A stretch of 64,000 bases of DNA, from the NCBI GenBank assembly GCA_946402705.1, contig CAMIXG010000001.1, positions 62,001 to 126,000 of the forward strand. The letters are read 5' to 3'. The position numbers were made by a program, and so were the translations under genes. This document shows, in pieces, positions 1 through 64,000 of this stretch; the stretch's first letter is position 1, and each line of letters begins with the position of its first letter. The stretch comes from an uncultured Tissierellia bacterium (GTDB taxonomy: Bacteria > Bacillota > Clostridia > Tissierellales > Tissierellaceae). The notes under the pieces were generated by a model, which saw nothing but the letters and a program-made list of their open reading frames with translations, did not search any database and was not told the origin of the DNA.

Positions 1-386
1 GTACATATATAAGAACTATATGTGAAGATATAGGTGAAGACCTTGGAACTCTAGGCTATATGTCCTATTTAATCAGGACTGAATCTGATATATTTAAAAT
101 AGAAGATGCAATTGGAAAAGAAACTATAGAAAATATGTCTTTAGAAGACTTTGAAAAAGCTATGTATTCTATAGATACAGGGGCTTTAAAGTTTGAAAAA
201 ATAGAAATAGCAGATAAGTATTTTAATGAGCTTTGCCATGGGATAAAGATAGATATATCAGACTATGACATGGAAATGGAAGTTGATTATAGGATTTATT
301 GTAAAAATATATTTATAGGTGTAGCTAGCCCTATATATCTTGATGATAAGAAATTACTAAAAATGAAAAAAGTTTTAATGGTGTAG
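1..386 (+). CDS. truB: tRNA pseudouridine(55) synthase TruB, C-terminal part (cut by window start)
   Basis: The reading frame is already open at base 3 and runs to a TAG at 384-386, so only the last ~128 residues are visible. The visible start matches the TruB segment T-Y-I-R-T-x-C-E-D-x-G with the following L-G-T-L-G, which belongs to the late catalytic domain. TruB makes pseudouridine 55 in the tRNA T-loop in the cytoplasm. ribF follows 8 bases downstream, the usual truB-ribF pairing in Firmicutes. The ATG at 60 is internal, not the start. The catalytic Asp lies upstream of the window. Confidence 0.88.
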   Translation, partial: TYIRTICEDIGEDLGTLGYMSYLIRTESDIFKIEDAIGKETIENMSLEDFEKAMYSIDTGALKFEKIEIADKYFNELCHGIKIDISDYDMEMEVDYRIYCKNIFIGVASPIYLDDKKLLKMKKVLMV

Positions 387-394
387 GTGATTAA

Positions 395-1306
395 ATGCAA
401 ATAATTGATTTGGATAAAACAACTAATAAAGAGTTTGAAGTGGGAATAGCTTTGGGAAACTTTGATGGTTTCCATAAAGGACACATGTCCATAATAACAG
501 ATATGATAAAAGAGTCTAAAGCAAGAGGACTCAAGTCTGCACTTTTATTATTTAAGAATCATACAAAATCTGTAATAGTAGAGAATACTCCACTGATGCT
601 AACTAGCAATGAACAAAAGTATAAACTGGCAGAAGAGCTAGGTATTGATATAGTTTTTACCTTGGAGTTTTCAAAAGAAGTAATGTCCTTGTCAGCTAGT
701 GACTTTATAGAGAAAATTTTAAAGAACAAGATTAATGCCAAGTTAGCAGTGGTAGGTTTTGATTATAAGTTTGGCCATAAGGCAAGTGGGCATGCAGATG
801 ATTTAGTTACTATTGGAAAGAAACTTGGAATTGAGACTAAAATTATGGATGCAGTTATAGTTGATGGGGAAGTTATTAGTAGTACCATAATTAGAAAACT
901 AATAACTGAAGGTGAATTTGAAAAAGTATACAAACTTTTAGGAAGAAAATATGAAATTATAGGTAGGGTTATAGATGGTGAAAAAAGAGGCAGAAAAATG
1001 GGAATACCAACTGCCAATTTAGACCTTGTCTATAATTATGCACTCCCAGAAAATGGTGTATATGCAACAGATACTATAATAGATGGCGAAACTTATAAAT
1101 CCATAACAGATATAGGAACTAATCCAACTTTTGGTGGAGATAAGAGAAAGATAGAAGTTCATATTTTTGACTTTGCCAGAGAAATATATGGGGAAGAGAT
1201 TACAATTGTATTTAAATCCTTTATGAGAAGAGATATTAAATTTGAAAATAAAGAACTTTTAGTAGAGCAGATGGAGAAGGATTTAGAGATAGCTAGAAAT
1301 CTCTAA
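395..1306 (+). CDS. ribF: Bifunctional riboflavin kinase / FAD synthetase RibF
   Basis: 303 residues, the normal length. The N-terminal nucleotidyltransferase domain has G-N-F-D-G-F-H-K-G-H near residues 22-31, the HxGH-type adenylylation motif, and an S-S-T-I-I-R motif near 165. The C-terminal riboflavin kinase domain carries G-R-x-M-G-I-P-T-A-N near 200-210. The enzyme phosphorylates riboflavin to FMN and adenylates FMN to FAD, supplying cofactor to flavoproteins such as the flavodiiron protein in this window. It is probably translationally coupled to truB (8-base gap). The ATG at 395 follows a weak purine-rich stretch. Confidence 0.95.
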   Translation: MQIIDLDKTTNKEFEVGIALGNFDGFHKGHMSIITDMIKESKARGLKSALLLFKNHTKSVIVENTPLMLTSNEQKYKLAEELGIDIVFTLEFSKEVMSLSASDFIEKILKNKINAKLAVVGFDYKFGHKASGHADDLVTIGKKLGIETKIMDAVIVDGEVISSTIIRKLITEGEFEKVYKLLGRKYEIIGRVIDGEKRGRKMGIPTANLDLVYNYALPENGVYATDTIIDGETYKSITDIGTNPTFGGDKRKIEVHIFDFAREIYGEEITIVFKSFMRRDIKFENKELLVEQMEKDLEIARNL

Positions 1307-1420
1307 TAAGCCAATTGAGTTAATAATTTAAAAGAGTAGAATTTTAGTTGATAAAATATATAACTTATCTTAAATCATTAACTTTACAATTTTTATAGGC
1401 AATGATATAATTACTAAAGT

Positions 1421-1469
1421 GCCTGCTACTATGTTAAACAGTTCCTCATTGTTTTACGTGGTGTATGGC
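1421..1469 (+). promoter_or_regulatory. Structured 5' leader of rpsO (candidate S15 autoregulatory element)
   Basis: Between ribF and rpsO, GCCTG at 1421 and GGC at 1467-1469 can close a stem enclosing CTAC/GTGG-type and TAAACA/TGTTTTA pairings, just 5' of the ribosome binding site. S15 is known to repress its own mRNA through leader structures in many bacteria. The assignment here rests on position and self-complementarity only. Confidence 0.4.
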
Positions 1470-1493
1470 GAATAAAATTAGGAGGTGTTCGTT

Positions 1494-1766
1494 TTGTTAA
1501 CAAAAGAACAAAAAGAAGAAATAATAAAAAGATTTCAACAACATGAAGGGGATACTGGTTCTCCAGAGGTACAAATAGCTATTTTAACTTATAGAATAAA
1601 TGGCCTTAATGAGCATTTAAAAGCTCATAAAAAAGATCACCATTCAAGAAGAGGACTTTTAAAAATGGTAGGTCAAAGAAGAGGATTATTAAAATACCTA
1701 CAAAAATCTGATATAGAAAGATATCGTGCTTTAATCAAAGAATTAGGTATAAGAGAATCTAAATAA
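1494..1766 (+). CDS. rpsO: 30S ribosomal protein S15
   Basis: The protein carries the S15 hallmarks D-T-G-S-P-E-V-Q and [12 protein letters not shown], the helix-loop-helix region that binds the 16S rRNA three-way junction. I place the start at the TTG at 1494 (90 residues): a perfect AGGAGGTG at 1480-1487 lies 6 bases upstream, whereas the GTG at 1485 overlaps that Shine-Dalgarno. Ninety residues also matches the family length (E. coli 89). The gene precedes pnp, the conserved rpsO-pnp pair. Confidence 0.96.
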
Positions 1767-1778
1767 TAATGACAATAA

Positions 1779-1798
1779 GAGCGGGATAATCCCCGCTC
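1779..1798 (+). terminator. Hairpin between rpsO and pnp
   Basis: GAGCGGG (1779-1785) pairs with CCCGCTC (1792-1798). It is GC-rich for this genome but lacks a strong U tail, so it could be a leaky terminator or an RNA-processing/stability hairpin. In E. coli the equivalent intergenic hairpin is an RNase III site used in PNPase autocontrol; function here is inferred. Confidence 0.6.
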
Positions 1799-1843
1799 TA
1801 TTAATTTATAATAAATTTTAAATAAATAAGGAGGTATTTGTAG

Positions 1844-3952
1844 ATGGAAAGAGACATGGAAAGAATTTATGAATACGCTCTAAATGGAGAAATGTTAAAA
1901 GTTAGTATTGGAAAGGTTGCGGAACAAGCTGGTGGCGCATGTTTAGTTACTTATGGTGACACAGTTGTATTAGTTACAGCAACAGCTTCTAAAACACCAA
2001 GAAATGGAATTGACTTTTTTCCATTGAGCGTTGATTATGAAGAAAAAATGTATGCAGTAGGAAAAATCCCTGGAGGATTTATCAAAAGAGAAGGAAAAGC
2101 TAGTGATAAGGCTGTATTAACATCAAGACTAATTGACAGACCAATTAGACCACTATTTCCAGAAGGATATAGAAATGATGTTCAAGTTATAGCTACAGTT
2201 CTTTCAGTTGACCATGATCATTCACCTGAAATAGCAGCTATGATAGGATCATCAATAGCACTTTCAATATCTGATATACCATTTGATGGACCTACAGGTT
2301 CAGTAGCAGTTGGTATGGTAGATGGTAAGTTAGTATTAAATCCAACGGTTGAGCAAAGTGAAAAATCAGAATTAGACTTAGTTGTATCTGGTACTAAAGA
2401 TGCCATAATGATGGTAGAAGCAAAAGCTAATATAATACCAGAAGAAAAAATCCTAGAAGCTATACTATTTGGACATGAAGAAATCAAGAAAATTTGCGAA
2501 TTCGTAGAAAATATAGCAAGTGAATTAGGAAAAGAAAAACAAGAATATGAAGTATTTATGCCAGAAGAAGAACTTAGAATAAAAGTTGAAGAATTTGGAA
2601 CTAAAAAAATACTTGAAGCAGTAAATACTGTAGATAAGATGGAAAGAGAAGTAAATCTATCAGCAGTTAAAGAAGAAATAATGGAAGAATTCTTAGATGA
2701 AGAAGGAACTAATAAAGGTGATATTAAAACTATAATAGAAGACATAGTAGCCAAAGAAGTTAGAAGACTTATAGTTGAAGAAGGTATAAGACCAGATAAT
2801 AGAACTCCAGAAGAGATAAGACCTATTTGGAGTGAAGTTGGAACACTTCCAAGAGTACATGGTTCAGGCTTATTTACTAGGGGTCAAACTCAAGTATTAA
2901 CTGTAGCTACTCTAGGTGTTTTAAGTGAAGCTCAAACCTTAGATGGACTTAGCTTAGAAGATGGAAAAAGATATATGCATCACTATAATTTCCCACCATT
3001 TTCAGTAGGAGATACTAAGCCAATGAGAGCTCCTTCAAGAAGGGAAGTAGGACATGGTGCCTTAGCTGAAAAAGCTTTATTACCAGTGATACCTTCAGAA
3101 GATGAATTCCCATATACTCTTAGACTTGTATCAGAAGTATTAAGCTCTAATGGATCATCATCTCAAGCCAGTGTTTGTGGTAGTACTTTAGCATTATTAG
3201 ATGCAGGTGTACCTATTAAATCTATGGTAGCAGGTATAGCTATGGGACTTATCGAAGAAAATGGTAAGATAGCAGTTTTATCTGATATACAAGGTTTAGA
3301 AGACCACTTGGGAGATATGGACTTTAAAGTAGCAGGAACTAGAGATGGTGTAACTGCCATACAAATGGATATAAAGATATCTGGTATTTCAAAAGAAGTA
3401 TTAGAAGAAGCTTTAAAAAATGCCTATAAAGGTAGAATGCATATCCTAGGAAAAATGGAAGAAACAATAACTGCTCCAAGAGAAGAATTATCTAAATATG
3501 CACCAAGAATCTATAAATTAGAAATCAATCCAGATAAAATAAGAGATATAATTGGACCAGGTGGAAAAGTTATAAATCAAATTATTGATGAAACTGGAGT
3601 AAAAATAGATATAGAAGATGATGGTAAAGTTTTTGTTGCAGCAACAGAAGCTGAAGCAGGAGAAAAAGCTATAGAAATTATAAAAAATATAGTTAAGGAA
3701 ATAGAAGTTGGAGAAACTTATGTTGGAAAAGTAACTAAAATTATGAATTTTGGAGCTTTTGTTGACATATTAAACGGTAAAGAAGGACTAGTTCATATAT
3801 CTAACTTGGCTCATGAAAGAGTTAAAACTGTAGAAGATGTAGTAAAAGTTGGAGATGAAGTAGCTGTAAAAGTATGTGAAATAGACAATCAAGGTAGAAT
3901 AAACTTATCTAGAAAAGCATTATTACCTAAAATTGAAGAAGAACAAAAATAA
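1844..3952 (+). CDS. pnp: Polyribonucleotide nucleotidyltransferase (PNPase)
   Basis: 702 residues, full length. Two RNase PH domains: the first begins with the [10 protein letters not shown] segment, the second with [11 protein letters not shown] and the active-site region around [13 protein letters not shown] domain ([12 protein letters not shown]) and an S1 domain (G[12 protein letters not shown]) follow. PNPase degrades RNA 3'-5' phosphorolytically and works with the degradosome and RNA helicases. AAGGAGGT at 1828-1835 sits 8 bases before the ATG. A U-tailed terminator follows directly. Confidence 0.97.
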
Positions 3953-3955
3953 CAT

Positions 3956-3985
3956 ACATGGACGAAAGTTCATGTTTTATTTTTA
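3956..3985 (+). terminator. Intrinsic terminator after pnp
   Basis: Stem ACATGGAC / GTTCATGT with a GAAA loop, followed by a T-rich tail (TTTATTTTT). Confidence 0.85.
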
Positions 3986-4133
3986 CATAAATATCAAAAA
4001 TAATCTTATCATAATTGATTATAGATTATATTAAAATAAAATCTTACATATATATAATAATTTTACATATTTTTATATATAATTTATAATTATGTGGTAC
4101 TATATACTGAGAATACAAACAATTGGAGGTACT

Positions 4134-4829
4134 ATGGCTAGACCAACTAAAAAAAGGAGAATATGTGGTTTTCCTGTAAATAAAAATTTTGGACCACTTA
4201 CAGGTGGTGAAACTGAGGAAGTAGTTGAGATGTCTTTAGATGAGTATGAGGTTATAAGGCTAATAGACTTTGAAAAATTAACACAAGAAGAAACTGCAAA
4301 GCAAATGGATATAGCAAGAACGACAGTTCAAAGTATCTATAGTGATGCTAGATATAAATTATCAGAGCTTTTAGTTAGTGGGAAAAGGCTTGTTATAAGT
4401 GGTGGACATTATAGGATCTGTAGGGACTATGGAAAAAAATGCAACTTAAAAAAATGCAGGTGTGGCAGAGGAGAAGTAAAAAAGAATAAGGTAACTTTAG
4501 CTATACCAGTAAAGGCTAAGGATATAAATGGAAATATATCAGCTGCCTTTGGTAGAGCTAGTTATTTTCTGATTTACGATTTAAAAAGTGGGGGTTATGA
4601 CTTTATAGACAATATAAGCAATACTAGTAATAACGGCGCAGGAGTTGCTACAGCACAACTTATTGCTGATAGTGGAGTAGATTTACTCTTATTACCTAAA
4701 TGTGGTGAGAAGGCTAGAGGTATTTTAAGGGAAGACGGAATAAAACTTTACAAGACAATAAATCCAAATATAATGGAAAATATAGAATTATTTAAAGAAG
4801 ATAAACTTGAAGAATTTAAACTTATGTAA
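4134..4829 (+). CDS. DUF134 (HTH) protein fused to a NifX/NifB-type Fe-Mo cofactor domain
   Basis: The start is the ATG at 4134, preceded by GGAGGT; the 42 in-frame bases upstream have no ribosome binding site. The 231-residue protein opens with M-A-R-P-x-K-x-R-x-I and has a sigma-like helix-turn-helix (L-T-Q-E-E-T-A-K-Q-M-D-I-A-R-T-T-V-Q) of the DUF134 family. A cysteine-rich linker (C-x5-C-x4-C-x-C, near residues 97-110) leads to a dinitrogenase Fe-Mo cofactor domain (A-F-G-R-A-S-Y-F, later L-L-L-P-K-C-G-E-K-A). The family is predicted DNA-binding and often found in anaerobes; ligand and targets are unknown. The cysteines suggest metal or Fe-S sensing (inference). Confidence 0.85.
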   Translation: MARPTKKRRICGFPVNKNFGPLTGGETEEVVEMSLDEYEVIRLIDFEKLTQEETAKQMDIARTTVQSIYSDARYKLSELLVSGKRLVISGGHYRICRDYGKKCNLKKCRCGRGEVKKNKVTLAIPVKAKDINGNISAAFGRASYFLIYDLKSGGYDFIDNISNTSNNGAGVATAQLIADSGVDLLLLPKCGEKARGILREDGIKLYKTINPNIMENIELFKEDKLEEFKLM

Positions 4830-4841
4830 AGAGGTGGATGT

Positions 4842-5423
4842 ATGAAAAGATATGAATTTGAAGAATTTAGAGACCTAAATATAAGTGATGAAGATTTAGA
4901 AGATTACTATTTTGATTCTTGTGATTTTATAAATTGCCACTTTGAAAATTTTACAATTAGAAACTCTTTTTTTACAGAATGTAAATTTACAGATAGTCAA
5001 ATAATAAACCTGAGTGCTAAGGGAAATACCCAGGTGCAGAATTTAATTTTTGAGAAGTCCTTATTGATGGGAATTAATTGGAAAGAATTTTTGGTGGGAG
5101 ATGGTTTTTTAGAACCTATAAATAAAATTGAGAAGTCTACAGTAAATTATAATACTTTTTATGAGATGGATTTTAAAAAATTTGATTTTAAAGGCAATGA
5201 AATCTTAAATACTGAGTTTACTAAATGCAATCTAACAGAAAGTGATTTTAATTCTACTAAATTAAATGGAAGTAATTTTTTTGAGTGTGATTTAAAGAAA
5301 TCTGATTTTAGAAATGCCAGTGGATATGAGGTAAATATTCTAACTTGCGGTATGAAAAATGCCAAGTTTTCATTGCCAGAGGTTATAAATTTATTAAATG
5401 TATTGGATATAAAAATAGAATAG
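4842..5423 (+). CDS. Pentapeptide-repeat protein
   Basis: 193 residues made of two tracts of five-residue repeats with Phe, Leu or Val at the centre (e.g. C-D-F-I-N, C-H-F-E-N, S-F-F-T-E; later C-N-L-T-E, S-D-F-N-S, C-D-L-K-K, S-D-F-R-N), the pattern of a right-handed quadrilateral beta-helix. The tracts are split by a non-repeat stretch of about 50 residues (near 63-110). This two-coil layout with a loop resembles Qnr/MfpA-type gyrase-protecting proteins, but family membership cannot be proven by eye. It lies 12 bases after the DUF134 gene with its own AGAGGTGG, likely one transcript. No signal peptide. Confidence 0.8.
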   Translation: MKRYEFEEFRDLNISDEDLEDYYFDSCDFINCHFENFTIRNSFFTECKFTDSQIINLSAKGNTQVQNLIFEKSLLMGINWKEFLVGDGFLEPINKIEKSTVNYNTFYEMDFKKFDFKGNEILNTEFTKCNLTESDFNSTKLNGSNFFECDLKKSDFRNASGYEVNILTCGMKNAKFSLPEVINLLNVLDIKIE

Positions 5424-5435
5424 TTTTTAAAGCTG

Positions 5436-5472
5436 AAAAAGGATAAATCAATTATTGATTTATCCTTTTCTA
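5436..5472. terminator. Bidirectional terminator
   Basis: AAAGGATAAATCAA pairs with TTGATTTATCCTTT across a short loop, with A- and T-runs on both sides, so it can end the pentapeptide gene (+) and the Rid gene (-). Confidence 0.85.
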
Positions 5473-5486
5473 TATATTATGAGTAG

Positions 5487-5885
5487 TTAATTTGCAGCCC
5501 AAATTTCAATCTCTAGCTTTATTTCCTCTAAACCTAATGCACTTACATAGGCAATGGTCATAGAAGGCGAAATATCTCCAAAAAACTCATTGTAAACCAT
5601 ATCAAAATAGTCCCAGTCTATAGTTTCAGTAGACCATATATTAACTTTTATAACATTGTCTGGTGTTAGGCCTATACTTTTTAAAAGATTAGCTATATTT
5701 AAAAATGTATTGTCTACTTGACTATTAAAACTTTCTGGTAGTTTACCATCTAAATCTGCTCCAATCTGGCCAGAAAAAGTGTAAAAAGTCGAGTTTGGAT
5801 CTATTTTAGTTATATGGGTATAATTACCAACTGCCTTGCTTGTATTGTTTGAAGCTACTATTCTACTAACTACTTTATTATTCAT
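5487..5885 (-). CDS. Rid (YjgF/YER057c/UK114) family protein without the catalytic arginine
   Basis: 132 residues with the Rid fold pattern: F-Y-T-F-S-G-Q-I-G near 33-41, a central Q-V-x-N-T-F-x-N-I helix, and the C-terminal S-P-S-M-T-I-A-Y-V and L-E-I-E-I-W-A-A strands. RidA enzymes hydrolyse reactive enamines/imines and need an Arg in the P-A-R-S/T motif; here that position is Met, so deaminase activity is doubtful (inference from motif alignment). It is the last gene of a minus-strand cluster with a cupin, a VOC protein and a small ORF. A GAGGAG-type ribosome binding site precedes the ATG. Confidence 0.85.
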   Translation of the reverse strand: MNNKVVSRIVASNNTSKAVGNYTHITKIDPNSTFYTFSGQIGADLDGKLPESFNSQVDNTFLNIANLLKSIGLTPDNVIKVNIWSTETIDWDYFDMVYNEFFGDISPSMTIAYVSALGLEEIKLEIEIWAAN

Positions 5886-5924
5886 TTTAAATCTCCTCTA
5901 TATTGTGATAAATAATTTCTACCA

Positions 5925-5949
5925 TCCTATACACGAATTTGTACAGGAT
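5925..5949. promoter_or_regulatory. Inverted repeat upstream of the Rid gene
   Basis: ATCCTATACA and TGTACAGGAT form 10-base arms (9 of 10 complementary) around CGAAT, between a 26-codon ORF and the Rid gene. No U tail follows on the minus strand, so it is more likely an operator or RNA structure than a terminator. Confidence 0.5.
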
Positions 5950-5951
5950 TA

Positions 5952-6032
5952 TCAACTGATAGAAATATAATCATCAAATACAGATATGGAGTTTTTATTG
6001 AATTGAATAATTGTATTATTAAACCTATTCAT
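5952..6032 (-). CDS. Small ORF (26 codons) with strong ribosome binding site, unknown function
   Basis: On the minus strand AAGGAGG lies just before an ATG at 6032 that opens 26 codons ending in TGA at 5952-5954. The peptide begins M-N-R-F-N-N-T and is polar with a few hydrophobics; it has no membrane segment and no recognised motif. It lies between the VOC gene and the Rid gene and is followed immediately by an inverted repeat. It could be a translated leader peptide, a genuine small protein, or the remnant of a larger gene. The ribosome binding site is the main evidence for translation. Confidence 0.45.
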   Translation of the reverse strand: MNRFNNTIIQFNKNSISVFDDYISIS

Positions 6033-6090
6033 ACTTATACCTCCTTATAAGAAGAAAGTATATATAAATAGATATAATTTGTCAATTAAA

Positions 6091-6471
6091 TTAGCCTCTA
6101 ATCTCTATAGTCTCTCCATCAGGTCCTTGAAACAAGGTTCTTTGCCAACTTTTTTCAGAAGCTACCCTAGGTTCAGGTAGGTGGGGGACTTGTAAAAGTT
6201 TGACTCCATTAGCTATAAGCCTATTATAATCATCATCAAAGTCATCAGATATTATACAAAAATGGTAACCAGAGTTTTTTCTTTCAGTATTCCAGTGTTC
6301 AAACTCTAAGACAGTGCTACCAAGTTTTAGATAAACCACTTTTTCAATTTCTGGCATATTTGGAACATTATGTTCATAATATTTTTTAAAGCCAAAATTT
6401 TCTTCATAAAATTTAATTGATTTTTCCCTATCTTTAACAGATATGGCTACATGATCTATGTGAGTAAACAT
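6091..6471 (-). CDS. VOC (glyoxalase/bleomycin-resistance/dioxygenase) superfamily protein
   Basis: 126 residues with two beta-alpha-beta-beta-beta modules. The first starts H-I-D-H-V-A-I-S-V, with the His that is the usual first metal ligand, and contains F-Y-E-E-N-F-G-F. The second has a G-Y-H-F-C-I ligand strand and ends G-P-D-G-E-T-I-E-I, with the Glu typical of the last ligand. It resembles lactoylglutathione lyase-like proteins, but substrate cannot be read from sequence. It follows the cupin gene by 15 bases, so the two are probably co-transcribed. Confidence 0.85.
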   Translation of the reverse strand: MFTHIDHVAISVKDREKSIKFYEENFGFKKYYEHNVPNMPEIEKVVYLKLGSTVLEFEHWNTERKNSGYHFCIISDDFDDDYNRLIANGVKLLQVPHLPEPRVASEKSWQRTLFQGPDGETIEIRG

Positions 6472-6486
6472 AAAGAACTCCTCCTT

Positions 6487-6801
6487 TTAAATGTTAAGTT
6501 TTATTTGTAAAACGATCCAGTTTTCATCACTTGTGTTGATGAAACCATGAACTTCATCATGGGGCGAAAATATCATTTCTTTTTCCTTAACTAGATGGGG
6601 TTTATCATTTATTGTTATTGCACCACTACCAGAAACTACATAGAAGATTTCATCTATATTTGAATGTTTATGGTCTGGTGTTATTTGATTAGGTGGATAC
6701 ATTAAAATACCAACATCTAGGGCACCTTCTTTTAAAACTGCATGTCTTGAAGATTTATCTCCTATTTCAGATAAAACACTATTAATATCAAATTTAAACA
6801 T
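6487..6801 (-). CDS. Small cupin-domain protein
   Basis: 104 residues forming one cupin barrel. Motif 1 is P-D-H-K-H-x4-E (H-x-H and the Glu), followed by V-V-S-G-S-G; motif 2 has P-x-D-E-V-H-G-F with the third His. These residues normally hold one divalent metal. It is the first gene of the minus-strand cluster and faces an HxlR regulator across a 160-base intergenic region. Family members include dioxygenases, isomerases and binding proteins; no substrate can be assigned. Confidence 0.83.
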   Translation of the reverse strand: MFKFDINSVLSEIGDKSSRHAVLKEGALDVGILMYPPNQITPDHKHSNIDEIFYVVSGSGAITINDKPHLVKEKEMIFSPHDEVHGFINTSDENWIVLQIKLNI

Positions 6802-6917
6802 AACTGCCTCCTTATTAAAATATAATTAAACAAATTATCATTAAATTTAAGCGCTTGAAAATTTAAATGAATTACTATAAAATTATATTAATATAGTTAC
6901 AATCATTTAGCAATAAG

Positions 6918-6931
6918 GCACTTTAAAGTGC
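6918..6931. promoter_or_regulatory. Perfect palindrome in the divergent cupin/HxlR promoter region
   Basis: GCACTTTAAAGTGC is a perfect 14-base palindrome 31 bases before the HxlR start, in a 160-base intergenic region. It is a good candidate operator for the HxlR protein, which binds DNA as a dimer. Binding is inferred. Confidence 0.5.
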
Positions 6932-6961
6932 TATACACACCAAAAGGTAAGTATTGGAGAA

Positions 6962-7306
6962 ATGAGGGATAATATGGTATGTGGAAAGTCATGTCCTATA
7001 GAACATACAGTAAATTTGATAGGTCATAAATGGAAGGTTTTAATTATTAGAAACTTATTAGATAAGGGTACACAAAGATTTTCAGAGTTAGATAGGGGCA
7101 TAGAAGGCATAAGTCAAAAGATGTTAACTCAGCAACTTAGACAATTGGAAAGTGATGGAATAGTAGCTAGAAAAGTTTATCCAGAAGTACCGCCCAAGGT
7201 AGAATATTCACTAACAGAACTTGGAAATTCACTAAAGATAATTTTAGATTCTATGAATCTATGGGGGCTTGAACATATGGATAGGGAAGAAAATAGTGCT
7301 GTTTAA
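6962..7306 (+). CDS. HxlR-family transcriptional regulator
   Basis: 114 residues with the HxlR winged-helix pattern: C-P-I-E-x-T-V-N-L-I-G-x-K-W-K near the N-terminus, then R-F-S-E-L-D-R-G-I-x-G-I-S-Q-K-M-L-T-Q-Q-L-R-Q-L recognition region and Y-S-L-T-E-L-G wing. An ATG at 6974 with GAGGGA upstream is an alternative start (M-V-C-G-K). The early cysteines (C-G-K-x-C) are at the place where several family members sense electrophiles or oxidants through thiols. Divergent to the cupin/VOC/Rid cluster, which is its likely target (inference). Confidence 0.88.
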   Translation: MRDNMVCGKSCPIEHTVNLIGHKWKVLIIRNLLDKGTQRFSELDRGIEGISQKMLTQQLRQLESDGIVARKVYPEVPPKVEYSLTELGNSLKIILDSMNLWGLEHMDREENSAV

Positions 7307-7423
7307 AACGTCCATAGTTTAAATCTAGGGAAAATAGTAAGCTTGTGATATATGTCACATAAAATAAGACCTGAAAATAGTAGAATATAAGACAGTGTGA
7401 GAAATAATTATAGGAGGCAATAT

Positions 7424-7744
7424 ATGAAGCTTGGGATAGGAATCTGTGAAAAGGTAAATGGTGTATGCTCATCAATGGGATGCTTTAAGGCTTATAATAA
7501 AAAGACAAAACATTTTGAGCCTTATAAAGACATAGAAACAGAACTGATGTCATTTTTTACTTGTAATGTTTGTTCATCTGAAAACTTCGAAGGTTTGGAG
7601 AGAATTGCTAATAAGTTAAAGGATGAAGATGTTAAAGTAGTCCATTTTGGAGCCTGTACTTTAAAATGTGAGGCAAACAATTTAGATAAAATAAAAAAAG
7701 TGTTTTCTTCTAAAAATATCGAAGTAGTAGAAGGAACTCATTAG
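7424..7744 (+). CDS. CGGC-domain predicted metal-binding protein
   Basis: Start at ATG 7424 after AGGAGG; the in-frame ATG 27 bases upstream has no ribosome binding site. 106 residues: M-K-L-G-I-G-I-C-E-K near the start, then C-S-S-M-G-C-F-K-A, a C-N-V-C pair near 50 and G-A-C-T-L-K-C near 80. This cysteine layout matches the CGGC family, thought to bind metal; biochemical role is unknown. It is preceded by the HxlR gene (117-base gap) and followed by a strong terminator. Confidence 0.75.
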   Translation: MKLGIGICEKVNGVCSSMGCFKAYNKKTKHFEPYKDIETELMSFFTCNVCSSENFEGLERIANKLKDEDVKVVHFGACTLKCEANNLDKIKKVFSSKNIEVVEGTH

Positions 7745-7752
7745 ATAGAAAA

Positions 7753-7792
7753 ATACAAGGCTTAAGATTAAGCCTTGTATTTTTATTTTTTT
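7753..7792. terminator. Bidirectional terminator
   Basis: ATACAAGGCTTA and TAAGCCTTGTAT pair around AGAT, followed by a long T-rich tail on the plus strand; A-run on the other side. It lies between the CGGC gene (+) and the flavodiiron gene (-), overlapping the latter's last codons. Confidence 0.88.
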
Positions 7793-8978
7793 ATTTAATA
7801 AGTGATGAAACTAAAGCTTCTGATTTTGAAAAATCTTCTTCACTCGGATTCCATTCTGATTTTATTTCTTCATCTATAACCTGAAATCCAGCTAGTTCTA
7901 ATCTTTCTTTTAAAACTTTATTACCTTCACCACTCCATCCATAGCATCCAAAAACAGCTGCTTTTTTATTTTTGAATTTAAGTGATTTCAGGAAGTGAAG
8001 CCAGCCATCAACACTTGATAGAACATCATTACCAACAGTTGGTGAACCAACTATTATAGCCTTTGATTTAAAGACTTCTGTCATTATTTCATTTTTATCA
8101 TATTTAGCACAATTAAATATTTTTACTACAGTATCTGGAGCTAACTTACTAATAGTTCGTCCAATATTATGGGCTATTTTAGCAGTACCTTCCCACATAG
8201 TATCATATACAATTGTGATTTGATTTTCTTGATAATTTTTAGACCAAGCTGCATACTTTTCAACTATTTGTAGAGGATTATCTCTCCAAATAGCACCATG
8301 ACTTGGAGCTATAATTTCTATAGGTAGATTTAATCCAACAATTTCATCAACTTTTTTAGATACAAGAGGTGAAAATGGATTTAATATATTTGCATAGTAT
8401 TTCATAGCTTCCTTATTTAATAGACAAGTATCTGCCTTATCATTAAATAACTCTTCAACAGCAAAATGCTGACCAAAGGCATCATTTGAAAATAAGATAT
8501 TATCACCAGTCATATAAGTAGCCATACTATCAGGCCAGTGTAACATTTTCATTTCAACAAAAACTAATTGTTTTCCATTACCAATGTCAAGTGAATCACC
8601 AGTTTTAACAATATTAAAATTCCAATTATGCTTACCATATTGTCCTTCTAAACTTTTTATAGCATTTGCTGTACAATAGATAGGTGTATTTGGTATCTCT
8701 TTCATTAAATCTAAAAGAGCCCCAGAGTGATCAACCTCTCCATGATTTACAATTATATAGTCAATTTTATTTATGTCGATTTCAGATTTTAAGTTTTCTA
8801 TAAACTCGAATCTGTGAGGTGCCCATACAGTATCAATTAAAACTGTTTTTTCTTCTTCTATCAAGTAAGAGTTCTGACTTGAACCATTAATAATAGAATA
8901 ATCATCACCATGAAATTGTTCTAATTCCCAGTCAATATAGCCAATCCAGTTTACATTATTTTTTACTAACTTTTTCAT
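7791..8978 (-). CDS. fprA: Flavodiiron protein (FprA / A-type flavoprotein)
   Basis: 395 residues, typical length. The N-terminal metallo-beta-lactamase-like domain carries N-H-G-E-V-D-H-S-G (H-x-E-x-D-H, diiron ligands), later M-L-H-W-P-D and S-N-D-A-F-G-Q-H, and P-S-H-G-A-I-W. The C-terminal flavodoxin domain has T-M-W-E-G-T-A-K (FMN phosphate loop) and G-S-P-T-V-G-N-D. Such proteins reduce O2 to water (or NO to N2O) in the cytoplasm of anaerobes, receiving electrons from rubredoxin or related carriers. AGGTTATT-type ribosome binding site. No rubredoxin gene is seen next to it. Confidence 0.94.
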   Translation of the reverse strand: MKKLVKNNVNWIGYIDWELEQFHGDDYSIINGSSQNSYLIEEEKTVLIDTVWAPHRFEFIENLKSEIDINKIDYIIVNHGEVDHSGALLDLMKEIPNTPIYCTANAIKSLEGQYGKHNWNFNIVKTGDSLDIGNGKQLVFVEMKMLHWPDSMATYMTGDNILFSNDAFGQHFAVEELFNDKADTCLLNKEAMKYYANILNPFSPLVSKKVDEIVGLNLPIEIIAPSHGAIWRDNPLQIVEKYAAWSKNYQENQITIVYDTMWEGTAKIAHNIGRTISKLAPDTVVKIFNCAKYDKNEIMTEVFKSKAIIVGSPTVGNDVLSSVDGWLHFLKSLKFKNKKAAVFGCYGWSGEGNKVLKERLELAGFQVIDEEIKSEWNPSEEDFSKSEALVSSLIK

Positions 8979-9037
8979 AATAACCTCCCATATAATAAAA
9001 TTTAAGCAAATAATACTATCTACTTAGGTTTATTATA

Positions 9038-10414
9038 TTATAGATTAAGGAAAATTGTAAACTCAGTACCAATATTTATCTCACTATTTACTTCGATAGT
9101 TCCCCCATATTTTTTAACCAATTCTTTTACAATGTATAGGCCTATACCAGTTCCACCAGTTACCTTGTTTCTTGAAGAGTCAACCCTATATAATCTATTG
9201 AAAATAAAGGGTAAATTATCTTTTGGAATTCCAGTACCATTGTCTCTTATTTTAAGTATAAGAGCATTTTCTTTTTGCTTAAGTGATACATGGACGCAGC
9301 CTATATCTTCGGCTATATATTTACCTGCATTGGACATTAGGTTCATAACAATTTGTTTAAAATGATCAGGGTTTATATTAAAATTAATATCCTTGTCTAT
9401 ATCCGTATTGATAAGGCAAGACTTCTCTTTAAAGATGGGTTTATATAAATCAACTATGGACAATAGATTACTAGAAAGATTAATAGCTTCTACAGGAAGA
9501 TCGCTATCAAAGGAGGCTAGTAAAAAAGAGTTTTTTAAATCATCAACAAGAGAGGAAATTCTATTTATTTCCTCCAGGATGATTTCTAGATTATCACTAT
9601 TAGCCTCCCAAATTCCATCTAAGATAGCCTCAAGGTAGCCCTTGATAGTTGTTATAGGTGTCCTAAGTTCATGGGATATGTCTAGGGCATATTGATTTCG
9701 AATAGCTTCTTCTTGTTTGAGACTTTGACTTAAGTAGTCTATGGATTTTGCCAATTGATTAATCTCAAGAGTATTATTTTTTATAGCAGAGCCTAGATTA
9801 ATATCAAAATCACCCTCCTGGAGTTTTTTAGTTGATTTAGTTATGCTGACTAAGGGTTCAGATAAACTTTTAGATAGAAATAATGCTAGGATGAAGCTTA
9901 ATATAAGTGAAAAAATTGCAGATATAATAAAGGAGCTATTTAAGGTATCACTAAATATAACTGCACTTTTAGTCAAATATGAATTATCATAAAAGCCAAT
10001 AATTATTTGACCAAGTTCTTCTTCATTTTTTAAAAGAGGAAAAGTATTTTCCACATAATCTCCTTGGCTTTTAGACCTGCCCATCATGTGATTACCATGT
10101 CGCATCATACCACCCATATGATTGTAACTTTCATCAGACTGAAAAACTGTAGCTCCAGATAGGTTCTTAATAGTTATTGATACATTTGCACTATCTGCAT
10201 AAGAGTTAATTTGATCAGAATATAGGACATAATCATTTTTGCTATATAATTTATTAATATTTTTTACAATTTCACTTAATTTTTTTTCATGCTCATCAAT
10301 TAGATATATTTCAAATTCAGAATTTATTCTAAGTCTTGAAATATAGCTAGTAATAGATATACTTACAATAATTATTGATAGAAAGCAAATTATAATTTTA
10401 TTAGAAAGTTTCAT
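9038..10414 (-). CDS. Sensor histidine kinase with Met/His-rich extracytoplasmic loop
   Basis: 458 residues. Membrane segment near 5-24, extracytoplasmic sensor to about 150, second membrane segment near 155-180, HAMP, then HisKA (D-I-S-H-E-L-R-T-P-I-T-T, phospho-His) and HATPase (N-box N-L-M-S-N-A-G, D-N-G-T-G-I-P, G-G-T-G-I-G-L). The sensor contains a Met/His cluster (H-M-G-G-M-M-R-H-G-N-H-M-M-G), the kind of thioether/imidazole site that binds Cu(I) or Ag(I) in other proteins. Divergent from a His-rich secreted protein; its likely partner regulator is encoded beyond that gene. Metal sensing is an inference. Confidence 0.92.
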   Translation of the reverse strand: MKLSNKIIICFLSIIIVSISITSYISRLRINSEFEIYLIDEHEKKLSEIVKNINKLYSKNDYVLYSDQINSYADSANVSITIKNLSGATVFQSDESYNHMGGMMRHGNHMMGRSKSQGDYVENTFPLLKNEEELGQIIIGFYDNSYLTKSAVIFSDTLNSSFIISAIFSLILSFILALFLSKSLSEPLVSITKSTKKLQEGDFDINLGSAIKNNTLEINQLAKSIDYLSQSLKQEEAIRNQYALDISHELRTPITTIKGYLEAILDGIWEANSDNLEIILEEINRISSLVDDLKNSFLLASFDSDLPVEAINLSSNLLSIVDLYKPIFKEKSCLINTDIDKDINFNINPDHFKQIVMNLMSNAGKYIAEDIGCVHVSLKQKENALILKIRDNGTGIPKDNLPFIFNRLYRVDSSRNKVTGGTGIGLYIVKELVKKYGGTIEVNSEINIGTEFTIFLNL

Positions 10415-10438
10415 AAAAAGCTCCTTTTAAAAATTTAT

Positions 10439-10475
10439 ATTCATAATCCATTCATAATTATATCTTATTATGAAT
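10439..10475. promoter_or_regulatory. Three ATTCATAAT boxes in the divergent promoter
   Basis: ATTCATAAT occurs at 10439-10447 and again at 10450-10458 (11-base period), and its reverse complement ATTATGAAT at 10467-10475. Direct repeats with an 11-base period are the usual binding arrangement of OmpR/PhoB-family regulators; the regulator at 11045-11737 is the obvious candidate. The boxes would sit over the promoters of both the kinase and the secreted protein. Confidence 0.6.
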
Positions 10476-10511
10476 ATAAAGAAAGTAAAGAAAATAATAA
10501 GGAGGGTACTT

Positions 10512-10994
10512 ATGAAAAAAATATTATTAGGTTTGGGTGCACTTATTATTGGTGTTGGAACAACAGTAGCTTATGCAAAAGATATACCAGTAGTAAAGAG
10601 TGAAAATAATTATAAACTTAGTGAAGAAATCAAGGTAGAGGCAAATGAAAAAGATGCAAAAGTAGCTTATAGAGATAACTATAGTGAAAAAGACATGGAA
10701 GAGATGTTTAAAAGTAGAGTAAAGTATAGGAAACAAGAATTAAAAGAATTATTAGATAAAAATTTAATAACAAAGGAAGAGTATAACTACGAACTAAAAG
10801 ATATTGAAGAAGTTGAAAAATACCATGAAGAAACAGGATATGATTATATGAATGATCATGGTAGATGTGAATTGGGTTCTGGTATGGGAATAAGAAGTAC
10901 AAATTCTAATTCTAGCTCTAACTCAAATTATGGAATGCACCATAATGGAAGTAGAAGAGGAATGCATAATGGACTTGGAAGAGGCTGCCATTAA
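10512..10994 (+). CDS. Small secreted protein with His/Met/Gly-rich tail (DUF2680-like architecture)
   Basis: Start at ATG 10512 after AAGGAGGG; an upstream in-frame ATG (10470) lacks a site. 160 residues with a signal peptide (M-K-K-I-L-L-G-L-G-A-L-I-I-G) and likely cleavage after A-Y-A. A charged helical part (about 45-115, with K-N-L-I-T-K-E-E-Y-N-Y-E-L) is followed by a low-complexity Ser/Asn stretch and a tail with M-H-H-N-G, R-R-G-M-H-N-G and G-R-G-C-H. The helix plus Gly/His tail recalls clostridial DUF2680 secreted proteins; the tail could bind metal. Divergent from the kinase with a Met/His sensor, so probably its regulated product (inference). Confidence 0.75.
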   Translation: MKKILLGLGALIIGVGTTVAYAKDIPVVKSENNYKLSEEIKVEANEKDAKVAYRDNYSEKDMEEMFKSRVKYRKQELKELLDKNLITKEEYNYELKDIEEVEKYHEETGYDYMNDHGRCELGSGMGIRSTNSNSSSNSNYGMHHNGSRRGMHNGLGRGCH

Positions 10995-11002
10995 TAGATA
11001 AG

Positions 11003-11047
11003 AAAAAGATTAAAGCTAAGTAGCTACTTAGCTTTAATCTTTTTTTA
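11003..11047. terminator. Bidirectional terminator
   Basis: AAAGATTAAAGCTAAGTA pairs with TACTTAGCTTTAATCTTT almost without loop, then a T-run; A-run on the left. It separates the secreted-protein gene (+) and the response regulator (-). Confidence 0.88.
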
Positions 11048-11737
11048 AGCTTTAAATCTGTAACCTGCGCCATAAACAGTTTCTATATACTTAGGTTTTT
11101 TAGGATCATCCTCTATCTTTTGTCGGATGTTTTTAATAAAGGCATCAATCGTCCTGTCATAACCATCATAATTATTTCCAAATGTAAGGTTTATAATCTG
11201 TTCACGAGTTAGGACATTAGCCTGATTTTCCACTAGGGTAAGAAGAATTTTAAACTCATGCGAAGTTAACTCCACTGGCATATCTTTTTTAAAAACTAAC
11301 ATTTTTTCTGGGTAAATTTTCAAATCCCCTTGATTAAATGCTAGGGAAGTTGATACCACCTGACTAGAATAGACCCTTCGCAAAAGTACCTGTATTCGAG
11401 CCATAAGTTCCCTAGGGCTAAAAGGTTTTGTAATATAATCATCTGCGCCAATAGATAGGCCTTCTATCTTATTATCTTCAGAAGATTTTGCAGTTAACAT
11501 TATTATTGGAATATTTGAGCTTTGTCTAATTTTTCGGCAGACATCCTCACCACTTATTTTAGGTATCATAAGATCCAGTACAACTAAATGGATATTATCT
11601 TTATGAATATTAAATAAGTTTATAGCTTCTTCACCATCTTTAGCAATTATGGTTTTATAATTTTCCTTGTCTAAGTAGGCCTTTACAAAATTACTTATTT
11701 TTATTTCATCTTCAACTAATAAGATTGTATACTCCAT
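11045..11737 (-). CDS. OmpR-family response regulator
   Basis: 230 residues. Receiver domain with L-V-E-D-E acidic pocket, phospho-acceptor Asp in V-V-L-D-L-M-I-P and K in I-T-K-P-F; C-terminal winged helix with V-E-L-T-S-H-E-F-K-I-L-L and the terminal Y-I-E-T-V-Y-G-A-G-Y-R-F. It starts 12 bases after the DEAD-box helicase gene, so may be co-transcribed with it. The nearest histidine kinase (9038-10414) lies on the same strand but is separated by the divergently oriented secreted-protein gene, an unusual split of a two-component pair. Pairing is inferred from proximity and the promoter boxes. Confidence 0.92.
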   Translation of the reverse strand: MEYTILLVEDEIKISNFVKAYLDKENYKTIIAKDGEEAINLFNIHKDNIHLVVLDLMIPKISGEDVCRKIRQSSNIPIIMLTAKSSEDNKIEGLSIGADDYITKPFSPRELMARIQVLLRRVYSSQVVSTSLAFNQGDLKIYPEKMLVFKKDMPVELTSHEFKILLTLVENQANVLTREQIINLTFGNNYDGYDRTIDAFIKNIRQKIEDDPKKPKYIETVYGAGYRFKA

Positions 11738-11749
11738 AATAATCTCTCC

Positions 11750-13183
11750 TTATCTTCTAGCTATGGAAACAGTCCTTAGTCGGCCTTTTATTTCAGTAGT
11801 TTTTAAGGCTTCTAAGACCATATCTCCCTTATTATTTAAAATTTCAACAAAACTAGATACATCTATTATATCTATTATACCTATATCATCTCCACTAAGA
11901 CCATCAATACTGCAAATCGATCCAACTATATCGCCAGCACGCATCTTAGTTTTTTTACCTGCATTTATATGAAGCTTTAAAATGCCCTTGTTTAACTCTT
12001 CTTTTTCAGGATTAGAGTAATCATTAAGTGTAGTCATTTTATTTTTAAATTCAGCTATATCCTCACTAGATATAGACAAATCATTTATATCTAAACTATC
12101 TATCTTAGTAGCTGTGTAGCCCTCTATATCTCTGATATATTTTTCTTCATAGTTGTTGTGGAAGGTTATTGCCTTTCCAGTAAGTCCCTTTCTACCAGTC
12201 CTACCTATCCTATGAACATAGGATTCTATTTCATCAGGTACATTATAATTTATGACATGAGATACATTATCAACATCTATACCCCTAGCAGCCACATCTG
12301 TTGCTATTAAGTATCTAAATTTAAATTCTTTAAAATCATTCATTATGGCTGTCCTGTCTTTTTGCTCCATACCACCATGGATTTTATCACATGAATAGTT
12401 TTGTGATTTTAACTTTCTATATACAAAGTCTACCTCATCACGAGTATTACAAAAAATAGTAGCAATATCTGGTTTTTCAGCTACTAGTAAATCTTGTAAA
12501 AGTTTTATCTTATCAAGATTTTCTGTATTATATCTTACTTGCTCAATTCTATCCATTGTGTTGTTAGTAGAAATTATTTCAATAAATTCTGGATCAAGCA
12601 TGTAATTATGAGATATATCCAATATACTGTCTGATATAGTGGCAGAGAACATTAGAGATTGTCTTTTCTCTGGAAGATGGTTTAAAATTTTACTTATTTC
12701 TTCTGAAAAACCCATATTTAGCATTTCATCAGCTTCATCTAAAACTAAATATTCTATCTTAGATGTTTTTAAATTGCCACGAAGGATATGGTCCAGCACT
12801 CTACCAGGAGTACCAACTACTACATGGGTTCTCTGTTTTAAGGATCTGGTTTGAGCACCATAGGGTGTTTTACCAAAGATATCTAGAATTTTAAGTCTTT
12901 TAAATCTACTAATATTAAAAAATTCTTCCTTAACTTGTAGGGCAAGTTCCCTAGTAGGAACTAAAATTAAAGCTTGGGGACTTATTTCATCCCAAACTAT
13001 TAAATCTGATAGAGGGATTGCAAATGCAGCTGTTTTCCCACTACCAGTTTCTGATTTAACTATTAAATCTTTTTTTGCTAATACATTTGGAATTGCAAGT
13101 TTTTGAACCTCTGTAAGCTTGTTATATCCCAAAATATCTATTGATTTTTGTAACTCTTCACTTAATTGTATGTTATTATTCAA
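11750..13183 (-). CDS. dbpA: DEAD-box RNA helicase with DbpA-type RNA-binding domain
   Basis: 477 residues. Helicase motifs in order: Q-K-L-A-I-P (Q motif), S-E-T-G-S-G-K-T (I), P-T-R-E-L-A (Ia), T-P-G-R (Ib), D-E-A-D (II), S-A-T (III), Y-V-H-R-I-G-R-T-G-R (VI). The C-terminal ~75 residues (K-L-H-I-N-A-G-K-K, D-I-V-G-S-I, G-I-I-D-I) form the DbpA/YxiN RNA recognition domain that binds hairpin 92 of 23S rRNA, so a role in large-subunit assembly is likely. A cold-shock or mRNA role cannot be excluded. Upstream of and probably co-transcribed with the response regulator. Confidence 0.9.
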   Translation of the reverse strand: MNNNIQLSEELQKSIDILGYNKLTEVQKLAIPNVLAKKDLIVKSETGSGKTAAFAIPLSDLIVWDEISPQALILVPTRELALQVKEEFFNISRFKRLKILDIFGKTPYGAQTRSLKQRTHVVVGTPGRVLDHILRGNLKTSKIEYLVLDEADEMLNMGFSEEISKILNHLPEKRQSLMFSATISDSILDISHNYMLDPEFIEIISTNNTMDRIEQVRYNTENLDKIKLLQDLLVAEKPDIATIFCNTRDEVDFVYRKLKSQNYSCDKIHGGMEQKDRTAIMNDFKEFKFRYLIATDVAARGIDVDNVSHVINYNVPDEIESYVHRIGRTGRKGLTGKAITFHNNYEEKYIRDIEGYTATKIDSLDINDLSISSEDIAEFKNKMTTLNDYSNPEKEELNKGILKLHINAGKKTKMRAGDIVGSICSIDGLSGDDIGIIDIIDVSSFVEILNNKGDMVLEALKTTEIKGRLRTVSIARR

Positions 13184-13317
13184 AGTCTCACTCTTTCTTT
13201 ATAAATTGCATAATAATTATATACTAAAACTCTTATAAAACCTAATAACTTAAGATAAATGTTTACATAATTTAAATAATGAGGTAGTATTTTATTAGCT
13301 GCATATGGGAGGTAAAT

Positions 13318-14031
13318 ATGATAATAAACAAATTTAGCGAGAATATATACTACTCAGATTTTGTAAGAGAAACAGATAGGCCAGTACTAGGATATATAAG
13401 AGGAGATAAGTTTTCTGTTATGATAGATGCTGGTAATTCTCAAGACCATATGGAAGAATTTTTAAGAGAAATAGAAAGAATGAACTTAGAAATGCCAAAA
13501 TATTGTGTAATAACACATCACCACTGGGACCATAGTTTTGGAATGGAATTTTTCAAAGGAGAAACTATAGTTTCAAGAAAAACAAATGATAAGTTAGAGT
13601 ATCTAAAAAAACTTAAATGGGATAAGGAGTCTGTTTTAAAAAGACTTGAAACTGGAGAGGAAATAGAGTTTGCATATAATGCTATGGTAGTAGAATATGA
13701 AAATTTTGATGATATAAAAGTTTCAACAGGAGATATTATATTTGAAGATAAACTGATTTTAGACCTTGGAAATGATTTGTGTCATATAGTTTTAGTAGGT
13801 GGGCCACATGAAGAAGATTCTTCTTTAATATACCTTGAAAAGGAAAAGGTGTTATTTGCAGGAGATGCTCATAGTGGAGATTATTACCATAATGAGGGTA
13901 AAATAGATGGAGAAAAAATGAAGGGATATATAGGTAACTTAGAAGCAATAGATTTCAATACCTATATACTTGGACATGATAATCCAATAGAGAAAGAGAC
14001 GATAATGATGTTACTAAAAAAATTAATATAA
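13318..14031 (+). CDS. MBL-fold metallo-hydrolase
   Basis: 237 residues with the metallo-beta-lactamase signature T-H-H-H-W-D-H-S (H-x-H-x-D-H, near residues 62-69), a later G-G-P-H-E-E-D-S (third His region), G-D-A-H-S-G and L-G-H-D-N-P. These residues form a two-metal hydrolase centre. The M-I-I-N start is preceded by GGGAGG. The next gene, a PP-loop ATPase, begins 12 bases downstream with its own GGGAG site, so the two form an operon. The substrate is not predictable. Confidence 0.85.
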   Translation: MIINKFSENIYYSDFVRETDRPVLGYIRGDKFSVMIDAGNSQDHMEEFLREIERMNLEMPKYCVITHHHWDHSFGMEFFKGETIVSRKTNDKLEYLKKLKWDKESVLKRLETGEEIEFAYNAMVVEYENFDDIKVSTGDIIFEDKLILDLGNDLCHIVLVGGPHEEDSSLIYLEKEKVLFAGDAHSGDYYHNEGKIDGEKMKGYIGNLEAIDFNTYILGHDNPIEKETIMMLLKKLI

Positions 14032-14043
14032 TGGGAGAATACT

Positions 14044-14697
14044 ATGAAAGCAAATTTTATAATATCGTATAGTGGAGGAAAAGATGCAAATTTAGCACTT
14101 TACAGAGCGATTGAAAAGGGATATAAACCAGTAGGATTACTGACAACTTATAATGAGGCTATGGAGAGATCATGGTTCCATGGCATACCAAAAGATATCT
14201 TAATGGAGGTATCTAAATCTTTAAAAATACCAATAAACCTAGTTAGTACAGGTTTTGGCAATGATTATGGGCTAGATTTTGAAAGAGCCTTAATAGAATT
14301 TAAAAATCAGGGAGCAGATACTTGTGTTTTTGGAGATATAGATATAGAAGAACATTATAGCTGGTGCGATGAAAGATGTAAAAATACTGGACTTAAGAGT
14401 GAATTTCCACTATGGAATGAAGATAGAGAAAAACTTGTTTTAGAAAGTATAAACCTAGGATTCAAGTCAATGATAACAGTAATAGATAATAGTATATTAG
14501 ATGAGAGTTTTTTGGGAAAAACTTTAACAGCAGAAATCATAGAAAAAATAAAAGAAAGTGGGGCAGATCCATGTGGAGAAAATGGAGAGTACCATACTTT
14601 TGTCTATGATGGACCAACATTTGATAAGCCTATAGACATAAAAGTTGGAAAAATAATTAAAAATAATAAAAATGCAGCTATAGAAATAAAATTATAG
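14044..14697 (+). CDS. PP-loop ATPase of the diphthine-ammonia ligase (DUF71) family
   Basis: 217 residues. The PP-loop S-Y-S-G-G-K-D-A-N-L-A-L near residues 7-18 is the ATP-pyrophosphatase motif, and the conserved C-terminal G-E-N-G-E-Y-H-T-F-V near 178-187 is typical of the Dph6-like family. In eukaryotes and archaea these enzymes amidate diphthine on EF2; bacteria lack diphthamide, so the bacterial substrate is unknown (adenylation-dependent amidation is inferred). Forms an operon with the MBL hydrolase. Confidence 0.85.
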   Translation: MKANFIISYSGGKDANLALYRAIEKGYKPVGLLTTYNEAMERSWFHGIPKDILMEVSKSLKIPINLVSTGFGNDYGLDFERALIEFKNQGADTCVFGDIDIEEHYSWCDERCKNTGLKSEFPLWNEDREKLVLESINLGFKSMITVIDNSILDESFLGKTLTAEIIEKIKESGADPCGENGEYHTFVYDGPTFDKPIDIKVGKIIKNNKNAAIEIKL

Positions 14698-14698
14698 A

Positions 14699-14745
14699 AA
14701 AACCCTTTAATCATATAAAAAGATTAAAGGGTTTTGTTTTATTTT
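14699..14745. terminator. Bidirectional terminator
   Basis: AAAACCCTTTAATC pairs with GATTAAAGGGTTTT, followed by a T-rich tail. It ends the PP-loop gene and overlaps the last codon of the minus-strand membrane protein. Confidence 0.88.
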
Positions 14746-16958
14746 TCGTTGTATAGAACACCCAGTGGTAAAAGTGCAAAAAGCATTATCATAGCAGCTG
14801 CAATTGTACCAGTATCATTAAACATAAAGATGATTAACGCATCTATAAATATTAAGGTAAAAGACTTAAATATTATAGGGTGTTTTACTCTTAGTTTATT
14901 TATATCTATCTTCTTAAATTTAGATAATAGGGCAAGAAGTATTAATTCAGAGAATAATACTAAATTCCATGGTGAATGAAGTAGGTTATAGAATACTTGT
15001 CCCAATTTAGTTCTGATTATTTCAATTAGTTTACTTGATCCACCAGTTGTAAGAGCTAGTATAGCCTTACCAGCATGGGTTGGATTTGGATTAAACATGG
15101 CATCAAAACCAGCTACAAGTAAGATAAATATTACAACAGATCCACCTAAAAGAATTAGTTTTTTCAAGGATAACTTTTTCTCAAATATGATGAAGAAACT
15201 AAATAGCATAAGGGCTAAGGCAGATATTGTACCGCCCATATTAGCTCCAGATATTGGGCTAAGTGCCACTACTACAAAAAGCATATATAGATTAAAAATT
15301 ATAAACATTTTTACTTTACTAAGTTTTAACTTACTAAAAATACTAAAGAAAGATAAGACTGTCGATCCAATTAAAATTCCCATATAGTCATTTCCTATAC
15401 CATAGAATCTACCACCTGCTATAGCATCTGATCCCAAAGGTGAGACAATCATATACTTATTAAAGATAAATCCATCAAGTAATATAAAGATACTAGTTAT
15501 AGCAGTTATTATACCAAGTGATAGGATGAAATCTTTTTTAGTAAGACTATAGATTATATTTGAGAATATAAAACTACTTAGAAGAACATAAGCTATATCC
15601 AAAATTATGGACTTGTAGCCAAATATGGCAACAGTTAACATAGATAAAGGTATAGTTAATATAGTTAGAACTCCTAATTTTAAAAGTTTTTCACTTATAA
15701 ATTTATTTTTAAGGAATTTAGGAATAAATAAAGCTGCCAGGGCAACTAAAGATAGAGCTATAAAACTCCAGTGGAAAACATTTCTAAACTTCCTTATATA
15801 AACATAGCCATCTTGGCTATTTATTAAATCTTCTATAGAATTTTCATTGGGAGTTAAAGTCATAGACTCACCTGAAAGTTCCTTATTATTTTTTATATCA
15901 AAATGATTTAAAACTGTTGCACTAAAATCAAAGTTAGTAACTAAACCATCTCTCCTAGTAAGGTTTGATTTTAATAGACCTTTTTCAGTATTAGCTGAGG
16001 ATAAAATAACTGGTGTTAAACCAAAATTACCAGCAGATACCATTTCCTTTGAAGGGTTAGGGCTTATTACCATAAACAAAGTTTCATCTAAGTCTACTTT
16101 TTTCATAAGCTCTCCAAGGACAAAGTCAGCTCTTTTTATAGCCTTTAGTTTTTGCGATAACCTAACATTATCAGAGGCAAGCCTATCTGATTTAGAAACT
16201 CTTACAGTATCTCCATAATCTAAAAAAAGTATATCGGATTTTGGTAAGATTCTATCTACTTCCTCCAAAACTTTTTTCTCATCAAGTTTTATACCACCTA
16301 AAACTTTTTCATCTTTTTTAAGTAGGGATGAATCTACATTACCATAAGGTATAAGTCCCATATTATCCATGGCAATCATAGTTGCCTCACGATTTGGAGT
16401 TATAAAGTCAGCATTTCCGATAAAACCAATACTTAAATTATTATTTTTTGCAATTTCTCCAAAATTTCCAACTGTATTGTTGGGTGTTATATCTAGTGCA
16501 GTTCTCCTGATATCTTCTATAGCTAGATTGGCAACTTCTTCATCTGCACTTTTAGTATTAGTAAATAGATTATAAATTGAAGTAGAATCGTTATCTTCAC
16601 TGGCAAGTAATTCTGTAAGTGCGACTGATGAATTGAGATTAAAAGCTAGCCCAGCCTGTGTAGATGCTAGGGTTCTAACTCCCATTCCAAGACTTAAGTA
16701 AGTGCTACCCCTGTTTGCCACTGCTGATTTGGCGCGGGTATTCATAAGTGCAATCCCACCATTATCTATTAGATACTGTAAGTTTTCAGCCTTACTATCT
16801 AAGATATTATGGATACTAACTTCATCTAAAATTAAAACAATAGCTTTTTTTCCTTGAATATTCTCTTGAGCATTCACTATATTTATATTAGTTATAAGAA
16901 TTAGGCCTATTAAAAATATAATAAATATCTTTTTAGAGAATGAATTTTCATTATACAA
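14739..16958 (-). CDS. Secreted alkaline-phosphatase-like domain fused to a polytopic membrane domain, function unknown
   Basis: I choose the TTG at 16958 (739 residues) because AGGGGGAC lies 5 bases upstream; an in-frame ATG exists at 16997. A signal peptide (F-I-I-F-L-I-G-L-I-L-I-T-N, cut near N-A-Q) is followed by about 370 extracytoplasmic residues beginning A-I-V-L-I-L-D-E-V-S, with R-T-A-L-D, L-F-L-D-Y-G-D and M-V-I-S-P-N-P, the layout of alkaline-phosphatase-superfamily domains. About 11 membrane helices follow, with the motif R-F-Y-G-I-G-N-D-Y-M-G in an extracytoplasmic or re-entrant region. I do not recognise a characterised homologue; an envelope-polymer phosphotransferase or hydrolase is possible. 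Confidence 0.65.
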   Translation of the reverse strand: MYNENSFSKKIFIIFLIGLILITNINIVNAQENIQGKKAIVLILDEVSIHNILDSKAENLQYLIDNGGIALMNTRAKSAVANRGSTYLSLGMGVRTLASTQAGLAFNLNSSVALTELLASEDNDSTSIYNLFTNTKSADEEVANLAIEDIRRTALDITPNNTVGNFGEIAKNNNLSIGFIGNADFITPNREATMIAMDNMGLIPYGNVDSSLLKKDEKVLGGIKLDEKKVLEEVDRILPKSDILFLDYGDTVRVSKSDRLASDNVRLSQKLKAIKRADFVLGELMKKVDLDETLFMVISPNPSKEMVSAGNFGLTPVILSSANTEKGLLKSNLTRRDGLVTNFDFSATVLNHFDIKNNKELSGESMTLTPNENSIEDLINSQDGYVYIRKFRNVFHWSFIALSLVALAALFIPKFLKNKFISEKLLKLGVLTILTIPLSMLTVAIFGYKSIILDIAYVLLSSFIFSNIIYSLTKKDFILSLGIITAITSIFILLDGFIFNKYMIVSPLGSDAIAGGRFYGIGNDYMGILIGSTVLSFFSIFSKLKLSKVKMFIIFNLYMLFVVVALSPISGANMGGTISALALMLFSFFIIFEKKLSLKKLILLGGSVVIFILLVAGFDAMFNPNPTHAGKAILALTTGGSSKLIEIIRTKLGQVFYNLLHSPWNLVLFSELILLALLSKFKKIDINKLRVKHPIIFKSFTLIFIDALIIFMFNDTGTIAAAMIMLFALLPLGVLYNEK

Positions 16959-17448
16959 GACATGTCCCCCTAAGTGCTTAATAATCTTATTATACATAAA
17001 AAAAGAATCTTGAGATTAGCAAGATACTCGTATTAATAAGGATATATTAAGTTATAATTATAGTTTAATGTTAGCATAAAATTACCTTGGTTTCAACTTA
17101 TATAAGTTAAGGAAAATCTTATGTAAAACTTCTAGGTAAAGTAATTTATTCACTTATTTATAAAATATAAGCTTTAAAGTTTACAATATATTCAATATTA
17201 GATATATTAATAATGTAGAGAATAATTAGATTTTTATACGAGTAAAAAGCTGCTATATATTATAGTGACTTCCTAGACAAAACATATTATTAACTTATGA
17301 GATAAGAGATATAGCTTAGATGAAAATAAAGACTTGTAATAGTTGTAGAAATTAAATTTTATTTTGTAGCATAGATAATCATTTGATTTGAAGAATAGAC
17401 AGAAGATAAAAATAAAATAATATTAGTTCGTTGAGAGGGGGACAATAG
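16959..17448. other. AT-rich intergenic region between divergent genes
   Basis: About 490 bases between the phosphatase-like gene (-) and the nitrogenase-like gene (+). It contains a perfect palindrome AACTTATATAAGTT at 17095-17108 and a weak hairpin ATCTTG/CAAGAT at about 17008-17026. No ORF with a convincing ribosome binding site was found in it; the GAGAGGGGG before 17449 serves the next gene. Confidence 0.5.
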
Positions 17449-18669
17449 ATGGTTTTTTATAAATTTAAACCAAAGCCTTCTAGTAGGATGGCGGTGTTAA
17501 ATACTGTTGCTACTATAAGGGAATCTATTTTATTAGAACTAGGAAGCATAGAAGATCTTATTTATAGTAGTATTTTTGTAGGTAAGGCAAGTATTGATAA
17601 TAAGCTTAAATTTGATTTTAGGTATGATGAAGAATGTAATTTAATGTTTGGTGGAGTATATGAAAGTTTAAAAAAGCTAGAGCTTATAATATCCAAAAAT
17701 AAACCCAAGGTTATATTTATTATGAACACAAGTGATAATTTGAAAATTTTAGGTTACATAGATGAAATAGTTCTAGCTTTAGGTAGGTATAAAGATATTC
17801 AAATAGTTAGCCTGGGAGATTGTTTTGCCCAAGATAGTTTTAATAAGACTATGGAAAACACCCTCTTAAAATTGGTAGCTAGCTTAGCTAGAGAAGATGT
17901 TAAAAAAGATGAGTTATCCTTTAACATATTAGGGTCCTGTATGGATATGTTTAAGTTTAAATCAGATATAGAAGAGATAGTTCGTATATTAGATAATGTA
18001 CTTGGTTTAAGGGCAAACTGTATACTTACATCAGATACCAGTATTGAGAATATAGAAGATATTGGAAGGGCAAGTATAAACCTAGTAATCAGAGAAGAAG
18101 CTTTAAAAACCGCTGAATTTTTAGAGAATAAATATAAGACCCCATTTTTATATGATAGACCCTATGGGATTAAGGGAAGTATAAGATGGATAGAAAAAAT
18201 AGGGCAGGTTTTAAACCTAGATATAAATAGGGACTACATAGATTGGGAGATGGACATAATATCTAAGGAGTTAGATTTAGAAATAAATAAAGAAGGGGAA
18301 ATAGTTGGAAGGATAGGCAGGAAGAAAAAAATATCTGTAGGGGGACATAGGGATATTGTCCTTGGTGTATCAAGTTTTGCCATAGATGAGTTTGGACTGG
18401 AAAAAGGTGTGATATGGAGAAATAATGATTCTAACATAGAAGATGAATTGGATTATATTATGGAAGAGGAGTTTTTTAAGAAAAACTTGGACATGGATAA
18501 GCACATATTAATGGCAAGTGGAGAGCTTATAGAAGCTGAATATTTGGCTAAGGAGTTTCAAATTTCAAACCCAGATACTAACATTCTTATTGACAAGGAT
18601 GAAAAAACTTTAGTTGGTTTTAAAGGAGCTATTAATCTTATGAAGATTTGGAGTGATAATATTGAATAG
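17449..18669 (+). CDS. Nitrogenase component 1-like protein (NifD/NifK/NifE fold), lacking cluster cysteines
   Basis: 406 residues starting after GAGAGGGGG. Family features: S-S-R-M-A-V-L-N-T-V near residue 11, C-N-L-M-F-G-G-V-Y-E-S-L-K near 63-75 (the V/I-F-G-G motif), and P-F-L-Y-D-R-P-Y-G-I-K-G near 228-239 (the P-x-G-I motif that precedes substrate-site helices). The N-terminal H-G-P-x-G-C cluster-binding element of true nitrogenases is replaced by L-E-L-G-S-I-E-D, so a P-cluster-type Fe-S centre is not expected. No NifH-like reductase is in the window. Could be a cofactor-handling scaffold or a diverged reductase subunit; function is unknown. Confidence 0.7.
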   Translation: MVFYKFKPKPSSRMAVLNTVATIRESILLELGSIEDLIYSSIFVGKASIDNKLKFDFRYDEECNLMFGGVYESLKKLELIISKNKPKVIFIMNTSDNLKILGYIDEIVLALGRYKDIQIVSLGDCFAQDSFNKTMENTLLKLVASLAREDVKKDELSFNILGSCMDMFKFKSDIEEIVRILDNVLGLRANCILTSDTSIENIEDIGRASINLVIREEALKTAEFLENKYKTPFLYDRPYGIKGSIRWIEKIGQVLNLDINRDYIDWEMDIISKELDLEINKEGEIVGRIGRKKKISVGGHRDIVLGVSSFAIDEFGLEKGVIWRNNDSNIEDELDYIMEEEFFKKNLDMDKHILMASGELIEAEYLAKEFQISNPDTNILIDKDEKTLVGFKGAINLMKIWSDNIE

Positions 18670-19165
18670 GATAGTTTTTACAAGTGAGCGACTAGAAGCT
18701 GTAAAGTCAAGTAATGAAGATATTGATTTCATAATGAAATTAGAAAATTTAGAAGAAAATTATGGCTTGATTTTAGGAAATACTAAGGAGGAGCATAGGG
18801 AGTATTTAAATAATACATCTTATTTAGTATTGATAATCTTAGATAAAGCTACCAAGAAAAGATTAGGCTATATTTTAAACAAGATAGATTCTAAAACTAA
18901 GGTATTAGAACTTAGACGATTTGCCTTAGAAGAAAAGGGCAGTGGATATGGTAGGGAAATTTTAGGAGCTTTTATTGACTATAGTTTTAAGGAGTTAGAT
19001 ATTAATAGGATCTGGTTAGATGTTTATGAGTATAATAAAAATGCTATACGCTTATATGCTTCAATGGGAATGCAAATAGATGCAGTACTTAGGGGGAGTT
19101 TTAAGTTAGATGGAAAATATAGAGACCAGGTAATATTTTCACTTCTTAAAGATGAGTATATATAG
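18662..19165 (+). CDS. GNAT-family N-acetyltransferase
   Basis: About 167 residues from a TTG at 18662 preceded by GGAG; a GTG at 18653 is in frame but has no site. It overlaps the end of the nitrogenase-like gene by 8 bases, suggesting translational coupling. The GNAT acetyl-CoA motif A appears as R-R-F-A-L-E-E-K-G-S-G-Y-G-R-E (Q/R-x-x-G-x-G/A type), followed by N-R-I-W-L-D-V-Y-E-Y-N-K-N-A-I-R-L-Y motif B, typical of RimJ/RimL-like enzymes. Acceptor unknown. Confidence 0.83.
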   Translation: MNRIVFTSERLEAVKSSNEDIDFIMKLENLEENYGLILGNTKEEHREYLNNTSYLVLIILDKATKKRLGYILNKIDSKTKVLELRRFALEEKGSGYGREILGAFIDYSFKELDINRIWLDVYEYNKNAIRLYASMGMQIDAVLRGSFKLDGKYRDQVIFSLLKDEYI

Positions 19166-19203
19166 AAAATCCAGAAAACTAATTAGTTTTCTGGATTTTT
19201 ATT
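19166..19203. terminator. Bidirectional terminator
   Basis: AAAATCCAGAAAACT pairs with AGTTTTCTGGATTTT around AATT and is followed by T residues; it lies between two convergent acetyltransferase genes. Confidence 0.88.
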
Positions 19204-19677
19204 AGACTTAATAGTTTTGATTGCCTTAGTCATAGTATAATTTGTAAAACTTATATTATCGATTTTGACTTGGTCTTCAGACTGAATTTTAAAGCCTTGT
19301 TTTTTAAAAAAGTTTTTAGCTGTTATTGAAACATGGGACATAAGAGTTTCAATATTATTTGCCTTGGCATATTTTACTAGATGGTCTAGCATCAAGGAAG
19401 CAATTCCAATAGATTGATAGTCTTTATGCACAAAAAACATATCTATGGTACCATCTTTTTCAATATTTGAAAATCCAACTATATTATCATTGAGTTCTAC
19501 AACTATTGAATATGTATTTAAATATCTTTCTCCCCAGGAGTCTAGATCAATATTATCTTTGGCCCAAACATTTAATTGATCCTTACTATAATCTCTACAA
19601 TTAATGAAATGAACTGTAGAGTAAAATAATTTATGGATGTCATTAAGGTCATTTTTATTATAACTTCTTATTTTCAC
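19183..19677 (-). CDS. GNAT-family N-acetyltransferase
   Basis: About 164 residues from a GTG at 19677 preceded by GAGGAG on the minus strand; the ATG at 19692 overlaps that site. The family pattern is clear: I-R-S-Y-N-K-N-D-L at the start, F-F-V-H-K-D-Y-Q-S-I-G-I-A-S-L-M-L acetyl-CoA motif near 80-96, and F-F-K-K-Q-G-F near 125. The end lies inside the convergent terminator. Substrate unknown; similar proteins are often annotated only as acetyltransferases. Confidence 0.82.
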   Translation of the reverse strand: MKIRSYNKNDLNDIHKLFYSTVHFINCRDYSKDQLNVWAKDNIDLDSWGERYLNTYSIVVELNDNIVGFSNIEKDGTIDMFFVHKDYQSIGIASLMLDHLVKYAKANNIETLMSHVSITAKNFFKKQGFKIQSEDQVKIDNISFTNYTMTKAIKTIKSNKNPEN

Positions 19678-19846
19678 TGTAACACTCCTCATACAAATTT
19701 AATCATCTATCTAATGATATTCTAAATAGATAATTAAAACAATAGAATATTTTTAAATAATTTCAAAAATTCTATTTTAAATTAATTTATCAAAATTAGA
19801 AATTTTAGGATATACTAAAATAAGAGTACAAATTGGAGGTTATAAA

Positions 19847-21262
19847 ATGAAGGATATAATAATAATCGGTGGTGGAGCAATTGGATGTTCCATAGCCAGG
19901 TTTTTATCTAAATATAAACTAAACATATTACTACTTGAAAAAAATATAGAAATATGTGAAGAAACAACTAAGGCAAATAGTGCAATAATTCATGGGGGTT
20001 ATGATGCAGCTCCAAAGAGCCTAAAGGCAAAGTTAAATATTAGGGGAGCAAAAATGTATAAGACACTAAGTGAAGAACTTGGGTTTACCTATAAAAATAT
20101 AGGTTCCTTGGTAGTGGGTTTTACAGAGCAGGACTTAGAAGTTTTGGAAGAACTTTATAGCAGGGGACTTGAAAATGGAGTAGAGGGGCTATCTATAATA
20201 GATGGGTATGCTGCAAGAGAGATGGAGCCTTTTATATCAAAAGAGGTAAAATATGCTCTGCACTGCTCAAGTGCAGGGATAGTTGACCCTTTTAATTACA
20301 CTTATTCAATGATGGAAAATGCCATGGAAAATGGAGTGGAGATAAAGACAGAAGCAGAAGTAGTTTCTATGGAAAAGAGATTAGAGCATATTTTAGTTAA
20401 GACTAAGGATGAAATCTTTAAAACCAAGCTGGTAATCAATGCAGCAGGATTGTTTTCAGACAAGGTGGCAAATATGGCTGGAGATGATGATTTTTATATA
20501 ATCCCTACAAAGGGAGTTTATAGATTACTTGGAAAAAATAAGGACATGATTTTAAATAAGGTCTTATTCCAAACACCATCAGAAAAGGGAAAGGGGGTTT
20601 TAGTTACTCCGACCTATGCTGGTAATGTAATGCTAGGACCAACATCTAGCAAACTAGATGGTAATGTAGCCCCAACAGAAGAAGATTTGGAAACAATAGA
20701 TAGGCTTAGTAAGAAAACTATGCCAGAGCTAGATGTAAAAACTACCATAAGAGTTTTTGAAGGAGTTAGGGCAAAGCCTAACACTAGGGACTTTATGATT
20801 TATAAGTCAGAAAAAATGGAAGGGGTAATCCATGTAGGGGGTATTGAATCACCAGGTTTATCTTCGGCTCCTGCCATAGCAGAATATGTTGAAGATTTGG
20901 TTTTATCTATGAAAAGCTTAGAACTTAATAAAAGCTACAAAAAAGAAAAATCAATAAGGGGCTATACTGCAAAAAGCTATGAAGGAATGGATTTAGAAGA
21001 GATAGAAGAGGCAGAAAGAGAGATTATCTGTAAGTGCGAGGGGATAACAAGGGGCGAAATAATAAGGTCTATAAATAATATAAATGGAGCAATTAGTAGG
21101 GATGGAGTAAAGAGAAGAACTAGAGCTGGTATGGGTTTTTGCCAGGGAAGAAGATGTGGACCAAAAGTTAGAGAAATTATAGCTACAGAACTTGGCATAG
21201 ATGAGTCGGAGATAAAAGAAGGCCTTAGCGGGAAAGAATTAATTGAGAAATATTTTAAATAA
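19847..21262 (+). CDS. FAD-dependent oxidoreductase, GlpA-like, with C-terminal BFD [2Fe-2S] domain
   Basis: 471 residues. N-terminal FAD site I-I-I-G-G-G-A-I-G-C-S-I-A-R; S-A-I-I-H-G-G-Y-D near 45-53 is the conserved DAO-fold region. C-terminal BFD-like [2Fe-2S] domain with I-C-K-C-E-G-I-T and G-F-C-Q-G-R-R-C-G (C-x-C and C-x4-C). This matches the anaerobic glycerol-3-phosphate dehydrogenase A-type/L-2-hydroxyglutarate oxidase-like proteins common in clostridia, usually with separate partner genes; none of those (small oxidoreductase, DUF1667) are adjacent here. GGAGG precedes the ATG. Substrate is uncertain. Confidence 0.82.
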   Translation: MKDIIIIGGGAIGCSIARFLSKYKLNILLLEKNIEICEETTKANSAIIHGGYDAAPKSLKAKLNIRGAKMYKTLSEELGFTYKNIGSLVVGFTEQDLEVLEELYSRGLENGVEGLSIIDGYAAREMEPFISKEVKYALHCSSAGIVDPFNYTYSMMENAMENGVEIKTEAEVVSMEKRLEHILVKTKDEIFKTKLVINAAGLFSDKVANMAGDDDFYIIPTKGVYRLLGKNKDMILNKVLFQTPSEKGKGVLVTPTYAGNVMLGPTSSKLDGNVAPTEEDLETIDRLSKKTMPELDVKTTIRVFEGVRAKPNTRDFMIYKSEKMEGVIHVGGIESPGLSSAPAIAEYVEDLVLSMKSLELNKSYKKEKSIRGYTAKSYEGMDLEEIEEAEREIICKCEGITRGEIIRSINNINGAISRDGVKRRTRAGMGFCQGRRCGPKVREIIATELGIDESEIKEGLSGKELIEKYFK

Positions 21263-21282
21263 ACTTTAATTATATAAATCAG

Positions 21283-22800
21283 ATGAAGGTAGGGATAAAT
21301 TTGGAGATAATAAATAATAAATTATACAAGTATTTGAAGAATTATATTTTAGAAGAAGATAACTTAAAGATTAATTCAGAGTTAAAATTTGCACTATCAA
21401 CTATAATTAGTAAATACCTAAGTATAGGAAATAAAGAATTTATACCTGAATATGCAGTTAGGGAAAATTTTTTCTATGATGGTTATGCTCCAAATGGGAT
21501 GGGCAACTATAAGGAACCAATAATATTTGAATACAAGCTATATAAGGATAAGTCTATAAAAAATTTATATAAAAGATTTTTAAATTTTATAGAAGATATA
21601 GAAGAACCACATAGAATAATCTTTGTAGTGCCAAATATTAAAAGAAAGGATATAAGTCTTTTGGAGGCTGAAGGCTTTAATAATTATCCTAAACCAGTAG
21701 AAATTTGGAATTTAGAGGATTTAGAAAAAAAGTTTAACTATATACATGAATTTGATTTTAATATAGTAGATTTACTTGAAAATATAGACAGGTATTATTT
21801 GGACTATCAAATTAATAAAAGTAATATAACTACAAACATAGATAGACTTGAAGAACACAACAATAAGATAAAAGATTTGAAGAAAACTTATGATACTAAA
21901 AACATTGTTTTATTTTTAGGTGCTGGTGTATCAGTAGATGCGAATATCCCTCTATGGGATGATGTTATATCGGAGCTGTTTATGGAGCTTATGGATGAGA
22001 TTGTATTTGAAAATGATATAGTTCTTGAAGATATTGAGAAATCTCAGATGGATCATATGTTAAAATATGAAACGGGATTTTCTCCCATAATAAAAACTAG
22101 AATCCTAAAAACTGGTTTTAGGGGAGAGCTTGAGCAGCAACTTAAAAATGTTATGTATAAAAATGAAAAAGTTGATGAAACAGAACTTATGAAGTCCATA
22201 AGTAACATATCTAAAAAAAGAGAAGATGGAACTGGTATTAAGGCAATAGTAACCTATAATTTTGATGACTTACTAGAAAAAAGTTTATCTGCTAGGGATA
22301 TAAAATTTGACTCTATCTATAGTGAGTCTCTCTTACCGGTTGGAAAAGAGCTGGGAATCTACCATGTGCATGGTTTTATACCTAGAGATACAGATAACTA
22401 TATGTCATTGGAAAATTCAAATCTAGTTTTTTCAGAAGAAGAGTATCATCAGATAATGTCTGATCCATATAATTGGGCAAATTTAAGTCAATTAGAGTTT
22501 TTAACTAATGATACCTGTGTTTTTATTGGGCTTTCATTAACAGATCCAAATTTGAGGAGAATACTTGATATATCCTCCCATAAAAAAAGTGTTAGATATA
22601 ATAAGACCTATCATTATGCTTTTTTGAAAAAACCAGTATTTAATACAAGTAATGAAAATGAAAATATGGAAAAATTTAAGAAGGTAAATATAGACTTGTT
22701 GGAAACCTTTTATAGGGAATCAGGGATTTCCATAATTTGGTTTGATGAATTCAAAGAATTGCCTAAATTGTTAAATATTTTACTTAGAAAAGAACAATAA
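21283..22800 (+). CDS. SIR2-domain protein with N-terminal nuclease-like (D...ExK) domain, candidate defence effector
   Basis: 505 residues from the ATG at 21283, which has no good ribosome binding site; a TTG at 21301 follows AGGTAGGG and may be the true start. The C-terminal part is a SIR2-like NAD-binding domain: G213-A-G-V-S217 then P-L-W, Y-N-F-D-D-L-L-E near 322 and Y-H361-V-H363-G (catalytic His region). The N-terminal ~180 residues contain D66 and I-F-E83-Y-K85, a spacing compatible with a PD-(D/E)xK nuclease core. SIR2 proteins of this kind often deplete NAD+ in phage defence. No partner genes seen; the nuclease call is tentative. Confidence 0.75.
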   Translation: MKVGINLEIINNKLYKYLKNYILEEDNLKINSELKFALSTIISKYLSIGNKEFIPEYAVRENFFYDGYAPNGMGNYKEPIIFEYKLYKDKSIKNLYKRFLNFIEDIEEPHRIIFVVPNIKRKDISLLEAEGFNNYPKPVEIWNLEDLEKKFNYIHEFDFNIVDLLENIDRYYLDYQINKSNITTNIDRLEEHNNKIKDLKKTYDTKNIVLFLGAGVSVDANIPLWDDVISELFMELMDEIVFENDIVLEDIEKSQMDHMLKYETGFSPIIKTRILKTGFRGELEQQLKNVMYKNEKVDETELMKSISNISKKREDGTGIKAIVTYNFDDLLEKSLSARDIKFDSIYSESLLPVGKELGIYHVHGFIPRDTDNYMSLENSNLVFSEEEYHQIMSDPYNWANLSQLEFLTNDTCVFIGLSLTDPNLRRILDISSHKKSVRYNKTYHYAFLKKPVFNTSNENENMEKFKKVNIDLLETFYRESGISIIWFDEFKELPKLLNILLRKEQ

Positions 22801-23122
22801 ATCATAAAATAGCAGTATATTATACTTTTTTTATAGATATACTGCTTTTAACTTGCTAATATAAGATTGCTGAGGATTGACAATTTCCCCTTAATAAAGT
22901 AAATTATTCCAAGGAAGACTATTATTAGATTAAAAAAAAAATAGTTTATAAGAGGATAGAACTTAGGGTTCTTTTTTTATTGCATACTTAAAAATATTGT
23001 TGTATATAAATTTTTAGTAAAAAAATATTTTTATTTACATAAATTTTGAATTTTTTACATAAAATGGGAATATTATATAGACATTGTATACAAAATATAA
23101 AAACTATAGAGGTGTATCGAGA
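22801..23122. other. Intergenic region with a weak terminator and the sigma-factor promoter region
   Basis: About 320 bases. A hairpin of AGCAGTATAT (22811-22820) with ATATACTGCT (22837-22846) followed by TTTT may end the SIR2 transcript. The rest is AT-rich, with poly-A/T tracts at about 22930-22985 and no ORF with a convincing start. Confidence 0.5.
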
Positions 23123-24082
23123 TTGGAAAAAAATATAACTAGAAATATCAAAGCTTATATTTTCCATGACAAAAATAGCAATCAAGACCAAGTTAGTATA
23201 CTGGGAAAAATTAAAAGAAAAGATATTGTAGAATTAAATAAGACTGAATATAAGTATGACAATCTAAGTGAAGTTACAAATTTTGAAGAATATAATAATG
23301 AAGAATTATGCAGAATGTATCAAATAGGTAATGAAAATGCTCTTAGTTATTTAATAAATAAGAATAAAAGATTAGTTTACAGTAGGGTTATGAAATACTA
23401 TAAAATGTATCGTCATGATTTGACAGTTGATGATTTATTTCAAGAGGGCTGTATAGGTATTTTAAAAGCTGTTGATAAGTTTGACTATAGTTTAGGTTTT
23501 AAGTTTTCTACTTATGCTACCAATTGGATAGACCAATCTATATCAAGAGCCATTGCAGATAAGGGCTACACTATAAGGGTGCCTGTTCATATGTTTGATA
23601 ATATAAACAAATATAATAAATTATCAAAAGAGTTGGAAAACAACAATATAGAACTGGACGATAGAGGGGAATATTTACGAGAAATTACTGGCTTTAAAAG
23701 TGAACAGTTAAAAGATATAACTAATATTTCTAATAATATACTAAACATGTCATCTTTAAACATCAAGGTGGGGGAAGTAGAAGATACAGAACTTATATCA
23801 TTTTTAAAGTCTGAATCAGAAGAAAACCCTCTAAATATAGTAACTGAAAACCACCTAATAGAAGAGGTGGGGATGGCTCTTCAAGTATTAAATGATAGGG
23901 AAAGAGACATTCTTTCTATGAGATTTGGACTTAATAACAGTACTCCAAAGACGCTGGAGGAAATAGGACTTATATATGATTTAACAAGAGAAAGAATTAG
24001 ACAGATAGAAAAAAATGCAATTGTAAAATTAAAAAAATCTAAAGATATAAATGCCTTAAAAGCATTTTTAAGTGACAAATAA
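23123..24082 (+). CDS. RpoD-like (group 2) RNA polymerase sigma factor
   Basis: I favour a TTG start at 23123 (319 residues) with GAGGTG 8 bases upstream; an in-frame ATG at 23084 has no site. Sigma-70 region 2 is intact (D-L-F-Q-E-G-C-I-G-I-L-K-A, K-F-S-T-Y-A-T-N-W-I-D-Q-S-I-S-R-A-I), with I-R-V-P-V-H-M in region 3 and a region 4 helix-turn-helix (T-L-E-E-I-G-L-I-Y-D-L-T-R-E-R-I-R-Q-I-E). Region 1.1 is missing and the protein is shorter than housekeeping RpoD, so it is an alternative group 2 factor. Its regulon is unknown. Confidence 0.88.
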   Translation: MEKNITRNIKAYIFHDKNSNQDQVSILGKIKRKDIVELNKTEYKYDNLSEVTNFEEYNNEELCRMYQIGNENALSYLINKNKRLVYSRVMKYYKMYRHDLTVDDLFQEGCIGILKAVDKFDYSLGFKFSTYATNWIDQSISRAIADKGYTIRVPVHMFDNINKYNKLSKELENNNIELDDRGEYLREITGFKSEQLKDITNISNNILNMSSLNIKVGEVEDTELISFLKSESEENPLNIVTENHLIEEVGMALQVLNDRERDILSMRFGLNNSTPKTLEEIGLIYDLTRERIRQIEKNAIVKLKKSKDINALKAFLSDK

Positions 24083-24084
24083 AA

Positions 24085-24116
24085 CAAGTGTATCTAGCAT
24101 ACACTTGCTTTTTTTA
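24085..24116 (+). terminator. Intrinsic terminator after the sigma factor
   Basis: CAAGTGTAT pairs with ATACACTTG around CTAGC, followed by TTTTTTT. Confidence 0.9.
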
Positions 24117-24220
24117 GTTATAATAAAACAAGAAATAATTTATAAATAATTAAGCATATATTAAAAAAATATAATTATAATAAGCAATATATGATAAAAT
24201 TGTTTATAAGGAGGATTGTA

Positions 24221-25327
24221 ATGAATGTACTTATTTTAAGTGGAAGATTTGGCTTTGGTCATAATTCAGTGGCAGAAGCTTTAAGAGGCGATATAAGAAA
24301 GATAAATGATGATATAAATATTGAAGTTGTAGATTTAATAGAGTATCTATATCCTGAAGTATCAGAGCTTGTTTATAAAACCTTTGATACCGTAGTTAAA
24401 AGATATCATGATATTTTTAATATATTTTATAAATTAACAGAAGAACTAGAGATAGACATGAAAATAAAGGGAAGTAAGGTTATAAGAAAGATAGAAAAGC
24501 TTTTAGAAGTTAACAAACCTGATTTGATAATATCAACCCTGCCAATATGTGCACAAACTATGTCACAGTACAAGTCTAAGACTAGCATAACTATACCCCT
24601 TGTAACTTGTGTAACAGATTTGTCATTACATACAGAGTGGATAGCTCCCAATACAGATTATTATTTAGTACCAAGTATTGAAATAAAAGATATTTTGGTT
24701 GAAAGAGGTTTAAAAGAAAAAAATATATATGTAGTTGGAGTTCCTGTAAGACAGGACTTTAGAAGGGAAGTAACTAAGGAATTAACAGGTAGGGCAAAAA
24801 ATGTACTAATAATGGGCGGCGGACTTGGACTTTTGCCAAATATGGATAAGATGCTTAAGGATTTAAATATTTTAACAGCAGTTAAAAAAACTATAATAAC
24901 TGGTAGAAATCAGAAGGCTTTTAAAAAGTTTACCAATGCTAAATATACTAATACAGAAGTTATTGGCTATACAGACAAGATATTTGATTATATGGTGGAA
25001 TCTGATTTAATAATAACCAAGGCTGGCGGAGTAACCTTATTTGAGGCAATCCACACAGAGACACCTTTATTTGTAATTACTCCTTTTTTAGAGCAAGAAA
25101 AGTTAAATGCGGAATTTATAGAAAGAGAAAATATTGGAAGAGTCATTTGGGACGAAGACACAAGTAATGATGAACTTATAGAATTAATATTTAATGCAGA
25201 TGAACTTAAGATTATGAGAGATAATATTAAGAGAGTTAAAAATGAATTTATAATTGATGATATTGATAAATCCTTGGAGAAAATGCTGAAAGGATATGAT
25301 TCCAAAGATGAGCTGGAAATTAAATAA
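24221..25327 (+). CDS. MGDG synthase-family glycosyltransferase (processive diacylglycerol glycosyltransferase type)
   Basis: Start at ATG 24221 after AAGGAGG (368 residues). GT28-type features: S-G-R-F-G-F-G-H-N-S-V-A-E-A at the N-terminus (MGDG-synthase motif), central M-G-G-G-L-G-L-L near 205, and T-K-A-G-G-V-T-L-F-E-A near 270-280 (nucleotide-sugar binding). The family makes glycosyl-diacylglycerols, membrane lipids and lipoteichoic-acid anchors, acting at the cytoplasmic face of the membrane. It overlaps a polysaccharide deacetylase gene by 32 bases, implying coupled expression in envelope assembly. Confidence 0.9.
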   Translation: MNVLILSGRFGFGHNSVAEALRGDIRKINDDINIEVVDLIEYLYPEVSELVYKTFDTVVKRYHDIFNIFYKLTEELEIDMKIKGSKVIRKIEKLLEVNKPDLIISTLPICAQTMSQYKSKTSITIPLVTCVTDLSLHTEWIAPNTDYYLVPSIEIKDILVERGLKEKNIYVVGVPVRQDFRREVTKELTGRAKNVLIMGGGLGLLPNMDKMLKDLNILTAVKKTIITGRNQKAFKKFTNAKYTNTEVIGYTDKIFDYMVESDLIITKAGGVTLFEAIHTETPLFVITPFLEQEKLNAEFIERENIGRVIWDEDTSNDELIELIFNADELKIMRDNIKRVKNEFIIDDIDKSLEKMLKGYDSKDELEIK

Positions 25328-25982
25328 TATAATAATTATAATATTGCTTAGTTATAGTATAATACCAACTTTTATAGATAGGTTGATTTGGAGAAGAAGA
25401 TTTACAAGAGATAGAGAAGTTGCTTTAACCTTTGATGATGGACCAGGAATATATACAGAGGCAATTTTAGATTTGTTGGTAAAATATAAGGTAACAGCAA
25501 GTTTTTTTGTTGTAACAGACAATGTTGAAAAATATCCAAATATAGTAAAGAGAATTATAAAAGAAGGGCATGAAATCTGCCTACATTCTAGAGCCCATAA
25601 GATGAATATTTTTAGGAGTTATAAGGCTATGGATAAGGATTTCATACACGCCTTAGATGAGCTTGAAAAGATGGGTGTTAGACCTAAATATTATAGGCCG
25701 CCCTGGGGAGTTTTTAATCTTGATTTATATAGACTTATAAAAAAATATAATCTAAGAAAAGTTGTATGGAATGTAATGGTAGGGGATTGGAGGAAATTTA
25801 CAACACCTGAGATACTTTCAAGAAAATTGATTAGAAGGACCAAGGGTGGAAGTATAATCTGTGTGCATGATGCAGGAACAGATCATGGACCTAAAAATCT
25901 AATCAAGGCTTTAGAGATCTACCTACCTAAAATACTGGCTAAGGGATATAGATTTATAAAAATAGATGATATATATAATTAA
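25296..25982 (+). CDS. Polysaccharide deacetylase (NodB/CE4 family), membrane-anchored
   Basis: 228 residues with an N-terminal hydrophobic anchor (I-I-I-I-I-L-L-S-Y-S-I-I near 12-24). NodB motifs: T-F-D-D-G-P (catalytic and metal Asp), H-S-R-A-H (metal His pair), R-P-P-W-G (motif 3) and I-C-V-H-D-A-G (motif 5 His). Such enzymes remove acetyl groups from peptidoglycan or related glycans outside the cell. The start overlaps the 3' end of the glycolipid synthase; ATG 25308 is an alternative. A strong terminator follows. Confidence 0.9.
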   Translation: MIPKMSWKLNNIIIIILLSYSIIPTFIDRLIWRRRFTRDREVALTFDDGPGIYTEAILDLLVKYKVTASFFVVTDNVEKYPNIVKRIIKEGHEICLHSRAHKMNIFRSYKAMDKDFIHALDELEKMGVRPKYYRPPWGVFNLDLYRLIKKYNLRKVVWNVMVGDWRKFTTPEILSRKLIRRTKGGSIICVHDAGTDHGPKNLIKALEIYLPKILAKGYRFIKIDDIYN

Positions 25983-25988
25983 AAAATA

Positions 25989-26036
25989 AAAGACTGATTA
26001 TAGTTAAGTAATTAACTTTAATCAGTCTTTAAAATT
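25989..26036. terminator. Bidirectional terminator
   Basis: AAAGACTGATTATAGTTAAGT pairs, with one or two mismatches, with the AACTTTAATCAGTCTTT side and is followed by TTTTTT; it lies between the deacetylase (+) and the dipeptidase (-). Confidence 0.85.
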
Positions 26037-26062
26037 TTTTTAATAGTTATGTTTTTCTTAAA

Positions 26063-27580
26063 TTAGAATTTTACTGCTTCTTCTAATGCAGCATCTTTAG
26101 TCATTTCTCCACCTAATAGAGATGGTGTATAAGGTTTTTCTTGTTTTTTACCAGAATCTCTATAGAAGTAAGTCATCAATTCAGCAAAGATAGTTTGTCC
26201 ATCTTTATAAGCCTTATTTAAATTCTTTTGAGCTAACTGATCAGCATATTCAACAGCTTTTTTAGGATCTTGTTTAGCTAATTCTTTTATTTTCTTGTCA
26301 ACAGCTTTTTGTTCTTCTAATAATCTTAATTCTTCTTTATTCCAATACTTTCTAACATTTTTACCATATTGTTCTCTATTTAATTCAGATAGTGCTGAAA
26401 CTCCTCTTAAAGTCCAATATGCAGATTCAGGTTTATATTGGTTTCCAGTTACTTTGTAGGCTGGTATAGAATCTGTTATACCACCTAATACTGGAACATA
26501 AATACTATGTTCAGAGTTACCCATTGCTACCCAAAGTACTCCACCCATATCTTTTGGATAGTCTTCTCTAACTTCTAAAACATGACACTCTTCTTGATTG
26601 ATAGTTCCTATAGCTCTAACCTCTGCATTTTGTGGTAAATTTGCATCATATTTAGTACCTTCATATCTGTATCTTTGCATTTCCATAACATCTTTTACAG
26701 ATATTTTTTTATCAGTTTTTTGGAATAGTTCAAATTCTTCTGCTTCGTAAGGTATTTTTTTATCCTTATCTAAGAAGTTTATTCCACCCCAAAGTCTAGA
26801 TCTGTTATACTCATTTAATTTTTCAGCATAAGTTTTTCTAACATGGATTTTTCCATTTTCTTCAACTAGGAATCCATTTTTCTTTGGTAGATTTACTAAA
26901 TCTTTAGATGCAATAACATTTTCCTTATCATTAACATCTACAACACCTAACATGTAACAGTTAGGAACAACTGAAAAAGCATCTTCAGGATATTTAACAG
27001 CTACATATTGATGACCTGTTAACATTTCCATGTACCAAGTTTCTTTTTGGTCTGATACAAAGATTATATTACCTTCTGATGATCCATGCTCATCTACTAT
27101 TTTTGCTACAAGTTCTATACCTTCTCTAGCAGTTTTAACTCTAGGAAGTACAATACCTGTTATAGAAGATTCTGTTAAACCTTTTTCAACAAGAGGGTCT
27201 GCTTTATATGCTTTTTCATGTGCATAGGCAGTTACTGTTGCTGTCATTGCTACACCAAATTCATTAAAACCTGCTGCATCAAATACATCACCTTCATCTT
27301 GGTAGCCATCTGGTACTGATGTAAATTTATAACTTTGTTCTGGTTGTGGTAATTTTAAACCATTAACATCTTCAAACATTTCACCTTTTTTATAATTCTT
27401 TCTAGGTGTTACTACAATGTTTTTATTATAGGCAGCACTGTAATCCTCAGTTCTCCCTAAAATTGTATGACCATCTTTTGCTACCTTTCTACCAACTATT
27501 GTTCCTGTACACGCCAGTGATGTAACACTGCTCATAGCAATAGTAACCCCTAATGCTAATGATATTAACCTTTTTTTCAT
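26063..27580 (-). CDS. C69-family dipeptidase (PepD type), exported
   Basis: 505 residues. A signal-like N-terminus (M-K-K-R-L-I-S-L-A-L-G-V-T-I-A-M-S-S) ends at S-L-A followed directly by Cys in C-T-G-T-I-V-G-R; in C69 Ntn-hydrolases this Cys is the nucleophile freed by processing, so cleavage would both secrete and activate it. Further family blocks are T-E-D-Y-S-A (normally R-x-E-D) and E-G-N-I-I-F-V-S-D with E-T-W-Y-M-E. The enzyme cleaves dipeptides and probably feeds amino-acid fermentation. Terminators lie on both sides; AGGAGGGGTC precedes the start. Confidence 0.9.
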   Translation of the reverse strand: MKKRLISLALGVTIAMSSVTSLACTGTIVGRKVAKDGHTILGRTEDYSAAYNKNIVVTPRKNYKKGEMFEDVNGLKLPQPEQSYKFTSVPDGYQDEGDVFDAAGFNEFGVAMTATVTAYAHEKAYKADPLVEKGLTESSITGIVLPRVKTAREGIELVAKIVDEHGSSEGNIIFVSDQKETWYMEMLTGHQYVAVKYPEDAFSVVPNCYMLGVVDVNDKENVIASKDLVNLPKKNGFLVEENGKIHVRKTYAEKLNEYNRSRLWGGINFLDKDKKIPYEAEEFELFQKTDKKISVKDVMEMQRYRYEGTKYDANLPQNAEVRAIGTINQEECHVLEVREDYPKDMGGVLWVAMGNSEHSIYVPVLGGITDSIPAYKVTGNQYKPESAYWTLRGVSALSELNREQYGKNVRKYWNKEELRLLEEQKAVDKKIKELAKQDPKKAVEYADQLAQKNLNKAYKDGQTIFAELMTYFYRDSGKKQEKPYTPSLLGGEMTKDAALEEAVKF

Positions 27581-27739
27581 AAGACCCCTCCTAAGATATG
27601 TATATATTTTTCTTACAAGTATATTTTACAAAATTGTTACGGAATTGTCAATTTTCTAATAATTTATTTTTAATATTTTGAAAAAAAGTATATAATTGGA
27701 TAATTTATATAGAAGTTATCTAAGAAATTTGTCTATTAA

Positions 27740-27773
27740 AATAAAACAGAAGAGGATTATAATCCTCTTCTGT
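27740..27773 (-). terminator. Intrinsic terminator for the small membrane-protein gene
   Basis: A perfect 28-base palindrome at 27746-27773 (arms ACAGAAGAGGATTA / TAATCCTCTTCTGT), followed on the minus strand by TTTATTTT. Confidence 0.88.
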
Positions 27774-27781
27774 GAAATATA

Positions 27782-28045
27782 CTAATTAATAAAGAAAACA
27801 CCCATTATTTTTGAGAGACCTGCTAAAAGTAGGAAGACTAGAGAAAGTATACCAATTTGTTTTCTCTCACTATCTTCAAGATTATATTTATAGCCTAAAA
27901 CTGTATCTAGGGCAGAGAATGATAAAATTATGAGAAAATTATATTCCCTAAAGAATGCAAGGCCTGAAATTTGAAGAAATAGTAGTAGGATACAGAATAA
28001 AACTTCAAAAACCATTACTCTTTTTATCTTTTCTATACTTTTCAG
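27782..28045 (-). CDS. Small membrane protein of unknown function (probable CTG start)
   Basis: The ATG at 28015 (77 residues) lacks a ribosome binding site, while AAGGAGGG lies 7 bases before an in-frame CTG at 28045 that would add ten mostly basic residues (M-K-S-I-E-K-I-K-R-V). The protein has three hydrophobic segments (F-E-V-L-F-C-I-L-L-L-F-L-Q, N-F-L-I-I-L-S-F-S-A-L and I-L-S-L-V-F-L-L-L-A-G-L), with N-L-E-D-S-E-R-K-Q in a loop. A basic N-terminus fits positive-inside topology. I do not recognise a family. It has its own terminator and appears monocistronic. Confidence 0.6.
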   Translation of the reverse strand: MKSIEKIKRVMVFEVLFCILLLFLQISGLAFFREYNFLIILSFSALDTVLGYKYNLEDSERKQIGILSLVFLLLAGLSKIMGVFFIN

Positions 28046-28149
28046 TATGTAGCCCTCCTTTTAAATAATATTTAAGATAAACTATTTTTATAAAGGATTT
28101 ATACCCAAAATAAACAGAATTATCAGAAACTAATAAAGTACATAAAAAT

Positions 28150-28175
28150 AAGACTCTATTATAGAGTCTTATTTA
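28150..28175 (-). terminator. Intrinsic terminator after the M3-like gene
   Basis: AAGACTCTAT / ATAGAGTCTT stem at 28150-28170, with ATTTTTAT following on the minus strand and an A-rich upstream side. Confidence 0.82.
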
Positions 28176-28198
28176 AAAGATTGATATTTGTCCTCTTA

Positions 28199-29833
28199 TT
28201 ATAGTTTTTCAAAGACAATATTTAGATGATTTATCATTTTATCTGTATTGCATAGATTAACTATGGGGTCTTTAATTTCAAGTAGCTTAATAATATCTGT
28301 TAAGCTTTTACTTCCGCTAATTTTACAAATTTCATTATATTTTTTCATGGTAGTTTTTCTATCGGCTACCATATCATTTAAAAACTTTGTAGCCATATTA
28401 TAGCCTATAAGTTTACTAATAGATATTAGGGGATTTATAAATAAATCCTTGTTATCTAACCAGAAAGTACCCAGATATTCATCTTCATACTCCCTATAAG
28501 GTAAATATTTTTTCTCAAGTTTTTTCCATAAAAGTTTCATTTCATCATAAGTCATGTCATAGTTTGTATATATAGTGTACTCAAATTCATCTACTAGAGC
28601 CCTATATAAACTTAGGAAGAGATTTTTTGTTAAATGCCAATAAACATATTTATTGAAATCTTCTCCAAATATTAAATTCATACCAGAGTAGCCTATATAT
28701 TCCATAGAAGTTTCTATACTATACCTTATATCTGGTAACATCTCATTATATTGAGGTATATTATAGTGGCCACTTATATAATGTTGGAAGGATCCTCCTG
28801 TCATGTTGAAGATTTTTTCTATATCCTCGCAATAACCATTATAATTAGCCTTCATATAAGGTAATTTGTAATCTTCCAGATACATTATATATTCTTTAGT
28901 GTAACCATTACTTATATTTATTAGATTATTACTAGTCATGAAATCTATATAATCCTTAGTTTCAGGAGATATCTGACTTAAAACAGCTTCTAACATATTT
29001 AAGATATTTTTAGGACTAACTTGTGGATTTAAGTCACCATCTACAAAATTTCGTCTTTCATTGTGGAAATATATATCTTTTAAGCCAAGATTTTGTATTT
29101 GAAGTTGTCTAATATGTTTTGAAACTGGAAGCAATGTTTGAGTAATCGTCTCTCTAAAGTTCTCCATTTGTGAACTTGTATAGGTATATCTTTTTCGTCT
29201 TAGATTTCCCATTTCAATATAATTATCAAAACCTAGTTTCTTAGCCATTCTAGTTCTAACTTCTACCAAGCTTAAAAATATATCCTTAAGGTCATCTTCT
29301 AGGTCTAGATATGCTCTTTGGTATTTCGTGTAATATTCTTTTCGCTTGTCATTGTCAGTTATATTGCCAATTATTATTGACTCAGACGGTATTAGTTTAA
29401 GTTTACTTTCAATGGTAAACTTATATTTTGTCATTAGTTTATTTTCTTCAACTAAATCTGCCACTATGTCTCTTGAGAAAATCTCTAGTTCTTTTTCAGC
29501 AATTGTAAAAATTTGTTCTCCCCAAGTAGCCTTTAGTTCATCCTTGAATTTTGATTTTAATAAGGCCTTATAGTATATATTTTCCATATCCTTATAGATA
29601 GGAGTCATTTCATCAAAAAAATTAAATTCCTCGCTATTGTCAATATTATTTAAATTCCTACATTTTTTTTCAGCTGTTATAAATTGTGATTGTAATAAAT
29701 TCAATCTAATAAATAGATTATTTGTTTCCTTAAAAGAGTTTGATACCATAAAATCTTCCAATAAAATTTTAAAATCTGTTAATGTTTTTTTAATATCAGG
29801 CCTTGTATATTCTAAGTCCTCTAATCTAACCAT
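28199..29833 (-). CDS. M3-family (oligoendopeptidase F-like) protein lacking the HExxH zinc site
   Basis: Start at ATG 29833 after GGAGGT (544 residues); the ATG at 29845 overlaps that site. The C-terminal half follows the M3 oligoendopeptidase pattern: L-P-Y-M-K-A-N-Y-N-G, then a helix ending S-F-Q-H-Y-I-S-G, then S-M-E-Y-I, N-L-I-F-G-E-D and L-V-D-E-F. The zinc helix, normally H-E-x-x-H-A-F-Q, reads N-M-T-G-G-S-F-Q (codons at 28784-28807), and the third ligand Glu before S-M-E is also not conserved. It is therefore probably inactive as a metallopeptidase; a binding or regulatory role is inferred. Ends in its own terminator. Confidence 0.78.
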   Translation of the reverse strand: MVRLEDLEYTRPDIKKTLTDFKILLEDFMVSNSFKETNNLFIRLNLLQSQFITAEKKCRNLNNIDNSEEFNFFDEMTPIYKDMENIYYKALLKSKFKDELKATWGEQIFTIAEKELEIFSRDIVADLVEENKLMTKYKFTIESKLKLIPSESIIIGNITDNDKRKEYYTKYQRAYLDLEDDLKDIFLSLVEVRTRMAKKLGFDNYIEMGNLRRKRYTYTSSQMENFRETITQTLLPVSKHIRQLQIQNLGLKDIYFHNERRNFVDGDLNPQVSPKNILNMLEAVLSQISPETKDYIDFMTSNNLINISNGYTKEYIMYLEDYKLPYMKANYNGYCEDIEKIFNMTGGSFQHYISGHYNIPQYNEMLPDIRYSIETSMEYIGYSGMNLIFGEDFNKYVYWHLTKNLFLSLYRALVDEFEYTIYTNYDMTYDEMKLLWKKLEKKYLPYREYEDEYLGTFWLDNKDLFINPLISISKLIGYNMATKFLNDMVADRKTTMKKYNEICKISGSKSLTDIIKLLEIKDPIVNLCNTDKMINHLNIVFEKL

Positions 29834-30075
29834 ATCTACCTCCATCTTATGTAATAAAGCTCACTTAATAATATCCTATTGTCTATCTTGGTTTAATTAT
29901 AAAAAGTTAATTGTTTTTTACAATTTTATATGTAAGACTAACTATATATCATACAATTCGCAATTATTATAAAATTCACATAATTGCCCAGTAAGTATTA
30001 AGACTATTTATCTTTCAACAATTATGATTATATTACTAATTGTAAAAAAAACCAACACAATTATAAAACTAATAT
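29834..30075. other. Intergenic region between the M3-like gene and hydA
   Basis: About 240 AT-rich bases upstream of both divergent genes. GCAATTAT (29960-29967) and ATAATTGC (29980-29987) form an inverted repeat that could be an operator. TAATTGT and ACAATTA arms recur near 30034-30065. No ORF seen. Confidence 0.45.
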
Positions 30076-30104
30076 TTGTTTTTTTCATAATCCTATGTTA
30101 CAAT
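30076..30104 (+). promoter_or_regulatory. Promoter of hydA
   Basis: TTGTTT at 30076-30081 and TACAAT at 30099-30104 with a 17-base spacer fit a sigma-A promoter. Initiation near 30111 would place the Rex palindrome across the first transcribed bases. Confidence 0.55.
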
Positions 30105-30113
30105 TATATAACT

Positions 30114-30137
30114 ATATTGTTAATTAATTAACAATAT
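30114..30137. promoter_or_regulatory. Rex (redox-sensing repressor) operator upstream of hydA
   Basis: TTGTTAATTAATTAACAA at 30117-30134 is a perfect match to the Rex consensus TTGTTAA-N4-TTAACAA; the perfect palindrome extends three bases further on each side. Rex releases DNA at high NADH/NAD+ ratio and is known to control clostridial hydrogenase and fermentation genes. Position just after the promoter implies repression. No rex gene is in the window. Confidence 0.85.
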
Positions 30138-30169
30138 TACTTATTTTCTTTATTATAAGGAGGTTTATA

Positions 30170-31918
30170 ATGGTTAATATTACTATTAATGGTCAAGAGC
30201 TTCAGGTTCAAGAGGACATCACTATTTTAGAAGCAGCTAAACAAGTACAAATAAATATACCAACTTTATGTTTTTTAAAGGTTGAAGGCATTGATTACAT
30301 AAATAAAAATGTATCATGTATGGTTTGTGTTGTAGAGTTGGAAGACAAGGATAGAGTAGTTCCCTCATGTGCTACAAAAGTTGAAGAGGGCATGGTTATT
30401 AACACTAAGTCTGAAAAAGTAATTAAGACTAGAGTTAAAATTTTAAATAATTTAATAGCCAATCATCCAACAAGTTGTTTAACTTGTAATGAAAGTTTTT
30501 ACTGTCAACTTCAAAAATTAACTAATGAACTGAAAATTGAAGAAAAAGAGATTAAATTTAGAAGAGAGCCTGATGCATTTCCACTAACTACAGATAATCC
30601 TTCTATATTTAGAGACCCAAATAAGTGTATCAGATGTAATAGATGTAAAACAATGTGTAATCAAGTGCAAAAAATAGGTGCCATTAAAAAAGTAGGTCTT
30701 GGATATATTGGAGATGAAGAGAATACTCCACTAAAAGACACTGATTGTATCTATTGTGGTCAATGTATCACAGTTTGTCCAACAGGGGCTATTATAGAAG
30801 TTAATAATGTTGGTGAAGTTTGGAATGCACTTTTAGATAAGGATAAATATGTTGTGGTACAAACTGCTCCAGCTACGAGAGTGGCACTGGGTGAAACTTT
30901 TTCTATGGGATATGGAGAAAATGTTCAAGGGAAAATGGTGACAGCTCTTAATAGACTTGGTTTTGATAAGGTGTTTGACACTAATTTTGCAGCAGATTTG
31001 ACTACTTTGGAAGAAAGTAAAGAATTTATAAATAGAGTGAGAAACAATAAAGATTTACCTATATTAACTAGTTGCTGTCCTGGTTGGGTTCGTCATGTTG
31101 AGAAACAATATCCAGAATTATTTGATCATGTATCTAGTTGTAAGTCGCCTCAGGGTATGATGGGAGCACTTATAAAATCATATTTTGCAGAAAAGGAAAA
31201 TATAGATCCTAAAAATATTGTTTCAGTTGCAGTTATGCCATGTGTTGCTAAGAAATGGGAGGCTACTCGTAGTGAGTTATCTGGAGAGTATGGTCAAGAT
31301 GTTGACTATGTTATAACTACTAGAGAGTTATCTCATATGATTAAATCTGCAAGTATAGATTTCCCTAATCTACCAGATAGTTTATATGATGGATTATTTA
31401 GTGAATTTACAGGTGCTGGTGCCTTATTTGGTACTTCAAGTGGGGTTTTAGAATCAGTTGTTAGAACTGCAAATGATTGGTTAGGTGGAGAAAAATTAAA
31501 TAAATTGGAATTAGAGGAAATACGTGGTAAGGAAGGTCTAAGAGAGGCTACTTTAGATATTGCTGGTACAGAAATCAATATAGCAGTAGTAAATGGTATA
31601 GGCCATGCAAAAGAATTATTGGAAGATATAAAGCAAGGAAAGAGTAAATATCATGCCATTGAAGTTATGGCTTGTTCAGGTGGATGTATAGGAGGAGGTG
31701 GGCAACCTTATCATGGCGGAGATCTTCAAAATATATTAAATAAACGAAGAGAAGCCATATATAAGGTTGATAGATACAAGGACCTTAGAATTTCCCACAA
31801 AAATAGAATGATAGAAGAATTATATGATAATTATCTAGGAGAGTTTGGTAGTATAAAAGCTCACGAGATTCTTCATACAAGTTTTAAGCATAGACCAAAA
31901 ATAAACCAGGAAGATTAA
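30170..31918 (+). CDS. hydA: [FeFe] hydrogenase large catalytic subunit
   Basis: 582 residues, the multi-domain clostridial type. N-terminal [2Fe-2S] ferredoxin-like domain (L-C-F, V-S-C-M-V-C, V-P-S-C), a His-Cys3 [4Fe-4S] site (H-P-T-S-C-L-T-C-N-E-S-F-Y-C), two [4Fe-4S] sites (C-I-R-C-N-R-C-K-T-M-C; C-I-Y-C-G-Q-C-I-T-V-C-P), then the H-cluster motifs T-S-C-C-P-G-W (L1), M-P-C-V-A-K-K (L2) and M-A-C-S-G-G-C-I-G-G-G-G-Q-P (L3). It makes H2 from reduced ferredoxin/NAD(P)H in the cytoplasm. AAGGAGG ribosome binding site; Rex operator upstream. Maturases HydEFG are not in the window. Confidence 0.96.
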   Translation: MVNITINGQELQVQEDITILEAAKQVQINIPTLCFLKVEGIDYINKNVSCMVCVVELEDKDRVVPSCATKVEEGMVINTKSEKVIKTRVKILNNLIANHPTSCLTCNESFYCQLQKLTNELKIEEKEIKFRREPDAFPLTTDNPSIFRDPNKCIRCNRCKTMCNQVQKIGAIKKVGLGYIGDEENTPLKDTDCIYCGQCITVCPTGAIIEVNNVGEVWNALLDKDKYVVVQTAPATRVALGETFSMGYGENVQGKMVTALNRLGFDKVFDTNFAADLTTLEESKEFINRVRNNKDLPILTSCCPGWVRHVEKQYPELFDHVSSCKSPQGMMGALIKSYFAEKENIDPKNIVSVAVMPCVAKKWEATRSELSGEYGQDVDYVITTRELSHMIKSASIDFPNLPDSLYDGLFSEFTGAGALFGTSSGVLESVVRTANDWLGGEKLNKLELEEIRGKEGLREATLDIAGTEINIAVVNGIGHAKELLEDIKQGKSKYHAIEVMACSGGCIGGGGQPYHGGDLQNILNKRREAIYKVDRYKDLRISHKNRMIEELYDNYLGEFGSIKAHEILHTSFKHRPKINQED

Positions 31919-31938
31919 TCTTCCTGGTTTACTTTTTT
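31903..31938. terminator. Bidirectional terminator overlapping the hydA stop
   Basis: AAACCAGGAAGAT pairs with ATCTTCCTGGTTT; the TAA stop of hydA lies in the loop and TTTTTT follows. It is also downstream of the convergent znuB gene. Confidence 0.85.
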
Positions 31939-32744
31939 ATATATCCAATTATTGAAAAGATAATAAATAATATTAAATTAACTGTAACTATAGTGGCACC
32001 TGATGGTAGAGAATATAGATATGATAGGATAATTCCTATTAAGAAAGATACTATAGAAACAATCACTGATGATATAATAACTGTCTTAAAGGTACTAAAA
32101 ATCCTCATAGATGTAAGGGCTGGGAAGATTATCAAGCTTGATATCAGCATAGAGCCCATCATTCTCATTCCAAGTACAATAGTTATGGCAGTTAGAGATG
32201 CAATAAGTCCATTATATAATCCAACATTTACTCCAGTAGCCTTGGCAAAATTTTCATCAAAGGTTACTGAAAAAATCTCATCATAGTACTTGAAGTATAA
32301 AAATAAAACAACTAAGGATAGGGCTATACTTAGATAGACATCAGATTGATTCATGGATAGGATACTACCAAACATATAGTTATAAATATCTGTATTAACT
32401 CCCTTTTTTATGGAAATTATTAAGACTCCAAAGGCTAGAGAACTAACAGAAATAAGTCCAATAACGGCATCTCCCTTGATATTACTATTTTCACTTAACC
32501 TAAGTAGTGAAAAAGCCACTATAATTAAGAGTGGAAGGGCTACTAGCATGGGATTTAATTGGTAGACAACAGCTATTGCCATAGCTCCAAAAGCCACATG
32601 GGAAAGTCCATCACCTATCATGGAATATCTTTTAAGAACTAGGGTTACTCCCAGTAGAGAGGCACATACTGATACCATAAGTCCTACAAGTATAGCTCTT
32701 TGTAAAAAGGGATAGGATAACATTTCTATTATTGTATTAATCAT
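31929..32744 (-). CDS. znuB: Zinc/manganese-type ABC transporter permease (ZnuB/AdcB-like)
   Basis: 271 residues from an ATG at 32744 with a GGGGGATGAG site; an in-frame ATG at 32768 lies upstream. It overlaps the ATP-binding gene by 8 bases. About eight hydrophobic segments, with the ABC-3 family signatures S-Y-P-F-L-Q-R-A, G-D-G-L-S-H-V-A-F-G and G-M-R-M-M-G-S-M-L near the C-terminus. It forms the membrane channel with the ZnuC ATPase; zinc is most likely given the His-rich binding protein downstream in gene order. Manganese cannot be fully excluded. Confidence 0.88.
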   Translation of the reverse strand: MINTIIEMLSYPFLQRAILVGLMVSVCASLLGVTLVLKRYSMIGDGLSHVAFGAMAIAVVYQLNPMLVALPLLIIVAFSLLRLSENSNIKGDAVIGLISVSSLAFGVLIISIKKGVNTDIYNYMFGSILSMNQSDVYLSIALSLVVLFLYFKYYDEIFSVTFDENFAKATGVNVGLYNGLIASLTAITIVLGMRMMGSMLISSLIIFPALTSMRIFSTFKTVIISSVIVSIVSFLIGIILSYLYSLPSGATIVTVNLILFIIFSIIGYIKK

Positions 32745-33405
32745 TCTCATCCCCCTTATCATTTTCAATAGCTATTTTACCATCAGCTACCCTATATATC
32801 TTACCTGTATTTATCATTTCCTGCTTTATATCATGGGTTACCATTAAAATAGTTATATTTTCTTTTTCATTTAAGTGTTTAAGCAGGACATAGAGCTCTT
32901 GTCTTGCCTCCGGGTCTAAGCCTGTATCAGGTTCATCTAGTATTAAAAGTTTTTCAGTAGCGCAAAGGGCTCTGGCTATTAAAACTCTTTGTTGCTGGCC
33001 ACCAGATAAATATTTATAGGGCTTGTTTCTCAAGCTTAGAATATCTAACTTTTTCAAATTGTATTCAGCTATGGATTTGTCTTTGGAGCTATAGAAAAAA
33101 CCTTTTTTATAATTTAACCTACCTGATAGGACTATTTCCATAACATTGGCAGGAAAATCTGCCTTGATGTCTTTTTGCTGGGGAATATATCCTATTTGAT
33201 TTTTATTTAAATCTTTACTATATATAATTTCGCCACTATTAACTTTTTTAAGTCCCAAAAGCCCTCTTAAAAAAGTAGTTTTTCCAGAACCATTCTCTCC
33301 AACTATATAGATAAAATCTCCTTGATTTATTGAAAAGTTAATTTCATCTAAAATTATATTTCCATTGTAGGCAAAAGAAACCTTATCAAAATTTATTAAA
33401 TTCAT
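32737..33405 (-). CDS. znuC: Zinc ABC transporter ATP-binding protein (ZnuC/AdcC-like)
   Basis: 222 residues with Walker A G-E-N-G-S-G-K-T-T, Q-loop P-Q-Q-K-D, signature Y-L-S-G-G-Q-Q-Q-R-V, Walker B L-L-I-L-D-E-P and the switch His in V-T-H-D. It powers metal import with the permease at 31929-32744. The start codon abuts the lipoprotein stop (33405), and the end overlaps the permease start, so the order on the minus strand is substrate-binding protein, ATPase, permease. Confidence 0.9.
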   Translation of the reverse strand: MNLINFDKVSFAYNGNIILDEINFSINQGDFIYIVGENGSGKTTFLRGLLGLKKVNSGEIIYSKDLNKNQIGYIPQQKDIKADFPANVMEIVLSGRLNYKKGFFYSSKDKSIAEYNLKKLDILSLRNKPYKYLSGGQQQRVLIARALCATEKLLILDEPDTGLDPEARQELYVLLKHLNEKENITILMVTHDIKQEMINTGKIYRVADGKIAIENDKGDEND

Positions 33406-34358
33406 TATTTAAGTGCCTCCTCTAAACTCAAGGCATTGTTATTCATAATATCTAGATAGCTTACCCCAGCATCAAAGTCTTTTTTTGTAACATTATGGGC
33501 AGAGTGAAATAACATTTTCTTAGCATTTGTACTTTCCACCACAATATCAGCCATTTTTTCATTGGAGAATTCTATATAAAAAACCACTGGGATTTTATCA
33601 GAATTAACCTTATCTATTAAAAATTTAATAGTGGCAGGACTTGCTTCAACCTCAGTAGAACAACCAGAAAAAGCTCCATAATACTTTAAATTATATTCTT
33701 TAGCAAAGTATAAGAAAGGAAATCTATCAGCGAAAACTAAAGGTTTTTCTGAACCATTTTTAACTATACTAGTAAATTTTTCATCTAAAGCATCTAGTTT
33801 ACCTTTATATTCTGTATAGTTTTCCTTATAAGAGCTTGAATTTTCACTATCTAGTTTCGATAATTTACTCTCTATGGCTTCTGATATAAGTTTGGCATTT
33901 TTAGGAGATGTCCATACATGTTCATCATATTCAATATGGTCATGTTCATGGTCATGATTATCTTCTTCCATTCCCTCTACCAACTCTTCTTTTTTGACTT
34001 CTACAAAATCCATTAAGGACATTACATTTTCTTCATTTTTATTCATATCTTTTAAAACCCTATCTATCCAAGTATCAGATTCTCCACCAACATAGATAAA
34101 TAAATCACTATTTTGAATAGCAATAATATCTTGTGGACTTGGCTCATAAGAATGTGTTTCAGTACCTGGAGCTATTAGCATTTTTAATTCTATCTTATCT
34201 TGTCCTATCTCTCTGGCAAAATCATAAGGTGGAAAGCTTGTTGCAACCACCTTTAATTTTCCATTATCAGTAGTATTTTCTATATTTTTATTACCACATC
34301 CTGATAGTAAAACTAAAACTAGTAAAATTACCAGGGATATTTTAATGTTTTTATTCAT
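33405..34358 (-). CDS. znuA: Zinc-binding lipoprotein of the ABC transporter (ZnuA/AdcA-like)
   Basis: 317 residues with a lipobox L-L-S-G-C near residue 21, so it is membrane-anchored outside the cell. Family features: T-S-F-P-P-Y-D-F-A-R, H in E-T-H-S-Y-E-P-S-P, and a His/Asp-rich loop (N-H-D-H-E-H-D-H-I, near 135-143) followed by D-E-H-V-W, the zinc-capturing loop of ZnuA-type proteins; later F-Y-I-E-F-S-N. This loop argues for zinc rather than manganese. First gene of the three-gene operon; AGGAGGTAT precedes the ATG. I saw no clear Zur box upstream. Confidence 0.92.
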   Translation of the reverse strand: MNKNIKISLVILLVLVLLSGCGNKNIENTTDNGKLKVVATSFPPYDFAREIGQDKIELKMLIAPGTETHSYEPSPQDIIAIQNSDLFIYVGGESDTWIDRVLKDMNKNEENVMSLMDFVEVKKEELVEGMEEDNHDHEHDHIEYDEHVWTSPKNAKLISEAIESKLSKLDSENSSSYKENYTEYKGKLDALDEKFTSIVKNGSEKPLVFADRFPFLYFAKEYNLKYYGAFSGCSTEVEASPATIKFLIDKVNSDKIPVVFYIEFSNEKMADIVVESTNAKKMLFHSAHNVTKKDFDAGVSYLDIMNNNALSLEEALK

Positions 34359-34493
34359 AATATACCTCCTAAATATATTTCATATTTTATACCCTACAGA
34401 AGTATAATTATAGCACTAAAAATTTCTTTGTCAAAGCTTGTAGTATAGATGAATACACAATCATATGAATATCAGTTCAATCATTTGGATATA

Positions 34494-35099
34494 TTAAAAA
34501 CCTAGGTTTTCATCTATGACTAGAATCTTAATCCTATTATTATCAAATTGATTGGCAATAGTCACAAAACTATTACAAATTCTTTCCTTATGATTACAGT
34601 CAATACATCTACCCAGTTTAGTGCAGGGTGTATTTTTCTCAAGTCTTTTTGCATCTAGTGGAGCCGCAATTTGCCTAGTTCTTTTCATCGCCAAGTCTTC
34701 ATTTTTAACAAGCTTATTTTTACCAACAATTATTAAAACACATTTAGGTCCATAAATCATAGGAGCTACCCTACTTCCATTGCCATCTATATTTACTATT
34801 TTACCATCTTCTGTTATTGCATTTGAACCAGTTATGAATAAATCAGCTGAGAAATTTTTAAGATAGATAGTTCTTTTTTCTTCTCTACTTAGATTAGGAA
34901 GATGTTTGTCAAATATTTCTATATCAAATTTTCTAATATAATCAAAGACTCCAAGTTCTTCAAGGGTTAAAGAATCTCCCCAGCCTACAGTTTTAACACT
35001 TTTTAGCAGTTCATCTATATAATCAAATAACTCAGCCTTGTTTTCTATAAATCTAATTTCCATATTATGATTTTTAAAATTTTTTATTATTTTTTCCAT
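34494..35099 (-). CDS. LUD-domain protein (LutC/DUF162-like)
   Basis: 201 residues. The LUD pattern is visible as V-G-W-G-D-S-L-T-L-E-E-L-G, F-I-T-G-S-N-A-I-T-E-D-G, N-I-D-G-N-G-S-R-V-A-P and G-K-N-K-L-V near the middle. A C-terminal cysteine set (T-P-C-x5-G-R-C-I-D-C-N-H-x4-C) may hold an Fe-S cluster. The stand-alone family is annotated as lactate utilization protein, but the LutA/LutB partners are missing here, so the role is uncertain. It is separated from the zinc operon by about 135 bases. Confidence 0.8.
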   Translation of the reverse strand: MEKIIKNFKNHNMEIRFIENKAELFDYIDELLKSVKTVGWGDSLTLEELGVFDYIRKFDIEIFDKHLPNLSREEKRTIYLKNFSADLFITGSNAITEDGKIVNIDGNGSRVAPMIYGPKCVLIIVGKNKLVKNEDLAMKRTRQIAAPLDAKRLEKNTPCTKLGRCIDCNHKERICNSFVTIANQFDNNRIKILVIDENLGF

Positions 35100-35194
35100 A
35101 AAGTCTCATCCCTTCCCTTAGATAACATACTATAACTATGTATATTATCATAATTATGGTATAATAACTTAAAATAATTTGTAGGAGGTATAAG

Positions 35195-35869
35195 ATGAGA
35201 TATGAAATTAGTGAAAAATATCCAGTTTTAAAATGTTTTTTAGATAAAAATGAATCAATAGTAACTACAGCAGGTAATATGTCTTGGATGACAGAACATA
35301 TGACTTATAATGTAAGTTCAGGTGGAGGAATAGGAAAGGCTTTTGGTAGAGTATTTTCAGGAGAAGGCTTTTTTCAAAATGTATACACAGCTCAAGCTGA
35401 TAATCAAGAGTTAACTTTTACAATTAGTATGCCAGGTGAAATAATGCACTTAGATTTAGATGGACAGAAATCTTATATAGCACAAAAATCTGCTTTTTTA
35501 GCAGCCCAAGAATCTGTTGTTTTTGAAAGTGTATTTACAAAAAAATTCACAGCAGGACTACTTGGTGGAGAAGGATTTGTTCTTCAAAGATTTAGTGGCA
35601 CAGGTCATCTATTCTTAGAATGTGATGGTTCTTTGGTTGAATATGATTTGGTACAAGATGAAGTACTTTTAATAGACCAAGGAAATGTGTTTATGTTTGA
35701 AGAAACAGTAAAATATGAAATTCAAACAGTTAAGGGCTTATCAAACAAATTATTTGGTGGAGAAGGATTTTTCTTAGTTCGTTTAAAAGGACCAGGAAAA
35801 GTATGGTTACAAACTTTACCAGTTACAAAACTTGCAAATGAACTTTTAAGAGTGTTTCCACAAGGATAA
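35195..35869 (+). CDS. TIGR00266/AIM24-family protein
   Basis: 224 residues, beta-rich, with repeated glycine-phenylalanine motifs: S-G-G-G-I-G-K-A-F-G-R, S-G-E-G-F-F-Q-N, G-G-E-G-F-V-L-Q-R-F-S-G-T-G and G-G-E-G-F-F-L-V-R-L-K-G-P-G. These repeats are the mark of the AIM24/TIGR00266 beta-prism fold. No signal peptide or membrane segment. Cellular role is unknown in bacteria; the mitochondrial relative AIM24 affects inner-membrane organisation. GGAGG precedes the ATG and a terminator follows, so it appears monocistronic. Confidence 0.85.
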   Translation: MRYEISEKYPVLKCFLDKNESIVTTAGNMSWMTEHMTYNVSSGGGIGKAFGRVFSGEGFFQNVYTAQADNQELTFTISMPGEIMHLDLDGQKSYIAQKSAFLAAQESVVFESVFTKKFTAGLLGGEGFVLQRFSGTGHLFLECDGSLVEYDLVQDEVLLIDQGNVFMFEETVKYEIQTVKGLSNKLFGGEGFFLVRLKGPGKVWLQTLPVTKLANELLRVFPQG

Positions 35870-35887
35870 AAATATATATAGGTAAAC

Positions 35888-35915
35888 AAAAAAAGACATA
35901 TTATATGTCTTTTTT
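35888..35915. terminator. Bidirectional terminator
   Basis: AAAAAGACATAT pairs with ATATGTCTTTTT, with A- and T-runs at the ends; between the AIM24-like gene (+) and the glycerate kinase gene (-). Confidence 0.87.
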
Positions 35916-37050
35916 ATTTGCCTAAATAGTAGGCTCTAATGGCACTTTCACCTGCAAGTTCTATTAACTTTATTGAATTTTCCATTGCAAAGTCTAAACT
36001 CATAGGTTTGTTTACTATATCTATAACTAAATCAACACCATTTTCATAGATAGCCCTTAAATCATCACTTCTACCACCTACTACTGCAATAACAGGTTTC
36101 TTATATTTTTTTGCAAGCTTTGCAATTCCTATGGGTGCCTTACCTTGAATAGATTGGTTGTCCATATTTCCTTCACCAGTTATGACTAGATCTATATATT
36201 TCATATTTTTTTCAAGTTCTATTAGATTTATTACAGCATCTATTCCAGATACTATTCTACCAGAACAAAATGCTAGTAGACCAAAGCCAAGCCCTCCAGC
36301 AGCTCCACTTCCAGCTAGAGAAGAATAGTCTTTTTCATATAAGGCCTCTACTAAAGTCTTATATTTTTTTAATAAGGCATCAAGCTGGATAACCATTTTT
36401 GTATCTGCACCCTTTTGTGGAGCAAAAATATGGGAAGCTCCATTTAAGCCACATAAAGGATTGGTAACATCTGATAAAATTGTAAAACTTGCATCCTTTA
36501 TCCTAGGATTTATATTTGATATATCTATATCAAATAATTTATCAAGATTTATTGCACCTAGATCTAGTTCTTTGGAGTTTACATCTAAAAATTTGACACC
36601 TAATGCCTTTGCCATTCCCATTCCGCCATCATTTGTAGCAGAACCACCCAAACCAACATAGATATCTTTAAAACCCTTGTTAAGGGCATGATTTATCAAT
36701 TCTCCAACACCAAAAGTATGGGTTATAAGAGGATTTCTTTCCTGATTTGAGATTAGTCCAAGTCCAGAACTTTGTGCCATTTCGATAAAAACTTTTTCAC
36801 CAACAACTCCATATCTAGCCATAACTTTTTTATCAAGAGGACCAAGTACTTCAAGTTCCACATATTTGCCACCAGTTTGTTCTATAATGGTTTCAAGTGT
36901 ACCTTCTCCACCATCAGCTACTGAATATTTAATAAAATCTATCTTATTATTTACTTTTAAAATACCTTTTTCAAGGGCATTTGCCACCTCCATGGAACTG
37001 GCACTACCCTTGAAAGAATCTGAAGCTATTAAAACCTTTATATCTTTCAT
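35914..37050 (-). CDS. Glycerate kinase (GarK/GlxK family)
   Basis: 378 residues, family length. Signatures: I-A-S-D-S-F-K-G-S at the N-terminus, V-A-D-G-G-E-G-T, G-L-G-G-S-A-T-N-D-G-G-M-G and I-T-G-E-G-N-M-D-x-Q-S near 285-295. It phosphorylates D-glycerate to 2-phosphoglycerate (or 3-phosphoglycerate). It follows a GntP-type permease by 11 bases, so the pair imports and phosphorylates glycerate or a related sugar acid. Confidence 0.92.
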   Translation of the reverse strand: MKDIKVLIASDSFKGSASSMEVANALEKGILKVNNKIDFIKYSVADGGEGTLETIIEQTGGKYVELEVLGPLDKKVMARYGVVGEKVFIEMAQSSGLGLISNQERNPLITHTFGVGELINHALNKGFKDIYVGLGGSATNDGGMGMAKALGVKFLDVNSKELDLGAINLDKLFDIDISNINPRIKDASFTILSDVTNPLCGLNGASHIFAPQKGADTKMVIQLDALLKKYKTLVEALYEKDYSSLAGSGAAGGLGFGLLAFCSGRIVSGIDAVINLIELEKNMKYIDLVITGEGNMDNQSIQGKAPIGIAKLAKKYKKPVIAVVGGRSDDLRAIYENGVDLVIDIVNKPMSLDFAMENSIKLIELAGESAIRAYYLGK

Positions 37051-37061
37051 ATCTACTTCTC

Positions 37062-38405
37062 CTATCTTAGAAAGATTAATGATAGTATAAATACCACTAA
37101 AATAGTTGTTAAACCTTGTATTAATGTAAGCATTGTTTGTGTTTTATAGGCTTGTTTTGTGTTCATATCTGAAAATTGTGTTACCACCCAGAAATAGGAA
37201 TCATTAGCATGAGAGATAGTCATTGCTCCTGCACCAATGGCAAGAATTACTAAAACCTTACCAACATTTGTTCCATAACCCATAGTTTCTAGTAGGGGGG
37301 CAAACATTGTTGAAGTAACTATCATTGCTACAGTTGATGAACCTATTGCCGTTTTTAATAGGGCTGAGATTATAAATGGAATAAAAATTCCAAGACCTAG
37401 TCCTAAAAGAGATGCACCTATAACTTGTGCGATTGGAAGTGTTTTTAAAACTTCTCCAAAAGCTCCACCTGCTCCTGTTATTGCAAGTACAGATGCTGAA
37501 CTTTTTATACCTTCTTCTACCCAAGATAGGGCTTTATCCTTATGAGTTTTAGGAATCAAAGTTGTAGCCAGATAGATTCCAAGTAAAAGTGCTATCATTG
37601 GATTACCAATAAAATCTACAAATTGAAATATAAAAGCTTTTCCAAAGGGTTTAGCTGGTAAATTTGCTATTGATTTTAAACCGATTAAGATTATTGGAAC
37701 TAAAATCGGTAAGAATGAATGTAAAACACCAGGTAAATCCCCAAATTCTTCTTTTAACTCTTCAAGTGAGCATTTAGATTCTGCTGGTATGTGAACCCTT
37801 TTACCTATCCAATTAGCATAAACAACAGCAGCTATAACAGTTGGTATAGACACTATAAGTCCAATTAAAATTAAAGTACCTATATCTGCTCCAAAAGTTC
37901 CAGCCATAACAAGTGGACCAGGAGTTGGAGGAACTAAACAATGTGTAGCATATAAACCACCACTTAATGCCACAGCCATAGTAGCTAAAGATTGGTTGGA
38001 TTGTTCTGCAAGAGCTCTGGATATTGGGGATAAAATTATAAAACCAGAGTCACAAAAAACAGGTATTCCTGTTATGTATCCTATTATACTCATAGTCCAA
38101 GAACTCTTATCTTTTCCTACAATCTTCAATATGGCATTTGCCATTGTAAGTGCTGCCCCTGTTTTTTCAAGTATTGTACCAATAATAGTACCTGCTATTA
38201 TAACAATACCTATATTACCCATTATTCCGCCAAATCCTGTTTGGATCAAGCTAAGCACTTCTGTTCCGTTTTTACCTGTTGCAAATCCAACAAAAATTGA
38301 TACTAAAATTAAAGCTATCATTGGATGAATATCTAATTTTGTAATAGCTAATATCATTATTACTACAGCTATTGTTATTATAGATACTAGAAATAAAGAA
38401 CTCAT
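37062..38405 (-). CDS. GntP-family permease (gluconate/glycerate:H+ symporter)
   Basis: 447 residues, about 12-14 membrane segments. GntP family marks: P-M-I-A-L-I-L-V-S-I-F-V-G near 28-40, G-I-P-V-F-C-D-S-G-F-I-I-L near 112-124, and P-P-T-P-G-P near 157-162. The family carries gluconate and other sugar acids; the linked glycerate kinase suggests glycerate or a sugar acid converted to it. Lies between a CdaR-type regulator and the kinase on the same strand. Confidence 0.9.
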   Translation of the reverse strand: MSSLFLVSIITIAVVIMILAITKLDIHPMIALILVSIFVGFATGKNGTEVLSLIQTGFGGIMGNIGIVIIAGTIIGTILEKTGAALTMANAILKIVGKDKSSWTMSIIGYITGIPVFCDSGFIILSPISRALAEQSNQSLATMAVALSGGLYATHCLVPPTPGPLVMAGTFGADIGTLILIGLIVSIPTVIAAVVYANWIGKRVHIPAESKCSLEELKEEFGDLPGVLHSFLPILVPIILIGLKSIANLPAKPFGKAFIFQFVDFIGNPMIALLLGIYLATTLIPKTHKDKALSWVEEGIKSSASVLAITGAGGAFGEVLKTLPIAQVIGASLLGLGLGIFIPFIISALLKTAIGSSTVAMIVTSTMFAPLLETMGYGTNVGKVLVILAIGAGAMTISHANDSYFWVVTQFSDMNTKQAYKTQTMLTLIQGLTTILVVFILSLIFLR

Positions 38406-38520
38406 TTAACCACTCCTATGTTTTGTATTTTCTGAAATATTCATACTTTTCATAAAAAAGAGCCTTATGTGTTAGCCTTTTTATATGATTAGTACGACAT
38501 ATTCGCCTTACTAATACTTT

Positions 38521-38572
38521 AACAAGTTTTAATTTTTATTTCTATGGTCTAAAGACTAAAACTTAACTTGTT
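38521..38572 (-). promoter_or_regulatory. Long inverted repeat before the GntP permease
   Basis: AACAAGTT (38521-38528) and AACTTGTT (38565-38572) can form an outer stem, with GTCT/AGAC pairing inside. It lies in the 221-base gap between the CdaR gene and the permease; no U tail on the minus strand. Possible operator or leader structure. Confidence 0.4.
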
Positions 38573-38626
38573 TTAAATAAGAGTATTTGGTATAGATACT
38601 TAAAAAATGAAATTAAATATGTGATA

Positions 38627-39751
38627 CTATTTATACTTAGTTAATTTAAAGGCTATGTATAAATTTACCATATCTCTTAAGTTTCTAGGATTATATCCAG
38701 TTTCCTTATATATACCATCTAGTCTATACTGGAGAGTGTTTTTATGAATAAATAGATTCTCAGAAGCCTTTTGTAGACTACCATTAGCTTCCACATATTC
38801 TATAAAGTTTGTATAATAGTCATCTATTTCCTTACTACTTAAATTTTTAAAGATTTTTTTAAGGTAGTCATTAGACTTGTTTTTATCTATGTCCTTAAAT
38901 AAAATATCTAAATCTAATTCTTCATAATAACTTATGCCAGTCCTATTATTATTTTTCATAATATTAAGAGTTAATTCTGATTTTAAGTAGGAATCCCTGA
39001 TTGCATTTAATGAATTCGCTTCACTACCAACACCTATAATGACTAAAATGTCATCATATTTATTTTCTACAGTTTTTTGTAATTTTAAAACTACAGAATC
39101 TATGGATTCATTTGTTATGTCTAGGGCAATTATAAGATCTTTTCCAACTTGTGTGCTTATATTACTCCTACCATCTATAAGCTTTGTATCTATAAACTTA
39201 TAGATTTCATCTATATAGGCAGTATTTAATTTTTTATAGTTTTTATCAACTAAACTTAGCATTATTAGGTTTCTGCTTATATTCTCCTTTATTTTCAAAA
39301 ATTTAAACCAATTTGATATACTCTCTAAGTCAAGGGTATCTTTGTAGATTAATTCTTCTAGTAGCCTTTTTTTAGATTCTTTTTCCCTAGTTTTTTCTTG
39401 GTTTAAAAAAGCGTCTTTTAGGAGAATTTGAGTAATTTTTTGAATTATTTTGCCATACTGCTCAACTTCTGCTTTTACACCAGTTATACCAACAACTCCA
39501 ACTACACTATCATTCAGGTAAACTGGCAGGTTTATCCCTTGTTTACTACCAATAAAATCTTTATCCGATTCTATTGAGAGTTCTTTTTTTGTTTCTAAAA
39601 CTATCTTTGCTCCTTCATGGTAGTTTCCAATCCTATTTTTATCAGTACTGGCGATTATATAGCCATCCTTATTAAAGTAGTTAATATCTTGATTTACTAC
39701 ACTTTTAAGTTCTTCAGTTATACTTTGTATTAATTTATTTGCAATTTCCAT
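38627..39751 (-). CDS. CdaR-family sugar-diacid/glycerate transcriptional regulator
   Basis: Start at ATG 39751 after AAAGGAG (374 residues); the upstream ATG at 39766 lies ahead of that site. N-terminal sugar-diacid recognition domain (D-G-Y-I-I-A-S-T-D-K-N-R-I-G, near 29-42, and V-V-G-V-V-G-I-T-G), a middle GGDEF-like section, and a C-terminal PucR-type helix-turn-helix (L-F-I-H-K-N-T-L-Q-Y-R-L-D, near 340-352). CdaR proteins activate glycerate, glucarate or galactarate genes. Immediately upstream of the permease/kinase pair, so its target is clear by context. Confidence 0.9.
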   Translation of the reverse strand: MEIANKLIQSITEELKSVVNQDINYFNKDGYIIASTDKNRIGNYHEGAKIVLETKKELSIESDKDFIGSKQGINLPVYLNDSVVGVVGITGVKAEVEQYGKIIQKITQILLKDAFLNQEKTREKESKKRLLEELIYKDTLDLESISNWFKFLKIKENISRNLIMLSLVDKNYKKLNTAYIDEIYKFIDTKLIDGRSNISTQVGKDLIIALDITNESIDSVVLKLQKTVENKYDDILVIIGVGSEANSLNAIRDSYLKSELTLNIMKNNNRTGISYYEELDLDILFKDIDKNKSNDYLKKIFKNLSSKEIDDYYTNFIEYVEANGSLQKASENLFIHKNTLQYRLDGIYKETGYNPRNLRDMVNLYIAFKLTKYK

Positions 39752-39781
39752 ATTAACTCCTTTCAAATTTATAATAAATAA

Positions 39782-39805
39782 AGCGATTTAGTAAACTAAA
39801 TCGCT
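39782..39805 (-). terminator. Intrinsic terminator after the glutaredoxin-like gene
   Basis: AGCGATTTAGT / ACTAAATCGCT stem, followed on the minus strand by TTTATTTATT. Confidence 0.82.
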
Positions 39806-39810
39806 CAGTC

Positions 39811-40047
39811 CTACATATTATTTTTTAGCCATTCAACTATATCCTTTGATTCATACAAGGCAGTTTCATTTACATACAACATTGGAACTTGCATTTTTCC
39901 GCCAAGCATTAATACATCTCTTTTACCTTTGGCGTCATATGTTACGTCTACTATTTCGACACCTTCAATATTATTTTCAGCTATAAAGTCCTTTACAAGT
40001 ATACAATATGGGCAAGACTCTGTAGTGTATAATTTGACATCTTTCAT
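39811..40047 (-). CDS. Glutaredoxin-like protein (CPYC)
   Basis: 78 residues. The redox motif S-C-P-Y-C sits near residues 11-15, followed by the helix and V-P-M-L-Y-V (cis-proline region) near 55-60, a thioredoxin-fold glutaredoxin of the small NrdH/GrxC size. It could reduce disulfides or act in Fe-S handling; the electron donor is unknown. AGGAGGTGC precedes the ATG. It follows the DD-carboxypeptidase by 76 bases. Confidence 0.88.
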   Translation of the reverse strand: MKDVKLYTTESCPYCILVKDFIAENNIEGVEIVDVTYDAKGKRDVLMLGGKMQVPMLYVNETALYESKDIVEWLKNNM

Positions 40048-40123
40048 ACTTGCACCTCCTAATTAATAATTACTATACATATATACCAATTTCCTACCTG
40101 ATTTTAAACATTTTTGTTTAAAT

Positions 40124-41020
40124 TTACAAATATTCCATTATGGTTTTCACATCTATTATATTATACTGTTCTGTAAAAAGATTACCATCATTTTTAGCTA
40201 CAACTATTATATATTCCCTTCCATTTACATCAACTAGAGCTGCAAGTGTAAGTCCTGCTTCTTGAGTATATCCCGTTTTACCACCTAAAATTTCACCATT
40301 ATTAGTTTGTATACTTTCTTTTTTAGTAAGGGTACTTTCCATATATAAACCATTTTCAGCTGTGTACTCTGTCTTTGTAAATATATCTTTAAAAGTTTCA
40401 TTTTTAAGGGCATATTCTAAAAGTCTTCCCATATCATAAACTGATGTATAATGATTGTTATCGTGAAGGCCAGTTGCGTTTTTAAAATTGGTATTTTTCA
40501 TACCAATAAGCTGTGTAGTTTCATTCATAAGTTGAGCGAAATTGTCTTCATTACCAGATACTTCATTTGCTATGGTAATACTAGCCTCTCCTCCAGATGG
40601 AAGGATAGATCCATATAGTAAATCTATATTTTTAACCATTTCGCCTCCCTTAAAACCTGCCATAGAAGCCTTGTTTTGAAACATATCTGAAACTGTGTCA
40701 TGTTCTACTCTAGAACTCTCAGATAAATTTAAATTTTCAGCTCCAAGTAGGACTGTCATAATTTTAGTCATAGAAGCTGGGTATATCCTATTTTCTGCAT
40801 TTTTTGCATATAGAACTTCGCCACTTGCAGGATCTAGTATAAGCACATTCTTGCTATGAAGTCTGTTTTCATCTATAACAATGGAGTTTTCTATATCACT
40901 ACTAGTTGCAATTGATTTAGAAATAAATACATCCTTAATATTTTTAGTAACAGTTTTAACAATAAGTATTAATATTATAAATACCAATGCTAGTTTAATA
41001 ATACTTTTAAATTTTTTCAT
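40124..41020 (-). CDS. D-alanyl-D-alanine carboxypeptidase (DacF-like serine hydrolase)
   Basis: 298 residues with an N-terminal membrane anchor (A-L-V-F-I-I-L-I-L-I-V). Active-site motifs: S-M-T-K (SxxK) near 82-85, L-P-S-G-G-E-A in place of the usual S-x-N, and G-G-K-T-G (KTG) near 250. It trims the terminal D-Ala of peptidoglycan stem peptides outside the membrane. The SxN third residue is Gly, a variant seen in part of this family. Downstream of a VanRS-like pair. Its Shine-Dalgarno lies in a hairpin (41026-41060). Confidence 0.88.
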   Translation of the reverse strand: MKKFKSIIKLALVFIILILIVKTVTKNIKDVFISKSIATSSDIENSIVIDENRLHSKNVLILDPASGEVLYAKNAENRIYPASMTKIMTVLLGAENLNLSESSRVEHDTVSDMFQNKASMAGFKGGEMVKNIDLLYGSILPSGGEASITIANEVSGNEDNFAQLMNETTQLIGMKNTNFKNATGLHDNNHYTSVYDMGRLLEYALKNETFKDIFTKTEYTAENGLYMESTLTKKESIQTNNGEILGGKTGYTQEAGLTLAALVDVNGREYIIVVAKNDGNLFTEQYNIIDVKTIMEYL

Positions 41021-41025
41021 TAAAA

Positions 41026-41060
41026 TCCCTCCTGTATACTATTTAAGCATAGAGGAGGGA
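41026..41060 (-). promoter_or_regulatory. Hairpin that would mask the carboxypeptidase Shine-Dalgarno
   Basis: On the minus strand TCCCTCCT (41060-41053) is perfectly complementary to the Shine-Dalgarno AGGAGGGA (41033-41026), 5 bases before the ATG; CTAT/ATAG can extend the stem and leave a small loop. Such pairing would reduce translation unless opened. Confidence 0.6.
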
Positions 41061-41106
41061 CTAATATTTTAATTAGAACTTATAAATATCTTAACAAGAC
41101 CTTAAG

Positions 41107-42222
41107 TTATTTAGGTAAAATAATTTTGAAGTTGATAAGTCCATCATTACTAGTTGCAAAAATGTTTCCACCATGGGCTTTTACTATTTCTTTTGATATA
41201 GCAAGTCCTAATCCAGAACCTCCAGTTTTGCTAGATCGTGAAGTATCAGCCCTATAGAACATATCGAAGATATTATTAAGTTCAGCTTCACTTATATCTT
41301 CACCCTGGTTTTGGATTTCGATAAGGACATTTTCTGTATCTTCATTTATGCTCACATTGATACTTGTAGAGTCAAAGCTATAATTTACTGCATTTTTTAG
41401 GATATTATTAAAAACTCTACCAAGTTTATCACTATCACCCCATAACTCAAGATTGTGATTTATGTTTAAGTTAATCTGATTATTTTTTTCTATAGTAAGG
41501 GGGTAAAGCTCCTCAACCATCTGTTCGAACATCAAGGAAAGGTCAATTTTATCCTTATATAAAACTATTTTGTTAATATTATATCTTGTGATTTCAAAAA
41601 ACTCATTGATTAGGTTTTCAAGTCGGTTTGCTTTATCCAAGGTAATGTTAGTATATTTTGCTCTTTGATAGACATCCATATCATTTACTTCAGATAAAAG
41701 ACTTAGATAGCCTATTATGGAAGTAAGAGGTGTTTTTAAATCGTGGGCTAGATACAAGACTAAATCATTTTTTCTCTCTTCTTCAAGTTTAGCCAGCCTT
41801 TCTCTTTCTAAGATTGTGGTCCTTGTTTTATTTAATCTGCTTTCTAAGAATTGTAATTCTTTTGAAAGACTTATTTCTTCACTTGTATCTTTGGACATTT
41901 TATCTAGGGCAAAGCTAACTTCATCTAAGTATTTTATTATGTTATTTAAGAGTATTTTAAACATTATAAAGCCCATTATTAAAGTGAAAATCATCATTAA
42001 AATAAGCTTATTAGACCTAAATAGCTTAGTGTAAATAGTAAAAGAACTTTCATAATCTAAATAAAATGATGAGGAAAGTTTTTCAACTATATAGGTACCA
42101 AGTCTTCCTGTAAACATATGATTTAGTAGAATAAGGATAAAAAGTGTTATACCAAAGACTATAAATGTTTTTTTTGTAAGTTCTTTTTTTAAAAGTGTGT
42201 AGTCACCTTTTTTATTCTTCAA
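41107..42222 (-). CDS. VanS-like sensor histidine kinase
   Basis: 371 residues. Two membrane segments (near 18-36 and 75-93), a short extracytoplasmic loop, then the phospho-His block Y-L-A-H-D-L-K-T-P-L-T-S-I-I-G-Y-L-S-L-L, which is close to the VanS signature, and the ATPase motifs N-I-L-K-N-A-V, I-Q-N-Q-G-E-D-I and G-G-S-G-L-G-L. It overlaps the VanR-like gene by 11 bases. VanS proteins respond to glycopeptides or envelope stress. No vanH/vanA/vanX ligase cassette is present, so this is more likely an intrinsic cell-wall sensor. Confidence 0.9.
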   Translation of the reverse strand: MKNKKGDYTLLKKELTKKTFIVFGITLFILILLNHMFTGRLGTYIVEKLSSSFYLDYESSFTIYTKLFRSNKLILMMIFTLIMGFIMFKILLNNIIKYLDEVSFALDKMSKDTSEEISLSKELQFLESRLNKTRTTILERERLAKLEEERKNDLVLYLAHDLKTPLTSIIGYLSLLSEVNDMDVYQRAKYTNITLDKANRLENLINEFFEITRYNINKIVLYKDKIDLSLMFEQMVEELYPLTIEKNNQINLNINHNLELWGDSDKLGRVFNNILKNAVNYSFDSTSINVSINEDTENVLIEIQNQGEDISEAELNNIFDMFYRADTSRSSKTGGSGLGLAISKEIVKAHGGNIFATSNDGLINFKIILPK

Positions 42223-42898
42223 TTTTATAACCCACTCCCCAAACAGTTTTTATATACTTAGGATTTTCTATTGAGTCCTTCATTTTTTCTCTTAGATGTC
42301 TAATGTGAACCATAACTGTATTATTAGAGTTTGTATAATACTTTTCCTTCCAAACTGTTCTAAATAAATCATCTGTTGCAACTACCTTATTTTTATTTTC
42401 CACCAAGGTACTTAGGATTTGAAATTCTATAGGTGTTAAGTTTAAAGGCTTATCATCTAAGGTAGCTGTATATTTTTCTACATCAATGGTTAAACCCTTA
42501 ACAGAATATAAATCATCTTCAGTTGCAGTATTATTGTATTGTTTATATCTTCTAAGTTGAGCCTTAACCCTAGCTACTAGTTCTAAAGGTTTAAAAGGTT
42601 TTGTCATATAATCATCTGCACCCAAATTTAAACCTTCTATTTTATCAATATCACGATTTTTAGCAGTTAACATTATAATTGGAAATTCATATTTTTTTCT
42701 TATTTCTATACAAACTTGAAAGCCATCCATATCAGGTAACATTAGGTCTGTGATTGCAAGGTCAATTTTATTACTAGATACAAGTTCAAGACCATCTTTA
42801 CCATTATAGGCTGTAAAAGTTTGAAAATCATTGTTTTGTAAATATAATTCTATTAAATCGGCTATTTCTTTTTCGTCTTCTATTATTAATATATTCAT
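42212..42898 (-). CDS. VanR-like response regulator (OmpR family)
   Basis: 228 residues. Receiver: I-I-E-D-E-K-E-I-A-D-L, phospho-Asp in L-A-I-T-D-L-M-L-P, K in M-T-K-P-F-K-P; winged helix with L-N-L-T-P-I-E-F-Q-I-L and the terminal T-V-W-G-V-G-Y-K-I-E. The receiver strongly resembles VanR (D-L-x-E-L-Y-L, A-R-V-K-A-Q-L-R-R-Y). Together with VanS and the carboxypeptidase it forms a likely envelope operon. Confidence 0.92.
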   Translation of the reverse strand: MNILIIEDEKEIADLIELYLQNNDFQTFTAYNGKDGLELVSSNKIDLAITDLMLPDMDGFQVCIEIRKKYEFPIIMLTAKNRDIDKIEGLNLGADDYMTKPFKPLELVARVKAQLRRYKQYNNTATEDDLYSVKGLTIDVEKYTATLDDKPLNLTPIEFQILSTLVENKNKVVATDDLFRTVWKEKYYTNSNNTVMVHIRHLREKMKDSIENPKYIKTVWGVGYKIEE

Positions 42899-43033
42899 AT
42901 TAAATCACCTCTATTTTATTAATATCATAAATTTAAAATGTATTTATTAAGATTTTCTTAAATAGTAAGAATAAATAGGCTTTTACTAGGTAAAATTTCT
43001 TTTATATGTATCTTTCTACCCATATTAAAGTTA

Positions 43034-43062
43034 TTGCAAAAATTTAATTTATATTATATACT
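43034..43062 (+). promoter_or_regulatory. Promoter of the ABC-F leader
   Basis: TTGCAA at 43034-43039 and TATACT at 43057-43062 with a 17-base spacer. Initiation near 43069 would put the leader-peptide Shine-Dalgarno at the extreme 5' end of the RNA. Confidence 0.6.
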
Positions 43063-43083
43063 ACCCAAAGGAAGGTGTATATT

Positions 43084-43122
43084 ATGGATTTATTAAAGGT
43101 AGCAGTAATAATTATAAAATAA
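43084..43122 (+). CDS. Leader peptide of the ABC-F attenuator (12 codons)
   Basis: AAGGAAGG at 43068-43075 lies 8 bases before an ATG that opens M-D-L-L-K-V-A-V-I-I-I-K and stops at TAA 43120-43122. It is followed at once by a long hairpin, then two intrinsic terminators, then the ABC-F gene. Leader peptides of this size are known sensors of ribosome stalling by antibiotics upstream of ABC-F and erm genes. Its hydrophobic V-A-V-I-I-I-K ending could be the stall site (inference). Confidence 0.7.
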   Translation: MDLLKVAVIIIK

Positions 43123-43168
43123 GGCTCTGATATTTAGTACAGTTGAATTTAACTATTGTTCAGAGCCT
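43122..43168 (+). promoter_or_regulatory. Leader hairpin / alternative antiterminator element
   Basis: AGGCTCTGA (43122-43130) pairs with TCAGAGCCT (43160-43168) around an inner AGTT/AACT stem. It begins at the leader stop codon. GAGCCT (43163-43168) is also complementary, with one G-U, to AGGCTT (43253-43258), the 5' side of the first terminator, so this arm could switch between two structures. Confidence 0.65.
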
Positions 43169-43250
43169 AGTTCTAAGAATTAGTATATTTGTCAGAATAA
43201 TAGTATGGTGATATCCATGCTAGTTTATTGTGCAAATTTTTCTATATAGA

Positions 43251-43272
43251 GAAGGCTTAGGCCTTCTTTTTT
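43251..43272 (+). terminator. Attenuator terminator 1 upstream of the ABC-F gene
   Basis: GAAGGC (43251-43256), loop TTAG, GCCTTC (43261-43266), then six T residues. Confidence 0.88.
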
Positions 43273-43286
43273 CATTTAATAAATTA

Positions 43287-43309
43287 GGAAGGTTCTTGCC
43301 TTCTTTTAT
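43287..43309 (+). terminator. Attenuator terminator 2 upstream of the ABC-F gene
   Basis: GAAGG (43288-43292) pairs with CCTTC (43299-43303) around TTCTTG, followed by TTTTATT. It stands just before the ABC-F Shine-Dalgarno at 43315-43320. Confidence 0.7.
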
Positions 43310-43328
43310 TTATTAAGGAGTGATTAAA

Positions 43329-44852
43329 ATGAGTTTATTAGAAGTTAAAGATTTATCTCATAGTTTTGGAGAAAAATTATTATTTACAGATTCATCATTC
43401 AACCTTTTCAAGGGTGAACATATGGGTTTGGTTGGAGAAAATGGGGCTGGAAAATCTACACTTATGAAGATTTTACTTGAAGAAGAAGTTCCCAGTAATG
43501 GAGAAGTTATTTGGCAAAGAAATATAAAGATTGGATATATTGATCAGTATTTAAAATCTGAAGAAGATATAACAATATATGAATATTTACAAACAGCTTA
43601 TAAAGAAGATTTTGAATTAGAAAAAAGATTAAATGAAATGTATGAAAAATTAGCAGAGGACTATACAGAGTCCCTTATGAATAGAATTGGAAATATACAA
43701 GAAACCTTGGAAGTTAACGGGTTTTATACAATAGATGCAAAGATAGATAAAGTTATTACAGGACTTGGAATAGATAATTTTGGTAAAAATACAAAATTAA
43801 ATAATCTAAGTGGTGGTCAGCATTCAAAGGTTATCCTGGCTAAACTACTACTTGAGAATTCAGATATTCTCTTACTAGATGAACCTACAAACTTTTTAGA
43901 TGTTGGGCATATTGAATGGTTAATAGAATATTTAACAGGTTTTGAAGGAGCTTTTATTGTTATTTCCCATAATATAGATTTTTTAAATAAGATAACAAAT
44001 TGTATTTGTGATATAGACCTTTTAAATATAAAAAAATACTATGGAAATTATAATAAGTTTTTAAAACTTAAGGAAGAATATAAGAAAAATTATATTAAAA
44101 GTTTCAATGTTCAGCAGGAATATATTAAAAAAACTGAAGAATATATTAGGAGAAACAAGGCAGGAGTTAATTCTAAGATGGCAAGAGGTAGGCAAAAACA
44201 ACTGGATAGAGTAGAAAGAATAGATCCACCTACTAAGAAAAGACCTCCACATATTTCCTTTGAAATAGCTGCTACTGAATCAGCTAGTATAACAGTTAAG
44301 GATTTGGAGGTAGGCTATGATTTCTCACTTTTACCAAAATTAAATATGACTATAAATACAGGAGAGAAAATAGTTATATCAGGATTTAATGGCATAGGTA
44401 AATCTACCTTGTTAAAAACTATAACTGGTAATCTAGAAAAAATTAGTGGATATATTAAGATATCTGACTTTGCAGAAATAGGATACTATGAACAAGAATT
44501 AATTTGGAAGGATAATAATTTGACTGCATTGGAAATAGTCAGTGAACATTATCCAAAACTAAAGATAGAAAAGATTAGAAGGGAATTAAATAGTGCAGGA
44601 ATAGAGGCAAAGGATTTAACACAACCTATAAAAACTTTAAGTGGTGGTGAACAGTCAAAGGTTAAACTATGTATACTTATGTTAAAGAGGTATAATATAT
44701 TGATATTTGATGAGCCTACAAATCATTTAGATAAGGAAACAAAAAAAGCCCTTAGAGAAGCCATTGAAAACTTTCCAGGAGCAGTAATTTTGGTATCGCA
44801 TGAGGCAGATTTTTACGAGGGGTTAGTTGATAAAGTTTATAAGATAGGATAG
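43329..44852 (+). CDS. ABC-F family ATPase (ribosome-associated; antibiotic-protection type likely)
   Basis: Start at ATG 43329, 8 bases after AAGGAG (507 residues). Two ABC domains in tandem and no membrane segment: Walker A G-E-N-G-A-G-K-S-T and G-F-N-G-I-G-K-S-T; signatures L-S-G-G-Q-H-S-K and L-S-G-G-E-Q-S-K; Walker B L-L-L-D-E-P-T-N and I-F-D-E-P-T-N. Between them lies a basic interdomain linker (R-R-N-K-A-G-V-N-S-K-M-A-R-G-R) that in ABC-F proteins reaches the peptidyl-transferase centre. The leader peptide and tandem attenuators upstream suggest control by ribosome-targeting antibiotics. Which drug cannot be told by eye. Confidence 0.9.
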   Translation: MSLLEVKDLSHSFGEKLLFTDSSFNLFKGEHMGLVGENGAGKSTLMKILLEEEVPSNGEVIWQRNIKIGYIDQYLKSEEDITIYEYLQTAYKEDFELEKRLNEMYEKLAEDYTESLMNRIGNIQETLEVNGFYTIDAKIDKVITGLGIDNFGKNTKLNNLSGGQHSKVILAKLLLENSDILLLDEPTNFLDVGHIEWLIEYLTGFEGAFIVISHNIDFLNKITNCICDIDLLNIKKYYGNYNKFLKLKEEYKKNYIKSFNVQQEYIKKTEEYIRRNKAGVNSKMARGRQKQLDRVERIDPPTKKRPPHISFEIAATESASITVKDLEVGYDFSLLPKLNMTINTGEKIVISGFNGIGKSTLLKTITGNLEKISGYIKISDFAEIGYYEQELIWKDNNLTALEIVSEHYPKLKIEKIRRELNSAGIEAKDLTQPIKTLSGGEQSKVKLCILMLKRYNILIFDEPTNHLDKETKKALREAIENFPGAVILVSHEADFYEGLVDKVYKIG

Positions 44853-44883
44853 GAAAAATGAAAAAAATATACTGACCTAAAAA

Positions 44884-44935
44884 ATTAAGGACAAAGTTCT
44901 ATTGGCTTAGAACTTTGTCCTTTTAATTTTATATT
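44884..44935. terminator. Bidirectional terminator
   Basis: AATTAAGGACAAAGTTCT pairs with AGAACTTTGTCCTTTTAATT, flanked by A and T runs; between the ABC-F gene (+) and the GrpB gene (-). Confidence 0.87.
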
Positions 44936-44952
44936 AATTTATAGCTAGCTTA

Positions 44953-45471
44953 TTAAATATTGTTTAAGTAGGCTTTTATGGCTAATTTTTCATGCTGTTT
45001 TACAAAAGCATCCTTATCATCACAGTACTTATCTATATCATTATTACAAGTATTTGCTATAGTTTCTTTTAAGCTAGAATATTCATTTTTAACCTGCTCA
45101 TTTTTTCTAAGATAATCTCTAAAGGCTAGATGCCTAATTATTTCTGTTAGGTTATCATATTGAAAAGCATGGATTTGATGGGTTCTATTATCTCCACCTT
45201 TTCTAAAGTACCTTCTATTTTCCATACCAAACTCACCCATTACTTCATAACCAAGACTTTCAAAGCCAGATTTGTAGCTATCAAGTTTTTCTATATCATT
45301 AACAACTAATAGAATATCTATAATGGGTTTAGCTTTTAAATTTTCAACTGAAGTTGAGCCAATATGAAATACCTTTATTAGTTCATCAGTCAATAAATCT
45401 TTTAAGGCAAGTTTTTCAAGTTCAAATTTTTCAGGCCAATTTTTATCATAGTTTACAACTTTTACTTCCAT
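44953..45471 (-). CDS. GrpB family (UPF0157) nucleotidyltransferase-like protein
   Basis: 172 residues, typical GrpB length. The start of the UPF0157 pattern is clear: V-V-N-Y-D-K-N-W-P-E-K-F, then I-G-S-T-S-V-E-N-L-K-A-K-P-I-I-D-I-L-L (the G-S-T-A-V-P-G-L-x-A-K-P-x-I-D motif), and H-Q-I-H-A-F. The fold belongs to the polymerase-beta nucleotidyltransferases, but cellular role is unknown. AGGAGGTGTC precedes the ATG. Confidence 0.88.
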   Translation of the reverse strand: MEVKVVNYDKNWPEKFELEKLALKDLLTDELIKVFHIGSTSVENLKAKPIIDILLVVNDIEKLDSYKSGFESLGYEVMGEFGMENRRYFRKGGDNRTHQIHAFQYDNLTEIIRHLAFRDYLRKNEQVKNEYSSLKETIANTCNNDIDKYCDDKDAFVKQHEKLAIKAYLNNI

Positions 45472-45513
45472 AAGACACCTCCTAATAATTGGTATTACAT
45501 TGTATAATATATT

Positions 45514-45543
45514 TGAAAAAAATACTAGCTATTAAATAGCTAG
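45514..45543 (-). terminator. Intrinsic terminator of the lipoprotein gene
   Basis: ACTAGCTATT / AATAGCTAGT stem at 45524-45543, with ATTTTTTT following on the minus strand. Confidence 0.85.
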
Positions 45544-45554
45544 TGTTTAGTGAT

Positions 45555-45950
45555 TTATTTATTATTAAGTATATTAACTTTTTCTTCTTTTCCAGCTTCT
45601 AAAATCTCAAGGTATTCAAACTGTTTACTTTCATAATCATATTTGGCAACGATTTCTTCCACTTCTTTTCCACTAGTTTTAGTTTTTAAGTTAGCAATTA
45701 CATAAATATCTCCTAAATTATCTAAACTTGTGATTGCCTCGAATTCATCTTTTCTTACTTCTTCTGCTATGGAAAAATCATAGTCCTTAATATCCAAATT
45801 ATAATGTTTTTCTGTTTCCTTAACGATTTGATTGATTAAATTTTCTTTAAAAGCTATAACTTCATTTTTTTTAGCTGAACCGCATCCACCTAGGACACCA
45901 ATTAATAAGATTGATATAATTATTAGCTTCGAAATTTTAAAACTTTTCAT
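45555..45950 (-). CDS. Small lipoprotein of unknown function
   Basis: 131 residues. N-terminal K-I-S-K-L-I-I-I-S-I-L-L-I-G-V-L-G-G-C with the lipobox Cys near residue 23, so membrane-anchored. The mature part is acidic/lysine-rich alpha-beta (E-T-E-K-H-Y-N-L-D-I-K-D-Y-D-F, I-Y-V-I-A-N-L-K-T). I do not recognise a family. GGAGGTTATGAT precedes the ATG; own terminator. Confidence 0.75.
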   Translation of the reverse strand: MKSFKISKLIIISILLIGVLGGCGSAKKNEVIAFKENLINQIVKETEKHYNLDIKDYDFSIAEEVRKDEFEAITSLDNLGDIYVIANLKTKTSGKEVEEIVAKYDYESKQFEYLEILEAGKEEKVNILNNK

Positions 45951-46108
45951 ATCATAACCTCCTATAAAATATTATAACTTTAAAATATGAACTTCCTATT
46001 ATATAATTATTAACTATTTCTTAAAAAAATTTTATTTGAATTTCTCTTAAACAATTTACATAAAACCTATATAATGTTAAGTGTAGTTGATTTTAAGGAG
46101 GGCATGAA

Positions 46109-46591
46109 ATGGTTAATATTAAATTTGCAAAAATTAGAGAGAGTGCGATTATACCTAGTAAAAATAATGAAGATGCAGGATATGATTGTTATTCTGACTT
46201 TAAGGAAGATTTTATTATAATTAGTCCTTTAGAAACTAAGATGATACCCTTGGGTATTGCAAGTTGTGTTTCTGAAGATTATTATTTTCAAATACAAGAA
46301 AGAGGAAGTACTGGAAGTAAGGGGATTAAGTATGGGGCAGGAGTTATAGACTCAGGCTATCGTGGAGAGTGGTTGATACCTATAACAAACACAAATGCTA
46401 AATCAATAGTTATTACAAAGATAGATGGATTTTCTGAGGATGACTTTATAGTTTACCCATATGACAAGGCTATTTGTCAGGCTATTTTACTACCTGTACC
46501 AAAAACTGAAATAGAAGAGATTTCTTATGAAGAATTAAAGGCTATACCATCTCTAAGAGGAAGTGGAAAGCTAGGAAGTTCTGGTAAGTAA
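46109..46591 (+). CDS. dut: dUTP diphosphatase-like protein (trimeric dUTPase family)
   Basis: 160 residues. The five dUTPase motifs can be followed: E-D-A-G-Y-D-C-Y-S-D (1), E-R-G-S-T-G-S-K-G-I (2, usually P-R-S-G), G-V-I-D-S-G-Y-R-G-E-W (3), D-K-A-I-C-Q-A-I-L (4) and R-G-S-G-K-L-G-S-S-G (5, P-loop-like). The enzyme hydrolyses dUTP to dUMP and PPi. Motif 2 E-R-G-S instead of P-R-S-G is divergent; a dCTP deaminase-like relative is less likely. AAGGAGGG precedes the ATG. Confidence 0.83.
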   Translation: MVNIKFAKIRESAIIPSKNNEDAGYDCYSDFKEDFIIISPLETKMIPLGIASCVSEDYYFQIQERGSTGSKGIKYGAGVIDSGYRGEWLIPITNTNAKSIVITKIDGFSEDDFIVYPYDKAICQAILLPVPKTEIEEISYEELKAIPSLRGSGKLGSSGK

Positions 46592-46635
46592 ATAAATTAA
46601 GTCTAGTGGATTATTAAAATGGAGAGGAGGATATT

Positions 46636-47064
46636 ATGGAAAATATAAGAAACTTTGATATGAAGGACCTAGAAAGCATAATGGATATATGGCTAAATTC
46701 CAATATAGATGCCCATAGTTTTATTGATGAAAACTATTGGAGGAGCAATTATGACATGGTAAAAGAACTAATGCCTAAGGCAGACTTATATGTGTATGAA
46801 GTAGAAGAAGATATAGTTGGATTTATAGGTATACAAGATAACTATATAGCTGGAATTTTTATAGACCAAAGTTTCAGAGGGAAAAATATAGGTAAAAAGC
46901 TTTTAGATTTTGGAAAAGAAAGATATGAAATATTAAGCCTTGATGTTTATAAGGAAAATACAAGAGCCTTAAATTTTTATCTTAGAGAAGATTTTGAGGT
47001 AGCTAGTGAATCACTTGATGAAGTAAATAATAAAACTGAATTAAGTATGGTTTGGAAAAGATAG
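46636..47064 (+). CDS. GNAT-family N-acetyltransferase
   Basis: 142 residues. Start R-N-F-D-M-K-D-L-E-S-I-M-D-I-W-L, then G-I-F-I-D-Q-S-F-R-G-K-N-I-G-K-K-L-L (acetyl-CoA motif, near 72-88) and Y-K-E-N-T-R-A-L-N-F-Y near 109-119. It resembles YjaB/PhnO-sized acetyltransferases. GGAGAGGAGG precedes the ATG, 44 bases after the dUTPase gene. Substrate unknown. Confidence 0.84.
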   Translation: MENIRNFDMKDLESIMDIWLNSNIDAHSFIDENYWRSNYDMVKELMPKADLYVYEVEEDIVGFIGIQDNYIAGIFIDQSFRGKNIGKKLLDFGKERYEILSLDVYKENTRALNFYLREDFEVASESLDEVNNKTELSMVWKR

Positions 47065-47065
47065 A

Positions 47066-47095
47066 AAAGCTAGACATTTATGTCTAGCTTTTATT
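47066..47095 (+). terminator. Intrinsic terminator after the acetyltransferase
   Basis: AAAAGCTAGACAT pairs with ATGTCTAGCTTTT, followed by a T-rich tail. Confidence 0.88.
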
Positions 47096-47190
47096 TTTTA
47101 ATCTGTAGATTAGTGTGGCTTTTGCTTTGGCAAATAAATCTAAGATTTTTATAGTGTTGCTGTGATTGAATTAGTTTGGTTTGAGAAAAA

Positions 47191-47424
47191 TTATTGATCA
47201 ATTAAATAAATTATACATATTCCAATCATTAAGCCTAAAATTGAGATGGTATTCATTATTAAAAAGTTTCTATAACTAAAGTCCTCATACCAAGATAAAA
47301 GAAAAGGTAAATGTATGTCTTTATGTTTCTTTAGATAATATCTTGCTATATGATAAAAAACTATGGTTACTATTATTAGTAAAATTGGTCTCCAAAGGTA
47401 GCTTATTGAGTTGTAGTTAATCAT
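47191..47424 (-). CDS. Small membrane protein of unknown function
   Basis: About 77 residues from ATG 47424 with AAGGGG upstream; a TTG at 47433 is too close to the site. Two hydrophobic segments (P-I-L-L-I-I-V-T-I-V-F-Y-H-I-A and M-N-T-I-S-I-L-G-L-M-I-G-I-C-I-I-Y-L-I) flank a basic/aromatic cytoplasmic loop (R-Y-Y-L-K-K-H-K-D). No family recognised. It is convergent with the acetyltransferase gene and followed by about 95 bases without features. Confidence 0.55.
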   Translation of the reverse strand: MINYNSISYLWRPILLIIVTIVFYHIARYYLKKHKDIHLPFLLSWYEDFSYRNFLIMNTISILGLMIGICIIYLIDQ

Positions 47425-47701
47425 TTTAATCAACCCCTTATTAGATAAATTTAAGTTTAATATAAAACATATTAACTGGAAAACAAATAATAATATTGTA
47501 ACTTAAGTTTAATTGTAGATAGGAAAAAATTCAATAGTTTATAAATAGATTATACTATTTTTAGCCTGTAGATTAGTAGAGCTTTATATTGGTATTAAAT
47601 AACTAAGGACTAATTTATATAAAGTACAAATGAAAAAGTTTAGATTTTCAAGTTTTATAGATAGTTTTGGATATTCATAAAAGTTTAGAGGGGAGGGTCT
47701 T

Positions 47702-48067
47702 ATGAAAAAAGTTAGGCAAATAAGCAAACTTATTTTGATTATGGGTATTTTCACACTCTTACTAGCAGGATGTAGTGCTGGAAAAGAAAAAAATGAAGTT
47801 GTAGATGGTAAGACTATAAAACTGGATGAAAATGTGGGAGTTAGAATGAATTATCCTAGAGAGTATGAAGAGGATATTTTTAGTGATTTATCTGAGGATG
47901 AAATATCAGAAATCCTAGAAAAAATACTTAATAAGGTATCAACTGATGATAAGTACAAGGAAAACATAGACTTAGCAATAGAGGATACATTTATAGAATA
48001 TGGTATTGAAGATGAGACTAGCTTAAATAATGCCAAAAAGTATATAGAAATTAAGTCTGCTAGGTAG
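47702..48067 (+). CDS. Small lipoprotein of unknown function
   Basis: 121 residues with a signal peptide and lipobox L-L-A-G-C near residues 20-24 (L-I-L-I-M-G-I-F-T-L-L-L-A-G-C-S-A). The rest is acidic and helical (E-D-I-F-S-D-L-S-E-D-E-I-S-E-I-L). No recognised domain. GGGGAGGG precedes the ATG; a bidirectional terminator follows. The 270 bases upstream (47434-47701) show only AT-rich sequence. Confidence 0.72.
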   Translation: MKKVRQISKLILIMGIFTLLLAGCSAGKEKNEVVDGKTIKLDENVGVRMNYPREYEEDIFSDLSEDEISEILEKILNKVSTDDKYKENIDLAIEDTFIEYGIEDETSLNNAKKYIEIKSAR

Positions 48068-48078
48068 TAGTAATATTT

Positions 48079-48118
48079 AAAAAGAGAATTGATTTTATAA
48101 TCAATTCTCTTTTTTATT
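48079..48118. terminator. Bidirectional terminator
   Basis: AAAAGAGAATTGATT pairs with AATCAATTCTCTTTT, followed by TTTATTTT; between the lipoprotein (+) and the hydrolase (-). Confidence 0.87.
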
Positions 48119-48120
48119 TT

Positions 48121-49992
48121 TTAGTTAAAAGCTATAGATCTTAAAAATATACTGCCACTTGGTGTTTGATTAAATTTCAAAATAACTTCTTCTATATTGT
48201 CTGTATCAATATTTTTAAAATTATCTAGGTTTATATTTAAAATACTAAGTGGAGTATGGGATGAATAAAACTTGTTTTCAAAAACAGGTTCTCCATCAAC
48301 ATATTCTAATGCCTTTGTATTTTTATCTAAAATAAAACTGGAAACTTTTCCAGATTTATCCTTTAATTCAACAGTTAGAGCCTGATTTTTTTTATTATTT
48401 ATAGAATCAGTTGAATCTTGTGCCAAGTATAAACTTAGGTTTTTCTTATCTTTTGTAGTTTCACCAACCTTAAATATAGCTTGAGCCTGATTACTTGTCC
48501 ATTTTAGGTTTAATAGTTTTAAGTCATCATTACTGCCAGGAGGAGTAAATAATCCTGCTGTATTTTTTTCCATGTCCAAGCTAACAGTCTTACTACTAAC
48601 TACTAGGTCATTTGATTTAACAGGCTCTATACCACTTACTGCATTATAAACAGTATAGCCTGGTATATAATCACTTACTAGGGCCTTACATCCAAATAAA
48701 TCTTCCTTATTTGTTTTTAGATTTTCAGATATAAAACTATTATTTAGAGTAGATTTTATAAATTCTTTACTATAATTTATTAAAAAATCCCTTTGAGTTT
48801 TTCCATCAAGTTTTTCTATATCGCCAGTATAAAATACCTTACCTTCATCTTGAATCAATAAGGCTTCATTAAAGGCATTATGGTTTGCTCCATATAAAAA
48901 TACTAATTGTGCCTGAGCCTGTCTGTTTTTATCAATTAAAGAATCAAAAATGGATTGACCATCTAGGTCTTTAACATCACCATCTAATTCTGGAAGTATT
49001 ATGGAAACAGGTATATCTTCAGCAGCATAGTCTATTTTTTTCAGTTCAGCAGGTGCCATAGACAAGAGACCCTTTATATTTATTCTACTATCATTTTTAT
49101 ACTTGCTATTAATTCGAAATTCTTCATAGCCACTTCTAGAATGTCCAACTAAGATAACCCTATCAAAGTCGATTTTATTTTTCAAATCAAGTCCAAAGTT
49201 GTTGGAACCCTCATTTGCAGATACTAAAGACTTTATAGTTTCTTCAAATATGTGTAATAATCTTTCATTCTCAACAGCATCATCAAATTCAAAAGAGTAT
49301 TGAATGGTTACATTAGGTGATACTACTACATATCCTTCCTTAACTAATTCTTTTAATAAATAGGAATAGCCCAAATCAAATCTATTATCTTCTGGTTTAG
49401 CAGAGCCATGAGCACCATGCATAACAATAACTAGAGGGTTTTTATCTGTCTTAGGACTTACAATACCTCCATTTAAGGTATAGGTTAAGTCTTTACCTAA
49501 ACTAGTTTTCATAGTTCTTTTCCCTAAATTATAATCAAATACATCATTTTCCTTGTAGGGACTTTTTAAAACCAAGGTTCTGTTCATTATATCGTAAGTT
49601 AGGTCTAAGCCCTTTATTTCTTTAAAGTAATTAGAATCTATCATTATAGTTCCCTTATGATTTTCTAATTCATACTTAGTATTCTTAGAATCAAGTATAT
49701 ATTTCTCATCAAGATTTGTTATTTCTATAATTCCATTTTTATTCCATGTAAGTTTGTAACCAGAGTTTTCTAAAATAAATCTTAGTGGAGATAGGATGAC
49801 TTTATTTTCCTTCTCAATGGGTAAAATATCTGGTTCAATATAGCTACCATTATTCAATATTCTTATGTCAAATACATCTAGCCAGGGTGGTATAATGTGT
49901 TCTTCTTCAGCAGATGATATTGTTGTGAGCCCTAAAATGCATAGTGTTAGTATTAATAAACTTCCAATTAAAAATCTTTTTTTCTTAATCAT
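48121..49992 (-). CDS. Secreted alpha/beta-hydrolase with copper amine oxidase-like N-terminal domain
   Basis: I place the start at ATG 49992 (623 residues), where AGGAGGGG precedes M-I-K-K-K-R-F-L; the in-frame ATG at 50100 adds 36 residues that are not signal-like and lacks a site. After the signal peptide comes an N-terminal stalk domain (I-L-N-N-G-S-Y-I-E-P-D and L-R-F-I-L-E-N-S-G-Y) like those of clostridial surface proteins. The hydrolase core shows V-I-M-H-G-A-H-G (oxyanion) and L-V-G-H-S-R-S-G (nucleophile elbow GxSxG), with H in G-A-N-H-N-A-F. Extracellular esterase or lipase-like activity is inferred. Confidence 0.8.
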   Translation of the reverse strand: MIKKKRFLIGSLLILTLCILGLTTISSAEEEHIIPPWLDVFDIRILNNGSYIEPDILPIEKENKVILSPLRFILENSGYKLTWNKNGIIEITNLDEKYILDSKNTKYELENHKGTIMIDSNYFKEIKGLDLTYDIMNRTLVLKSPYKENDVFDYNLGKRTMKTSLGKDLTYTLNGGIVSPKTDKNPLVIVMHGAHGSAKPEDNRFDLGYSYLLKELVKEGYVVVSPNVTIQYSFEFDDAVENERLLHIFEETIKSLVSANEGSNNFGLDLKNKIDFDRVILVGHSRSGYEEFRINSKYKNDSRINIKGLLSMAPAELKKIDYAAEDIPVSIILPELDGDVKDLDGQSIFDSLIDKNRQAQAQLVFLYGANHNAFNEALLIQDEGKVFYTGDIEKLDGKTQRDFLINYSKEFIKSTLNNSFISENLKTNKEDLFGCKALVSDYIPGYTVYNAVSGIEPVKSNDLVVSSKTVSLDMEKNTAGLFTPPGSNDDLKLLNLKWTSNQAQAIFKVGETTKDKKNLSLYLAQDSTDSINNKKNQALTVELKDKSGKVSSFILDKNTKALEYVDGEPVFENKFYSSHTPLSILNINLDNFKNIDTDNIEEVILKFNQTPSGSIFLRSIAFN

Positions 49993-50177
49993 ATAACCCC
50001 TCCTTATATATTGGCTTTTATTTATTTTATCATATAGAAGTGACTTTAAAGTTACAAAGAGTATAAGATACTTATATGAAATCAAAACAAATCTTATCAT
50101 AAGTGATAAATAATTGACGAAGGAATAATTAGTGTTACAATGAATATAAGAATATTCTGAAAAAAGGTGATTATATA

Positions 50178-51596
50178 ATGGATAGAATTACAGTAGATAG
50201 AGACTTAATTAAGAGTTTTCCTATTGAAATAATGAGAAAATATAATATGATACCAGAAAAAATTTTAGAAAATAAGCTTTTGGTCTATGTGGAAAAAATA
50301 GATGAAATATATTTGGAACTTTTAAAATTATACTTTGATTATGAAATAGAATTAGTAGAGATGGATTTATTGACAATCGAAAGGAAAATAAGAGAGAGGG
50401 AGGATAGTATTTTAAATAGCAACTTATTTAGGGAAAGTGAAAGTATTATGGAGTCTGGCTCTGTAAGGTTGTTTAATGAAATTTTAAATTATGCAGTTAG
50501 TTTAAAGGCTACAGATATACACATTGAATCCTATGAAGAAAGTAATAGAATAAGATTTAGGATAAATGGGAGATTAAAAGAGGTAGATAATTTGAACTAT
50601 GAAGAATTTCAGAGTTTGTCTGTTAGGATTAAAATATTATCAAATTTAGATATTACAGAAACTAGAAAACCTCAAGACGGAAGAATAATTCTAAAACTAG
50701 ATAGGGGAGATGTGGATGTAAGGATATCAAGTATTCCAACTATATTTGGAGAAAAATTTGTGCTTAGGTTATTGGATAAAGATAATTTTACCAAGGATAT
50801 TAATAGTTTAGGAATTACAGGTGAGCAGCTTAGCAATATAAAGAAACTATACAGGCAGCCCTATGGTATGATTCTGATAACAGGCCCTGCAGGAAGTGGA
50901 AAAACAACAAGCCTATATGCCATTTTAAACGAATTAAATGACAGTAGTAAAAATATAACTACTATAGAAGACCCCATAGAATATACCATATGTGGAATAA
51001 ATCAAACTCAGGTAAATAGAAAAACAGATTATACCTTTCATAAAGCTTTTGAATCAGTCTTAAGACAAGATCCCAATATCATTGTACTAGGAGAAATTAG
51101 AAATGAAAAGATTTGTAAACTAGCCCTGCAATCAGCAATAACTGGTCATTTGATTCTATCAACTATTCACACCAATAGCACCATGTCTACAATAACAAGA
51201 TTAAGGAGTATGAAAATAGAAGATTATTTAATAAGAGAAGGAATAGTAGGAATAATATCTCAAAGATTAATTGGAGTATTGTGTCCAAAGTGTAAGGTTG
51301 AGTATGTCTTATCTAAGGAGGAGCAAGAAAATTTAGATTTGAAAAAGGAGGGGCTAATATATAGGGCAAAAGGATGTAGTCATTGTATTCAGGGCTATGT
51401 AGGGAGAAAATTATTGGTTGAAACCCTAGTTTTCGATAAAAAAATCAAAGCTTATTTAGAAAGTTATTCACCAGATGAACTGGAGTGCATATTGGAGAAA
51501 GATAGGTTTCAAAGTATAAAAGAACAGGCAAAACTTATGGTTATAGAAGGTGAGACTAGCATGGAAGAATATTTTAAAGTGAGTCTTACAGTATGA
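50178..51596 (+). CDS. Type IV pilus/type II secretion assembly ATPase (PilB/GspE)
   Basis: 472 residues. N-terminal GspE-like domain (I-R-F-R-I-N-G-R-L-K), Walker A G-P-A-G-S-G-K-T-T, Asp box near T-T-I-E-D-P-I-E-Y, Walker B V-L-G-E-I-R-N (usual G-E-I-R-D), His box S-T-I-H-T-N, and a C-terminal zinc tetracysteine C-P-K-C ... C-S-H-C. It extends or assembles pseudopili at the inner face of the membrane. First gene of the pilus operon; pilC starts inside its last codons. A PilT retraction ATPase is not in the window. Confidence 0.92.
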   Translation: MDRITVDRDLIKSFPIEIMRKYNMIPEKILENKLLVYVEKIDEIYLELLKLYFDYEIELVEMDLLTIERKIREREDSILNSNLFRESESIMESGSVRLFNEILNYAVSLKATDIHIESYEESNRIRFRINGRLKEVDNLNYEEFQSLSVRIKILSNLDITETRKPQDGRIILKLDRGDVDVRISSIPTIFGEKFVLRLLDKDNFTKDINSLGITGEQLSNIKKLYRQPYGMILITGPAGSGKTTSLYAILNELNDSSKNITTIEDPIEYTICGINQTQVNRKTDYTFHKAFESVLRQDPNIIVLGEIRNEKICKLALQSAITGHLILSTIHTNSTMSTITRLRSMKIEDYLIREGIVGIISQRLIGVLCPKCKVEYVLSKEEQENLDLKKEGLIYRAKGCSHCIQGYVGRKLLVETLVFDKKIKAYLESYSPDELECILEKDRFQSIKEQAKLMVIEGETSMEEYFKVSLTV

Positions 51597-52768
51597 AAAA
51601 TATATATTATAGGTACACTTTTATAAATGAGTTTGGCTTAAAACTGGATGACATATCCAGTGAAAATAAAAAAATATATTTAACCAAAGAAGAAAATAAA
51701 AATATCACACTTCTAAAAACAGAAATAGTCTATATAAGTTCTAGTAAGTTTAAAAATCAAGATATTACCAAACTATCAAACAGCATTTACTTTTTATTAA
51801 AAGCTAATTTAAGCCTTATGTATACCTTAGATTACATAATAAAAAAAGAAAGAAAAGACCATATAAAATTAGTGCTGTTGGATATAAGAAATGAAATTTT
51901 AACTGGGAAAAGTATTTCTGAAACATTTAAAGATAGTGGAAAATTTTCGGACATATTTATAAATTTAATTAAGATAAGTGAAGTAGAAGGTGATTTAAGC
52001 AAAGGCTTTAAAAGGGCTTATGACTACTACGAAGAAAGAGAAAAATTTAAGAAAAGCTTATTTAAAATTCTAACCTATCCCATAATCCTCTTAATTTTTT
52101 TAGGACTTGTTATTAATATAATTATAAGATTTGTACTGCCATCATTTTCAGATATATATGGAGAATTTGGAGCTGAATTACCTAAGTTTACTAGGACTAT
52201 TATCAATTTATCAAACTTTCTAACGAGTTATAAAATATATTTTCTATTTGGAATTTTAATAGGAATTTTTATTATGATGAAATTTTTTAAGTTAGAAACT
52301 ATTAGACTTAGGCTTGATAGGTTTAAGCTTGAGAAAATAAGTCTAGTCAAACTATTTTATACAACTGAAACAAGTCAAAACTTAGAGATCCTTTTAGGCG
52401 GGGGTATTCAGCTCTATGAAGCCTTTCATATATATAGCAAAACTACAAAAAATTTATATTTAAAGCAAGTGATAAATGAAACAGTGGATGAGATAAAAAA
52501 GGGAAATGATTTTATTGGATACTTAGATAGTAGAAAAATATATCCAGACTTAATGATAGACCTTTTGTATGTTGGCTATGAAAATGGCGATGTAAAAATG
52601 TCTTTAAATAAGGCTTATAATCTTCATAAGTTTGAATTTAAGAATAAATTAGAAAGAATGTTAGCACTTATAGAACCAGTAGTTTTACTTTTAATAGGAG
52701 GGGTTATAGTGGTAATAATACTTGGGGTGATTCTACCCATGTTTAATCTTATTGATTTGGTAATGTAG
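51593..52768 (+). CDS. Type IV pilus/type II secretion platform protein (PilC/GspF)
   Basis: 391 residues with two GspF domains and three membrane segments (near 164-185, 217-233, 360-382). The domain pattern L-L-K-A-N-L-S-L-M-Y-T-L-D-Y-I near 70-84 and G-G-G-I-Q-L-Y-E-A-F near 267-276 are the two GspF repeats. It anchors the ATPase and pilins at the membrane. The ATG at 51593 overlaps the pilB stop by 4 bases, so the pair is translationally coupled. Confidence 0.9.
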   Translation: MKNIYYRYTFINEFGLKLDDISSENKKIYLTKEENKNITLLKTEIVYISSSKFKNQDITKLSNSIYFLLKANLSLMYTLDYIIKKERKDHIKLVLLDIRNEILTGKSISETFKDSGKFSDIFINLIKISEVEGDLSKGFKRAYDYYEEREKFKKSLFKILTYPIILLIFLGLVINIIIRFVLPSFSDIYGEFGAELPKFTRTIINLSNFLTSYKIYFLFGILIGIFIMMKFFKLETIRLRLDRFKLEKISLVKLFYTTETSQNLEILLGGGIQLYEAFHIYSKTTKNLYLKQVINETVDEIKKGNDFIGYLDSRKIYPDLMIDLLYVGYENGDVKMSLNKAYNLHKFEFKNKLERMLALIEPVVLLLIGGVIVVIILGVILPMFNLIDLVM

Positions 52769-52777
52769 GAGGTTTAT

Positions 52778-53161
52778 ATGGATGAGAGAGGATTTACTTT
52801 ATTAGAGACAGTTTTAGTTATAGCCATAATAGGCATACTAAGTAGTATTATTGTGCCTAAGTTTAAATTGTATCAATTAAAGGCAAATGTTGTATCTCAT
52901 AATGCCAGTGTGGAGGTACTTAAATCAGCTGGACTCTTATATCATTTAGAGAATCCAGAGATTGAGAATATTAGTGAGGAAGTTAATTTTAAAGACTATA
53001 TAGAAGAGGGAGATTTATTTATAAACTCATATATAGCTAAAAAGTTAAATAAAAATAAAAATGATAAATTCAAAATTAAGTTTATAAACAACGAGGTAGA
53101 AATAGATCCAGGTAAACTTATGGTGGAAAAAGGTGAAGTTATAAGAGTGGAAAGTGATTAA
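52778..53161 (+). CDS. Type IV prepilin-like protein (major pilin candidate)
   Basis: 127 residues. The prepilin signature R-G-F-T-L-L-E-T-V-L begins near residue 4, with the essential G before the cleavage site and E5 of the mature protein; a hydrophobic helix L-V-I-A-I-I-G-I-L-S-S-I-I-V-P-K-F follows. AGGAGG precedes the ATG, the strongest ribosome binding site in the operon, fitting an abundant subunit. A prepilin peptidase is not in the window. Confidence 0.88.
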   Translation: MDERGFTLLETVLVIAIIGILSSIIVPKFKLYQLKANVVSHNASVEVLKSAGLLYHLENPEIENISEEVNFKDYIEEGDLFINSYIAKKLNKNKNDKFKIKFINNEVEIDPGKLMVEKGEVIRVESD

Positions 53162-54088
53162 ATGAAAACTATGATATCTATTTTGGGCAGTAGTATTTAC
53201 TGTGTAAGGGGAGAATTTATAGGAGATAGGGTTAAAATCAAAGAGAGTTTTGCTTGTAGTATAGAAGATTTTAGTCTATTAAATCTTAGTAATCTAGTTT
53301 TAGATAAGAAGATGAAGGGTGAGAAGGTACAAATCTCCTTAGATGATTCATATTTTGAGTCTAGTTTTGAGAAACTTAAAAGCCTAACAGATAGAGATAT
53401 AAATCAGTATGTTAAAGAAAAATATAGGCACTTAGAGAGGGTGGGCCAGTATTTAATATGGAGAGGAGTTTATGGAGAATATATAAATCTCCATGTTGTA
53501 ACAATAGAAAAAGAACTTTTAAAAGCTATAAAAGAAAAGTTTGCTTCTATATATTTAAGGCCAAAATCCTTGAGTACAAATAGCTATAATACTGTAAAGC
53601 TATTTAGTTTCAATAGTCTACTTAATGGGAATTATAAGCTGAAAAATAAGAATATAATAGCCTGTAATTTAGGATATGAAAATGTGGATATAATAATATT
53701 TAAAAATGGAGAACTAAGATACACCAAGCGTTATAATACAAACTATCTTAATTTGAGGGAGTACTTACAAAATCCTGTAAATATATATCATATAAGCCCT
53801 GGAAATGGTTCAGGGAATGAATTACTAAACTATATAGAAAAGATTGAAAATATTCTAAATATAAGTAAGGACTATTATGAAATAGAATACGATGAAAAGC
53901 TTAGCTATATAGTTTTAACAGGAGAGGCTTCTGAAATAGTAGGTATAGAGAATTTATTGACTAGTAATTTAAATAAGCAGACCCTAGTTCTTAAAAGCTT
54001 GGATAGGATAGATATGGATGATAAGCTGAATATTTTTGCGCCAGCAGTAGGTGGGATAATCCAAGGAAAGAAGGTTAATCATGTATGA
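53162..54088 (+). CDS. PilM-like pilus assembly protein (actin-like fold, tentative)
   Basis: 308 residues. The order ATPase, platform, pilin, this gene, then two short single-membrane-helix genes matches PilB-C-A-M-N-O. A beta-strand start M-I-S-I-L-G-S-S-I-Y, A-C-N-L-G-Y-E-N-V-D-I-I-I-F near 175-188 (phosphate-binding-like) and Y-I-V-L-T-G-E-A-S near 258-266 agree with an actin-like ATPase. Sequence is highly diverged. The ATG touches the previous stop. Confidence 0.65.
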   Translation: MKTMISILGSSIYCVRGEFIGDRVKIKESFACSIEDFSLLNLSNLVLDKKMKGEKVQISLDDSYFESSFEKLKSLTDRDINQYVKEKYRHLERVGQYLIWRGVYGEYINLHVVTIEKELLKAIKEKFASIYLRPKSLSTNSYNTVKLFSFNSLLNGNYKLKNKNIIACNLGYENVDIIIFKNGELRYTKRYNTNYLNLREYLQNPVNIYHISPGNGSGNELLNYIEKIENILNISKDYYEIEYDEKLSYIVLTGEASEIVGIENLLTSNLNKQTLVLKSLDRIDMDDKLNIFAPAVGGIIQGKKVNHV

Positions 54089-54557
54089 TTTCAATTTTAT
54101 GGATAATAAAAAAATGAAAATAAAATTATTACTTATAATAATTGTCCTAGTAATAATTCTACTTTCTTTCTACCTCTACTTTGCTAGTTATACTAATTAT
54201 AGAAAAAACAACTCTTATATAAATGAAAATATAGACAAGTTAGAAGTAATAAAAAACCAAGAGAATGAAATTGAACATATGAAAGAAAGCCTAAAGAGTA
54301 TTAAAAGTAGCAATGGTAAAGCAGACTTGGATAAACTTATTAAGGCAGTTTATTTAGATAAAGATATAGACTATATAGGTATTGATAAGGACTATATTAG
54401 GCTTGAGGGTAAGAGTCTTAACAAGGAAAACATAGAAAGGATAAGACTTGAAGTATCAAAAGATGGTTTTAAAGATATAGAGATAAGAGAAGTAAATTAT
54501 ATGGAAGATGAAAAAAGTTATAGATATATACTGGAAAGTGATTTATATGAAAAATAG
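54081..54557 (+). CDS. PilN-like pilus assembly protein
   Basis: 158 residues: a short cytoplasmic start (M-Y-D-F-N-F-M-D-N-K-K), one membrane helix (L-L-L-I-I-I-V-L-V-I-I-L-L-S-F) and a coiled/alpha-beta periplasm-equivalent part. PilN proteins bind PilM through the N-terminal peptide; here D-F-N-F is a plausible version. It overlaps the PilM-like gene by 8 bases. Confidence 0.62.
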   Translation: MYDFNFMDNKKMKIKLLLIIIVLVIILLSFYLYFASYTNYRKNNSYINENIDKLEVIKNQENEIEHMKESLKSIKSSNGKADLDKLIKAVYLDKDIDYIGIDKDYIRLEGKSLNKENIERIRLEVSKDGFKDIEIREVNYMEDEKSYRYILESDLYEK

Positions 54558-55067
54558 GAAAAAGTGGCTTTTCTTGATATTAACAGCATTTATAATTACA
54601 AAGGCTAGTATTTTTATTATAAAAATATTTACCTAAGGCAAAAAAATATTAAGTATGAGAACCAGTGTAAGATAAGTATGATAAAAAACTATGAATTAAA
54701 TAAATATAGGAATAATGAAAGGCTTGAAAAACTTAAGGAAGAAACTAAGGTTATTGTAAATAAATCTAACTATACAAATTTTTTAGAAAAATTATATGAG
54801 GTTGAGGATTCTAACATCAAACTTGTAAAATTTGAACAAAGATATATAAAAAAAGAGCTTATAGATGGAGTAACTACAGTATCTAGAAATATAGATTTAG
54901 AATTTAAACTTTTAGAAAGTGAAGGCTTGGAAAAAATAAATAAAATGATAAATAAACAAGCTAGTGTGTTTATTAACTCACATAAGTATTCTAAGACAGG
55001 TGGAGAAAATCTACTTAGTCTAAATATAACAACAAAGGAAATTACTAAGTTGGAAGGATTAGATTGA
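54547..55067 (+). pseudogene. PilO-like pilus assembly gene with a frameshift near 54611-54615
   Basis: An ATG at 54547, inside the end of the PilN-like gene, opens M-K-N-R-K-K-W-L-F-L-I-L and a membrane helix, then stops at TAA 54634-54636. The reading continues in another frame (from about 54609: Y-Y-K-N-I-Y-L-R-Q-K-N) into the 129-codon ORF beginning at ATG 54678, which is a soluble PilO-like alpha-beta part. One extra T in the five-T run at 54611-54615 would join them into a single ~173-residue PilO-like protein. Sequencing error, a real pseudogene, or a slippage site are all possible. Confidence 0.6.
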
Positions 55068-55068
55068 T

Positions 55069-55500
55069 ATGGATAATTTAGGATATACCCAATTTGAAGT
55101 GATTTTAGTATTAGTAGTGTTGGCTATTTTTACTAGCATTTTAAGGATGCCCTTTAAAATCTATGAAAGGGTCAGTCAAAATCTAGAATTTAATCAACTT
55201 GTAAGGGATATTAAGTTTAATAGAGATAAAAGCTTGTTAGAGGGAAGTGATATAAAGATAGAACTTGAAGAAAATGCCTATGTTATTATTTGTAAGCAAA
55301 AAAATAAACTGGATAGGACAAGAAAAGAATTTAGTTCTAATTTAAAGATTGATTCAAGCAGTTTTAGGGATGTAGCTGATGAGATAAGATTTCAAAATGG
55401 AGTTTGCCTAAACTCCGGCCACATGAAGTTATTGTTAAATGGAAAATTGGTAAAAATTACAGTCACACCAGTATATTCGAATATAAATATGGTGGAATAG
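55069..55500 (+). CDS. Prepilin-like minor pilin (GspH-like)
   Basis: 143 residues with the prepilin pattern G-Y-T-Q-F-E-V-I-L-V-L-V-V-L-A-I-F near residues 5-21: cleavage after Gly, Glu at +5. The remainder is beta-rich (I-K-I-E-L-E-E-N-A-Y-V-I-I). Starts one base after the PilO-like stop. Minor pilins prime pilus assembly; specific role unknown. Confidence 0.75.
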   Translation: MDNLGYTQFEVILVLVVLAIFTSILRMPFKIYERVSQNLEFNQLVRDIKFNRDKSLLEGSDIKIELEENAYVIICKQKNKLDRTRKEFSSNLKIDSSSFRDVADEIRFQNGVCLNSGHMKLLLNGKLVKITVTPVYSNINMVE

Positions 55501-55501
55501 T

Positions 55502-55906
55502 ATGAAGAGTGAAAGAGGTTATATATTATTTGAAAGTATCTTACTTATTCTAGTAATTTCCATAGTTGGAATGGCAATTTTAAATGCTGTCCATAAAGCT
55601 TCTAAATTGGAAGATAGAATACTTGTAAGACAAGATATAAATGATATTGATAGTAATTTTATGGAGTATTTTTATCTGGATAAGGATATAGAGGAAGACT
55701 TGAGTTATGAAAATATAGACATAAGTGAAATCTTTTCTGCACTTAAAAGTAGCTATAGAGTAGAAAAGAAAATTGTCCTAGATGATGTAATCATAGAAAT
55801 TATAAAGACAGATAAAAATCAATACCTTTGGGAGATAAATTATGAAATCAAAAGTAATAAGTACTCTGATATTAAAATTAAAAACAGAATCTATGTTAGA
55901 AGTTAG
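55502..55906 (+). CDS. Prepilin-like minor pilin
   Basis: 134 residues beginning M-K-S-E-R-G-Y-I-L-F-E-S-I-L-L-I-L-V-I-S: the Gly before Y, Glu at +5 and a long hydrophobic helix fit a prepilin. The C-terminal part is beta-rich without motif. Immediately follows the previous prepilin gene. Confidence 0.7.
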   Translation: MKSERGYILFESILLILVISIVGMAILNAVHKASKLEDRILVRQDINDIDSNFMEYFYLDKDIEEDLSYENIDISEIFSALKSSYRVEKKIVLDDVIIEIIKTDKNQYLWEINYEIKSNKYSDIKIKNRIYVRS

Positions 55907-56438
55907 AGATGAAAAAGCTTTTACAGTTTTTGAATTAGTTATAGGACTGTGCATTTTAGCCATAATATTTCCAATTTTTATTAGAATCTGTAAAATTAGT
56001 AATCTATATACTAATGAAATAGTGGCTAAAAATAGCGCCCATATGGAGATGGAAAATGCCCTAGAGTATATAGGGGACGAAATAAATAGGGCAAACTATA
56101 TAGTGGAAATTAAGGGGTTAGAAGCTAGTAATTTAGGATTTGTTTTAAAAACTATAAAGGATAAGAAAAGAGCATATATTACTTATGAGTTTAATAAGAA
56201 AACTAGAGAGATAAGAAGGCAGGCAGATTTAGATGAGATAGAGTCACCTTTTCATTTTAATAATTTAAAGGGAGATAATATAGTTTTAAGAAATGTTAAG
56301 TCAATAGAGGGTAGTAACTTTAATGAGAAACTGGGACTTGTAACTTTAGTTATAGAAGGAGAGATAGATAAGAAAACCATAAGGAAAACTAGGGTTATTA
56401 AGGTTGAAAAGGGGCTTAAGGATGATGAAGAATTCTAA
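55893..56438 (+). CDS. Prepilin-like minor pilin (GspJ/PilW-like)
   Basis: I place the start at ATG 55893 (181 residues, M-L-E-V-R-D-E-K-A-F-T-V-F-E-L-V-I-G), inside the previous gene by 14 bases; an upstream ATG at 55842 would add 17 residues. A-F-T-V-F-E-L-V is a prepilin-type site with Ala instead of Gly at -1. The rest contains the pseudopilin-like pattern M-E-N-A-L-E-Y-I-G-D-E-I-N-R-A. Spacing implies coupling. Confidence 0.7.
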   Translation: MLEVRDEKAFTVFELVIGLCILAIIFPIFIRICKISNLYTNEIVAKNSAHMEMENALEYIGDEINRANYIVEIKGLEASNLGFVLKTIKDKKRAYITYEFNKKTREIRRQADLDEIESPFHFNNLKGDNIVLRNVKSIEGSNFNEKLGLVTLVIEGEIDKKTIRKTRVIKVEKGLKDDEEF

Positions 56439-57390
56439 GGGATCTATTTCTCTGAGTGGAATTATTATATTATTGCTGGCCCTAATTATGGTTATGGCTG
56501 GAACTAAAACCATCTTGAATCGGTATACACTATTATCTTTAAAAAATAAGTCTAATGAGTTAAGGAGAGATTTAAATAATAGTATTTTATTAGCTGTCTA
56601 TGAGGAAACTTATTTTAAGGAAAGCTTAAATCAGTTAGCAAATCAGTATAGAAGGGGTCACTTTATTGGCCTAGATGGAAGTTTAAAAATAAGGGATGGT
56701 ATTAAGACTCAGCTGGTAAACTGGGAAACGGAAGGAACTGTAGATACTAATAGAATTAATTTTTCAGCCAGAAATCAAAAAAATGGTCTAAGTGCTTTAG
56801 TTAAGTATACTTTTACTAGAGTAAATCCAATTTTTCTTTCAAAAAATCCAGTAGATTTACAGGAAGATGAGATTGAGTTTATAGATAAAAATATAGTGGC
56901 GAAATATGGAGAAAAAGAATATTATAATAAAAATCTAGAATATTTTATAGGTGAAACCGGAGGATATAGTCTGGAAAATTTGGATACTCATCCTACCATT
57001 GAAGGTTTTCATGAGAAAAAGTTCTTTAATAGTAGGCAGCTTTATCTTATAATTAAAAATGAAAATGAAAAATCTAGGCTTACAGTAGATAAGGTTAAGT
57101 TGTATGATGATGAAGTCTTATATAAACCCCTATATTTAAATGGAGTAATCTATATAGATGGAGATTTGTTTGTGAAAAATGAATTCGATTTTAGGGGGAT
57201 ACTAATAGTAAATGGAGATATAAAGGTAGAAGCAGGAAGTAAGTTGAGTGTAGAAGGTTTCTTAAAATCATCTAGTATAAGTGGTGACTATAGTTATATA
57301 TATGATAAGACAGTTGTATTTAAAGATTATGGAAGCTATATACCAGGGTTTATTCATTTTAAATTGGAAAACATAAGGAGTGAAAAGTAG
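56422..57390 (+). CDS. Large pilus-associated protein with N-terminal membrane helix (PilX-like, tentative)
   Basis: About 322 residues from ATG 56422 with AAAAGGGG upstream; a TTG at 56404 is an alternative. Begins S-K-G-S-I-S-L-S-G-I-I-I-L-L-L-A-L-I-M-V, a hydrophobic helix like pilin-associated proteins but without the canonical Glu+5. The C-terminal half has regular I-Y-I-D-G-D-L-F-V-K and I-L-I-V-N-G-D-I-K-V strands, like a small beta-solenoid (bactofilin-like). Last gene of the operon before aroK. Function inferred only from context. Confidence 0.6.
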   Translation: MMKNSKGSISLSGIIILLLALIMVMAGTKTILNRYTLLSLKNKSNELRRDLNNSILLAVYEETYFKESLNQLANQYRRGHFIGLDGSLKIRDGIKTQLVNWETEGTVDTNRINFSARNQKNGLSALVKYTFTRVNPIFLSKNPVDLQEDEIEFIDKNIVAKYGEKEYYNKNLEYFIGETGGYSLENLDTHPTIEGFHEKKFFNSRQLYLIIKNENEKSRLTVDKVKLYDDEVLYKPLYLNGVIYIDGDLFVKNEFDFRGILIVNGDIKVEAGSKLSVEGFLKSSSISGDYSYIYDKTVVFKDYGSYIPGFIHFKLENIRSEK

Positions 57391-57906
57391 TTGAATATAA
57401 TTTTAGTAGGTATGAGTGGTTCTGGAAAAACCAGTATAGGAAGTAGGATAAAAGAGAAATTCAACATGAATTTAATAGATACTGATGAAGAAATAAAGAA
57501 AGAGACAAATAAAACAATAGAAAATATATTTAAAGAAGATGGTGAGGAATTCTTTAGGGATTATGAAACTAAAATTTTAAACAAATATAAAAACGAAAAA
57601 GATACTATATTTGCCACTGGTGGTGGAATAATTTTAAGAGAAGAAAACAGGGACTTATTAAAGCAGATGGGAACTAGGATTTTATTAAAGGCTGAGCCAG
57701 AAACCTTAATGAGAAATCTGAAAAACTCTCAGGAGGTAAGACCACTTCTTAAGGATGATATAAACTTGAAAATAGACCTAGAGAATATGATGGAAAAAAG
57801 AAGAAATATGTACCTAGATTCGGCAGATTATACTATAGATATCAATGACAAATCAATAGATGAAATAGTGGATGAAATAGTTGAAATCAAAAATCTTGTG
57901 CAATAA
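57391..57906 (+). CDS. aroK: Shikimate kinase
   Basis: 171 residues from TTG 57391, with AGGAG 10 bases upstream. Walker A G-M-S-G-S-G-K-T-S, then D-T-D-E-E-I (shikimate-binding DxD), F-R-D-Y-E (the F-R-x-x-E motif), G-G-G-I-I-L and the lid region V-R-P-L-L. It converts shikimate to shikimate-3-phosphate in aromatic amino acid synthesis. It starts right at the end of the pilus operon and may be read from it. Confidence 0.93.
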   Translation: MNIILVGMSGSGKTSIGSRIKEKFNMNLIDTDEEIKKETNKTIENIFKEDGEEFFRDYETKILNKYKNEKDTIFATGGGIILREENRDLLKQMGTRILLKAEPETLMRNLKNSQEVRPLLKDDINLKIDLENMMEKRRNMYLDSADYTIDINDKSIDEIVDEIVEIKNLVQ

Positions 57907-57961
57907 TCTAATAGTTGATATAATGATTGTGGCATTTTAATAAAAGAGGAGGAACAAGAAT

Positions 57962-58519
57962 ATGATACAAGCAGGAGATTTAAAAAAAGGTATGACTTTT
58001 ATCATGGATGGAGAGATATTTGAAACTATAGAGTATCAACATGTTAAACCAGCAAGAGGTCATGCATTTTTAAGAATGAAAATAAAATCATTAACAACAG
58101 GAACTATCAAAGAGGTTACATTAAATCCAGCAGATAAATATGAAAAAGCAGTTATAGATAGTAAAGAGATGCAATACTTATACAATGATGAACAATTCTA
58201 TTACTTCATGGATGTAGAAACTTATGATCAAATACCATTAACAGAAGATATATTAGAAGACTTAATGTTATTTGTAAAAGAAAATGATAATGTAACAGTT
58301 AATTTCCATAAGGGAAAAGCTATAGAAGTTATACCAGAAAACTTTGTAGTATTAGAAGTAACTGAAACAGAGCCAGGACTTAAGGGAGATACTGCATCAG
58401 GTGCAACTAAACCTGCAATAGTAGAAACGGGATTAAGAATAAATGTTCCTCTATTCATAGAAATGGGAGAAAAGTTAAAAATAGATACTAGAACAAGAGA
58501 ATATGTTTCTAGAGCATAA
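57962..58519 (+). CDS. efp: Translation elongation factor P
   Basis: 185 residues, typical length. KOW-like N-terminal domain with G-D-L-K-K-G-M-T-F and the conserved loop V-K-P-A-R-G-H-A-F near 30-38 (modification site region, R in place of the Lys of some bacteria), then two OB domains ending with I-D-T-R-T-R-E-Y. EF-P rescues ribosomes stalled at polyproline. GAGGAGGAAC precedes the ATG; terminator follows. Confidence 0.96.
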   Translation: MIQAGDLKKGMTFIMDGEIFETIEYQHVKPARGHAFLRMKIKSLTTGTIKEVTLNPADKYEKAVIDSKEMQYLYNDEQFYYFMDVETYDQIPLTEDILEDLMLFVKENDNVTVNFHKGKAIEVIPENFVVLEVTETEPGLKGDTASGATKPAIVETGLRINVPLFIEMGEKLKIDTRTREYVSRA

Positions 58520-58524
58520 TTAGG

Positions 58525-58556
58525 ACTACTGCAATTTGGCAGTAGTTTCTTTGTTT
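58525..58556 (+). terminator. Intrinsic terminator after efp
   Basis: ACTACTGC pairs with GCAGTAGT (58539-58546), followed by TTTCTTTGTTT, a moderate U tail. Confidence 0.75.
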
Positions 58557-58623
58557 ACAATATGTTTGTAAATGAATATTAGCTTTGATATAATAATATG
58601 AGTATATTATGGAGGTGTGTAAA

Positions 58624-59013
58624 ATGAAAGATCAAATAAATAATGAAGATTTTCAAAATGGATCAGTTAGTATATCAGAAGATGTAGTATCTACTATAAC
58701 AAATATTGCATTAAATGAGATAGAAGGAATAGCGAAAGTTAGCACAGGACTTACAGGTGGCATAACTGAAAAACTTGGCATGAAAAACTTAACAAAGGGA
58801 ATATCTACAATTATAGAAGATGGATTTGTTAAAATCGAAGCTGATATAGCTATTGAATATGGAAATAACATTAAAGAAGTTTCTTTAAAAGCACAAAAGA
58901 GCATAAAGGAAAATATAGAAACTATGACAGAAATGACAGTGGATAAAATAGATATAAATGTTGTAGAAGTGGTTTTTCCTAAAGACAATAAAAAAGATAT
59001 TATTGAAAAATAA
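58624..59013 (+). CDS. Asp23/Gls24 family envelope stress response protein
   Basis: Start at ATG 58624 (129 residues) after GGAGGTG; the ATG 58609 overlaps that site. Asp23 family pattern: G-S-V-S-I-S-E-D-V-V-S-T-I-T, E-I-E-G-I-A-K-V-S-T-G, D-I-A-I-E-Y-G-N-N-I and V-D-K-I-D-I-N-V-V-E-V-V-F. The family associates with membrane and envelope stress. Position between efp and nusB is conserved in clostridia. Confidence 0.9.
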   Translation: MKDQINNEDFQNGSVSISEDVVSTITNIALNEIEGIAKVSTGLTGGITEKLGMKNLTKGISTIIEDGFVKIEADIAIEYGNNIKEVSLKAQKSIKENIETMTEMTVDKIDINVVEVVFPKDNKKDIIEK

Positions 59014-59014
59014 T

Positions 59015-59054
59015 CTAATTTGCCCTCTTTTAAAAAGTATTAGGGGGTAAATTA
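59015..59054 (+). terminator. Weak hairpin between Asp23-like gene and nusB
   Basis: AATTTGCCCT at 59017 can pair with AGGGGGTAAATT near 59042-59053. There is no clear U run, so termination strength is doubtful. Confidence 0.45.
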
Positions 59055-59093
59055 TATGTTAATCAATATTAGCATATATAAGTGGAGGTAAGT

Positions 59094-59501
59094 ATGGGAA
59101 GAAAAGTAGCAAGAGAAGGTGCAATGGGATTAATCTATACAATGGAAATGAATAATGATTTTTCAAAGTCAATTGAAGATTTGTTTTTAGAAAACTTTGA
59201 GTTTGAAAAAGATGAGGAATTTTATATAAGAGAAGCAAGCGATAAGATTATGGATAAACTAGAAACTATAGATGAAGCCATAATGGAAAATTTAAAAGGC
59301 TGGAAATTGGATAGACTGGCTAAAGTGGATTTATCTATACTTAGAATAGCAGTTTATGAAATTATCTATAGAGATGATATACCTAAGGAAGTATCTGTAA
59401 ACGAAGCTATAGAAATTGCTAAAAAATACAGTAATGATGATGCATATAAATTTATAAATGGAGTATTAGGTGGAGTTATTAGCAAGTTAGAAAGAGAATA
59501 G
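59094..59501 (+). CDS. nusB: Transcription antitermination factor NusB
   Basis: Start at ATG 59094 after GGAGGT (135 residues); the codon at 59082 overlaps that site. All-helical NusB pattern: G-R-K-V-A-R-E-G-A-M at the start, D-E-A-I-M-E-N-L-K-G-W-K-L-D-R-L-A-K-V-D-L-S-I-L-R-I-A-V-Y-E near 62-92, N-E-A-I-E-I-A-K-K-Y near 104-113. It binds boxA with NusE in rRNA transcription. xseA follows by 11 bases. Confidence 0.95.
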   Translation: MGRKVAREGAMGLIYTMEMNNDFSKSIEDLFLENFEFEKDEEFYIREASDKIMDKLETIDEAIMENLKGWKLDRLAKVDLSILRIAVYEIIYRDDIPKEVSVNEAIEIAKKYSNDDAYKFINGVLGGVISKLERE

Positions 59502-59512
59502 GAGTAATCTAT

Positions 59513-60724
59513 ATGAAATCTTATAAGGTTACAGAGATTAACAGTTATATAAACAAAACTTTATCTACAGATATAATATTATCTGATGTGAGTATTGAAG
59601 GAGAAATCTCTAACTTTACTCACCACTATAGTGGTCATATGTATTTTAATTTAAAAGATGAAAATAGTAGGATAAAATGTGTAATGTTTAAATCTTTTAA
59701 CAAAAATTTATTAGTAGATATGGAAGAAGGCAAGAGCATTGTTGCAAGGGGAAATATCTCTGTTTATGAAAGAGATGGTGTTTACCAACTCTATGTCAAG
59801 GAAGTAGAAGAAAATGGAATGGGAAATCTTTATAAAGAGTTTGAAAAGCTAAAAGCCTTACTTGATAAAGAAGGTTTGTTTGCTGTAGAACATAAACAAA
59901 GGATACCAAAACAACCAAAAAAAATTGGGATAGTTACTTCTGCTACTGGAGCAGCAGTAAAAGACATTATAACAGTTATAAAGAGAAGATTTCCAGCAAC
60001 TAATATACTTATTTACCCAAGTCTTGTTCAAGGGAAGGAAGCTTCTGAGACCATAGTAAAGGGACTTAAATATTTGGATGAAAGAGAAGATGTAGACCTA
60101 ATAATCTTTGGTAGAGGTGGAGGCTCTATGGAGGAACTATTTGCCTTTAATGATGAAACTTTAGCCAGAACTATATTTGCTCTAAAAACTCCATCTATAT
60201 CCGCAGTTGGACATGAGATTGACTTTACAATAGCAGATTTTGTAGCAGATTTAAGAGCCGCTACTCCATCAGCTGCTGCCGAGATAGCAGTACCTGATGT
60301 AAAAGCTTATTTAATGGATTTAAACAATATATATTTGAATATAGGTAGTAGAATAAAGGAACATTTAAATTATAAAAAAAGATATTTAGATATAAAACAT
60401 AGGGAGATAAAATTAAATAATCCATATCAGGTTATCTTAAATAAAAAACAAGATGTGGATAATTTATATAGGGATATAGTAGATTTAGTTATAAAATCTC
60501 AAAATAAAAACAAAACAGATTTAATAGACATGAAAAATAGACTTAGCCTTGTAAATCCAAAACTTGGCATAGAAAAGGGTTATGGAATTATTACAAGTGA
60601 TAAGGGCAAAATAATTAATTCTGTAGAAAATATAAAAAATGGTGAAACTATAAATGTAGTACTGAGAGATGGAAGTATAAAAACTGTAGTTGATTCTATA
60701 ATAAGGGAGGATACTAATGCCTAA
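59513..60724 (+). CDS. xseA: Exodeoxyribonuclease VII large subunit
   Basis: 403 residues. N-terminal OB domain (V-S-I-E-G-E-I-S-N-F), catalytic region with G-I-V-T-S-A-T-G-A-A, G-R-G-G-G-S-M-E-E-L-F-A-F-N-D-E and S-A-V-G-H-E-I-D. It degrades single-stranded DNA with the small subunit. The stop overlaps the xseB start by 8 bases; GGAG site upstream. Confidence 0.96.
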   Translation: MKSYKVTEINSYINKTLSTDIILSDVSIEGEISNFTHHYSGHMYFNLKDENSRIKCVMFKSFNKNLLVDMEEGKSIVARGNISVYERDGVYQLYVKEVEENGMGNLYKEFEKLKALLDKEGLFAVEHKQRIPKQPKKIGIVTSATGAAVKDIITVIKRRFPATNILIYPSLVQGKEASETIVKGLKYLDEREDVDLIIFGRGGGSMEELFAFNDETLARTIFALKTPSISAVGHEIDFTIADFVADLRAATPSAAAEIAVPDVKAYLMDLNNIYLNIGSRIKEHLNYKKRYLDIKHREIKLNNPYQVILNKKQDVDNLYRDIVDLVIKSQNKNKTDLIDMKNRLSLVNPKLGIEKGYGIITSDKGKIINSVENIKNGETINVVLRDGSIKTVVDSIIREDTNA

Positions 60725-60938
60725 GAAAAAAATAACTTATGAAGAAGCCTATGCTAAATTAGAAGAAATACTTTCTAATATGGAAAAAGGAGAACTTTCT
60801 TTAAATGATTCCATGGAGAGCTTTAAAGAGGCAAATGAATTATATAAATACTGTGAAGAACTGCTTGGAAAAGCAGAAGGTGAAGTTAAGATAATCTTAG
60901 AAAATGATCTTGAAGATAATTTTTCAGTGGAGGTATAG
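60717..60938 (+). CDS. xseB: Exodeoxyribonuclease VII small subunit
   Basis: 73 residues with the XseB helical pair: Y-E-E-A-Y-A-K-L-E-E-I-L-S-N-M-E and L-S-L-N-D-S-M-E-S-F-K-E-A-N-E-L-Y. Overlaps xseA by 8 bases and precedes ispA by 2, a tightly coupled operon. Confidence 0.94.
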   Translation: MPKKKITYEEAYAKLEEILSNMEKGELSLNDSMESFKEANELYKYCEELLGKAEGEVKIILENDLEDNFSVEV

Positions 60939-60940
60939 AA

Positions 60941-61783
60941 TTGGATTTAAATAAGGAACTGAAAAGATTAATAGATATATTAGATTTAGAGCTAAAAAAC
61001 TATATAAAAACTGATGATAAGTTTGAAAAAACAATAGTAGAAGCTATAGAATATAGTTTATTTACTGGAGGTAAAAGGATTAGGCCCATACTATGTTTAA
61101 AGGCATACGAATTATTTGCTTCTGATGATTACAGGGAAGCTATACCCTATGCACTGGCTACTGAAATGATACATACTTATTCCTTAATCCATGATGATTT
61201 ACCAGCCATGGATAATGATGATTATAGAAGAGGTAAATTAACTAGCCATAAAAAATTTGGAGAAGCTATGGCGATACTTGCAGGAGATGGACTTCTTAAT
61301 CTGGCTTTTGAATTATTATTGAATAATATAAAAGATGAAAAAGACATATTGGCATCTAGAGAAATAGGAAAATATTCAGGTATACATGGTATGGTATCTG
61401 GACAGGTTGTAGATTTACATATTGAAAATAAAAGCGAAGAAAGTTTATTGTATATGTATAAAAATAAGACTGCAGCTCTGATACAAGCTGGTATAGTAGC
61501 TGGATCCATAAGAGGGTGTGCATCCAAGGATGAAATAGCTTTAATGAGAGAATTTGGGTATAATTTAGGTATGGCATATCAAATAAAGGACGATTTTTTA
61601 GACCTAGAAGAAGATGAGGATATAGATAAAATAACCTATATTTCAGTTTATGGAAAAGAAAAGGCTAAAAGAGATTTACTTGAATTTGGAAGCAAGGCTC
61701 TTAAAAATTTAAGTGAGCTTGAGAATAGAAATATAGAGTTTTTTGAAGAACTGATAGAGAAACTTGAAATTAGAAAGTTTTGA
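60941..61783 (+). CDS. ispA: Farnesyl diphosphate synthase (geranyltranstransferase)
   Basis: 280 residues from TTG 60941 with GGAGG upstream. First Asp-rich motif D-D-L-P-A-M-D-N-D-D, second D-D-F-L-D-L-E-E-D; K-R-I-R-P motif near 44-50. It makes C15 isoprenoid diphosphate for undecaprenyl and quinone lipids. Directly before the OLE RNA, the conserved location (ispA-OLE-oapA) known from other Firmicutes. dxs is missing downstream. Confidence 0.94.
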   Translation: MDLNKELKRLIDILDLELKNYIKTDDKFEKTIVEAIEYSLFTGGKRIRPILCLKAYELFASDDYREAIPYALATEMIHTYSLIHDDLPAMDNDDYRRGKLTSHKKFGEAMAILAGDGLLNLAFELLLNNIKDEKDILASREIGKYSGIHGMVSGQVVDLHIENKSEESLLYMYKNKTAALIQAGIVAGSIRGCASKDEIALMREFGYNLGMAYQIKDDFLDLEEDEDIDKITYISVYGKEKAKRDLLEFGSKALKNLSELENRNIEFFEELIEKLEIRKF

Positions 61784-61787
61784 GTAA

Positions 61788-61816
61788 TTGAAACTTATAT
61801 TTCATTATAGTATAAT
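61788..61816 (+). promoter_or_regulatory. Consensus promoter of the OLE RNA
   Basis: TTGAAA (61788-61793), 17-base spacer, TATAAT (61811-61816): a near-perfect sigma-A promoter starting 4 bases after the ispA stop. Initiation is expected near 61823, exactly where the 5' arm of the terminal stem begins. Confidence 0.8.
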
Positions 61817-61822
61817 ACTTAA

Positions 61823-62372
61823 AGGTGGTGCAGTATCCTAGTCAATGCGACTGCTCTGGAAGACGGGGCTAAAAATCCGTTGAAGAGCACATCGATGAAG
61901 TTTCTTGTATAGGCTTCTGACGCCCAGTCGGGGGTTTGTGCAGGGAGTAAGAAAGATGGGGCGATCTGCAATGGCATGCAGGCGATGACCCTACTTTCGT
62001 GGAGACATGACTAAGGTCGTGATAAACCTACTTTTTGAATAAATTAGTAGAAGTAGCTTGCTTTGAGCGAGATTAGGCAGATGGCAAGCCATCCATAATT
62101 TCAAAAGGGCCCAAGATTTTATGGGTTTTGTTGCCGAAACCTATTTTGCAAAAGAAGCTAAGGAGTAGTCAATTTGTTGAGGAAAACTCCTAGGCTGTTC
62201 GAAAGAGGCAGATTGTGGATTACAGTGCGGCCTAAGTGGCGATCCAGTTGTACCATTGGCGACAAGGTATTGATAGGTTTAAAGGGAAACCGCTGTTATG
62301 GTGACAGACAGCACTTATTAGGGAAAACCTACTGGACCAAAGCCGTAAGATTTACACAATTTGTTACCACCT
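61823..62372 (+). ncRNA. ole: OLE RNA (ornate, large, extremophilic)
   Basis: About 550 bases, visibly GC-richer than the neighbouring genes, with many short hairpins and no plausible protein. AGGTGGT at 61823-61829 is perfectly complementary to ACCACCT at 62366-62372, closing the RNA into one domain. It stands between ispA and a gene for a four-helix membrane protein of the OapA type, the position described for OLE RNA in Bacillus halodurans and other Firmicutes. OLE RNA forms a membrane-bound ribonucleoprotein with OapA and is linked to stress tolerance. Identification is by locus and structure; a covariance-model search (Rfam OLE) is the decisive test. Confidence 0.85.
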
Positions 62373-62375
62373 ATT

Positions 62376-62408
62376 AAATAGCTGATAGCCTTAGGCTATC
62401 AGCTATTT
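62376..62408 (+). terminator. Long perfect hairpin after the OLE RNA
   Basis: AAATAGCTGATAGCC (62376-62390) and GGCTATCAGCTATTT (62394-62408) pair perfectly around TTA. The tail AATATTA is not U-rich, so some read-through into oapA is likely; the hairpin may also mark the 3' processing end of the RNA. Confidence 0.75.
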
Positions 62409-62427
62409 AATATTATAGGAGGAAAAT

Positions 62428-63003
62428 ATGAAAAAGAAAAAATCAATTAGTGAAAGATTTAATTTAAAATGGGTTAAGTTTATAAGTTTCTGGACTTTTA
62501 TCTTAGCTGCCTTATTTACAGTGATAAGTAATGAATTGGTTACAAAACTTAATATAATTCCAGCCTTTCTGGTTTTAATAGTATTTATATTAATTGGGAT
62601 AATATTTGATATAATAGGTATAGCGGTTACAACAGCAGAAGAAAAACCCTTCCATGCTATGGCGGCCAACAAGGTAGTAGAGGCTAGATATGCTATAAGA
62701 TTAGTTAGAAATGCTAGTCAAGTATCTAACTTTTGTAATGATGTTATAGGAGACATAAGTGGGATAATTTCAGGTGCTATAGGTACAAATATAGTATTTA
62801 ATATTATAGCCCAATATAAGAGCTTAAATGGAGTAGTACTTTCTTTAGTGATAACTTCACTAATAGCATCTATAACAGTTGGAGGTAAGGCTATTGGTAA
62901 ATCTGTAGCCATGGAAAACTATGAACAGATATTACACTTTATATCTAAGATTTTATATTTCTTAGATACAAGGGTTGGAATAAAAATAATGAAGGAAGAT
63001 TAA
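62428..63003 (+). CDS. oapA: OLE-associated membrane protein A (OapA)
   Basis: 191 residues with a basic start (M-K-K-K-K-S-I-S-E-R-F) and about four hydrophobic segments: F-I-S-F-W-T-F-I-L-A-A-L-F, I-I-P-A-F-L-V-L-I-V-F-I-L-I-G-I-I-F, D-I-S-G-I-I-S-G-A-I-G-T, G-V-V-L-S-L-V-I-T-S-L-I-A. Between them lies A-E-E-K-P-F-H-A-M-A-A-N-K-V, a loop expected on the cytoplasmic side. OapA binds OLE RNA and keeps it at the membrane. AGGAGG precedes the ATG, 19 bases after the hairpin. The next gene (tlyA) begins 2 bases later. Confidence 0.85.
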   Translation: MKKKKSISERFNLKWVKFISFWTFILAALFTVISNELVTKLNIIPAFLVLIVFILIGIIFDIIGIAVTTAEEKPFHAMAANKVVEARYAIRLVRNASQVSNFCNDVIGDISGIISGAIGTNIVFNIIAQYKSLNGVVLSLVITSLIASITVGGKAIGKSVAMENYEQILHFISKILYFLDTRVGIKIMKED

Positions 63004-63004
63004 T

Positions 63005-63799
63005 ATGAAAGATAGAGCAGATGTTGTTCTATATAAGGAAGGTTATGTAGAGAGCATAAGATTGGCACAAAGTTATATAATGCAAAACCTCGTTTTAATA
63101 GAGGATAAGCCTATAGAAAAGGCAGGGCAGCAGATAGAGTATAATTCTAATATTAGAATAAAGGGTAAAAAGCATCCCTATGTATCAAGGGGAGGGCTTA
63201 AGATAGAAAAAGCAATCAAGGATTTTTCCATAGACTTAGATGGAAAAACATGTTTGGATATAGGTGCGTCAACAGGTGGCTTTACAGATTGTATGCTAAA
63301 GTTTGGTGCAAGTAAAATCTTTGCAGTAGATGTTGGCTATGGACAATTAGCATGGAGCTTACAGTCTGATGATAGAGTTATTGTAATGGATAGAACAAAT
63401 ATCAGAAATGTTAAGGTTGATAATCTGGAAGGACAAGTAGATTTTATAACTGCTGATGTATCCTTTATATCCTTAAAGATAGTCCTACCTGTTATAGATG
63501 AACTTTTAAAAGAAAATGGAAGTGGAGTAATCTTGATAAAACCTCAATTTGAAGCAAGTAAGGATGAGGTTGGAGAAAAGGGAATAGTAAGGGAAAAGGC
63601 AACACATGTGGAAGTTCTTAAAAATATTGTTTGTGAAATAGAAGAAAATAATTTTTATATAAAAAATATGACATATTCACCCATAACTGGAGCCACAGGA
63701 AATATAGAATTCTTAGCTGAAATTATCAAAACTGGTCAAGTAAATAGTTTTGACATAGAAAGTTTGGTTGATGAGGCTCATGCAAAGTTTATAATCTAG
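63005..63799 (+). CDS. tlyA: TlyA-family rRNA methyltransferase (hemolysin A-like)
   Basis: 264 residues. N-terminal S4-like domain (R-A-D-V-V-L-Y-K-E-G, V-S-R-G-G-L-K-I-E-K-A), then the SAM-binding FtsJ-like domain with C-L-D-I-G-A-S-T-G-G-F-T-D-C-M, V-D-V-G-Y-G-Q-L and I-K-P-Q-F-E-A. TlyA 2'-O-methylates rRNA; some homologues were named hemolysins. It follows oapA and precedes recN, as in other Firmicutes apart from the missing dxs and argR. Confidence 0.93.
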   Translation: MKDRADVVLYKEGYVESIRLAQSYIMQNLVLIEDKPIEKAGQQIEYNSNIRIKGKKHPYVSRGGLKIEKAIKDFSIDLDGKTCLDIGASTGGFTDCMLKFGASKIFAVDVGYGQLAWSLQSDDRVIVMDRTNIRNVKVDNLEGQVDFITADVSFISLKIVLPVIDELLKENGSGVILIKPQFEASKDEVGEKGIVREKATHVEVLKNIVCEIEENNFYIKNMTYSPITGATGNIEFLAEIIKTGQVNSFDIESLVDEAHAKFII

Positions 63800-63808
63800 G
63801 AGGTATCT

Positions 63809-64000
63809 ATGCTTTTAGAATTGAAAATAAATAATTTCGCAATAATAAAAAGTTTAGAAGTGTCTTTTAAGTCAGGTTTAAATATTATAACAGGAGAAAC
63901 TGGTACAGGTAAGTCTATTTTAATAGAAGCTCTAGGTGTCCTGCTTGGATCTAGGACAAGTAAAGAGTATATAAGGACTGGAGAAAGTATGGCCAGTCTT
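63809..64000 (+). CDS. recN: DNA repair protein RecN, N-terminal part (cut by window end)
   Basis: ATG 63809 after AGGAGGT; 64 codons are visible. M-L-L-E-L-K-I-N-N-F-A-I-I start and Walker A G-E-T-G-T-G-K-S-I-L match RecN, an SMC-like ATPase acting at double-strand breaks. Start 9 bases after tlyA. The usual argR between tlyA and recN is absent. Confidence 0.92.
   Translation, partial: MLLELKINNFAIIKSLEVSFKSGLNIITGETGTGKSILIEALGVLLGSRTSKEYIRTGESMASL

Follow-up and report, generated by a model that had tools for sequence, protein, structure and literature searches.

Full-length OLE RNA, adjacent oapA and a conserved 3' hairpin in a bacterium of the Tissierellaceae neighbourhood

Introduction

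Does the GC-rich and apparently non-coding stretch that separates ispA from a small membrane protein gene in this DNA encode an OLE RNA, and how are the two ends of this RNA defined? OLE is a large membrane-bound bacterial RNA for which we know of no biochemical function. The window, i.e. the whole stretch of 64,000 nucleotides that was analysed, belongs to an assembly of 1.76 Mb in 32 contigs (87% complete). Its source organism is from the Tissierellaceae neighbourhood and, judged by these nearest relatives, a mesophilic-type anaerobe, as had been supposed from the letters alone, is plausible.

Results

Identification of the OLE RNA gene

The presence of an OLE RNA, proposed by a sequence-only reading of the same DNA, was borne out by the Rfam covariance model RF01071, which matched 61809-62386 with 453.4 bits (E 9.8e-131, gathering threshold 50) over positions 1-616 of its 616. 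In the search of the whole assembly with this model, OLE was found as a single copy. The gene order xseA-xseB-ispA-ole-oapA-tlyA-recN is the usual place of OLE, and the features of the locus are the following:

60941..61783, + strand: ispA-type polyprenyl (farnesyl) diphosphate synthase gene (Pfam polyprenyl_synt 1.9e-48; NCBIfam FPPsyn 5.1e-78, slightly below its cut-off)
61781-61783, + strand: stop codon of ispA
61788..61816, + strand: sigma-A-type promoter of ole, TTGAAA-N17-TATAAT (11/12 consensus matches)
61823..62373, + strand: OLE RNA from P1 to P1, ~551 nt, with a predicted 5' end (RF01071; cmscan match given above)
61823..61829, + strand: 5' strand of stem P1, AGGTGGT, paired with 62366-62372 (covariation over 105 OLE loci)
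62107..62112, + strand: GGGCCC palindrome of the P9 loop, expected to serve as kissing loop of the dimer (position in the RF01071 alignment)
62366..62372, + strand: 3' strand of stem P1, ACCACCT
62372..62412, + strand: conserved 3' hairpin with 19-bp arms, loop TTA and core GCTGATAGC/GCTATCAGC; the U-tract behind it is weak
62417..62422, + strand: ribosome-binding site of oapA, AGGAGG, read from the sequence
62428..63003, + strand: oapA, OLE-associated membrane protein A, 191 aa (weak CNNM match, 48 relatives, invariant residues)
63005..63799, + strand: tlyA-type rRNA 2'-O-methyltransferase gene, usual neighbour of OLE/oapA (TIGR00478 9.8e-68)

An RNA of about 550 bases, richer in GC than its surroundings and devoid of a convincing ORF, had been described, and each of these properties was recovered. 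The stretch 61823-62373 counts 551 nt from P1 to P1 (~590 nt including the 3' hairpin), its GC content is 45% against a window average of 29.5%, no other 551-nt stretch of the 64 kb reaches 45% GC, and no ORF with a family match was detected inside the OLE region, the longest being a 67-aa TTG frame. This length also fits the claim of an RNA shorter than that of B. halodurans, the H. halodurans one being reported at ~630 nt (PMC9723947). The folding energy of the region beats that of shuffled sequences (z = -8.1). The ends AGGTGGT and ACCACCT, rightly read as closing the RNA, form a covarying stem of 7 pairs, known as P1 in the literature. The first 7 pairs of P1 are kept in 93-105 of 105 distinct OLE loci, both sides having often changed together (e.g. 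T-A/C-G/A-T and G-C/A-T/T-A), and the Rfam structure line shows this stem as unpaired.

OLE RNAs are divided into a full-length type and variants 1 and 2 (PMC11332333). In the RF01071 alignment, the window copy is of the full-length type, P7 and P8 being both present, though short. The outer part of P7 is reduced to 3 nt in place of 31 model positions and the OLE score is below that of most relatives, as could be expected from a decayed or non-functional copy; such decay is nevertheless very improbable, given that all the major helices and conserved loops of full-length OLE are retained, that oapA is intact and that P7 length differs among known OLE RNAs (PMC11332333). The retained loops include the conserved A-rich P4 loop (CTAAAAATCCG, at 61869) and the P9 palindrome, which have been described as dimer contacts (PMC12286853, PMC12265935), a GGCC palindrome being located at bridge B3 (PMC12286853). 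The identity of the locus as OLE with OapA is certain for practical purposes, the RNA class being already known, and the data are almost certainly best explained by an ole gene of the full-length type that lies, together with its partner oapA, at the usual locus. Among the 150 relatives searched, 68 carry OLE, with a patchy distribution inside the family.

In another part of the window (55842-57390), prepilin-like N-terminal sequences of the type IV pilus or competence type were observed upstream of aroK and efp.

Promoter and transcription of ole

The TTGAAA-N17-TATAAT element that had been placed four bases after ispA is exact as written, beginning four bases past the ispA stop codon, and it is the sole exact copy in the window. 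Because the scan of the window as a whole revealed promoter-like sites no more frequently than in shuffles, the weight rests on a comparative promoter test, in which a score of at least 11 (maximum 13, extended -10 counted) was obtained at the same position in 57% of 114 OLE loci versus 0.3% of shuffled upstream sequences. The TG of an extended -10 is present in most relatives and missing from the window promoter.

Transcription of the RNA independently of ispA, as first suggested, is supported by comparison for one part, a promoter of its own for ole, a comparable one being present in most relatives. The independence itself holds partly, since no terminator between ispA and ole was found by the sequence scan of the locus and a single polycistronic RNA that covers the cluster is made as well in H. 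halodurans (PMC12265935). In that species, OLE is presumed to be processed from the long transcript (PMC12265935, PMC9723947). These observations, together with the tight gene spacing, would be in agreement with an ole RNA that comes mainly from a long xseA-recN transcript and is excised by RNases, the promoter and the hairpin having a minor role. This origin is improbable in view of the near-consensus promoter present at the same position across the order and, by analogy with work in other species, the RNA would come mainly from its own promoter.

Structure and conservation of the 3' hairpin

Directly after P1, the arms 62372-62390 and 62394-62412 form a hairpin that had been described as perfect with 15-base arms; the perfect pairing was confirmed, and the arms really extend over 19 bp. 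With a pattern in which G-U was allowed at two positions, the hairpin core was found in 55/68 of the OLE-bearing relatives versus 2/82 of those without OLE (Fisher p 9e-26, shared ancestry being ignored). By coordinates, the hairpin of OLE-bearing relatives is always located at the OLE 3' end, except for an extra copy elsewhere in one genome and for G090, where the 3' part of OLE lies on a different contig from the scored match. Considering 126 distinct OLE loci of all groups, the core is present in 63, at 35-46 nt past a fixed anchor point close to the 3' end (one row starts earlier, through an overlapping match). The exact core was detected in 8 of 391 class-wide genomes, five times at OLE and three times at unrelated places, and it occurs at OLE in two families outside the order (f41 and f94).

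A dispersed repeat was ruled out, the hairpin being normally present at one place per genome, as was a common chance terminator, the exact motif being found away from OLE in just 3/391 class-wide genomes. A DNA operator is unlikely with an arm spacing of 2 to 16 nt. No description of an OLE terminator or 3' hairpin was found in the OLE literature searched, several founding papers lying outside this search, and the 3' hairpin of OLE may be new.

In family f18, a second arm-like stretch (AAAGCTGATAGTATAA, AAAGCTGACAGTATAA) was observed shortly after the OLE hairpin at loci L093 (G076) and L122 (G068); ahead of oapA, it could possibly pair as an alternative to the regular arm.

Loci without ole and oapA, and split OLE loci

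The two OLE-less relatives in which the hairpin was found are G017 (L113/L151, same family) and G048 (L189, another family). Their gene order is xseA-ispA-hairpin-tlyA-recN: between ispA and tlyA the hairpin alone persists, ole and oapA having disappeared. Both genes have been lost jointly in these genomes, probably by two separate losses. Since G017 and G048 keep the hairpin after this event, the data suggest that, as a stand-alone terminator, it is of use or can at any rate be tolerated. The two genomes are natural ole/oapA deletion strains for comparative work.

In the related strains G085 and G090, the assemblies break at the same spot in OLE, which seemingly consists of two pieces with 63 nt in common (L148 and L152/L042 in G085, L149 and L041 in G090). 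A mobile element splitting OLE in G085 was ruled out, as the N runs at both break points are scaffold joins.

Terminator or functional domain

Judged from sequence, the best reading of the hairpin is an intrinsic terminator of OLE, a U-rich tail being present after most of the distinct hairpins (49/57 begin with TTT). In the window, the tail TATTTAATATT is a poor U-tract, and the hairpin with its tail TATTTAAT was not called as a terminator by the consensus scan; this U-tract is decayed. The hairpin would end OLE transcription with a leaky read-through, which would keep the expression of oapA below that of the RNA. With the poor U-tract found here, more read-through would be expected, or the 3' end would be made by processing.

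In the 57 distinct hairpins, arm pairs 2, 3, 4 and 8 never vary (57/57) and the remaining inner pairs change almost solely to G-U. The loops, in contrast, come in 42 versions with lengths of 2 to 16 nt; P1, a few bases off, swaps its pairs freely. This conservation, the core retained in the window despite the decayed U-tract and the occurrence of the core at OLE outside the order would point to a domain with a function in the mature RNA, its sequence being read by a protein or another RNA, beyond a terminator. We consider such a domain possible and rather unlikely: the hairpin survives in the two genomes without ole and oapA, roughly half of the 126 distinct OLE loci, among them those of Bacillaceae and of many other Clostridia, are devoid of it, and a terminator also fits most loci. 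It is with the same reserve that GCUGAUAGC-loop-GCUAUCAGC could be regarded as an undescribed, sequence-specific OLE 3' element which a partner recognises in the Tissierellales neighbourhood and which can persist once ole and oapA are lost. The conserved hairpin, preferably read as a terminator, should fix the true OLE 3' end in the whole order.

OapA and other protein partners

The adjacent OapA with a basic N-terminus that had been announced is encoded at 62428-63003. Its N-terminal sequence is MKKKKSISERFNLK, and 48 relatives were recovered in other genomes by protein search alone, nearly all encoded directly downstream of an OLE. The protein is ~40-65% identical to other OapA proteins, the closest ones (63%) being from Tissierellaceae genomes. 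OapA is a relative of MpfA, a Mg transporter, and no other CNNM-like protein was found in the assembly. A DxxxD motif is present at residues 105-109 (D105 and D109) and is invariant in 89 OapA sequences; this set was gathered with a FD..G and PFH filter, so that the selection accounts for part of the conservation of these two motifs, and DxxxD played no part in the filtering. In H. halodurans, the PM1 mutant of OapA is altered at D100 and D104 (PMC9723947). From their spacing, D105 and D109 of the window protein would be the equivalent residues.

Full-length CNNM proteins of ~430-456 aa were observed in the OLE-positive relatives G001, G006, G009, G011, G012, G016, G019 and G023. The published anticorrelation between OLE and MpfA was not reproduced inside the family with a broad CNNM model, several OLE-positive relatives having full-length CNNM proteins. 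These proteins may be MpfA proper, and the anticorrelation may be weaker in this family.

The gene of OapB is located between adk and infA (L083:11720-12001; best match PDB 7k9b 'OLE-associated protein B', E 1.4e-8) and a bS21 gene is present in the genome. No match to OapC (YbxF; L7Ae family) was found in the 87%-complete assembly; rpsL, its usual neighbour, is also absent, and the missing OapC therefore carries no meaning. The rpoC-rpsL region appears to fall in an assembly gap (G000, C5 start). By analogy with work in other species, OLE would fold and dimerise via the A-rich P4 loop and the GGGCCC kissing loop of P9, bind an OapA dimer anchoring the RNA at the membrane, recruit OapB, OapC and bS21, and serve in the response to stress, Mg/Mn and carbon source.

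Discussion

The window OLE adds one species to a class that is among the largest structured bacterial RNAs lacking a known biochemical task. Its partner protein falls within the OapA family of CNNM-like membrane proteins, with the same position after ole, the basic N-terminus and the E.PFH and DxxxD motifs; as expected for OapA, CBS and CorC domains are missing, and no notable difference was observed. Like intrinsic terminators, the OLE hairpin is stable and followed by a U-rich sequence in most relatives. Unlike the usual ones, its stem sequence is itself conserved and associated with OLE, and the window copy has a poor U-tract. The closest known RNAs are the full-length OLE of C. acetobutylicum (577 nt; PMC12286853) and H. 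halodurans, with which the window copy shares sequence, secondary structure, P1, the dimer-loop palindrome and the ispA and oapA neighbours. It differs from them by a shorter P7 and a length of 551 nt from P1 to P1, and it carries the conserved 3' hairpin that is absent from the Rfam model.
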